Shown here piece by piece: positions 1 to 31,399 of a DNA stretch of 31,399 nucleotides (the stretch's first letter is position 1; each line of letters starts with the position of its first letter). The notes beneath the pieces were generated by a model. It was not told the origin of the DNA and made no database searches. It saw only the letters and a program-made list of their open reading frames with translations. This DNA comes from a virus, in IMG/VR virus record IMGVR_UViG_3300033571_010336, positions 1 through 31,399 of that record. The stretch is one strand, 5' to 3'. Made by a program: the position numbers and the translations under genes.

Positions 1-87
1 TTAAACCCCTTCGGGCTTTTGAGTTTCCAAGGGAACTCCGTCTTAGCCGAACCGCGCGTCGCGATCCAGCCGCCGAACCGACCGCAA
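1..87. repeat. Left copy of exact terminal overlap (circular genome)
   Basis: These 87 bases are identical to the last 87 bases of the window (31313-31399). The terminase large subunit gene continues in frame through the join, so this is best read as the overlap of a circular or circularly permuted assembly, not as a functional terminal repeat. The unit genome is 31,312 bp. The short length, exactly in the size range of an assembler k-mer, and the position inside a gene support this reading. Confidence 0.9.
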
Positions 88-1487
88 GCGCGGAAAACCT
101 CCTCCGACCTATCGCCCGCGTCGACGAAAACAAATAGGTTCGCGACCTCCCATTTCTCGCGGAATTGGGCGACCTCCTCCCAACTTGTAACGAACGACCA
201 GGCGAGGAGGCGGGACGCGCCGGAGGTTGCCCAGGAACGGACGAGGCAATAAAAGCCGTTGCGCTGGACATCGACCGTAAGGAACCGGAGCCGGATTTGA
301 TTCGGGTCCGCGGGGTCGAACTTGTCGACGAGAACCCGGGTTTTAGTGTCAACCCCTCCCTCGGAATCCCAGGCCTCGCCCATTCGGTAGTCGGAGGCCT
401 TGAAGTCGGATTGATAGTTCGCGACCTCGTCTTGATAAAACCTAGCTTGTTCCTTTTGAATGAAAATCTTTCGCGGGATCGGGTCGGCCTTGGTTTCCCA
501 TTCAATCGACGCGCGCGCCCATTTCTCCGCGAGGTATCCCCAGGGGCGACCGACCAGCGCGTTCCAGGTAAAGCCGACATTTTCCGGAGCCGCGTTTCCG
601 TTCTTAGGGATATAAACCCCGGACTCGTTCAATTGATAGCGGGTCGCGTCGGAATCTTCGAGGAGGCCTCCGCAAGATTGGCACGAATAGCGCGTCCCGA
701 ACCTAATCGCCTTATAGTCGAACCCCTCGTCGTTCCGGCAATTGTCGGGAAGGGTTATCCCTTTCCAATCCCAGGGTTGGACCGTCCGACACCGTGGGCA
801 GGAAAACGACCAGGCTCGGCAATCGGTCGTTAACCAAAGGGTTTCAAACTCGTCCCCGGCCTCGCCCCCTTGCGACGCGACGACGGTTTTAGCGAGGTGC
901 TTAAACGCGTTCGTTCGGGCCATAGCCTCCGCGAGGTTGCCGCGCTTAACCTTATAGGCCTCGTCGATAAATAGCCACCGGACCGACTTCGATTGCAAGG
1001 GGTTGTCTGACTTCGCGCCGTCGACCCAGACTTGCGCGCCGTTAACGACGAAGCTTCCCCAGGTCCGCGACCGCGGCGGCGGCATTAGTCCGGCGAGATC
1101 GGAGTTCTCGGGCCATAGGCGGAGCAAGCGGGATTCGGACCAAACCCGCGCGGCTTGTTCCGTATGCGTAAGGTAGAACATCGGCCCCGGGTATTTCGCT
1201 AGGGCGACGGCTCCGGCTAGTTCCATCGTTAGAGACTTCGCCAACTGAACCGCGGCGAGGATCGCGATAACCCGCTTTTCGGGGTCGAAGATTGTTTCGA
1301 GGGGTTCGCGAATCCAAGGGGTTTCCGCGACGCGGAATCGCCCGGTATTAGGGGAATAGGGGACCGCGTTTTGCGTCCGTTCCAGGTATTCGACGACGGA
1401 GGTAAGGTCGTCCGGCGCGAGGGTTTGCCGGAGCAATCGTTCGAACGAAATCCCCGCGTCCGGTTCCTCTCGAAAAAGGAGGTTCAT
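1..1487 (-). CDS. Terminase large subunit, GpA family (N-terminal part; continues at 30910-31312)
   Basis: This is the ATPase and nuclease motor that cuts and packages phage DNA into the prohead. The gene starts at 1487, two bases after the small-subunit stop, and crosses the window edge in frame to a TGA at 30910, giving 629 residues, close to lambda gpA (641). Visible motifs are a degenerate Walker A around residues 80-88 (VQLAKSLTM), Walker B WLFIDE at 171-176, two CxxC pairs (Cys230/233 and Cys269/272) as in GpA proteins, and nuclease-type acidic strands LTVDVQRNG (Asp406) and FVFVDAGDRSEEV (Asp456). No Shine-Dalgarno precedes the start; the upstream bases read CGGTTAAAA-ATG. The family call is firm. 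Whether packaging is from cos sites is inferred from the family only. Confidence 0.93.
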   Translation of the reverse strand, partial: MNLLFREEPDAGISFERLLRQTLAPDDLTSVVEYLERTQNAVPYSPNTGRFRVAETPWIREPLETIFDPEKRVIAILAAVQLAKSLTMELAGAVALAKYPGPMFYLTHTEQAARVWSESRLLRLWPENSDLAGLMPPPRSRTWGSFVVNGAQVWVDGAKSDNPLQSKSVRWLFIDEAYKVKRGNLAEAMARTNAFKHLAKTVVASQGGEAGDEFETLWLTTDCRAWSFSCPRCRTVQPWDWKGITLPDNCRNDEGFDYKAIRFGTRYSCQSCGGLLEDSDATRYQLNESGVYIPKNGNAAPENVGFTWNALVGRPWGYLAEKWARASIEWETKADPIPRKIFIQKEQARFYQDEVANYQSDFKASDYRMGEAWDSEGGVDTKTRVLVDKFDPADPNQIRLRFLTVDVQRNGFYCLVRSWATSGASRLLAWSFVTSWEEVAQFREKWEVANLFVFVDAGDRSEEVFRACGRFGGWIATRGSAKTEFPWKLKSPKGF

Positions 1488-1489
1488 TT

Positions 1490-2269
1490 TTAACCGTTTG
1501 GAATCCCCGAGTCGTCGAGGGTCGGGTCGTCGGCCTCGCCGTCGTCGTCGGGGTGAGGAATCGTCCCCTCGACCTCGACGGCCTCCGGGTCGTCGGGGAG
1601 AGTGATCGCGCCGAAATCCTCCCCGGTCAAACTAACCAGGGCGGCGGCGGCAAGGTCCGAGGCCTTGCGCTGGATATCAATCCGCCGTTGCCGAAAGACT
1701 TTCAAAGCTAGGCCGGGGTTCGCCGGGTTAGCCTGGGGGGAAATCTCAACCTCCGCGCGTTCCCATTCCGCGATTAGAAAGGCGAAAACCTTTCGGAACC
1801 GTTCGACCGCGGTTGCCTTTTGAATGAGGGTCCGCGACGCAATCAACTCCGCCCGGGCCTCGCGCCTAAGTTTCGCGTAAGTGTTAACCGCCTTATCGAG
1901 GGTGTCCGACGCGGCCTTGACCTTTTGCGGCCCGACATTCCCGCGGATCGCGCGGGCGAGGTTGTTTCGGGCGACGGTGACAATCCGGAGTTGATATTCG
2001 ACGAGGGTTTCGAGGGAGCCGGGGTCGGCGTTCCCCTGGGCGGGTCCGGCCTCGGCCTCCGGCTCCGGGTCGGCGGGGGCGGACGCGGGGGCCGCGCCGG
2101 ATTCCGCGGCGCGCTTATTCGCCCAGGCCGCGGCGGACGGCGAACGACCGTCCCGCCAAGCTTCGGCGGCTTCGACCGAATCCAAAGGCAAACCCTCCTT
2201 GATTAGTTGAGTAATGCGCGAGGGGTTAACATTCCAGCGACGCGCGAGGTCGATAGGTCGGACGGTCAT
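1490..2269 (-). CDS. Terminase small subunit, Nu1-like
   Basis: Small terminase recognises the packaging site and hands DNA to the large subunit. The 259-residue protein begins with a Nu1-type winged helix-turn-helix (VRPIDLARRWNVNPSRITQL, residues 3-22), followed by an Ala/Pro/Glu-rich linker to about residue 80 and long helices with many Arg and Ala residues that probably mediate oligomerisation and contact with the large subunit. The C-terminus is acidic. It is larger than lambda gpNu1 (181 residues). Its start overlaps the stop of the ParB-like gene by four bases (ATGA), and the large terminase follows two bases downstream, so the three are probably translationally coupled. Position and N-terminal motif make the call good; sequence similarity outside the HTH is not obvious. 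Confidence 0.82.
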   Translation of the reverse strand: MTVRPIDLARRWNVNPSRITQLIKEGLPLDSVEAAEAWRDGRSPSAAAWANKRAAESGAAPASAPADPEPEAEAGPAQGNADPGSLETLVEYQLRIVTVARNNLARAIRGNVGPQKVKAASDTLDKAVNTYAKLRREARAELIASRTLIQKATAVERFRKVFAFLIAEWERAEVEISPQANPANPGLALKVFRQRRIDIQRKASDLAAAALVSLTGEDFGAITLPDDPEAVEVEGTIPHPDDDGEADDPTLDDSGIPNG

Positions 2270-2844
2270 TCGAGGGAATCCGCGTCGAGTTCAAAGCCGC
2301 ATTTCGGACAGGTCCGCGGGCCGTCGGACTCCCCCTTGCCGTCGTCGCCGTCCGGCAACTCCTCCTCCTCCGCGGCAAGGGCGGCGATTTCGTCGTCGGT
2401 AAAACCCGCGGCCTCGACCAGGTCCGGCGCGATCTCGCGGACGGCTTCGAGTTCGGAAAGGAGAAGGTCGTCGTTCCATTCCGCCAACTCCGCGAGGCGG
2501 TTGTCGGCGAGAATGTAGGCGCGCGCTTCGTCGTCGGACAAATGGGGAACGACGATCGCGGGGACCGACCTTAACCCGGCTTGAATCGCCGCGTAGGTCC
2601 GACCGTGTCCGGCGAGGAGCCGACCGTCGGGCCGAACGATTACCGGGTTAACAAACCCGAACTTCCGGATTGAGGCGACCAAGCGGGCGACCTGGTCGGG
2701 CGAGTGAACCCGTGCGTTCCTCTCGTCGGGGATTAGGTCGGCAAGGGGCCATTCGGGGACGAACCTCGCGTCGGCGGTCCGGATTCCCTCCCCCCCTCCC
2801 TCCCCTGGGGAGTTCGGCGACGGCTTAGGCTTCGGGTTTTCCAT
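2266..2844 (-). CDS. ParB/Srx-fold nuclease-domain protein with C-terminal zinc-ribbon-like knuckle
   Basis: The first two thirds match the ParB N-terminal (ParB/sulfiredoxin) fold: LADLIPDERNARVHSPDQ, then an ASIRKFGFVNPVIV strand-helix unit and the characteristic LLAGHGRTYAA motif, ending with VPAIVV. The rest (residues about 110-160) is an acidic helical region, and the final 20 residues hold CPKCGFELDAD, a CxxC knuckle. Phage proteins of this fold commonly sit directly upstream of terminase genes, as here, and some act as nucleases or NTP-dependent switches. No ParA partner is present, so plasmid-type partition is unlikely. A role in DNA processing or packaging is inferred from position only. 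The start at 2844 (CTCAAATG) follows a 273-bp non-coding gap. Confidence 0.8.
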   Translation of the reverse strand: MENPKPKPSPNSPGEGGGEGIRTADARFVPEWPLADLIPDERNARVHSPDQVARLVASIRKFGFVNPVIVRPDGRLLAGHGRTYAAIQAGLRSVPAIVVPHLSDDEARAYILADNRLAELAEWNDDLLLSELEAVREIAPDLVEAAGFTDDEIAALAAEEEELPDGDDGKGESDGPRTCPKCGFELDADSLE

Positions 2845-3117
2845 TTGAGAAAAGCGGGGTTTTTAGGGGTTTTTCGTTTTGGCGACCCTATACCCACGAA
2901 AAATGCAGGGGGTGCGGGTTTCGGCTATCGCCCGGTCGTCCCGGGGGGGAAAGAGATTCCTTAGCCACCCCCCTTGAATCGGGCGGATTAGCCGTTTCCC
3001 GGCCTTAACGCGGTCGGGTTGACCATTCGGAGCCGTCCGAGGGTATCCCCCCCTTAGAGGCGAAACAAATAGGCAAAGGCAAAGGGGGGACATTTGAAAC
3101 AAAGGGTCCGGCATTTG
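2845..3117. other. Non-coding gap upstream of the packaging genes
   Basis: This 273-bp gap separates the middle operon from the ParB-like and terminase genes. It holds four homopolymer G or C runs of six to seven bases (near 2944, 2970, 3048 and 3084), a short palindromic GGGTATCCC element near 3043 similar to one in the gap at 12797-12809, and tandem GGCAAA units near 3072. An 83-codon minus-strand frame (2863-3114) spans it, but its Pro/Arg/Leu-rich product resembles nothing and its codon use differs from neighbours. A promoter for the packaging/head operon and possibly the packaging initiation site could lie here, since lambda cos lies just upstream of the small terminase gene; no diagnostic sequence was seen. 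Confidence 0.4.
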
Positions 3118-3705
3118 TTAGGAGATCGCGGAAGGGCGACCAGGCTTCCGAGGACCGACTAGCTTCGCGCGTCCGGCGGTTCCGTGGTAGGAGTCGAGGG
3201 GGAGGCCTAGGAACTCGCGGACCTCGCGGACCTTTTTCGAAACGGCGGCTTGCGATAGGTTATAGCGGCGGGCGAGGTCGACGGCCTTAACCCCCTTAGC
3301 GTCGGGGAGGCCTATCGCGATCCGGACGACGGCGACCCGGAACTCGGTCGGCAAAGTTGCATCGTGCGCGGTTAGGTCGAACGCGGAAACAATCCGGTTA
3401 GCCAATCGGAGAAAGTCGTTCCGAGTGAACAGGGGTAAGTCGTCGCCGTCGCCGAATCCGTCGGGGTCGGGCCGTTCGTCGGGGGCGGCGTTCGCGTCGA
3501 CGAGCTTAGAGTCGCGACCGTCTAACTTCGAATTGGTAAGGGAGAAGATTCGACCCGAGTTCGCCTTAGTCATTAGGCAAAGGTCGGCGGCGAAAGGTTC
3601 GTCGGGGTTAAACCCCTGGGCGAGGAATGTCCGGCGCGTCTCCTCGGGGAGGCTATCGAAATAGGCTCGAAACTCCTTTTTGAGATCGCGCGCGGGCTTT
3701 TTCAT
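3118..3705 (-). CDS. Helix-turn-helix regulator, possible late-gene activator
   Basis: The 195-residue protein carries a clear C-terminal HTH at about residues 138-168 (VKAVDLARRYNLSQAAVSKKV), similar in pattern to sigma region 4 or Trp-repressor-like recognition helices, followed by a basic tail with an AT-hook-like PRKPGRPS. The N-terminal half is helical and contains an acidic Asp/Gly/Pro linker (residues 75-92). It is the last gene of the middle operon and overlaps the previous gene by four bases. A DNA-binding protein at the end of the early/middle genes and just before the packaging genes is a natural candidate for switching on late transcription. That role is inferred from position. 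Confidence 0.65.
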   Translation of the reverse strand: MKKPARDLKKEFRAYFDSLPEETRRTFLAQGFNPDEPFAADLCLMTKANSGRIFSLTNSKLDGRDSKLVDANAAPDERPDPDGFGDGDDLPLFTRNDFLRLANRIVSAFDLTAHDATLPTEFRVAVVRIAIGLPDAKGVKAVDLARRYNLSQAAVSKKVREVREFLGLPLDSYHGTAGRAKLVGPRKPGRPSAIS

Positions 3706-4109
3706 TTCTTGCGCTTAGGTCCGGCCTTGGTCGGCTTAGGCTTAGGGGCCGGGGACTGAGAGGCCGCGGGCGGCTTAGGGCGAGGGGAAGGGCAAACGGC
3801 TACCCCGAAGGAAACGAAAACGACCTCGCGGCCTTTTTCTTTATAAAGTCGGGTATTGTTTAGGTCGTCGAGGTCGGAGAGGAGGCGAGCGCGCGAGGAG
3901 GGGTTGAGGGGAGCCGAACCGCCTAGGATCGCGAGGACCGCGTCGACATTGTAGACGGCGGACCCGCCCGGTTCGGTAACTCCGGCGAACGCGCGGTCGA
4001 ACTTGTCGGGGAGGAGGTCGCGACGGTCGAACGCGTCGAGGTAGCCGCGGAACCCGCCCGAGTCGAGGAGGCCGACCAGGGTATCGCCGGGAAGGGGTAT
4101 CAAACTCAT
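3702..4109 (-). CDS. Uncharacterised protein with Pro/Lys-rich tail
   Basis: I do not recognise this 135-residue protein. The first 100 residues look like a compact alpha/beta domain (SLIPLPGDTLVGLLDSGG, then VYNVDAVLAILGG and VVFVSFGVAV). The last 30 residues are a disordered tail of Pro, Lys, Ser and Ala ending KAGPKRKK, which could bind nucleic acid or the cell envelope. The gene is joined to both neighbours: its start shares one base with the stop of the LexA-like gene (TAATG), and its end overlaps the HTH gene by four bases. It is thus certainly co-translated with regulators, but no function can be assigned. Confidence 0.7.
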   Translation of the reverse strand: MSLIPLPGDTLVGLLDSGGFRGYLDAFDRRDLLPDKFDRAFAGVTEPGGSAVYNVDAVLAILGGSAPLNPSSRARLLSDLDDLNNTRLYKEKGREVVFVSFGVAVCPSPRPKPPAASQSPAPKPKPTKAGPKRKK

Positions 4110-4501
4110 TAGCGGGAAACCTTAAACCCTGGGATAAGGGAAAGAGATTCGGGGGGAAGGGGAGGCGGAGCGAATAGGAGGTTATCCCGCCCGACGAGTT
4201 TAACCCAGGGGACGCGGTCGAGGACACCGGACGCGCGGATTAGTTCGAGGTTAGCCGAGAAGTCGCGGGTTCCTCGGTAGGCGAGGAGGCCGGAGCGCGA
4301 GATTCGGCGAAGGTGAAGGCAAACGGAGTTCGTCGAGGCGAAGTCGAGGGCGATAAGGATTTCGCGGTAACTAGGCCAGGTCGACGCGACGCGGCGATAA
4401 AGGAGAACCCAGGCGAGTATTTCGGCTTGGCGCGCGGTCAACTCGGAATCCGGGCGGCGCGGTTTGCCGACAAGCTTCGGCGGGGGAGGGGTCGGGGTCA
4501 T
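4109..4501 (-). CDS. LexA-type winged-helix DNA-binding protein lacking the peptidase domain
   Basis: Residues about 22-75 fit the LexA DNA-binding domain: LTARQAEILAWVLLYRRVAS, then PSYREILIALDF-ASTNSVCLHLRRISRSGLL, which matches the family pattern of LTxRQ, PSxREI and a recognition helix with NxVxxHLxxL. The remaining 55 residues contain no S24 Ser/Lys catalytic pair and no cleavable Ala-Gly, so this would not be an auto-cleaving repressor. It is 130 residues against about 200 for LexA. The gene overlaps its upstream neighbour by four bases and its downstream neighbour by one. It may regulate phage promoters or compete with the host LexA; neither can be decided here. Confidence 0.7.
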   Translation of the reverse strand: MTPTPPPPKLVGKPRRPDSELTARQAEILAWVLLYRRVASTWPSYREILIALDFASTNSVCLHLRRISRSGLLAYRGTRDFSANLELIRASGVLDRVPWVKLVGRDNLLFAPPPLPPESLSLIPGFKVSR

Positions 4502-4920
4502 CGGTTAGGGTCGAAAGGGGTTTCGGCGCGATCGCGGGCGGCGGTGTAGTCGTCGACAGCGTCGGCGATCTCGGAGGCCTCGACGCGGCGAAGGTGGCGG
4601 AGGCAATACCAGAGGCCGTCCGCGGCCTCGCGAAGGCCGGACAACTTGCGTTCCAAGTCGGCGACCTTGCGGGCGAGGATATCGGCCTCGGTCGAAGCCT
4701 TTTGCGCGTCGGACCAATCCCGGCGTTTCGCTTCGTTGAGGCGGGCGATTTCCTTTTCCTTTTCGAGAAGCACATTGACGGCCCTTCCGACCGCATCGTT
4801 GCTACCTTCTGGCTGGATACCTTTTTCAAGCCGCTCGACCTCGGCTTTAAGGCGGGAGATTTCCTTTTCGAGGTTTGCGACGACTAGATCCGCCAACTTT
4901 ATCGGAATAAGCTCAGACAT
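4498..4920 (-). CDS. Coiled-coil protein of unknown function
   Basis: This 140-residue protein is dominated by heptad-like helices rich in Glu, Lys, Arg and Leu (VANLEKEISRLKAEVERLEK at residues 14-33, and a second segment from about 50 to 100). The C-terminal 40 residues contain a WYCLRHLRRVEASEIADAVDD segment that looks like a small separate helix pair. It starts with one base shared with the preceding gene's stop (TAATG) and ends overlapping the LexA-like gene. Coiled-coil proteins of this size in phage middle operons are diverse, and I cannot name a family. Confidence 0.7.
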   Translation of the reverse strand: MSELIPIKLADLVVANLEKEISRLKAEVERLEKGIQPEGSNDAVGRAVNVLLEKEKEIARLNEAKRRDWSDAQKASTEADILARKVADLERKLSGLREAADGLWYCLRHLRRVEASEIADAVDDYTAARDRAETPFDPNR

Positions 4921-5165
4921 TAGGCGGACGCGGCTTTGACCAGGTCGACGAGGTCGAGTTTAATCCCATAAACCCGCTTATAGGTCGCGAGGGACTTAGC
5001 CTCGACGGACTCGACTTCGATTTCCGCGTCGAGGTCGCCGTCGTCGCGGCGCGTGATATCCAATCGCTTGACCAGGTAGAACTTGCCGGAAACCTTGAAA
5101 TAGCGTCCGACCTGGTTAGGGAAGAAAGGAACGCGGGACTTGGTCGAATCAGTTTTGAGGATCAT
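4920..5165 (-). CDS. Small uncharacterised beta-rich protein
   Basis: The 81-residue product alternates short strands (VGRYFKVSGKFYLVKRLDIT and DLDAEIEVESVEAKSL) and ends with a helix, suggesting a small beta-barrel or SH3-like fold. No motif identifies it. Its start lies 17 bases inside the 3' end of the preceding gene, and the next gene starts on its stop codon, so it is translated as part of a coupled chain. The central charged strands would be compatible with binding a nucleic acid or a partner from the same operon; this is speculation. Confidence 0.65.
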   Translation of the reverse strand: MILKTDSTKSRVPFFPNQVGRYFKVSGKFYLVKRLDITRRDDGDLDAEIEVESVEAKSLATYKRVYGIKLDLVDLVKAASA

Positions 5166-5475
5166 TAGCGGGGGGGTTGGATTTGTTGATGAGGGAAACG
5201 GTTTGGAGGAAGTCGCGGACGGCTTCGAGGCCTCCGGCGCGATCGCCCAGGTCGGCGACGGCGCGCTCGAATTGGTTAAAGCGATTGAAGGCGACGAGGA
5301 ATTGCGCGCGAAGGTGCTTTTTCTGGCGTTCCAGGGATTCGACCTCGAAACGGAGGTTTCGGTTTTCCCGGTGAAGGTCGCCCGCTAGCTTCGCGAGGCC
5401 GACCAAGTCGATATAGGCGCGGGCGCGGACTTCGGTAAGTCCGTCCGGGCCTTGGTCGAGGTTAGGGTCGAGCAT
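5149..5475 (-). CDS. Helical coiled-coil protein of unknown function
   Basis: The 108-residue protein is almost entirely helical, with a heptad-like stretch at residues 30-75 (LHRENRNLRFEVESLERQKK). It starts three bases after the ERF stop with the leader TCTAACCT-ATG, a pattern shared with several late genes, and ends overlapping the following gene by 17 bases. Its position directly after the annealing protein suggests a link to recombination, but nothing in the sequence proves it. No family recognised. Confidence 0.65.
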   Translation of the reverse strand: MLDPNLDQGPDGLTEVRARAYIDLVGLAKLAGDLHRENRNLRFEVESLERQKKHLRAQFLVAFNRFNQFERAVADLGDRAGGLEAVRDFLQTVSLINKSNPPANDPQN

Positions 5476-5478
5476 AGG

Positions 5479-6318
5479 TTAGAAGGGAACTCCGTCGTCG
5501 TTAGCCTCCGGCGCGTCGGGCGAGGCGGAGGGTCCGGGGTTGGACCGACCGAAAGCCGCGTCGAGCGCGTCGCGGAGGGCGAGGTCGGAATCCGAAATCC
5601 GGCCTTTGTAGGGCTTCGGTTCGTAATTCTCGAAATACCAAAAAAGGGAGTTCGGGGTTAGGTCGCGGAGTTTCTGTCCTTTGTTTTTGCCGAAGGGGAT
5701 AACCGCGTCGAGGTGGGGGCCGTCGATAACCGGGGGGGCGGGGTTGCGGGGGCCGGAGGAACCGCCCGAGGAAGGGGCCGCGGCGGGCCGTGGCGCGGGG
5801 TTAGGGGTCGAGGGCGACCGAGGAGCCGCGTAAGGGGTCGCGGACGGCCTAGGGGCGGCGTTAGAGGCCTCCTCGCCGTCGTCGTCGCGCTCCCCGACCA
5901 GGCCGAGACAAGCCGCGAGGCCGTAACGACGAAGGTAAGTCGTCGCCGAGGCCGCATTTTGGGCGGTCGGGGGGACGGTTTCGGCTTCCCCGGTGTTTTT
6001 GTTAAACCGGGTCGTCGGGTGAAGGGCGACGGAACATTCGTTCGCGATCCATTCGCCGGACGAGTGAAGGAGGACCGTTTCGATACCGACCAGGTCGGGA
6101 CCGGGGGAGGTCGGGAATTGAACGACGACCAGGCCGAAGGGGGCGAGGGCCGTCTTAGTCGCGGCAATATGCGCGGCTAGCGAAGCGTAACCGGAGCCGT
6201 CCGGGTTTTTGCTGGTCTTAAAAGTCGGGTTGACCGAGTCAAAGGCCGGGTTCGAAAGAGTCGGCAAGGCCTGGACCAAAGCCGACGCGAGGTTCGCGAT
6301 CGTGGGGGAGGTTCTCAT
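5479..6318 (-). CDS. erf: ERF-family single-strand annealing protein with ExoX-C-like domain and SSB-like acidic tip
   Basis: ERF proteins anneal complementary single strands during phage recombination. Residues 1-150 show the family pattern: an N-terminal helix, YASLAAHIAATKTALAPFGL, a strand pair (VVVQF, LLHSSGEWI), and QNAASATTYLRRYGLAACLGL followed by an acidic loop. A Pro/Ala linker (151-200) leads to AVIPFGKNKGQKLRDLTPNS (residues 205-224), which resembles the small domain at the end of ExoX-like exonucleases. The last residues, EANDDGVPF, mimic the acidic tip of single-strand-binding protein. The start at 6318 was chosen over an upstream ATG at 6366 because it is preceded by the recurrent C-tract-ACAA leader and avoids overlap with the previous gene. 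Confidence 0.85.
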   Translation of the reverse strand: MRTSPTIANLASALVQALPTLSNPAFDSVNPTFKTSKNPDGSGYASLAAHIAATKTALAPFGLVVVQFPTSPGPDLVGIETVLLHSSGEWIANECSVALHPTTRFNKNTGEAETVPPTAQNAASATTYLRRYGLAACLGLVGERDDDGEEASNAAPRPSATPYAAPRSPSTPNPAPRPAAAPSSGGSSGPRNPAPPVIDGPHLDAVIPFGKNKGQKLRDLTPNSLFWYFENYEPKPYKGRISDSDLALRDALDAAFGRSNPGPSASPDAPEANDDGVPF

Positions 6319-6332
6319 TTGTGGGAGGGAGG
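6319..6332 (-). promoter_or_regulatory. C-tract/ACAA start-codon leader of the ERF gene
   Basis: On the coding strand the bases directly before the start read CCTCCCTCCCACAA-ATG. There is no Shine-Dalgarno sequence. It is one of eight copies found in the early genes. Confidence 0.6.
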
Positions 6333-6341
6333 TTGAAAGTT

Positions 6342-6911
6342 TCAACGCGAGGAGTCGGTTCGGCAAGGGCGAATACCCTCGTTCAAAACGAATCTTTGCA
6401 CGCTCGAAAGACTCATTTTGTAGCCGACGGCCTTTTCGAGCGCGTCGCGAATCTCGTCGTTAGACTTCCCCGCGGCCTTCCAAGCTTTGACCAGGGGAAA
6501 CCAATTGTCTTTTTTGAAACGATAAACGGTCCGTCCGTTCGTATTGCGCCAAACGATCCCGAGGCGGTGGCAGTAATAGCGCGCGGACTTCTCATTAATC
6601 CCGAGATCGGAGGCGGCGGCGCTCATTTGATAGCCGAGGCCGTTAAGCCGTTCGAGTTGCGGCTTTGCCCATTCGAGGCGCGCGCGGCTAAACGGATTCG
6701 AACCGGGAACCTTGTTCGCGATCGTCCGGCGGTTCGTCTCGGTCATTAAGGCGAACTTGCGGACCGCGTAGGACCGGAGGCCGAGTTCGGATTGAATCTC
6801 TTTCGAGCCGAGGCCGCGGCGGAGGCGGTCGTCGACGAGCCGGACGAGATTAGCGAGAGTCGAGTCGGCGGGAACCTCCTCGGTTTGTTTGTTTGTTTGT
6901 TTGTTTGTCAT
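6342..6911 (-). CDS. Helix-turn-helix protein with a tetranucleotide repeat at its start
   Basis: The 189-residue protein appears to contain several helix-turn-helix units: LRRGLGSKEIQSELGLRSYAV (about 32-52), YQMSAAASDLGINEKSARYY (about 94-113) and KSNDEIRDALEKAVGYKMSL (about 148-167). Such arrays resemble homeodomain-like or resolvase C-terminal folds and suggest binding to an extended DNA site. The first codons are written in six GTTT units (coding strand AAAC), giving M-TNKQTNKQT. A change in repeat number not divisible by three would shift the frame near the start. The gene is preceded by the early leader CCCCCCCCACAAA-ATG and lies between the lytic transglycosylase and ERF genes. A regulatory role is inferred. 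Confidence 0.68.
   Translation of the reverse strand: MTNKQTNKQTEEVPADSTLANLVRLVDDRLRRGLGSKEIQSELGLRSYAVRKFALMTETNRRTIANKVPGSNPFSRARLEWAKPQLERLNGLGYQMSAAASDLGINEKSARYYCHRLGIVWRNTNGRTVYRFKKDNWFPLVKAWKAAGKSNDEIRDALEKAVGYKMSLSSVQRFVLNEGIRPCRTDSSR
6883..6908 (-). repeat. (AAAC)n microsatellite at the 5' end of a regulator gene
   Basis: Six full GTTT units on the plus strand (AAAC on the coding strand) plus two extra bases lie within codons 2-10 of the gene at 6342-6911. Tetranucleotide tracts of this kind are prone to slippage. I saw no other simple repeat of this size in the window. Confidence 0.85.
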
Positions 6912-6924
6912 TTTGTGGGGGGGG
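6912..6924 (-). promoter_or_regulatory. C-tract/ACAAA start-codon leader
   Basis: The coding strand reads C8-ACAAA-ATG immediately before the HTH gene at 6342-6911. It is one of the two longest C tracts among the eight copies. Confidence 0.6.
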
Positions 6925-6930
6925 AGAGGA

Positions 6931-7365
6931 TTAGCGAAGCGCGGCGGCGAGGCGGGAGAACCCGCGCCGTTTGTAAGCGGGGGCGCGATCTAGTCGGTAG
7001 CCGATAGCGGCTCCGCCGGAGGGTCCGAGGGTCCAGGCTAGCCAAAGGGTCGAGGGGGTCGCCGCGTAACCGCGACGGCGCAAGTCGGCTTCGAGATAAT
7101 CGAAATAGGTCCGGGCATAGGACCGAGAGGCGACCGGGTCGAAGGCCTGGGCGAAGGAATAAACCGGGAGTCCGGCCTTCCGGCGGAGGGTCGAAGCTTG
7201 TTCCCAGGCTATCGGGGTAAATTGGAAAAGGCCGCGATCGCCGGACGAGCCGACGGCGCGCGGGTCGTTCCGAGACTCCGCCCAGGCGACCGCGTCGAGG
7301 TAGCGTTCGGGGACGGCGGCGCAAGCGGCCCAGGGGAGAAGGGCGAGGGAGAGAAGGGTTCTCAT
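6931..7365 (-). CDS. Secreted lytic transglycosylase (SLT fold)
   Basis: This enzyme would cleave the glycan strands of peptidoglycan. Residues 1-16 form a signal peptide (MRTLLSLALLPWAACA, cleavage after an ACA motif). The mature part starts with RYLDAVAWAESRNDPRAVG, with the catalytic Glu30 in the AES context, followed by GDRGLFQFTPIAW, the typical SLT glycine/glutamine motif. The 144-residue length suits a minimal soluble transglycosylase domain. The start at 7365 was chosen because it overlaps the previous stop by four bases (ATGA) and places the signal peptide at the N-terminus. No cytoplasmic endolysin is visible elsewhere, so this may be the main lysis enzyme, exported by the host Sec system. 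Its place among replication genes is odd. Confidence 0.83.
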   Translation of the reverse strand: MRTLLSLALLPWAACAAVPERYLDAVAWAESRNDPRAVGSSGDRGLFQFTPIAWEQASTLRRKAGLPVYSFAQAFDPVASRSYARTYFDYLEADLRRRGYAATPSTLWLAWTLGPSGGAAIGYRLDRAPAYKRRGFSRLAAALR

Positions 7366-7676
7366 TTTTGGCGGGATTGCATTTCGCGGATTACTCGGTC
7401 GAGGAACCAAGCGCGGGTTAACAGTATATGACGACACCGGGAACGGTCCGAGGCTCCGAGGGACTTCGCGACGGACTCCTTTCGGAGCCGGAAATCCTCA
7501 CAAGAGCAAAGGCCGTTAGCGTCGAGGCCTCCGAGGTCGACCAGGTGAACCTCCCCGGGCCGCGAGGAACTCGGGACGGTGTAGCGCAAGGGTCCGTCGT
7601 ATTGCTTCGGGGTGATCCTCGGGACCGGGCGGGGAGCCTGGTTGAGGAAATCGTCGTCGGGGTCGTCGAAACTCAT
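7362..7676 (-). CDS. Small SWIM zinc-finger protein
   Basis: The 104-residue protein has the SWIM signature CxC...CxH: Cys57-Ser-Cys59 in GLCSCEDF and Cys81-Arg-His83 in SRCRHI, with a strand region before it (RYTVPSSSRPGEVHLVDLGG) and a closing helix. SWIM domains bind DNA or proteins and occur in Swi2/Snf2 helicases, MuDR transposases and Rad51-paralogue partners. The gene overlaps the helicase loader upstream and the transglycosylase downstream by four bases each, so it is probably coupled to replication or recombination. It is unusual to find the domain almost alone. Zinc binding is inferred from the pattern. Confidence 0.75.
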   Translation of the reverse strand: MSFDDPDDDFLNQAPRPVPRITPKQYDGPLRYTVPSSSRPGEVHLVDLGGLDANGLCSCEDFRLRKESVAKSLGASDRSRCRHILLTRAWFLDRVIREMQSRQK

Positions 7677-8365
7677 TTCGTGCCGACCAAGCTAACCGCC
7701 TTGAAAAACTCGCGGAGGCGGGCGACCAGGGCGGAGGCGAGTTCGGGGTTAGGGTTGTCTTTCGAGGCGGTCGATAGCCGTTCCTCCAAAACGGAGCCGA
7801 CGAGGTTAGTCGTTATAATCGTCGGGCGGCGGTTCGAGGTCCGTTCGTCGACGAGCGCGAAAAAGTCCGAGGCGAACCGTTCGGACATTTTGCCACCGTT
7901 GCCCAGGTCGTCGAAAACGAGGAACGGAGAGGAAACGAGTTCGTCGAGATAGTCCGAATGGCGGCGATCGCGGAAAGCCTTTTCGACCGCCCCGGCGAAA
8001 CCGCGCATTGTTAGGAATGTCGGTTCGCGTCCGTAGGCCTCGACGAACTTCTTAGCCAGGAGAAACGCGGCGCGGGTTTTCCCGGTCCGAGTCTCGCCGA
8101 ATAGGATAACGGATTGCCTCGCCCGCGGATCGTAAGCGTCGACCAGGCCTCGGAGCTTGTCGGACAACCGGGCCGGGTCCGTCTCGCGGATAACCTCGGG
8201 GAAGGTATCGAGGTATCCTCCGGCCTTAACCGCCTTTGCCTTATTCGCCGCGACGATAGCCTCCGACCGTTCCTCGGCTTCCCGGGCGGCGTAGGCGCAA
8301 GGGTGGCAAACCCCCCGGGGGTGAAACGAGGTAACGGCGGAGTCGCATTTCGGACAGTTGAGCAT
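7673..8365 (-). CDS. DnaC-like helicase loader (AAA+ ATPase)
   Basis: Helicase loaders bring the host replicative helicase to the phage origin. The 230-residue protein starts with a zinc knuckle (Cys4, Cys7, Cys20, Cys23), then a helical linker, Walker A GETRTGKT at 90-97, Walker B FLVFDD at 148-153, a sensor strand TIITTNL and an arginine-containing segment ALVARLREF near the C-terminus. This order is that of DnaC/IstB-type loaders. The gene starts on the stop of the initiator gene (TAATG), as replication pairs such as lambda O/P do. No phage helicase or primase is seen, so the host enzymes would be recruited. Confidence 0.87.
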   Translation of the reverse strand: MLNCPKCDSAVTSFHPRGVCHPCAYAAREAEERSEAIVAANKAKAVKAGGYLDTFPEVIRETDPARLSDKLRGLVDAYDPRARQSVILFGETRTGKTRAAFLLAKKFVEAYGREPTFLTMRGFAGAVEKAFRDRRHSDYLDELVSSPFLVFDDLGNGGKMSERFASDFFALVDERTSNRRPTIITTNLVGSVLEERLSTASKDNPNPELASALVARLREFFKAVSLVGTK

Positions 8366-8868
8366 TAGAAACCCCTCTCGTAATCTTCCCTCGAAATCCG
8401 CGCTCGCGCGGGCTTAGTGACCCGACCCGGACGAAGGGGAGGGGTAGGGGTAAGGTTGTCTTTTATCTTCTCTTTATATCTGGCGGACATTTTTGTCCGG
8501 GGGGGGAGGACATTTTTGTCCGGGGGGGTGGGGCGGAAATCGTCGATTGAAACCCCGGGGTTAAGGCGGCGGGTTTCGAGGGCCGCGGAGGTCGCGGTTC
8601 GAATCTTCCGGCGGTCGCCCTGGACCCGGACAAGGTAGCCGAGGCGTTCGAGGATTTGGAGTTCGCGCCGGACCGTCCGAGGGTCGCGGCTAATGATCCG
8701 CGAAAGGTAGGCGTTCGACCCGAAACAACCGCGTTGAGATTGCGCGAGGCAATCGACGATACCGAACAAGATTTTGCCGGAGTTGGTTATCGAGTTATTT
8801 TCGAGGAGTTCGCGGGGAATCCAAACCCCGGAGAACTCCGGGGGGATCGGCTTCGGTTCGGTTCCCAT
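8365..8868 (-). CDS. Replication initiator with winged helix-turn-helix; contains probable origin
   Basis: The 167-residue product has an N-terminal domain typical of phage replication initiators: VWIPRELLENNSITNSGKIL, then YLSRIISRDPRTVRRELQIL-ERLGYLVRV (about 54-82), a winged helix. The C-terminal half is Pro/Lys/Arg-rich and probably disordered, ending in KPARARISREDYERGF, which may contact the loader. The gene starts on the stop of the exonuclease gene and overlaps the DnaC-like loader by one base, the usual initiator-loader order. The start at 8868 was preferred over longer frames because it gives this coupling and a sensible N-terminus. A pair of DNA repeats and an A/T-rich tract within the C-terminal coding part look like the replication origin, as in lambda O. 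Confidence 0.78.
   Translation of the reverse strand: MGTEPKPIPPEFSGVWIPRELLENNSITNSGKILFGIVDCLAQSQRGCFGSNAYLSRIISRDPRTVRRELQILERLGYLVRVQGDRRKIRTATSAALETRRLNPGVSIDDFRPTPPDKNVLPPRTKMSARYKEKIKDNLTPTPPLRPGRVTKPARARISREDYERGF
8436..8530. other. Probable replication origin inside the initiator gene
   Basis: Three elements lie side by side. G runs on the plus strand (8436-8439, 8441-8444, 8447-8450, 8454-8455) are followed by an A/T-rich stretch (8456-8480, about 28% G+C in an otherwise G+C-rich genome). Two 23-bp repeats (8485-8507 and 8508-8530) follow, identical over 21 bases. Each begins with GGACATTTTTGTCC, a short inverted repeat (GGACA/TGTCC), followed by seven or eight G. Twenty-three is not a multiple of three, so the copies encode different residues (PDKNV and RTKMS); the repeat is therefore kept for a DNA or RNA function. 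The arrangement matches iterons plus an unwinding element within an initiator gene. Confidence 0.62.
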
Positions 8869-9626
8869 TATTCGACGACCTCGGTTTGATTGGCGACGAG
8901 CGCGCCGAACCCCATTTTGACGGCGACGGAGCAAGTAAGTTCGAGGTCGGTCCGAAGGTAGGCGATAGCCTGGTCGGGGTTCGAAGCTAGGTCCGCGGCG
9001 AAGTCGGCCCCGGAGCCGGACTTGCCTTGCCCGGTAAGCGCGCGGGCGACCGTGTCCAGGTTGGAACGGCCCGAGTTGCGACCGAGAACCCAAAGGTCGC
9101 GGAGGTCGACAAAAACGGAGGACCAATTCGGATACCGTCCGCGGAGTTGGTAGACAGGCGGGACGGCGACTCCGAGAATCCAACTCCTCGCGACCAGGAA
9201 CGGAAGGTCGAACTCCCGGGAGTTGAACCCGACGAAAAGGGTTCGTTCGCTCCGGCCTTGGAACGAGTCGCGGAGGAGTCCCCAGAACTCCCCGAGGATT
9301 TCGCGTTCGTCGCCGATCGCGGCCTTGAAGTCGAGCGCGGGGGAACCCTCGTCGCCGATTACCGCGTAACCGATCGCGAGGACTTTGCCGGACTCCGGCG
9401 CGAGTGCGGCGGAGGAAATGAAGTTCGCCCGGTGCGAAGCTTCGGCGGCGGCAATCTTAGCCGCAATCAATGCGGGGTCTTTGATATTGCCGACCTTGAC
9501 CTCGGAGGGGTCGAAAGGCGGGATTAGGGATTCGATACCGTCGGCGGGTCCGGTTTCGATATCGAAGGCGACGAAGCGCGGGCGGGTCGTCGGTTGGGCG
9601 AACTTGTCCAGGTTGGCGGGGTGCAT
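8868..9626 (-). CDS. DEDDy 3'-5' exonuclease, PolB-exonuclease-like
   Basis: This is a stand-alone proofreading-type exonuclease domain of 252 residues. Exo I is FDIET (Asp22, Glu24), Exo II is VGFNSREFDLPFL (Asp140) and Exo III is AYLRTD (Tyr223-x3-Asp227), so all four acidic residues and the tyrosine of the DEDDy class are present. The pattern corresponds to the predicted exonucleases related to the PolB proofreading domain. No polymerase gene is found, so it would act on replication or recombination intermediates. It precedes the initiator gene (one-base overlap) and has the early leader (C7-ACAAA-ATG). Confidence 0.86.
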   Translation of the reverse strand: MHPANLDKFAQPTTRPRFVAFDIETGPADGIESLIPPFDPSEVKVGNIKDPALIAAKIAAAEASHRANFISSAALAPESGKVLAIGYAVIGDEGSPALDFKAAIGDEREILGEFWGLLRDSFQGRSERTLFVGFNSREFDLPFLVARSWILGVAVPPVYQLRGRYPNWSSVFVDLRDLWVLGRNSGRSNLDTVARALTGQGKSGSGADFAADLASNPDQAIAYLRTDLELTCSVAVKMGFGALVANQTEVVE

Positions 9627-9638
9627 TTTGTGGGGGGG
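9627..9638 (-). promoter_or_regulatory. C-tract/ACAAA start-codon leader of the exonuclease gene
   Basis: The coding strand reads C7-ACAAA-ATG directly before the exonuclease start, with no Shine-Dalgarno sequence. Confidence 0.6.
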
Positions 9639-9645
9639 TTGAGAG

Positions 9646-9993
9646 TTATTCGAGGGACCAAACGCGGACGGAGCCGGAGCGCGTCGCGCCGTCGCGGATT
9701 TCGACCAGATTATCGAACCGGGCCAAGGCCTCGCGCTTAGACTTGACCGAGGAGATCGCGCCGAAGTCGGCGGCGGTCGGGGAGTCGCCGATCAACTCGA
9801 CCTTAACCTCCTCGAACTTGATTCCGAACAGCGCGTAAGTCGCGAGGCCGGGAACATAGACCGACGAAGCGGCCCGGAGTTGTTCGCGGTGTCGTTCGAC
9901 GCGCCGGAGGCACAGTTGAACGGTCGCCTTATCGACGACCTCGACGACCTTCGCTTGCGCGGGACGACCGCGCGGTTTCTTTTGGTTTTTCAT
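9646..9993 (-). CDS. Small basic protein with AT-hook-like N-terminus
   Basis: The first residues, MKNQKKPRGRPAQAK, contain the AT-hook core RGRP flanked by basic residues, which binds the minor groove of A/T-rich DNA. The rest of the 115 residues is a helix (VQLCLRRVERHREQLRAASS), then strands and a C-terminal beta segment ending GSVRVWSLE. No wider family is recognised. The gene lies between the ribbon-helix-helix gene and the exonuclease, has the C6-ACAAA leader, and could be an architectural DNA-binding protein for replication; the A/T-rich tract at 8456-8480 would be a possible target. The function is inferred. Confidence 0.66.
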   Translation of the reverse strand: MKNQKKPRGRPAQAKVVEVVDKATVQLCLRRVERHREQLRAASSVYVPGLATYALFGIKFEEVKVELIGDSPTAADFGAISSVKSKREALARFDNLVEIRDGATRSGSVRVWSLE

Positions 9994-10004
9994 TTTGTGG
10001 GGGG
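9994..10004 (-). promoter_or_regulatory. C-tract/ACAAA start-codon leader
   Basis: The coding strand reads C6-ACAAA-ATG directly before the AT-hook-like gene. Confidence 0.6.
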
Positions 10005-10019
10005 TTGGGAAAAGGGGAC

Positions 10020-10244
10020 TTAGCTTCGGACCTCGGCGGGGAGTTTGATAAGGCCGGAGGCAAGGTTGCCGGACGCAACGGCGCGTCGGCCTTGGTCGAT
10101 AAGGATTCGAATCGCGTCGGTCCGGCTAATCCGGAGGGCCGAGGACAATTCGAAAACGGATTGCGCGATCTCCGAGTCGAGGCGGACCGTAATAGCGAAC
10201 GGCTTAACCTCGGGGGTTGCGGGTTGTTTGGTAAGGGTGGGCAT
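10020..10244 (-). CDS. Ribbon-helix-helix DNA-binding protein
   Basis: This 74-residue protein fits the ribbon-helix-helix fold of Arc/CopG repressors: a strand FAITVRLD (about 16-23), helix EIAQSVFELSSALR, and second helix SRTDAIRILIDQGRRA with the conserved SRTDAIR turn. Such proteins bind operators as dimers. It is preceded by TTTCCTCCT-ATG, not by the ACAA leader, and is flanked by early genes on both sides. It is the clearest candidate for an early repressor in this phage and could bind the recurring leader sequences, though no evidence links the two directly. Confidence 0.75.
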   Translation of the reverse strand: MPTLTKQPATPEVKPFAITVRLDSEIAQSVFELSSALRISRTDAIRILIDQGRRAVASGNLASGLIKLPAEVRS

Positions 10245-10256
10245 AGGAGGAAAGGG

Positions 10257-10901
10257 TTAGGAGTGAACCGAGACGCGGAACCCCAGGGTCGGGCGGCAAA
10301 GGTTCGGTTGATAGTTCGCGAAGGCCTCGCCGAGGTAGAGGTCGCGTTGCGCGGACTCGACGGCCTGGGCGAATGTCTCGTCGATTCGGGCCGGGACGAC
10401 TTGCAAGGCCGGGAAACCCGCGAGGGTTTCGGAAGGGGCGACGAAGGGAAGGCCGAGGCCGAGGTCGAAGGTCCAGCGTTTCGACGCGCCGTTAACCTTT
10501 TGTCCGGTTAGGCGGTTGACTAGGTTAATCGTCCGGCGGGACGCGATCGCGCGGGAGAGGCCGAGGAACCCTTCGGTTAATTCGTCGTCGTTTTCGAGGT
10601 TGTCGAAGGCCTCCGCGAGTTGTTCGAGGGACTCGTCGGCGGCGGAATAATATTCGGTTATCCGGTTCGCGATCGTCGCGCCGACTTGGTTAGCCTCCTC
10701 GGAGGGAATCTCGAATCGCTGGTCGACGGTGAAGCCGTCCGCGTCGGCGACGAACGCGCCGCGCCGGGTCCAATAATCCGACGACGAAGCTAAGGCCTTC
10801 GGCATTTCTTGGATTAACCAGGCCTCCGCGACCGAGGCGGTAATCGGTTCGGGGCGTAGCGTCGACGGAGCGAGGCAAACGAAAAGAGTCGTTCGGGCCA
10901 T
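10257..10901 (-). CDS. Uncharacterised early protein
   Basis: I do not recognise this 214-residue protein. It has a beta-strand start (TTLFVCLAPSTLRPE), an acidic helical middle (residues 75-105, many Glu, Asp and Asn) and a C-terminal part with LPFVAPSETLAGFPALQVVPAR. No cysteine cluster, nucleotide-binding loop or membrane segment is visible. It lies between the RusA-like gene and the ribbon-helix-helix gene, suggesting a role in early DNA metabolism. The start at 10901 is preceded by a short version of the early leader (CCCACAA-ATG). Confidence 0.68.
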   Translation of the reverse strand: MARTTLFVCLAPSTLRPEPITASVAEAWLIQEMPKALASSSDYWTRRGAFVADADGFTVDQRFEIPSEEANQVGATIANRITEYYSAADESLEQLAEAFDNLENDDELTEGFLGLSRAIASRRTINLVNRLTGQKVNGASKRWTFDLGLGLPFVAPSETLAGFPALQVVPARIDETFAQAVESAQRDLYLGEAFANYQPNLCRPTLGFRVSVHS

Positions 10902-10908
10902 TTGTGGG
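10902..10908 (-). promoter_or_regulatory. Short C-tract/ACAA start-codon leader
   Basis: The coding strand reads CCCACAA-ATG before the gene at 10257-10901. This is the shortest C tract (three C) among the eight copies. Confidence 0.5.
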
Positions 10909-10924
10909 AATGATTGTCGGCGGG

Positions 10925-11377
10925 TTATTCCGACCGGATTAGGTTCGCCGCGGACGCGCGAATTTCAAGCCTAGGGTTCGGCGAGTTGACCTTAACGACG
11001 GTAAGGAGGGCGACGCGCTGATCGGGGGGAATAACCAGGCAATCGGCGAGGAGGTCGATAATACCCTTAGCGAGGTTATCCGCGTCCGGCTTGGTCGTCC
11101 GGTAGGCCTCGGTTCGGGCGGTCGCCTTAGAGGTTCCAGAGGGCCAAGGGAACGCGACCAGGAGGGCGAGGGCGACGGCCTTAGCTTCGCGGACCTCGCG
11201 GGCCGCGGGGGAGAGGGAGCCGACCCGCAACTTGTGTTCGACCTGGGCGCGGAACCGGGACCAATCCCCCGAGTTCTTTTTGTAGAACCGGGGACCGCGG
11301 CGGGTTAGGACCGCGCGGGTTCGGGATTGCGCCGTCGACCGCGGAGGGACGCAAGGGATTGAGAGTTCGAGACTCAT
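10925..11377 (-). CDS. rusA: RusA-like Holliday junction resolvase
   Basis: RusA cuts four-way junctions, removing branches before packaging. The 150-residue protein contains the family core KPDADNLAKGIIDLL at 96-110. Asp98, Asp100 and Asp119 keep the spacing of the catalytic aspartates of E. coli RusA (Asp70, Asp72, Asp91), and the N-terminal strand LELSIPCVPPRSTAQSR is typical. The gene begins with a four-base overlap with the preceding gene. It complements the ERF protein as the second recombination function in the genome. Confidence 0.88.
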   Translation of the reverse strand: MSLELSIPCVPPRSTAQSRTRAVLTRRGPRFYKKNSGDWSRFRAQVEHKLRVGSLSPAAREVREAKAVALALLVAFPWPSGTSKATARTEAYRTTKPDADNLAKGIIDLLADCLVIPPDQRVALLTVVKVNSPNPRLEIRASAANLIRSE

Positions 11378-11721
11378 TCGAATATCCAGGCGAGGGACTG
11401 TCCGAGGATCGCGGCGGCTTGGTCGTCGACGGAGAGGGCGACGAAGCGGCCCGGGTTAGACTCCTCCTCGTCGAGGGTGACGGAGTCGAGGACCGTCCCG
11501 GCCTCGGTATCGACGACCAAGGGACGCGCGTTCGCTTTCCAGAAACCCCGGAGGAGGGCGACCGCGTCGAGGATCGGTTCGAGGTCGGTCGTCGGGTTCG
11601 CCTGGAACGCGAGGAGGGAGTCGACCGCGGCCTTAACCTTCGGGGACATTTGCCCCCGGTAGAAATAGGCGACGGCCCAGGAGGGCCGCGCGTTTCGGAT
11701 AGGGTAGGGGAGGAGGATCAT
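11374..11721 (-). CDS. Uncharacterised early protein
   Basis: The 115-residue product is mixed alpha/beta, with a helical middle (KVKAAVDSLLAFQAN, LEPILDAVALLRGFW) and a C-terminal strand-helix part (GRFVALSVDDQAAAILGQSLAWIFE). No known motif is seen. It ends four bases inside the RusA-like gene, so the pair is coupled and it may assist the resolvase. Its start is not preceded by the ACAA leader; the upstream bases are CCCCGGCCTTT-ATG, 11 bases after the previous stop. Confidence 0.6.
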   Translation of the reverse strand: MILLPYPIRNARPSWAVAYFYRGQMSPKVKAAVDSLLAFQANPTTDLEPILDAVALLRGFWKANARPLVVDTEAGTVLDSVTLDEEESNPGRFVALSVDDQAAAILGQSLAWIFE

Positions 11722-11732
11722 AAAGGCCGGGG

Positions 11733-11840
11733 TTAGAACTTCGGGTTATCGAGGATTTCGAGGAGGTTCGGACCGTCCGCGAGGAGGAGAATATAGGCGG
11801 CGAGGGCGAGTCCGGCGAGGAGGGCGAGAAAGAGTTTCAT
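11733..11840 (-). CDS. 35-residue single-span membrane peptide
   Basis: A small frame encodes MKLFLALLAGLALAAYILLL followed by a short polar tail ending NPKF-stop. The first 20 residues form one hydrophobic helix with a basic start, like a membrane anchor or uncleaved signal. What makes it credible is the leader CCTCCCCACAA-ATG directly before the start, the same as the larger early genes. Small early membrane peptides in phages can act in superinfection exclusion or inhibit host functions; nothing here decides. Confidence 0.62.
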   Translation of the reverse strand: MKLFLALLAGLALAAYILLLADGPNLLEILDNPKF

Positions 11841-11852
11841 TTGTGGGGAGGG
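11841..11852 (-). promoter_or_regulatory. C-tract/ACAA start-codon leader of the 35-residue gene
   Basis: The coding strand reads CCTCCCCACAA-ATG. Its presence supports this small frame as a real gene. Confidence 0.6.
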
Positions 11853-11871
11853 TAAAGGGTTAGGCGGGCGG

Positions 11872-12363
11872 TTAGGATTGCTCGACGAAGTGGGCGAGGA
11901 TTTCCGCGTCGGTCATATCGGCGACGAACTTAACGAACCCGACCTTTTGGGTAACGGCGTTAAGGTTGACCGTCGCCCCCTTTTTGAAGTTGCGATATTG
12001 TCCCTTCGTTTTGAGGCACTCGACGCAAACAAAGGCGGTCGTTTCGCGGGCCATCTTGCGGATTTTGAGAATCGTTTTTCCGAGGGCTTTAAGGTGGATA
12101 GCCTCATCGACCAAGGTATCGACCTTTTCCTCGAACGCCGCCCGGTGAACTTCGAGGTCGTGGCGGTCGTCGCCGACGAACCGAATATGAGTCGAACCGC
12201 CGCGGCCTTCGTTATCGGCATAGCCGACGAGTTTGCCGTCGAGGAGGACATTCGCGGTAAACGCGTTAGTTTCCTGACTCATCGCGGCGAAGTATTTAAA
12301 CGCGCCGATCGTAATCAGCGGGAGGAGGGAGGCGGTCGGGAGGCTTGCGGTTTGCGTGTTCAT
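11872..12363 (-). CDS. Uncharacterised early protein
   Basis: The 163-residue product has a mildly hydrophobic N-terminal segment (SLPTASLLPLITIGAFKYF), a central strand-rich part (FTANVLLDGKLVGYADNEG, THIRFVGDD), basic helices (LKALGKTILKIRKMARE), a single CVECLK (CxxC) near residue 112 and a C-terminal helix. No family is recognised. A later ATG at 12282 would remove the hydrophobic start, but the leader C8-ACAA-ATG marks 12363 as the true start. It is the second gene after the control region and so is expressed early if transcription begins there. Confidence 0.65.
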   Translation of the reverse strand: MNTQTASLPTASLLPLITIGAFKYFAAMSQETNAFTANVLLDGKLVGYADNEGRGGSTHIRFVGDDRHDLEVHRAAFEEKVDTLVDEAIHLKALGKTILKIRKMARETTAFVCVECLKTKGQYRNFKKGATVNLNAVTQKVGFVKFVADMTDAEILAHFVEQS

Positions 12364-12375
12364 TTGTGGGGGGGG
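12364..12375 (-). promoter_or_regulatory. C-tract/ACAA start-codon leader
   Basis: The coding strand reads C8-ACAA-ATG directly before the gene at 11872-12363. Confidence 0.6.
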
Positions 12376-12384
12376 ATGAAAGGG

Positions 12385-12654
12385 TTAGGAGATGAGGTCG
12401 GCGGCGACGGATTCGGAGAGGTTGTTTCCGTAGAGTTGGGAGAGGCCGACGGCGGATTCGGCGGCGAGTTCGAGGGATTCGCGGACGGACTCGGAGAGAA
12501 CGGCGCGGGCGGCGGACATTTGCTCCGCGGTCGCGATGCCTTTCTTTTCGGCGCGCTTGTAATTCGCCCAGGTCGCGCGGGCCTTTTTGATTTGCCGGAA
12601 GGCCGCGGCGACGCGGTCGAGATCGGCGAGAGTAAGGTCGAGGTCGGATTTCAT
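12385..12654 (-). CDS. Small helical protein, first gene after the control region
   Basis: The 89-residue product is wholly helical (LTLADLDRVAAAFRQIKKAR, then AAESAVGLSQLYGNNLSES). It is basic in the middle and acidic at the ends. No family is recognised. It is the first gene downstream of the long non-coding region and carries the leader CCCCCACAA-ATG, so it is likely the first early protein made. Small first early proteins in phages often modify host functions; that is a general expectation and not shown here. Confidence 0.65.
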   Translation of the reverse strand: MKSDLDLTLADLDRVAAAFRQIKKARATWANYKRAEKKGIATAEQMSAARAVLSESVRESLELAAESAVGLSQLYGNNLSESVAADLIS

Positions 12655-12666
12655 TTGTGGGGGTGG
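12655..12666 (-). promoter_or_regulatory. C-tract/ACAA start-codon leader of the first early gene
   Basis: The coding strand reads CCACCCCCACAA-ATG directly before the gene at 12385-12654. Confidence 0.6.
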
Positions 12667-12870
12667 TTTAGTGGGAACGAGAAAGAACCTAGGAGAACCA
12701 ACCCGAGACGCAAGAGCAAAAGTGAACTTTCTTTCTACCCCTTAAAAGCCTTATAAAGCCTTACCCCTATCGAGGGGGTAACTTCCCTAGGGCGGAGGGG
12801 GATACCCCCCGCCCCGCCAATCCTAGTAGGCAAGGCCGCGAACCTAGCGGCGACCCCCTACAAATGGAAA

Positions 12871-12894
12871 GGCCTAGGTTCCCCAACCTAGGCC
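12871..12894 (-). terminator. Probable terminator of the late operon
   Basis: A perfect 10-bp stem (GGCCTAGGTT / AACCTAGGCC) with a four-base loop lies about 57 bases after the last late gene. On the minus strand it is followed by TTTCCATTT, a weak U-tract. The stem is strong, but the tail is poor, so it may be an imperfect or factor-assisted terminator. Confidence 0.5.
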
Positions 12895-12950
12895 CGGGCT
12901 TTCGCCCTATCCAACCAGCGTCCCCACAAAAGGACATTTAACCGCCGGGA

Positions 12951-13397
12951 CTAATCCGATCGGCGAACGCCGAAGGCCCGGAGGATCGCGGCCCCGAGGA
13001 CTAGAATCCCGACGGCGAGGGCGACCAAGCTCGAAAGAGTAAAGACCCGCAAGTTTTGTTGGCAACGGTCGTCGCAAATCGAGGCCGCGTCGACGGCGGC
13101 GAGTAGGTCCGCGTTTGCCTTTTCGAGTTCCTTATCGTCGGACGCAATCGCGCCTTTCGAGTTAACGACGACCGCGGCCCAATTCTTTTTTACGAAGGCC
13201 GACCCCATTCGTTCAACCGACGAATGGACCTCGGAATGAAAGTGGACCAGGTCCGCGTTGACCAGGAGGCCGACGGCGGACTGATACGCGAGGAGGATCG
13301 CGAGGGCGATGATCGCGACCTTAGCGTTTCCGCTTTCGTTTGAGGGCGGGTCGGGCCGTTTGCTTTCGCTTCGGTTCTTTTGCGGGTTGGTTTTCAT
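12951..13397 (-). CDS. Two-span membrane protein of the lysis cassette
   Basis: The 148-residue protein has a polar basic start, a membrane segment at about 26-46 (VAIIALAILLAYQSAVGLLV), an extracytoplasmic region of 70 residues with Cys108 and Cys112, and a second segment at 119-141 (LSSLVALAVGILVLGAAILR). It is the last late gene and overlaps the holin-like gene by 77 bases, an arrangement common in lysis genes. A holin, antiholin or spanin-associated role is possible. No other start codon is available that would avoid the overlap. Confidence 0.65.
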   Translation of the reverse strand: MKTNPQKNRSESKRPDPPSNESGNAKVAIIALAILLAYQSAVGLLVNADLVHFHSEVHSSVERMGSAFVKKNWAAVVVNSKGAIASDDKELEKANADLLAAVDAASICDDRCQQNLRVFTLSSLVALAVGILVLGAAILRAFGVRRSD

Positions 13398-13716
13398 CGG
13401 AAGGAAGTTTGCCGGATTTCCATTTGCGGATTACGAGGTCGACGGCCTCCGCCGCCGCGATCCCGACCGTCGATTGTATCAAGGCTTTTTTAAGTCCGCT
13501 AATCTCGGATTCGTATAAGGCAAAATAGGTAAGCGCGCCGACAATACACCCGGCGAGGATTCGCTTAATCCAAGTCCCGATTGAAGGGGAGTTCTTGGAA
13601 AGGAGAAGTCGCGCCAACGCACCGCCGCCGCCGAGACTAAAAACAGTAGGCCAGACTCGGCGAAAGTCGTCGGTCGCCTTGGCAAGGGAGTCGGTTTCAT
13701 TCTGAGGGCTGGACAT
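13321..13716 (-). CDS. Holin, LydA-like
   Basis: Holins open the inner membrane at the end of infection. The 131-residue protein has three hydrophobic stretches: about 21-39 with SLGGGGALARLLL, 50-67 with WIKRILAGCIVGALTYFAL, and 74-96 with LKKALIQSTVGIAAAEAVDL, then a highly basic tail ending ALKRKRKR. The pattern of a Gly-rich first span and the GIAAAEAVDLV segment fits LydA/holin-3 type proteins. It overlaps genes on both sides (20 and 77 bases). The call rests on topology and on similarity of pattern. Confidence 0.72.
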   Translation of the reverse strand: MSSPQNETDSLAKATDDFRRVWPTVFSLGGGGALARLLLSKNSPSIGTWIKRILAGCIVGALTYFALYESEISGLKKALIQSTVGIAAAEAVDLVIRKWKSGKLPSDENQPAKEPKRKQTARPALKRKRKR

Positions 13717-14569
13717 TTTCGGAAGGATTAGGAGCCGGGACCGGAACCGCGGCGGGTTCGGGGTTCGGCTTGGCTAGGTAACGGCGGGCGAGGATCGCGC
13801 ATCCGACAAGCGCAAGCGCGCCGACGCAACTTCCGGCGACCCAGGGGAACCAGGTCGAGTTTAGAACCTTATCGAGGAGGCCGGGGACCGCGGCGGAGAC
13901 GATTCCTCCGAGGATCATAAACCCCCCGGCAATCCGACCCCCTGGAATGAAGCCGCCAAAGGCGAGGAGGAGAGTCCCGAGGGCGACGAGTCCCGCGCCC
14001 AGGGCGGCGAATAGGTAATTACGGCGCGCCTCGTCCGCCTTAGCCGCGTCGGACTTAGCGGCGGCGACCGTCCGTTCGGCCTCGGCCTTAACTTCCGCGA
14101 GTTGCCTAGCCGACTCCGTCTTAATCGCCGCGATCTTCGCGGAGTTGTCGGCCTTCTCCGCCTCGAACTTCGACCAGAGTTCCTCTCGTTCCTTCGCTAG
14201 CTTGTCGGCGAAGGCGAGGAGGAGCGCGTCGGCCTTAGACAAGTCCGCCCCGGCGAGTCGTTCCTTAACCCGGGCCAAGGCCTCCGCGGTATCCGCCGCG
14301 GTCGGGCGGGAAAGGAAAGCCTCCGCGACCCGCAACTCCGCCGAGGCCGCGGCCTTCGCGGGGGACTCCCCGACCTGGGCGACGGCGACCTTAGCCGCGC
14401 CGAGGGCGGCTCCGGCCTTAGACTCCGCCGCGTCGCTTGCGTCCGCGTATTTGTCCGCCGCGGTATTCGTCCCGGTCCCCCCGGTCGTCGGCTCCGGCAA
14501 GGGAGGTTGTCCGCCTGGGCAACCGACCAAGCAAAGCGCGACGAGGGCGAGGAGGCCGCGCGCGCTCAT
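13697..14569 (-). CDS. Lipoprotein with coiled coil and three membrane spans (spanin-like, possible holin fusion)
   Basis: The N-terminus is a lipoprotein signal with a perfect lipobox L14-V15-G16-C17. A long Ala/Glu/Lys-rich region (about 40-182) would form a coiled coil in the periplasm. Three hydrophobic spans follow at about 185-206, 212-232 and 240-262, and the Pro-rich tail ends the 290 residues. Unimolecular spanins such as T1 gp11 have an outer-membrane lipid anchor and one C-terminal inner-membrane span; this protein has the same order but with three spans, like a holin joined to a spanin. It starts within the stop of the preceding small gene and overlaps the holin gene. The topology is predicted by eye. 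Confidence 0.65.
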   Translation of the reverse strand: MSARGLLALVALCLVGCPGGQPPLPEPTTGGTGTNTAADKYADASDAAESKAGAALGAAKVAVAQVGESPAKAAASAELRVAEAFLSRPTAADTAEALARVKERLAGADLSKADALLLAFADKLAKEREELWSKFEAEKADNSAKIAAIKTESARQLAEVKAEAERTVAAAKSDAAKADEARRNYLFAALGAGLVALGTLLLAFGGFIPGGRIAGGFMILGGIVSAAVPGLLDKVLNSTWFPWVAGSCVGALALVGCAILARRYLAKPNPEPAAVPVPAPNPSENVQPSE

Positions 14570-14706
14570 TTGCGGACGCGGTCCGCGATCTTCTCGGCCT
14601 CGGCCTTAGCCAGGTCGGAAAGCGCGTCGGCCTTAGCCTTATTGTTTTTGAAAACGAAAATCCCGGTCACAAAACCGAGGACAAGTCCGGCGAGAAAAAG
14701 AAACAT
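14566..14706 (-). CDS. 46-residue membrane-anchored helical protein
   Basis: The product starts MFLFLAGLVLGFVTGIFVFK, a single hydrophobic span, followed by a charged helix (NNKAKADALSDLAKAEAEK). The layout is that of a very small inner-membrane protein with an amphipathic tail, as in truncated spanins or holin partners. It overlaps the next gene by four bases (ATGA). Its leader holds four AACCT repeats (CAACCTAACCTCCTCCT-ATG), a pattern shared with several late genes. The gene is short, but its position and coupling make it likely to be real. Confidence 0.6.
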   Translation of the reverse strand: MFLFLAGLVLGFVTGIFVFKNNKAKADALSDLAKAEAEKIADRVRK

Positions 14707-14734
14707 AGGAGGAGGTTAGGTTGATAGGTTGAGG

Positions 14735-17227
14735 TTAGAAACAAGTTAGGACTCGGGAGGAAAAGAAAACGACCGCCTGGTTAGGGTTCGAACCGTTACA
14801 TTCAATTTCCTCTCGGATCGTTTGACCGGACCCGCCGCCGACCCCGCCGGAGTATCCGGTCGGAGCCGTGACAGAGTGAACCTCGGTTCCGTCGATAAAG
14901 AGCTTTAAGGTTCCGGCGGCAGGGTCGAGGACAAGTTCCCAGGTAAAGGCGAGTTTAGCCGACGAGTCGAATAGGGTCGGGAACGCGTAATGAGTAGCCG
15001 AGGCCGACTCGACGATTCCGCCCATCGGGTTTCCGGTAACGATATTGATTGGACCGCCCGAGTAGGACCAACCCCAGGAGAACCCGATTAGGTTTTGATT
15101 CGAAACAATCGTCGAACCCGTCGTCGTCGCCTGGGAAGGTTCGAGGCCGAGAAGAAATCGGAAGGTCGTCCCTTGAACATAGCCGGACGCGAGGTTCGGG
15201 GTCGCGCATTTGCCGGAAACGCGGAGAGCGTTATTGAAGTTGAACGAGCCGCGGACCTGGGAAAACACCGGGTCGACCGTCGTATAGGCGAAAGCGTGTC
15301 CGTTCGTCGAGGAGTTCGGACCTTCGAGGCTCCTAACCGCGGGGCTAACCGTAACCAAGGAACCCGCCCCGGAGTGATGCGCGGTCCAGAAATCGGGACA
15401 TTCAAGGCGAACGATATTCGGGTCGAGGAGGTTAGTCGCGACGATTCCGAGGTTAGCGCGGGCGACGGCGGGATCGGTAAGCGCGGAGAGGTTCGACCCG
15501 ATCGCGTCGGAGCCGAGGCCGAGGTTTGTCCGGGCCGTCGGCGCGTCGGCGAGGTCGGAAAGGTTGTTCGCAACCGCGGCGAAGTCGGAGGCCGCGGAGG
15601 TTGCGGCGGTCCCGAGGCCTAGGTTCGTCCGGGCCGTCGCCGGGGAGGTAAGCTCCGAGAGGTTGTTCGCGGCCTGGACAAAGTCCCCGACCGCGTAGGT
15701 CGCGACCGTCCCGAGGCCTAGGTTCGTCCGGGCCGTCGCCGCGTCCGCAAGGTCCGAGAGGTTGTTCGCGGTCAAGGCGAAGTCCGCCGCGTTAGCCGTT
15801 GCCGCCGTCCCGAGGCCTAGGTTCGTCCGGGCCGTCGATACCGAGGCGAGGTCCGAGAGGTTGTTAGCCGCGGCGAGGAAGATTGCCGCGCCGCCCGAGA
15901 CGGTAAGGAAAGGGTTAGCCGCCGAAGGGGACGCGCCGCCGAGGATCGCGAGACGCGCGTTCGCCGGAATGGTCAACCCGGCGGAGGCAAGGTCGGCGAG
16001 GGTCGCGAAGGGGTTAGCCGCCGAAGGGGAACTCGCGGCTTGGATTGCGTCGAGTTCGGTCGCCGTCGGAGCTTCGGCCTTGGTCGCGTAAATCCCCGCG
16101 GCCTCGTCCGCGCCGAGGCAAATATCCCCTTCGAGGGGAACGCAAGTCGCCCCTTCGATAATATCCTCGACGAGGGAAGCGTCGGTTTGGAGGACCGTCC
16201 GGGCCGCGCCCCCCGCCGCGCTAACCTGGACTTCGAGGACTAGTTCGACCTGGTCCGCGCCGTCTAGGGTCGTCTCGGCCTCGACCGTCGCGAGGCTTAG
16301 GGTTCCGCGGAGGCCGACCGAGGAATCGAGGCCGGAGCCGTCGACCGCCCAACCGTCGACCGGAGAACCCGCCTCCGGGGGAACCGTCGTCGTAATATCG
16401 AAAACCCCCGAACCGATTTGCCGGACGAGAACCGCGCCGTCGCCGGAGAACTCCGCCCAGGCCTTAACCGCGTTAGCGAGTTCGGAGGCCGTAAGGTTAT
16501 AGGCGAGGAGGGGGGCCGAGTAGACGGTCGAGGGTCCGGCCTTGGTAAAGCCGAGATTGAAGGAGCCGCCGACCGCGTCCGCGATCGTAAGGCGAACGGT
16601 CGAGTTCGTTCCGTCCCAGGTCCGGACATTCGAGAGAGTAGCCGAGGCCGTCGGCAAGGCCGACCAGGAGTTGACCAAGGCAACCGGGTTAGCCCGAAGC
16701 CGGACGACTTGGACCGAGGGAGCCGAGACGGTCCCGACCGTCGACTCGACGACGATAGCCGAGGACCGGGGAACTAGCGCGTCGGTCGTAACGGTGAAGG
16801 CCGAACGAACCCCGGCGGAGTTGAAGGCGATTCGGTAGCCTTCGCCGACCTGGGCAACCGCAACTCCCCCCGCCGAAACGACGGAGGCAAGCGCGTTAAG
16901 GGCCGTCGAAACGGAGGAGGCCGAAGCATTGAAGGCGAGGGAGGAGGTCGAGTTAGCGCCGTAGGTGATCGAGAAAGTCCCCGAGGTCGGGACCGTTTCC
17001 AGCGCGCCGAGGGCAAGGGTCGTCGACGACGACGCGCCCGCTAGCTCGTCGGTCGAAATCTCAACCGCGGGAAAGTTATTGTCCCCGGTCAACTCGACGA
17101 GGTGAAGGTCGACGGTTAGGGTATCGCCCAGGGTGAACCGCGGACGCGACCCGCTAGGGTTCGCATTAACTCCGGTAAGGGTTTGGTTCCCGGCGAAGTC
17201 GATAAAGAGTTTAAGGTCGGAGGACAT
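14735..17227 (-). CDS. Tail fibre with fibre repeats and lectin-like C-terminus
   Basis: This 830-residue protein shares its N-terminal 330 residues with the next fibre (LFID, GVNAN, ALVPRS, VRLTIADA, DGSGLDS all line up), so this part probably attaches to the tail. Residues about 450-600 contain 33-residue repeats of the form NNLSDLADAATARTNLGLG; the DNA repeats have an exact 99-bp period at 15609, 15708 and 15807. The last 220 residues include WTAHHSGAGS, FRFLLGLEPSQ and LKLFIDGTEVHSV, which resemble a concanavalin-type jelly roll and would bind the host. It is the last structural gene before lysis. Confidence 0.8.
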   Translation of the reverse strand: MSSDLKLFIDFAGNQTLTGVNANPSGSRPRFTLGDTLTVDLHLVELTGDNNFPAVEISTDELAGASSSTTLALGALETVPTSGTFSITYGANSTSSLAFNASASSVSTALNALASVVSAGGVAVAQVGEGYRIAFNSAGVRSAFTVTTDALVPRSSAIVVESTVGTVSAPSVQVVRLRANPVALVNSWSALPTASATLSNVRTWDGTNSTVRLTIADAVGGSFNLGFTKAGPSTVYSAPLLAYNLTASELANAVKAWAEFSGDGAVLVRQIGSGVFDITTTVPPEAGSPVDGWAVDGSGLDSSVGLRGTLSLATVEAETTLDGADQVELVLEVQVSAAGGAARTVLQTDASLVEDIIEGATCVPLEGDICLGADEAAGIYATKAEAPTATELDAIQAASSPSAANPFATLADLASAGLTIPANARLAILGGASPSAANPFLTVSGGAAIFLAAANNLSDLASVSTARTNLGLGTAATANAADFALTANNLSDLADAATARTNLGLGTVATYAVGDFVQAANNLSELTSPATARTNLGLGTAATSAASDFAAVANNLSDLADAPTARTNLGLGSDAIGSNLSALTDPAVARANLGIVATNLLDPNIVRLECPDFWTAHHSGAGSLVTVSPAVRSLEGPNSSTNGHAFAYTTVDPVFSQVRGSFNFNNALRVSGKCATPNLASGYVQGTTFRFLLGLEPSQATTTGSTIVSNQNLIGFSWGWSYSGGPINIVTGNPMGGIVESASATHYAFPTLFDSSAKLAFTWELVLDPAAGTLKLFIDGTEVHSVTAPTGYSGGVGGGSGQTIREEIECNGSNPNQAVVFFSSRVLTCF

Positions 17228-17246
17228 TTTAAAGAGAGGTTAGGTT

Positions 17247-19691
17247 TTACCAGGCGACGACGATAACCATTCCGTCGCCTCCGCGACCGCCCGCGCCGGA
17301 AGCGAATCCGTTATCCGAGGCCGACCCGCCGCCGCCGCCTCCCCCAGGTTGCGCGCCCGCGGCCCCGGCTTGTCCGGCAAGGTTGGTCGTATATCCGCCG
17401 CCGCCGCCGCCGCCGCCCCCGAAAAGGGTCGAGGTTCCGGTCGGGCCGCTAGTCGGAGCAAGGCCGGGGTTATTGCCGCCGATTCCGGTAGTGACGAGAA
17501 CATCCCAACCCGAGAGGAGATTAGCTGAGGCCGCGCCGCGAATTGCTCCGTTTCCTCCGGTCGTCGAGGTGACAACCGAGGCGGAGTTCCCCGCGCCGCC
17601 TCCGCCTGGGCAGGGGATCCAATGCGCCGCCGGAGTGATCGTCCCGCCGGAGCCGCCGTTCGTCGTGTTCCCGGTTCCCGCCGAAACCCCGGTGACATAG
17701 GCGAACCCCCAACAGCTCGACCGTTGCGCCCCCGCGCTTACTAGGGAAGTCGAGCCGCCTTGACCCGGCGCGCCTTGGTAAGCGATAAGGTTTCCGAACT
17801 TCGCGGCGGCTCCGGCGGTTCCGATACTTCCGTTAGTATTGTCGAGGGTTTGCGCCGCGCCGCCATTTCCGCCCGCGGGAACGATGATCGTAACCGGGGA
17901 GGTTATCGCGGTCGCGAGCATTTCTTGAAAACAGAAAGCCGCGCCGCCGCCTCCGGCCCCGCCGGAGCGCGCGGTCGTAGTTGCGCCGCGACGACCCGAA
18001 CCCCCGCCGCCGCCTGATGCCCAAAGCCAAACCTTAACATATTTCGCCCCCGCGGGGACGGTGTAGGAGTAGCTTCCCGGGGTAGTGTATGCGTTAACCG
18101 TAACGGTCGCGCCGCCCGAGGTAGGGGTTTGAAAGGCGACCGCGTAATCCCCCGCCCCGGTCTTAGTGAGAACTTGACCGACGGTTCCCCCGGTGGGAAT
18201 TCCCGCCGCCGCCGCCGCGAAGTCCGCGACCGCTTGCGTCGCCGCGGTCCCCAGGCCGAGGTTCGTCCGGGCCGTCGCGGTATTCGCGAGGCCGGAGAGG
18301 TTGTCCGCCTTGGCTAGGTAGTCGGTCGAGGAAGCCGTCGCCATTGACCCGAGGCCGAGGTTTGACCGGGCGGACGACGGAGAGGCTAGGCCGGAGAGGT
18401 TCCCCGCCTTAGAAAGGAAATCCGACGCGGTTTCGACCGCCATAGAACCGAGGCCTAGGTTCGCCCGCGCCGTCGAGGGGGAATCAATGTCGGAAAGGTT
18501 AAGGGACTTCGAGAGGAACAACCCCGCCCCGGTTAGGGCGGTTAGGTAGTTAGCCGCGGCGAAGGCCTGGGTTACATACAGCGAAGCCGCCTCGGTCGTC
18601 CCGAGGGGGGTATCGAGGAGGACCGGACCGAGGGGGCCGTTATCGACCAGGTCCGCGGCTAGATCGGCGCGGCCTTGGTAGGCGGTGAAATACCGACCGC
18701 CGCCGACGGCCTCGACCTCGACCGTAACCTCGACCGAGTCCCCGCCGTCGAGGAGGGTTTCGGCTTCGACGGTGTTAAAGTCCAGGTCGCCGACCAAGCC
18801 GACGAACGAATCAAGGCCGGAGCCGTCGACCGTCCAACCCTCGGAGCCGACCCCGAAGGGTTCGACCGGGGTTGAAATGTCATAAACCCCGACCCCGATT
18901 TGCCGGACCGAGAGGGTTCCGCCCAGGGTCGAAACCTCCGGGTTGAGCAAACCCGCAAGGGTCGTCCCCGAGGAGTCCGCGGGAATGAGGTTAAAGGGAT
19001 AGTCCGTCCCCGCGTCGGATTTAAAATTGAGGTTGAACGACCCGCCGCGCGCGTCCGCGATCGTAAGGCGGACCGTCGAGCTTGTTCCGTTCCAGGCCGC
19101 GACGGTCGAGAGGCTAGCCGAGGCCGAGGGAACGGCGGTCCAAGTCGTCGAGAGGGCGACCGGGACTTGCCGGAGGCGGAACAAACGGACCGGACCCCCG
19201 ACCGTAGGGGTCGAGGTTACAACCGTCGACCGCGGGACCAAGGCCGACGCGTCGAAAGTCGGCTCCGCGGGGGGAGCCGCGAGGAACTCGACTCGGTAGA
19301 ACTCGCCGACGGACGAGACGGAAACCCCGCCGATCGCGGAAACCGAGGGGAGGTCGTTAAGCGCGGCCTCGACCTGGGCGGCGGTCGCCGTCGCGGAGAT
19401 CGGGTCGGAAAGGTCGCCGTCGAACTCGACCTTAAAAGTCCCGGTCGTCGGCTCCGTTTCGAGGGGGCCGACCGCAAGGGAAACCGAGGTCGCCGCGTCC
19501 ATCCAATCCGCGAAGGAAACCGCCTCCGCGGGAAAGGCCGTGTCCCCGGTCAACCGGACTAGGTGCAACTCGACGCGCGCGGTATCCCCCGCGTAGAACC
19601 GGAGCCGTTCCCCGGTCGCGTTCGCGTTGACCCCGGACAATAGGCGGTTGTTAGCCGGGTCGATGAATAGGCGGTGAGTAGGGCGGGCCAT
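17247..19691 (-). CDS. Tail fibre with glycine-rich adhesin tip
   Basis: This 814-residue protein starts with the same 330-residue attachment region as the neighbouring fibre, followed by three to four 33-residue NLSxLxxxxTARxNLGLG repeats (about 395-500). The C-terminal 280 residues begin YTVPAGAKYVKVWLWASGGG and contain many glycine runs, ending GGDGMVIVVAW. Gly-rich tips of this kind are known in phage adhesins (for example S16 gp38) and in tail fibre proteins with a polyglycine sandwich; they determine receptor choice. The start is preceded by CTTAGCGGTTAAACG-ATG, and a 15-base segment of that leader recurs before the tube candidate gene. Confidence 0.82.
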   Translation of the reverse strand: MARPTHRLFIDPANNRLLSGVNANATGERLRFYAGDTARVELHLVRLTGDTAFPAEAVSFADWMDAATSVSLAVGPLETEPTTGTFKVEFDGDLSDPISATATAAQVEAALNDLPSVSAIGGVSVSSVGEFYRVEFLAAPPAEPTFDASALVPRSTVVTSTPTVGGPVRLFRLRQVPVALSTTWTAVPSASASLSTVAAWNGTSSTVRLTIADARGGSFNLNFKSDAGTDYPFNLIPADSSGTTLAGLLNPEVSTLGGTLSVRQIGVGVYDISTPVEPFGVGSEGWTVDGSGLDSFVGLVGDLDFNTVEAETLLDGGDSVEVTVEVEAVGGGRYFTAYQGRADLAADLVDNGPLGPVLLDTPLGTTEAASLYVTQAFAAANYLTALTGAGLFLSKSLNLSDIDSPSTARANLGLGSMAVETASDFLSKAGNLSGLASPSSARSNLGLGSMATASSTDYLAKADNLSGLANTATARTNLGLGTAATQAVADFAAAAAGIPTGGTVGQVLTKTGAGDYAVAFQTPTSGGATVTVNAYTTPGSYSYTVPAGAKYVKVWLWASGGGGGSGRRGATTTARSGGAGGGGAAFCFQEMLATAITSPVTIIVPAGGNGGAAQTLDNTNGSIGTAGAAAKFGNLIAYQGAPGQGGSTSLVSAGAQRSSCWGFAYVTGVSAGTGNTTNGGSGGTITPAAHWIPCPGGGGAGNSASVVTSTTGGNGAIRGAASANLLSGWDVLVTTGIGGNNPGLAPTSGPTGTSTLFGGGGGGGGGYTTNLAGQAGAAGAQPGGGGGGGSASDNGFASGAGGRGGDGMVIVVAW

Positions 19692-19696
19692 CGTTT

Positions 19697-19711
19697 AACC
19701 GCTAAGATTTA
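19697..19711 (-). repeat. 15-base leader element before tail fibre 1
   Basis: The coding strand reads TAAATCTTAGCGGTT just before the start at 19691. The same 15 bases occur before the gene starting at 24439. It overlaps the stop codon of the upstream gene. Confidence 0.5.
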
Positions 19712-21295
19712 GGGGGCGACCCATTCGACGACCGTTGCCGTATCAGTCGAGCCGTCTTTCGTATAGCCGGACCAAGTCCCTTCCCAATCCTCTTGTTCCG
19801 TCTGATACCCGATAACCGGGGTGTAGGTCGAGGAGACTTGCCGAACGCCCCCATTAAAGAGATCGTCCGAAAGCGTAACCGGGCCGTAAAGCTTTTGATC
19901 GACGACCCATTTAGAACCGTCGTGAGATACCGTCGCGATTCGGTAGCGTTGGCAATTATAGTTCCCCAGCGCCTTAAACAAAAAGTTATAGGGCGGGTCG
20001 TTATTAACCAAACTATCGAAAACCCGACCTTGGTATCCGTCGCGGAAAGGCCGTGTTTTAGCGTGAGCGTCGGAACCGTCGGCGATAACCGCGACCGCGA
20101 CCGAACCATTAATCCCGCCGAACTCAAAAGAACCGGGAGCCTCTTGGTTCCCGATAATATAAACTCCGTAGGTTTCCGCCTGGTCGAGGCCGATTGTCCC
20201 GCCGTTATTCATCCAAGGCGAATCCGCGTCCGACCCGGCGTTAAGGCTTCCCGAGGGATAAACCCAAACCCGGCGCGCTTCTCCTTGGACCGGGTAAGGG
20301 AAATGTTCGTAAGCGGCGAACCGCGAGACGGTCCAGAGAATCGTTCCCTTGGCAATCCGGAGGAGGTCGTCGTTAACCTCGACTTGGAATTGCTGAACCT
20401 CGGTCGGGGTTCCTACCCCTAGGAAATCGAGGGAGTTCTTAGGCCAGAAAACATCCGACCGGAGGAGTTGTTCGACCTCGGCCCCGATCTTATTCTCCTC
20501 CCCTTCGGCGGCTTCGTGGACAATCTTAACAACCGCGATAGGGATTCGGTAAATCGCGCCGTCGGCGACGAGCTTCCCGCCGGACTTAATCCAAGATTCC
20601 ATTTCCCCGCGGGCGACAAAGTCGGCGCGGGTTTCCCAATCAATCGCCCAGGTATCGAAGGGGGCGACGGCCCGACCGCTTTCGTCGGAGATCGGCGCGC
20701 GATTATACCGGAGAACGAAATAATAAGTCCCCGGGGTGTCGGGAATATAAAAGCGGGATTGGTTCCGGTTATCGAGTAGGGTATCGCTAACGAGTTCGAA
20801 ACTAGTCCCACCGATATATTTCGCGTCCTTAATCGCGTCGACGACCTCCGGCCTAGCGAACTCCGGGCGGTTGTAGTAATTGCCGAGAGTGTCCGTCGTC
20901 GATGTCCAAGAACCTTCCCCGGCCCCGGCAAGTTCCTCCGCCTGGGAGGACATTCCGACGGACGCGCCATAAACGAATCCCTCGTTAACGAAGAACTCCC
21001 ATTTGCCGACGAACTCCGACGCGGCCTCGGGGTCGTCGCGCTTCTTAGTCCCCTCGGGAACCTTGCCCAGGCTGACAACTTGGAAAGGGTGCGTTACCTC
21101 CGGGTTAACTCCGAGGGGTTCGACGACCGCGCCGCCCGCGGTCCGCGCGATCCGGACTCCGGCGGCGGTTACAAGCTGAGAGGCCGCGACCATTTGCGCG
21201 AGGAAGTTAAACCCCTTCGCGCTAACCTTGCCCCCAGGGACAAGCCGAGGAACCCCGAGGCCGTTAGGCGCGGACTTGAAAGGCGAGGGTTTCAT
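19709..21295 (-). CDS. Tail tip/baseplate structural protein candidate
   Basis: The 528-residue product has no motif I can name. It is rich in aromatic and beta-strand segments (GTYYFVLRYNR, VGKWEFFVNEGFVYGASVG, KGTILWTVSRFAAYEHF, ETYGVYIIGNQEAPGSFEF), consistent with a tail-tip or fibre-base protein. It starts on the stop of the preceding tail gene (TAATG) and directly precedes two tail fibres that share an attachment domain, so it may form their docking site. The N-terminal Met at 21295 was chosen for this coupling rather than an upstream start. Function is from position only. Confidence 0.62.
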   Translation of the reverse strand: MKPSPFKSAPNGLGVPRLVPGGKVSAKGFNFLAQMVAASQLVTAAGVRIARTAGGAVVEPLGVNPEVTHPFQVVSLGKVPEGTKKRDDPEAASEFVGKWEFFVNEGFVYGASVGMSSQAEELAGAGEGSWTSTTDTLGNYYNRPEFARPEVVDAIKDAKYIGGTSFELVSDTLLDNRNQSRFYIPDTPGTYYFVLRYNRAPISDESGRAVAPFDTWAIDWETRADFVARGEMESWIKSGGKLVADGAIYRIPIAVVKIVHEAAEGEENKIGAEVEQLLRSDVFWPKNSLDFLGVGTPTEVQQFQVEVNDDLLRIAKGTILWTVSRFAAYEHFPYPVQGEARRVWVYPSGSLNAGSDADSPWMNNGGTIGLDQAETYGVYIIGNQEAPGSFEFGGINGSVAVAVIADGSDAHAKTRPFRDGYQGRVFDSLVNNDPPYNFLFKALGNYNCQRYRIATVSHDGSKWVVDQKLYGPVTLSDDLFNGGVRQVSSTYTPVIGYQTEQEDWEGTWSGYTKDGSTDTATVVEWVAP

Positions 21296-22200
21296 TAGCC
21301 GGGGACCGGAATCGTTCGCTTGTTCAACGCGGAATCTTCGTGATAATAAAGGAGGCGGTTCCAACCGCGATCGCCGGAAAGTTGAATCTCGAAGTTAACC
21401 TTATAGACTTTCCCGGCGGCGAACTCCTCGAACGATACCGAGGTTAGAAGGTAGTTTTTTAGGTGCGTCCCCTTGTCCGGGTCGCCCGAATAGGCCGAGA
21501 CTTCGCGCGGCGTAATCAACTGAATCCCCGACCATTTGCCGTTGCTGGAAATCTTGCCGATTGAGGAGGCGAGTTCGAGGTCGTTCCCCGGCCCGGTAAC
21601 TTTGACGGTGAAGAAATGTCCGCGAATGGAAACCGACGGCTCGTAATAGGACTTAACCCCGGTAAGGATTAGGTCGGGCTTAGTAATATCGCCGTAAGGA
21701 ATCGCGAAGGCCTTGAAGTTACCTTTCTCGAAACGCGCACCGTTAAGGGGGGCGAACTCCGTCCCGCCCAGGCTTCGCTTAAAATTGGGGTGAGTCTCGA
21801 CAGGCTCCGAGGAAAGGGTCGCGCTCGTCTCGGTCTTAATGTCCGTCCGGTCTTGACCGTCGACAATCCCGACCCATTCGGTCGAGACGCGCGCCATTCC
21901 CGACGATCCGAACGACGACTCGGCCTTGTGAAGGAATAGCCGAGGAATCGAGGTGAAGGACATTCCCGAGGTAAAAGCCTTTTCGACCTGGGAGTGATCC
22001 ATTCCGAAGGTGATCGAAGCCGTAAGGAGGCCGTTGCCGTCGTTCGATACGGTCCAATCCTTTTGGGCGACAGGCTTCCGGAGGCGGTCGCCGTGGGCTT
22101 TCGTATATTTGACGCGACCGACGGCCTTCGACCCTAGCTCCGAGAGGGTCGATTCCGCAATCTGGGCGGTTCCGAAACTGAACTTTTTGGGGTCTGCCAT
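21295..22200 (-). CDS. Tail protein downstream of tape measure (distal tail candidate)
   Basis: This 301-residue protein follows the tape measure gene directly, the place occupied by distal tail or minor tail proteins in siphoviruses. It is strand-rich: QKDWTVSNDGNGLLTASITF, SIRGHFFTVKVTGPGNDLEL, GKVYKVNFEIQLSGDRGWN. Its N-terminus is basic and Ser-rich (MADPKKFSFGTAQ). No conserved motif identifies it. The leader AATAACCTTTCCCT-ATG belongs to the AACCT group shared by several late genes. Confidence 0.65.
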   Translation of the reverse strand: MADPKKFSFGTAQIAESTLSELGSKAVGRVKYTKAHGDRLRKPVAQKDWTVSNDGNGLLTASITFGMDHSQVEKAFTSGMSFTSIPRLFLHKAESSFGSSGMARVSTEWVGIVDGQDRTDIKTETSATLSSEPVETHPNFKRSLGGTEFAPLNGARFEKGNFKAFAIPYGDITKPDLILTGVKSYYEPSVSIRGHFFTVKVTGPGNDLELASSIGKISSNGKWSGIQLITPREVSAYSGDPDKGTHLKNYLLTSVSFEEFAAGKVYKVNFEIQLSGDRGWNRLLYYHEDSALNKRTIPVPG

Positions 22201-22209
22201 AGGGAAAGG

Positions 22210-23409
22210 TTATTCGGTAACGGAGGAAAGGTCCGCGCCGGAGCGTCCCGCGATCGCCTCGACCGCGTCGGCGGTCCGGCTCGTCGCGTCCGCCGTTTGT
22301 TGCGCCGCGAGGAGGGCCGGGTCGGTCCCGGTGTAGAACCCGCCGCCGCCGCCGACCGCGCCCAGGGAGGAGGCGACCGGGACGAAGGCCGAGACGCGCG
22401 CGGCTTGTTCCGATTCGGCTTTTTTCTGGGCGGCTTCCGCGGCCTTTTGCTCGTCCGACTTTTTGCCGTCTTTCGCTTTCTTCTTATCGGCTTCGAGTTG
22501 CTTCGAGTGAGTGTCCTTAATCGCCTTCTCGCGGCGTTCCTTCATTCGGGCCTGTGCCTCCTCGTCGCCGTATCCGGCGAGGCGAGGGTCGAAGGTCTTA
22601 TTAATCTCGTCGAGTTGGCGGTCGTATTCCTCCTTAGTAATCATTCCCGCGTTGAATTGGTCGGTCGCGAAGTTGCGGACCTCGGCGCGTTGCGACTTGA
22701 TAATCCCGCGGCCCGGGACATCCGCCATTTTTATAACCCAACCCGCGATTGTTCCGGCCCCGACAATCAAGTTGTTCTTAGCCGCGGTAAGGTTGTCGTC
22801 GGCTTCTTGAATCCGTTTAACATCGGCCTCGGAAAGGGTCGCGGCCTGGTTCATTAGGTTGCGAAGTTCCTCCGAACCTTGCCCCAGGAGAGGGAGAAGG
22901 GAACCCCCGAGGCGGTTGCCGAGAATCCCGGTAAGCATATTAAGCCGTTCGTTTTCGTCGCCGACCTTGGCAAGGCCGTCCGCGATTTTAAAAAGGATAG
23001 CCTCGGGGGAGTTGTTCCTAATCTCCGCGAGGCCTATGCCCAGGGCGGAGAACGCGTCCGCGGCTTTCTTCTCCCCGGAAACCGCGTCGCCCATCGAGAG
23101 CTTGATTTTCTGTAAGGCCTTCGCCGCGGTTTCGAGGTCGAGGCCGGATTGCTCCGCCGCGAAGCCGAATCGCTGAATTGTCGTCGTATCAACCCCTAGT
23201 CGTTCGGAGAGGTCGCCAATTTTGGCGAACCGTTCGAAGGCCTGGGAAAAGGTATCGACCATTTTTCCCGCGATCGCCGCCGCGCCCAGGCCTCCGGCGA
23301 TACCCCCGGCAAGGGACGAGGAGAACTCCTTGCCGTAGGACTTCAATTGATTCAGTCCCGACCGGACGGCGGAGCCGTCGAAGGTCGCCTTAACTTTGAT
23401 TTCAGCCAT
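22210..23409 (-). CDS. Tail tape measure protein (short)
   Basis: Tape measure proteins set tail length and are ejected with the DNA. The 399-residue product begins MAEIKVKATFDGSAVRSGLNQL, followed by a Gly/Ala-rich hydrophobic stretch (LAGGIAGGLGAAAIAG), heptad-like helices, the LSERLGVDTTTIQRFGFAAEQSG type segment seen in tape measures, and a charged Lys/Glu region (270-330) before a Gly/Ala end. It is short for the family. With the usual relation of about 0.15 nm per residue the tail would be about 60 nm. Position between the chaperone-like gene and distal tail genes supports the call. Confidence 0.78.
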   Translation of the reverse strand: MAEIKVKATFDGSAVRSGLNQLKSYGKEFSSSLAGGIAGGLGAAAIAGKMVDTFSQAFERFAKIGDLSERLGVDTTTIQRFGFAAEQSGLDLETAAKALQKIKLSMGDAVSGEKKAADAFSALGIGLAEIRNNSPEAILFKIADGLAKVGDENERLNMLTGILGNRLGGSLLPLLGQGSEELRNLMNQAATLSEADVKRIQEADDNLTAAKNNLIVGAGTIAGWVIKMADVPGRGIIKSQRAEVRNFATDQFNAGMITKEEYDRQLDEINKTFDPRLAGYGDEEAQARMKERREKAIKDTHSKQLEADKKKAKDGKKSDEQKAAEAAQKKAESEQAARVSAFVPVASSLGAVGGGGGFYTGTDPALLAAQQTADATSRTADAVEAIAGRSGADLSSVTE

Positions 23410-23412
23410 AGG

Positions 23413-24024
23413 TTAGCGGGTTCGTCGTCGAGGCGACCTCGCGGCCTCCTCTTTTAACCGCTTAAACTCGTCGACGATTGATTGCGACGCGTTCAAAACC
23501 TCCTCCTCCTCGGTCGTCATTATTTGCACCGTCGCCCCCCGGCGGATTTGGTCCGCGGTATAGTAGAAAATAGCGCGGCCTTCCGGCATTGACCAGGCCT
23601 CGGCCTCGGTAAATCCGACCTTCATTAGGCCGAGGACAACTCCGAGAGTCCAATGAATCCCGGAGTCCGTCCCGGCCCCGCCGCGTTCCCGCCATAGGGC
23701 CGGACCCGTCGAGTAATCTTCGAGATAGGCCGCGAACTCGATCGCGCCGAGTTGGATTAGGTAGGGGTTTCGAGCTAGGCGGAGGTTCAACCAATAATCC
23801 CGCCAGGTCGGGGTTTTTAAATCTAGGTTGTAGCCGTCCGAACCTATGATCCGGAGGCCTAGGATTAAATCCTCGCGGCGGATTTCCTCCCCTTGTTTGA
23901 GCAAAGGCGACCCGACCGTTTCCAGAATTAGACGGTGACGGAGGCTAAACGGAAAAACCTTCCGGCCCAGGATTCGCCGGGACGGAAGGCAAAGGAAGGC
24001 GGTTAAATATCGGTCGTCTTTCAT
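23413..24024 (-). CDS. Tail assembly protein before tape measure (chaperone-position)
   Basis: The 203-residue protein occupies the place of tail assembly chaperones, between the tube candidate and tape measure gene. It contains a Trp/Tyr-rich middle (TPTWRDYWLNLRLARNPYLIQLGAIEFAAYLE), an AEAWSMPEGRAIFYYTADQI segment and a charged C-terminal helix ending SPRRRTR. No slippery frameshift site of the usual G/GT type was noted between this and the previous gene. The leader contains GCGGTTAAGG 12 bases upstream of the start. Function is inferred from gene order. Confidence 0.55.
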   Translation of the reverse strand: MKDDRYLTAFLCLPSRRILGRKVFPFSLRHRLILETVGSPLLKQGEEIRREDLILGLRIIGSDGYNLDLKTPTWRDYWLNLRLARNPYLIQLGAIEFAAYLEDYSTGPALWRERGGAGTDSGIHWTLGVVLGLMKVGFTEAEAWSMPEGRAIFYYTADQIRRGATVQIMTTEEEEVLNASQSIVDEFKRLKEEAARSPRRRTR

Positions 24025-24067
24025 TCCCCGACCTTAACCGCCCGGGCCGAAATAATCTAAGGCGAGA

Positions 24068-24439
24068 TTAGTCGGGAATCGTCGGGAACGCGTTGGCAAT
24101 ATACGCGATTCCGCGCATCGAGAACTTGGCGAAACCCTTTTGATCGTAGGCCTTCGAGACGGACTCGATAATATATTGAACCGAACGATAGGCGAAGGTT
24201 CCGCCCGCGGCGGGGAGGTCGCCCGCGCCGTCAACCAGGGTGCAATTAAGCGTAATCGTTTTACGCGGGTCGCTTTGGCGGTGAGTGATCGTCTCGCCGT
24301 TCTCGTCCTGCATCGTGTCGTTATTGCCGAACTCCTCGCCTTCGTCGGACGAGTTGACGATAAGGAGGGCGGAGGGCGAGGTCGCGCCGTCGGCCCCATA
24401 AACGAGGGCGGTTCCGTGATTGGTCGGAGCGTAAGGCAT
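24068..24439 (-). CDS. Tail tube protein candidate
   Basis: The 123-residue product is strand-rich with many Thr, Ser, Gly and Asn residues (RKTITLNCTLVDGAG, TFAYRSVQYIIESVSKAY, KFSMRGIAYI). It lies between the tail terminator candidate and the chaperone-position gene, where the tube subunit normally sits. It is small for a tube protein (often 150 to 250 residues), so this is uncertain. The ATG at 24439 was chosen over a TTG at 24448 because the TTG lies within the 15-base leader element (24447-24461). Confidence 0.5.
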   Translation of the reverse strand: MPYAPTNHGTALVYGADGATSPSALLIVNSSDEGEEFGNNDTMQDENGETITHRQSDPRKTITLNCTLVDGAGDLPAAGGTFAYRSVQYIIESVSKAYDQKGFAKFSMRGIAYIANAFPTIPD

Positions 24440-24446
24440 ATTGCCC

Positions 24447-24461
24447 AACCGCTAAGATTTA
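24447..24461 (-). repeat. 15-base leader element before tube candidate
   Basis: It is identical to the element at 19697-19711 (coding strand TAAATCTTAGCGGTT), here eight bases before the start of the gene at 24439, and includes the stop codon of the previous gene. Confidence 0.5.
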
Positions 24462-24911
24462 ACCCGCGAGGCCGACGCAAACCAGGGCGCGGAGGCTAAT
24501 CGTATTGCCCAACTTTCGACCGTCCCGGGCTTCGGTATCGTCCCCGAGGGTTAGGTCGTAAAGCCGCGACCCGGAGGGCCAGCCGTTAAGCATTATAGCC
24601 TTATCGCGAAGCGCGTCGGTTAGGGCGGCAAGCCGTTCTTGATGGGCGGCAAGCGCGGCCTGGTCGCCTTGCGCGTCGTCGGCGGAGCTAAGGAGGGTAA
24701 CTTGAACCTCGACCGCGTAGTTCCCCAGGCCTTCGGGAAGGCCGTCCGGAATGGTCGCGCCGGAGGCGTAGACGATAACGACCGGGAGGGGGCGATCGTC
24801 GGTCGATTGACCAGGGAGGACCGAGACACCGGAGAGAACCGGGGTAATCCCGGCGTAATAAGTTAGATAATCCGTCAAGGCGGCTTCGACGATAGGGCGG
24901 GGGGTTGACAT
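24459..24911 (-). CDS. Tail terminator/completion protein candidate
   Basis: The 150-residue product has the pattern of gpU-type or similar tail terminator proteins: an N-terminal helix (PRPIVEAALTDYLTYYAGI), strands with PLPVVIVYASGA, then YAVEVQVTLLSSADD and a helix with LAALTDALRD, and a final strand ISLRALVCVGL. The gene order (connector, gp10-like, this gene, tube candidate) is the standard siphovirus order. The leader is CTCTTTCCT-ATG. The call is from order and secondary structure pattern, not from a diagnostic motif. Confidence 0.62.
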   Translation of the reverse strand: MSTPRPIVEAALTDYLTYYAGITPVLSGVSVLPGQSTDDRPLPVVIVYASGATIPDGLPEGLGNYAVEVQVTLLSSADDAQGDQAALAAHQERLAALTDALRDKAIMLNGWPSGSRLYDLTLGDDTEARDGRKLGNTISLRALVCVGLAG

Positions 24912-24924
24912 AGGAAAGAGGGTG

Positions 24925-25830
24925 TTAGTTCTTAGATTTGCGGGCAATATCTTTTAAGGCTTCGTCGTATTCGCGGACCATCATTCGCGCGCGGAAATCG
25001 ACCGCGGACTGTATAGCCGAGACGCGGGTTGAAACTCCGTTCTTATCGGCAATCCGATTCGCGATCGTTACGGAGGCAATCATTCGAGAGGCCGAGGAGT
25101 TATCCGTCGCGTATCCGGTCGATTCGTCCGCCGCGGCCTTTACCCAGGCGGGAACCTTACGATGGTTCTTTCCCTCGGCTAGGTTCTTAATCGCGACAAA
25201 CCAACCCGCCTTTAACTTACCGACCCGGGCCTCGACGGAACGGCGATAAGCTTGAAGGCCGCTAGTCCGGACAAAGTAAGTTTTCGCGACGAAGTCGGCG
25301 GGAACTTTGCCGTTCTGTCCCTTGGCTTGAATGTGAAAAGACTTATCAAAGTTCCCTTGGATTCCGTAATTCGTCGAGTTAGCCGACCCCTTAATAAGGA
25401 GTTTTTGGAATTGCTGGAAATCGAAGGCGGACCGTCCAGAAATCATTTTCTCGATTGCCGAGGCTTTTCCGGTCACGGCCTGGGAAAGTTCGAGGAGCCG
25501 CGGCGGAATCTTTCCGTTTAACGATTGCGCCCAATTCTGGAAAATCGAGAGGTTGTCGGAATGGGCGATTTGATAGGCGGAGAGAGATCGGGCCGAGGGA
25601 TAAACCCGGAGAACATCCCGACCGACCGCGGATTGTCCCTCGCGTTGCGCCTCCTTGGTCAACCCCTTCCCGATACCTGGCGGGGTCCGTTCCATAATGT
25701 CGATTGCCAAAAGGACGACTTGCCGACGAAGGGTTTTCCCCGCCGTCTCGGGGTGTAGGTCGGCGAGCCGTTCGAGGGCTTGGTCGAAGCTCTTTAAATC
25801 GACCGATAGGCTTTGACCTGGGGAGGGCAT
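24925..25830 (-). CDS. Minor head-tail protein, HK97 gp10-like position, unusually long
   Basis: The 301-residue protein starts with a helix (SFDQALERLADLHPETAGKTL-RRQVVLLAIDIMERTPPG), matching the N-terminal part of HK97 gp10-type proteins (a helix, then a Thr-Pro-Pro turn). After residue 110 it has many Arg, Lys and Ser residues and repeated helices up to FRARMMVREYDEALKDIAR. gp10-type proteins usually have 110-160 residues, so this has an extra region of about 150 residues. It begins two bases after the previous stop. It probably joins head and tail; the extension is unexplained. Confidence 0.55.
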   Translation of the reverse strand: MPSPGQSLSVDLKSFDQALERLADLHPETAGKTLRRQVVLLAIDIMERTPPGIGKGLTKEAQREGQSAVGRDVLRVYPSARSLSAYQIAHSDNLSIFQNWAQSLNGKIPPRLLELSQAVTGKASAIEKMISGRSAFDFQQFQKLLIKGSANSTNYGIQGNFDKSFHIQAKGQNGKVPADFVAKTYFVRTSGLQAYRRSVEARVGKLKAGWFVAIKNLAEGKNHRKVPAWVKAAADESTGYATDNSSASRMIASVTIANRIADKNGVSTRVSAIQSAVDFRARMMVREYDEALKDIARKSKN

Positions 25831-25832
25831 TT

Positions 25833-26171
25833 CTAAGCGTCGGCAAGTTGCGTCCGGCAACGGATCCAAAGGGTCGACGAGGAAACCGGGTCGACGGTAA
25901 TAACGCGCCAGGTTTCCCCGGCCCATTCAATCGAGTCCCCGGTTTGCGCCTTGGTCGTCGCGAAGAACGCGGTTCCCGAGTGAAAGAGGAACTCGGTTCC
26001 GGTCGTCTCGACGAAGCCGCCCGCGGCTAGGTTCTCGGCGGCGTTAGCGTCCGCGACCATCGCGACCAGGGTTGCCGATTCTCCGGACTGTCGGCGGTAT
26101 AGAACCGACTGACCGCCTTCGTCGGCAATCTCGGCGATATCGTTTTTGAAGTCGTCGTATATTGAGGGCAT
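25833..26171 (-). CDS. Head-tail joining/head closure protein candidate
   Basis: The 112-residue protein has an N-terminal helix (SIYDDFKNDIAEIADEGGQ), then strands (SVLYRR, ATLVAMVADANAAENLAAGG) and a C-terminal pair GDSIEWAGETWRVITVDPV-STLWIRCRTQL typical of small beta-barrel head closure proteins. It is the first gene after the coat protein and its terminator. The start at 26171 is preceded by CAAACCCT-ATG; a longer reading from 26198 is possible but less likely. Confidence 0.6.
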   Translation of the reverse strand: MPSIYDDFKNDIAEIADEGGQSVLYRRQSGESATLVAMVADANAAENLAAGGFVETTGTEFLFHSGTAFFATTKAQTGDSIEWAGETWRVITVDPVSSSTLWIRCRTQLADA

Positions 26172-26266
26172 AGGGTTTGAATAAGGGAGAGGAGGCAAAG
26201 CCGTCGTCGGAGGCCGGGGTCGGGAACCGCGTTAATTCGCTTTCGGGTTAGGCTTAGGCCTTGCAT

Positions 26267-26297
26267 AAAAAGAAAGGGAGGCCGGACGGCCTCCCTT
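26267..26297 (-). terminator. Strong intrinsic terminator after the coat gene
   Basis: On the minus strand an 11-bp perfect stem (AAGGGAGGCCG / CGGCCTCCCTT, loop of two bases) is followed by TTTCTTTTT. It begins about 25 bases after the coat stop. This is the only classical stem plus U-tract terminator I found, and it lies within the late gene run, so some polymerase must read through or a second promoter must serve the tail genes. Confidence 0.85.
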
Positions 26298-26322
26298 CGT
26301 TCCCCGGGGATTCCCGCGGCGA

Positions 26323-27243
26323 TTAGGCCGCGGTATCGACGAGGGGAATAATGGCGGACTTATTCGCCAGGGCGACACCGTAGACCCACTCGGCGCGGAG
26401 GTAATGCTTGCCGTCCTTCGGATCCCAGAAGGTCGTAACGGCGAAGTTGAAACCGGAGTCCGGCTCGACGGCGACGGCGACATTAGCCGAGGTGTTAAGG
26501 GCGACCTCGGGACGGCGGGAGGCGATACCGAACGCGCCGCGGGTAGCGGCGAAACCGTGGAGGGTCTGAGCCGTTTTCCAGAGGGAGGAACCGAGGAGGT
26601 TCGTTTCGTAGGTATCGAAACCAGCGAGCTTGCCGACGACACCGGAGCGAATAACGGAAGCGTCGCCGATACTGTATTGCTGGGCGACGGTGTTATCGCC
26701 GACCAGGGCGGCGTTCGCGTCGGCGGACAGCCAGAGGGTCCGACCAGCCGGAGCAAACTTCGCCTTGGTCGCCTTCTTAGCGAGAGAGACGGCGTTAGCG
26801 CGGGCGAGATTGGCGATACCGGAAACGGTTTCCTTGGTCGCGCCAGCGGTGAGGTTGGCTTCGGTCACGAGGCCGAACAGGTCGGAGAACATCTTTTCGA
26901 CGACGGCGGTAGCCATCGCGGGAGCGAACTCGCGCTGGACCTTCTGGACCGTGTATTCGATCGCCTCGCCCGGGGTGAGTTCGATCTGAACATAGGTCGA
27001 CTCGCCCAGGGTAACGGAAACGGCGGTCGAGGCCGCGTTCGCGGAGGTATAACCCGAGGAGTAGGTCGAGGCGGTGAGGCCGGAGACGAAGGACGACTTA
27101 ACGACCTTGCCGCCGCCGACGATCTCGTTAGAGAAGTCGACAGCAATACCGGATTGAGTGAGGCTCGGAAGGGCGTTCCGGAGCGCGGGAATCATCTCCT
27201 GCGCGAGGATATCGGCGGAGAAGTTATTGAGGGAGTTAGCCAT
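26323..27243 (-). CDS. Major capsid protein, HK97 fold
   Basis: The 306-residue coat protein shows the P22/HK97-like pattern: an N-terminal arm (MANSLNNFSADILAQEMIPAL), strands with SVTLGESTYVQIELTPGEAIEY, a long helix (FAPAMATAVVEKMFSDLFGLV), TLWLSADANAALVGDN, and a G-K-LAGFDTYETNLL segment near residue 212 that is the classic P-domain loop. It is preceded by the scaffold-like gene and followed by a strong terminator. Codon use is unlike all neighbours: it has about seven GCTG/CAGC in 0.9 kb and frequent GCT, AAC and ATC codons, as expected for a very highly expressed gene. Leader: TCAAAACCT-ATG. Confidence 0.85.
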   Translation of the reverse strand: MANSLNNFSADILAQEMIPALRNALPSLTQSGIAVDFSNEIVGGGKVVKSSFVSGLTASTYSSGYTSANAASTAVSVTLGESTYVQIELTPGEAIEYTVQKVQREFAPAMATAVVEKMFSDLFGLVTEANLTAGATKETVSGIANLARANAVSLAKKATKAKFAPAGRTLWLSADANAALVGDNTVAQQYSIGDASVIRSGVVGKLAGFDTYETNLLGSSLWKTAQTLHGFAATRGAFGIASRRPEVALNTSANVAVAVEPDSGFNFAVTTFWDPKDGKHYLRAEWVYGVALANKSAIIPLVDTAA

Positions 27244-27280
27244 AGGTTTTGATTAGGTGAGAGAAAAAGGGTTTAGGAAA

Positions 27281-27688
27281 TTATTTGTCCAGGCCGAGGA
27301 TTTCGGCGCGGTGCTTTTGGTAAAAGTCGGCCTTAGCGAAAAGGTCGGTCATCGCGAGGAACTCGCGGCGGAGTTCATCGCCGGACTTGGAGGGCTTTTC
27401 TTCGGCCTTCGGCGCGGACTCGATTTCGGCGACACCGACCGAGGCGCAAATCGCCGCGGCCTTAACTTCGGCGGTAGCGGCGGAGGCCTTCAACTTCGAA
27501 GCTTCGGCGGCGGCGGCGACGACCTTAGCGTTAAGGTCGGCGATCGCGGCGGAGGCCTTGGCAAGTTCGCCGCGCGCTTCGTCGCGTTCGGCGGTAAGGG
27601 CGAGAACCGAGGCGGAGGCCGCGTCGCGTTCGATGGAGATCGCGGCGAGGGAGGCCTTAGCCTTTTCGAGTTCGAGTTCGAGGGTCAT
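27281..27688 (-). CDS. Scaffold-like coiled-coil protein
   Basis: The 135-residue protein is a nearly continuous coiled coil rich in Ala, Glu, Lys and Leu (ELEKAKASLAAISIERDAAS, LTAERDEARGELAKAS), followed by an acidic linker and the C-terminal helix ALFAKADFYQ-KHRAEILGLDK-like end that could contact the coat. It lies between the capsid protease and coat genes, the position of scaffolding proteins. It has one of the few good Shine-Dalgarno sequences of the window (AAAAGGA, six bases before the ATG), and GCGGTTTAAAA lies just upstream. The scaffold role is inferred from position and coil. Confidence 0.7.
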   Translation of the reverse strand: MTLELELEKAKASLAAISIERDAASASVLALTAERDEARGELAKASAAIADLNAKVVAAAAEASKLKASAATAEVKAAAICASVGVAEIESAPKAEEKPSKSGDELRREFLAMTDLFAKADFYQKHRAEILGLDK

Positions 27689-27715
27689 AGAGATTCCTTT
27701 TAAACCGCCCGGACT

Positions 27716-29017
27716 TTACTCGGTCGCGGGTTCCTCGGGTTCCTCGGAGGGTTCGGAGGCCGGAGCCTGGGCGGGTTCCTCCGCGGGCTTCTCCTCGGCA
27801 ATCAACTTCCCCTCGGGGATAATCCAAAGCTTACAAATCCCGGCCTCGGCAATCGTGCCGTCAACGATTTCGCAACCGCCCCCGCCGACATAAAAGGGAC
27901 AGTTAGCGCAAACGATACCCCGGGCCGCGAACGGACTTTCCGGCATATAGTGGGAACCGTTCGGGCCGTCGCCCTGGTCGAACTTCCCGAAGGTTTCGAC
28001 GAGGCTTTCGAGCGCGCTATAAAGGGCGGTTTGACGGTCGGACAAGGGGACTTCGGGAGTCTCGGTTTCCGTCTCGGTTTCGGTTTCGACCTCGGTTTCG
28101 GTTTCGTTCTCCTCGGTCGGCTCCGGCATTTCGACGGCGGCGAGGGCCGTCGAGCTAGGGGAGGCCGTCGGCTTCCCGGCCTTCGGCTCCGTCGCGCCCA
28201 GGCGGGCGAGAACTTCGGCGCGGTTGCGGACGAGTCCGGTAACGAAGCCGCGGGCGGCGGCGCGCTTCCCGGTGAAGGTTTGCCCTTCGAGGTCGTCGGG
28301 GTTAATCCGCGAACGGACCGCGAGGACATCGGCTTTAAACTCGTTATGAAGGTCAATAACCTCGGCTTGGATCGCGGCGCGCGCGTCGTCGGAAAGGGGG
28401 AGTCCGGGGATTTGTCCCTTATATTTGCCGGACTTGATAACCTCGACCGAGATTCCCTTAGCCTTCAATTCCCCGCTTCGGTCCAGGTGAGGGACGAAAA
28501 CCCCGACGGACCCGATCGCGGGAGCCGAGGCCGTCGTTAGGAACTCGGAGGCCTGGGAGCCGATCCAATAAGCCGCGGAAGCGGCGTTGCCGAAGGCGAC
28601 GACCTTCTTAGTCTGGTTAATCTCGCGGACGCGCTGGGCGACCTCGGGGACACCGGAAACGGTCCCGCCGGGGGAATTGAAGTCGAGGAGAATCGTTTTA
28701 ACCGAGGGGTCGGCGGCGAACCGTTCGAGGTCGGTTTCGACCTGGTTAAGGTCGACCGCGCCGAGGAGGGTATCGACCTTGGAAAGGCCTTTGCCGATTG
28801 GACCGCGAATCGGGATAATCCCGACCGGGCCGACCTTCTCCGCGATCGGAGCCGAGGCCGAGAGGAGGTCGAGGAGGCCGGAGGCCTGGGCGGATTGCCA
28901 ACCCCCCGCGCGCTCGATTTGCGCGAGCTTGTCCGCGGCCTCGTCGGTCCAGGTCTTAGCCTGGTCGCCGACGATTAGCGTATAGGGCGCGGACTTAATT
29001 TGCGAAAGGTAGGACAT
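27716..29017 (-). CDS. Capsid maturation protease, S49 (SppA/ClpP-like) with Cys4 C-terminal domain
   Basis: The first 275 residues match phage S49 peptidases such as lambda gpC: VKTILLDFNSPGGTVSGV, then AFGNAASAAYWIG with the nucleophile Ser147, SVGVFVPHLD, and VIKSGKYKGQ with the base Lys198 or Lys200. This protease cuts the scaffold and portal during head maturation. A Glu/Thr repeat (about 303-320) links to a second domain with four cysteines, Cys370, Cys373, Cys382 and Cys395 (CANCPFY, GGCEIV, GICKLW), which resembles a high-potential iron-sulfur or zinc-binding fold. The tail is acidic. The start at 29017 follows CCGTTTATCT; longer frames overlap the portal. Confidence 0.82.
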   Translation of the reverse strand: MSYLSQIKSAPYTLIVGDQAKTWTDEAADKLAQIERAGGWQSAQASGLLDLLSASAPIAEKVGPVGIIPIRGPIGKGLSKVDTLLGAVDLNQVETDLERFAADPSVKTILLDFNSPGGTVSGVPEVAQRVREINQTKKVVAFGNAASAAYWIGSQASEFLTTASAPAIGSVGVFVPHLDRSGELKAKGISVEVIKSGKYKGQIPGLPLSDDARAAIQAEVIDLHNEFKADVLAVRSRINPDDLEGQTFTGKRAAARGFVTGLVRNRAEVLARLGATEPKAGKPTASPSSTALAAVEMPEPTEENETETEVETETETETETPEVPLSDRQTALYSALESLVETFGKFDQGDGPNGSHYMPESPFAARGIVCANCPFYVGGGGCEIVDGTIAEAGICKLWIIPEGKLIAEEKPAEEPAQAPASEPSEEPEEPATE

Positions 29018-29036
29018 AGATAAACGGTTTTTCGGT

Positions 29037-30626
29037 TTAAAGGGGTTCGTCGGTCGGGGTTTCGGGGACAATCGTTTCGGGGTCGTCGTCGGCGCGGTCG
29101 GTCCCCGGGTCGTTTTCCTTCGGGGTTTCCGGCGCGTCGGGGGCGACGGCCTCGCCGGAGATAATCCCCGCCGCGGTATCCGCACCCGCCGAGACGATCG
29201 TTTGAAGCGGGTTGTAAATCTTCCATTCCGGAACCCCCCATTTAGCCGCGGCCTTCGTAATCTTCGCCGCGATCTCCCCGCGCTTGTCGAGGTGGCGGTC
29301 GAGGTTGCCTCCGGTTTCGGCGAGGTAGTCGGAGAGGAGTCGAGTCCCGGTCGCGAGTTCTTTAAGGTTCGCGTTCGTATCGCGGGCGAAGTCGACCGTT
29401 AGAGACTTCGGCGCAATCCAGGCGACGCGGTTCCAATTCTTAACCGGGCGAAGCAAACCCTTATCAATGGCGTTGCCGATAACGAACCCCCAGACCGGGG
29501 TCATAAAACGGTGATCGAGGCAAAGGCCGCGGGTAGCGAAACGGCGGGCGGCGCGCTGGACGACGAGCCGGGTCGCGGCTCCGCCCGCGCGGGCCGGGTC
29601 GAATAGGAACTCCGCCGGGATACCGGAGCCGGAGAGGGAGGAACGCGTTAGCCAATCCAGGGAGGCGAGGAGATTCGGCGACGGACGGTTCGATTCCAAT
29701 TGTTTAACCTCCTCCCCAGGCTTGCCGAAAAGGGTGATTCCGCCGGACTCGGAAAGCGCGGCCTTATCGTCGGGGTTCGCCGGGTTCGAGGCGACGGCCC
29801 CGCCCGCGGCGAGAATGTCGTCGTCGTCGGCTTGTCCCGAGTCCCGAATAATCATTCGGATAATTTCGCCCGAAATCTTAGCGTTCTTAATCTCCTGCCC
29901 GAGAAGCTCGTTAATGTCCTGCAAACCCGAGAGGGCGGTCGAATGGGGAGGGATACCCCGGGAACCCGAGACGGAGTCGGGTTCGAAAATATGAAGGACC
30001 GCGTTCGCCGAAATGTCCCTATGTCCCGATTGCGTAAGGATTCGATATTCCAGGGGGCGACCGTAGCGATCGGTTCGGATACCGTCGGGGAATTGGTCCG
30101 AGTCCCGCGAGGCTCCGGCCCCGATCCGGTGTCCTTCGAGGATTTGAAGTTTCGGACGGCCTTTCCAATCGGCGACCTTGACGATAAAAACCTCGCCGTC
30201 GCGGTCGATTGACCGACAGACGAGGGATTGAAGTTCGATAAGGTTAAAGCGATTCGTTACTTCGGGCCGGGTCGCCCAGGCTTCGAAATAGGCTTCGGCC
30301 TCCTCGTTCCAAGCGGCATCGTCCGATTGCGCTTCCGGCATCCGCCCGGTTTCCCCGACGCAATAAGTCGAGAAAGCGTCGACGATTGCGCGCATCGTCC
30401 CCGCGTTCTTTTCGAGGGCGCGGGTTTGCCGGACTAGCTCGACGCGTTCCCAGGTCGAGATTTCCTTCCGGGCCTCCGTCGGGGTCGAGTGTTGCATTGA
30501 CCCGCGGGAATGGGAAACCCCGGCTTGCCAATAATTCCCGCCGGAAACCCCGCCGTTAGCGCGGGGAAGGGGGCGACCGAAAGCGAAGGCGAGTCGGTCA
30601 AAGAATGAGAACTTAGGGCGGGCCAT
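29037..30626 (-). CDS. Portal protein, lambda gpB family
   Basis: The portal is the dodecameric DNA channel at one head vertex. The 529-residue length agrees with lambda gpB (533). Typical features are the N-terminal basic region, the MRAIVDAFSTYCVGETG segment, a core with VCRSIDRDGEVFIVKV and LQILEGHRIGAG, HIFEPDSVSGSRGIPPHSTAL, and the helix region with SSLSGSGIPAEFLFDPARAGGAATRLV. The C-terminus is acidic. It lies between the gpW-like joiner and the S49 protease, exactly as in lambda. Confidence 0.88.
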   Translation of the reverse strand: MARPKFSFFDRLAFAFGRPLPRANGGVSGGNYWQAGVSHSRGSMQHSTPTEARKEISTWERVELVRQTRALEKNAGTMRAIVDAFSTYCVGETGRMPEAQSDDAAWNEEAEAYFEAWATRPEVTNRFNLIELQSLVCRSIDRDGEVFIVKVADWKGRPKLQILEGHRIGAGASRDSDQFPDGIRTDRYGRPLEYRILTQSGHRDISANAVLHIFEPDSVSGSRGIPPHSTALSGLQDINELLGQEIKNAKISGEIIRMIIRDSGQADDDDILAAGGAVASNPANPDDKAALSESGGITLFGKPGEEVKQLESNRPSPNLLASLDWLTRSSLSGSGIPAEFLFDPARAGGAATRLVVQRAARRFATRGLCLDHRFMTPVWGFVIGNAIDKGLLRPVKNWNRVAWIAPKSLTVDFARDTNANLKELATGTRLLSDYLAETGGNLDRHLDKRGEIAAKITKAAAKWGVPEWKIYNPLQTIVSAGADTAAGIISGEAVAPDAPETPKENDPGTDRADDDPETIVPETPTDEPL

Positions 30627-30629
30627 AAA

Positions 30630-30893
30630 TTAGCGACCGACGCGGCGACCGAGGAGGGAACCTTGAACGACCCGAACGGCGGAACCGTAGGTCGCGGGGT
30701 CCAACTTGCGGAGGGCGAAAACCGCCTCCTCGTAAGCCTCGCGGGGAGTGATCCCGGGGAAGGCCTTGGAGACGGAAGTTCCGGCGGACGACCAGGAAAC
30801 GACGAGTTGACCCTTTCGAAGGGCGGCAAGCGCGTCGGCCTTAATCGAAAGCAAGGTCGCCTCGTTCTCCGCGGTAAAAAGTCCCTTTGCCAT
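30630..30893 (-). CDS. Head-tail joining protein, gpW-like
   Basis: The 87-residue protein lies between the large terminase and portal genes, where lambda W sits. It has a helix with the LLSIKADALAALRKGQLVVSW pattern, a TSVSKAFPGITPREAYEE turn and a C-terminal helix (VFALRKLDPATYG), comparable to gpW (68 residues). gpW seals the portal after packaging and is needed for tail joining. The leader is TAGCGGTTAAGA-ATG, in the GCGGTTAA group. The next gene starts three bases after its stop. Confidence 0.75.
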   Translation of the reverse strand: MAKGLFTAENEATLLSIKADALAALRKGQLVVSWSSAGTSVSKAFPGITPREAYEEAVFALRKLDPATYGSAVRVVQGSLLGRRVGR

Positions 30894-30909
30894 TCTTAAC
30901 CGCTATCAA

Positions 30910-31399
30910 TCAACCTTCCGATTCCTCGGCATCGGCGGAGGGTTCGGGGTCGGGCGAGGGGGTCGTTTCCTTTTCTCCCTCGGTTGTTTCCGTCGGCTTC
31001 GCCTTTTTGCCTGGGCGGTCGACTAGGCGGAGGAGGTAGGCCGGGAGGAGTTGGAGAACTTCACAGTCAAAAAGGTGGTTTGCGCGGTTGCCGATTTGTT
31101 CCCAAAGCGGCTTGCCGTCGCGACGGCGGCGGCGGACCTCGGAGGCCATTTGATCCGAGTAATCGTCCCCCGCGTCGGCGGCGAAGGTATGCGTTCCGGT
31201 GAGGCGGAGCCGGAAAAGCGCGTCTTTAAAGTTAAGGGTCGAGAAATAATAAAGGCGGACCGTCGACCCGGACGCGACCGGGCGAGGCCGGGAGTAAAAC
31301 CGAAAGACGGTTTTAAACCCCTTCGGGCTTTTGAGTTTCCAAGGGAACTCCGTCTTAGCCGAACCGCGCGTCGCGATCCAGCCGCCGAACCGACCGCAA
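30910..31399 (-). CDS. Terminase large subunit, C-terminal part (start at 1487 across the join)
   Basis: This segment completes the GpA-like large terminase. It includes RLYYFSTLNFKDALFRLRL, DAGDDYSDQMASEV and WEQIGNRANHLFDCEVLQLL, the last being a conserved feature near the end of GpA proteins (N-H-x-x-D-C-E). An acidic Pro/Glu/Ser tail ends at TGA 30910. Bases 31313-31399 repeat 1-87, so the coding sequence overlaps itself in this drawing; the full protein has 629 residues. The gene is followed after 16 bases by the gpW-like gene. Confidence 0.92.
   Translation of the reverse strand, partial: CGRFGGWIATRGSAKTEFPWKLKSPKGFKTVFRFYSRPRPVASGSTVRLYYFSTLNFKDALFRLRLTGTHTFAADAGDDYSDQMASEVRRRRRDGKPLWEQIGNRANHLFDCEVLQLLPAYLLRLVDRPGKKAKPTETTEGEKETTPSPDPEPSADAEESEG
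31313..31399. repeat. Right copy of exact terminal overlap
   Basis: It is identical to bases 1-87. Removing one copy closes the circle within the large terminase gene without shifting its frame. Confidence 0.9.

Follow-up and report, generated by a model that had tools for sequence, protein, structure and literature searches.

A C-tract and ACAA leader at the start codons of a phage replication block, a probable Shine-Dalgarno-independent initiation region

How a start codon is chosen without Shine-Dalgarno (SD) pairing is, to our knowledge, poorly understood outside the Bacteroidetes. The question is raised by a 31,399-nucleotide stretch of viral DNA (IMG/VR record IMGVR_UViG_3300033571_010336, analysed whole and hereafter called the window), in which three to eight C followed by ACAA or ACAAA stand immediately before each of eight starts (6318, 6911, 9626, 9993, 10901, 11840, 12363 and 12654) on the minus, coding strand. 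A first-pass annotation had drawn attention to these leaders, and the sequences at all eight starts are as it described them. Here we ask what such a leader might do.

Genome context and distribution of the leader

The window begins and ends with an 87-bp perfect direct terminal repeat (1-87 = 31313-31399), indicating a complete phage genome of 31.4 kb that closes into a circle; the large terminase gene spans the joint of the circle. The genome is GC-rich and its main genes all lie on the minus strand, with the structural genes (portal, MCP and others) at ~31-13 kb and a replication/recombination block at ~12.65-5.5 kb. The block genes form a single, tightly packed co-directional run, in which Pfam and PHROGs scans detected RusA, an exonuclease, a replication initiation HTH protein, a DnaC-like loader, an SLT transglycosylase, a MerR-like HTH protein and ERF; the DNA-binding proteins that the block encodes are of RHH, MerR-like and LexA type. 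The LexA-type domain (Pfam E 7e-10) lies in gene 4109-4501 (minus strand), a possible phage regulator in which a peptidase part was not in evidence. The SLT transglycosylase gene (6931-7365, minus strand) sits within the block, between the MerR-like gene and the genes on the helicase-loader side, a placement common to L034, L035 and L033, the last of which (IMGVR_UViG_3300012012_000807) has a terminase 87% identical and early proteins mostly 43-85% identical to those of the window phage. A terminator-like stem between the two gene blocks (Table 1) is a consensus match only, and terminator-like sites as a class were not enriched over shuffles. An Rfam scan of the window returned no match.

By terminase score, the top named phage was Verrucomicrobia phage P8625 (E 1e-24, 24% identity), and a capsid profile matched, among the genomes searched, just three MAGs at 27-28% identity, two of them from Puniceicoccales and one from Verrucomicrobiia. 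Since both searches lead to the same phylum, the host is probably a verrucomicrobium, as judged from sequence similarity. A terminase alignment search of the genomes found no prophages, and tblastn with the capsid protein gave no match among named phages. P8625 (NC_029047, host Puniceicoccales), which on terminase score is also the nearest cultured phage, shares with the window phage the gene order terminase, portal, Clp-like protease and P22-type coat, and it too has leaders without SD, some of them C/A-rich (for example ..aacacgagaacaaaca-ATG). However, the terminases are only 24% identical, P8625 lacks the C-tract and ACAA, and none of its starts (0) has a leader that is G-free and C-rich by a strict criterion.

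The minus strand of the whole genome contains eight copies of C3+ACAA, and 8/8 abut an ATG that starts a gene (gene starts being predicted positions), while the only copy on the plus strand (12922) lies away from any start. The spacing between leader and ATG is zero nt in all eight cases even though the C-run ranges from 3 to 8. Markov simulations of order 1-3 yielded 0.003-0.013 start-fused copies per genome, with a maximum of 1 in 300 runs, compared to the 8 observed. The eight starts lack an SD, as the first-pass annotation had stated; this is not special to the leader genes, for starts of the window are, by eye, generally without one.

Table 1. Leaders and related features of the window, with the state of orthologous starts where compared
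Feature	Sequence	Position	Strand	Gene and orthologs
Leader	CCCCCACAA	12655..12663	-	First block gene, 12385-12654; L033:7474 ortholog ..GATCCACAA ATG
Leader	CCCCCCCCACAA	12364..12375	-	Gene 11872-12363
Leader	CCCCACAA	11841..11848	-	35-aa gene 11733-11840; L033 ortholog (8141) without leader, gap 10 nt
Leader	CCCACAA	10902..10908	-	Gene 10257-10901; L033:9059 ortholog has CCCCACAA, shifted spacing
Leader	CCCCCCACAAA	9994..10004	-	Gene 9646-9993; no gene in L033
Leader	CCCCCCCACAAA	9627..9638	-	Exonuclease gene 8868-9626; L033:9998 ortholog CCCACAA
Leader	CCCCCCCCACAAA	6912..6924	-	MerR-like HTH gene 6342-6911; L033:12706 ortholog CCCCCACAA
Leader	CCCACAA	6319..6325	-	ERF annealing-protein gene 5479-6318; L033:13300 ortholog CCCACAA
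Alternative leader, structural-gene form	..ccctttcctcct-ATG	10245..10264	-	RHH gene 10020-10244, gap 12 nt
Structural-type leader	..ctctcacctaatcaaaacct-ATG	27244..27275	-	Major capsid gene, no C-tract+ACAA; orthologs ..aaaatct / ..aaaatat
Terminator-like 11-bp stem		12870..12895	-	Between structural and replication blocks

The distribution within the block follows the distance to the upstream gene. Between 2844 and 12654 the leader is present in 8/8 genes with a gap of at least 19 nt (the first gene counted) and in 0/15 genes that overlap their upstream neighbour or lie at most 18 nt from it (Fisher p ~2e-6); for leader genes with an upstream block neighbour, the gaps are 19-31 nt. The stop/start-coupled genes named earlier as lacking the leader (7365, 7676, 8365, 8868 and 11377) indeed do so. 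The same is true of 10244 and 11721, which had been set apart as exceptions among the genes with a gap; however, their gaps measure just 12 and 11 nt, and both are thus accounted for by the rule. The start at 10244 carries cctttcctcct-ATG instead, and its L033:9722 ortholog is likewise without ACAA (..cttttccct-ATG). A motif of 7-13 nt could fit into a 12-nt gap in some cases, and we infer that coupling, rather than space, underlies the gap rule.

Two further features lie around the MerR-like gene. From its start codon runs a series of six tandem ACAA units (6885-6908, minus strand; ATG ACAAACAAACAAACAAACAAACAA) encoding TNKQTNKQ, an in-frame tetranucleotide repeat that could shift the frame by slippage and that is missing from L033. 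A perfect palindrome, TTGAAA-C-TTTCAA (6325-6350, minus strand), is located between the MerR-like and ERF genes; it could be an operator and is largely conserved in L033 (TTGAAACTTTCA).

Conservation and module specificity

In L033, C3+ACAA is kept at four orthologous starts (those of 10901, 9626, 6911 and 6318) and CCACAA at that of 12654, so that the leader is conserved in a related phage; in total, C3+ACAA-ATG precedes five L033 genes and GATCCACAA-ATG two. Identity between orthologous leaders is 4-7 of 7 over the last seven nucleotides and 2-10 of 20 upstream. In the pair 10901/L033:9059, the last seven nucleotides are identical (7/7), with 2/20 matches upstream in register, the end of the RusA gene is conserved, and the window phage alone has 7 extra nt before CCCACAA, yet CCCACAA-ATG is intact although the proteins are only 45% identical. 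Since the leader thus re-forms at a shifted spacing beside a diverged gene, this pair suggests that the start region itself is under selection. The exact sequence nevertheless drifts among relatives (CCACAA, CCCATAA, CCCACAAC). At a gene where L033 has CCCCCACAA-ATG, the sequence in a third relative is CCCCCCCATAA-ATG, and the gaps before the L033 genes 7067 and 7789 finish with CTTAA and CTCAA rather than with the leader. When 2.9 million viral contigs were searched for CCCCCACAAATGAAA, 33 records matched, and of these only the known relative has the leader in repeated form.

The structural genes of the window phage and of two relatives have no leader, even where the gap is 20-37 nt, as at MCP. 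Most gap-bearing structural genes have CCT, TCT or similar before the ATG, a form that we write (Y)CT ATG. Among gap-bearing genes of the window, the leader is found at 8/8 in the block versus 0/5 structural genes, the five having been picked by hand (p 0.0008). Therefore, within this clade the leader type follows the module, and being a free-standing gene is not a full explanation, because structural genes with equal gaps do without it. The earlier assignment of the leader to one temporal class holds to this extent, as a contrast between the replication block and the structural genes in the clade, with timing deduced from gene function alone. It does not extend to distant phages, where leader types swap between orthologs, as for L233:8458 (cacccacccacaac-ATG, C-rich with ACAAC) versus L261:8224 (cccttccctaacct-ATG, a CCT leader).

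RNA folding predictions make the leader starts the most accessible start class of the genome. G occurs 0.25 times per 20 nt at leader genes, compared to 5.0 at coupled genes and 5.6 at other ATGs; the predicted unpaired probability from -15 to +15 is 0.81, 0.53 and 0.46, and the mean MFE in 70-nt windows is -5.9, -13.4 and -19.4 kcal/mol, respectively. When the leader starts are compared with the remaining gap-bearing genes of the window, the structure difference does not reach significance in MFE (p 0.57) and is borderline in unpaired probability (p 0.06), so that accessibility by itself does not account for the exact Cn-ACAA form.

Related leaders in Verrucomicrobiota and distant phages

Some Verrucomicrobia have been reported to be SD-scarce (PMC10783764). 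In three high-GC Verrucomicrobiota genomes (G095, G098 and G106), using the sequence upstream of well-bounded ORFs, we found no SD enrichment at starts (0.11-0.17 versus 0.17-0.22 in the reverse-complement control), while positions -1 and -2 show a preference for C. G-free, C-rich 15-mers precede ATG at 14/555 starts versus 6/6959 in G095 (p 3e-12) and at 4/273 versus 2/3146 in G098, an enrichment of ~23-30 fold; the counts in G106 (2/229 versus 0/2344) are too small for use, and in a mixed sample of other Verrucomicrobiota the enrichment was 2-fold only. The same 15-mers were found at 66/1360 starts versus 102/18022 in DnaC-related phages (p 7e-33). The phages retrieved through ERF were mostly unrelated and hence served as a negative control, in which there was no such enrichment (2/1674 versus 68/25237). 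ORF calls in these genome and phage sets were mechanical, so that single starts may be wrong and it is the enrichment that counts. Looser forms of the leader occur in distant phages whose helicase loader is related, such as cccacccacaac-ATG, accccacacacaca-ATG, tttccaccccacacacaca-ATG and cttcccacccacaaca-ATG. The exact sequence CCCCACAAATG occurred in at most 6 copies in each of 388 Verrucomicrobiota genomes, with reversed-pattern controls of similar size; given this lack of enrichment across the phylum, the host does not appear to be a user of the exact Cn-ACAA form.

A probable SD-independent initiation region and its alternatives

Collectively, these results suggest that the leader is probably the core of an SD-independent, G-free, C/A-rich and weakly structured translation-initiation region that has been homogenised in this phage clade. 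Of the two functions offered by the first-pass annotation, a dedicated initiation signal is the better supported: the leader abuts the ATG, occurs only at genes without overlap, marks the least structured start class and is kept in a relative. The wider G-free C/A-rich leader style of SD-poor Verrucomicrobiota and related phages lends this reading further support. Mechanistically, in an SD-poor verrucomicrobial host, the 30S subunit would bind to the C/A-rich, near-G-free mRNA before the AUG and thereby position the start codon. The ribosome, then, would be the reader; which part of it makes the contact may be ribosomal protein S1 or G-rich 16S rRNA loosely pairing to the C-rich mRNA, or the mRNA may simply be single-stranded and open to binding, with A-rich sequence at -1 to -4 as a favourable setting for the start. 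Such a leader would be required where translational coupling does not reach the gene, which would explain why it is confined in the block to gaps of at least 19 nt. The Cn-ACAA(A) form would be this general leader style as homogenised in the clade. Against this, Cn-ACAA is far more uniform than a model of any unstructured leader needs.

A literature search turned up no earlier description of a conserved, C-rich leader on early genes, and the nearest precedents are partial. In vitro selection on E. coli ribosomes has yielded C-rich, non-SD ribosome-binding sites (RBSs), and some phages have been noted to carry such sites (Barendt et al. 2012, PMC3310771). They resemble the phage leader in being C-rich directly before the AUG without an SD, and since poly-C alone was poor in vitro and non-C bases near the AUG mattered (PMC3310771), the fixed A's of ACAA would be the equivalent of such bases. 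Unlike those RBSs, the leader has one fixed short form on eight genes of a phage block, is conserved in a relative and serves a probable verrucomicrobial host; moreover, the best selected clones had G at -9, whereas the phage leader is G-free from -15 to -1. The poor performance of C-rich RBSs in E. coli in vivo (PMC3310771) counts against the initiation reading. Bacteroidetes such as Flavobacterium johnsoniae use SD-independent, Kozak-like A-rich leaders (PMC6847099), which are similarly SD-free and low in structure, with adenines favoured among the bases just upstream of the AUG. However, those leaders are A/U-rich with A at -3, while the phage leader, set in a GC-rich genome, combines a long C-tract with C at -3 when it ends in ACAA.

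That Cn-ACAA is so uniform, and restricted to the replication block, would allow for a further level of recognition. One form of this, which we consider unlikely though worth stating, is a class-specific initiation code in which a phage-made or phage-altered factor tells Cn-ACAA-AUG and (Y)CU-AUG mRNAs apart at the ribosome, giving temporal control without SD. The clearest alternative to an initiation region is a translational operator, at which a phage or host single-strand RNA-binding repressor would shut the replication block later in infection. T4 RegA acts at sites that overlap or directly precede the AUG and are unstructured (PMC3014915), and the leader is likewise start-abutting, unstructured, repeated across many early mRNAs of one functional block and missing from structural genes in three relatives. 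Such a repressor is possible, if improbable, and less supported than an initiation region: RegA sites are A/U-rich without a clear consensus, unlike the C-rich and tightly defined leader; no RegA-like, S1-like or known RNA-binding family was found among the scanned block proteins; the leader drifts in relatives and differs in type between the distant orthologs; and the coupled genes would escape direct control. The operator half of the original proposal thus finds no positive support.

Transcriptional control, by a promoter element or DNA operator belonging to each gene, would fit a repeated sequence upstream of several genes and the DNA-binding proteins encoded by the block. We regard it as very unlikely, because the spacing to the ATG is invariably zero while the C-run varies, CnACAA(A)ATG has by eye no inverted or dyad symmetry, and the genes form one tightly packed run. 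Sigma-70-like sites were not enriched in the region (2 versus 0.9 in shuffles) and none coincided with a leader, where leaderless mRNAs beginning at the AUG would also need a promoter, though this consensus may not fit verrucomicrobial promoters. Only slightly less doubtful is a role as boundary homology that aids ERF-driven gene shuffling, kept for recombination or as a by-product of duplication and exchange. The phage does encode an ERF protein, leader-bearing genes have been gained or lost between relatives (9646-9993 is missing from L033), and a longer stretch, CTAACCCTTT, is common to the gaps before 12363, 11840 and 10244 (12364-12390, 11841-11870 and 10245-10262, minus strand); but the shared stretches are very short, 1/3 of these gaps lacks the ACAA leader, and re-formation at a shifted spacing beside a diverged gene argues against it. 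Finally, a C-rich coding strand in a GC-rich genome, combined with homopolymer slippage, could produce C-runs of variable length without any function. This composition artefact has next to no plausibility, and an origin by chance or composition is contradicted by the Markov simulations together with conservation in L033.

The favoured reading, an SD-independent initiation region, makes of the leader a repeated module of 7-13 nt at the free-standing genes of the block, and hence a compact system in which a C/A-rich start signal could be tested. A simple rule for annotating start sites in a little-studied group of phages would also follow.
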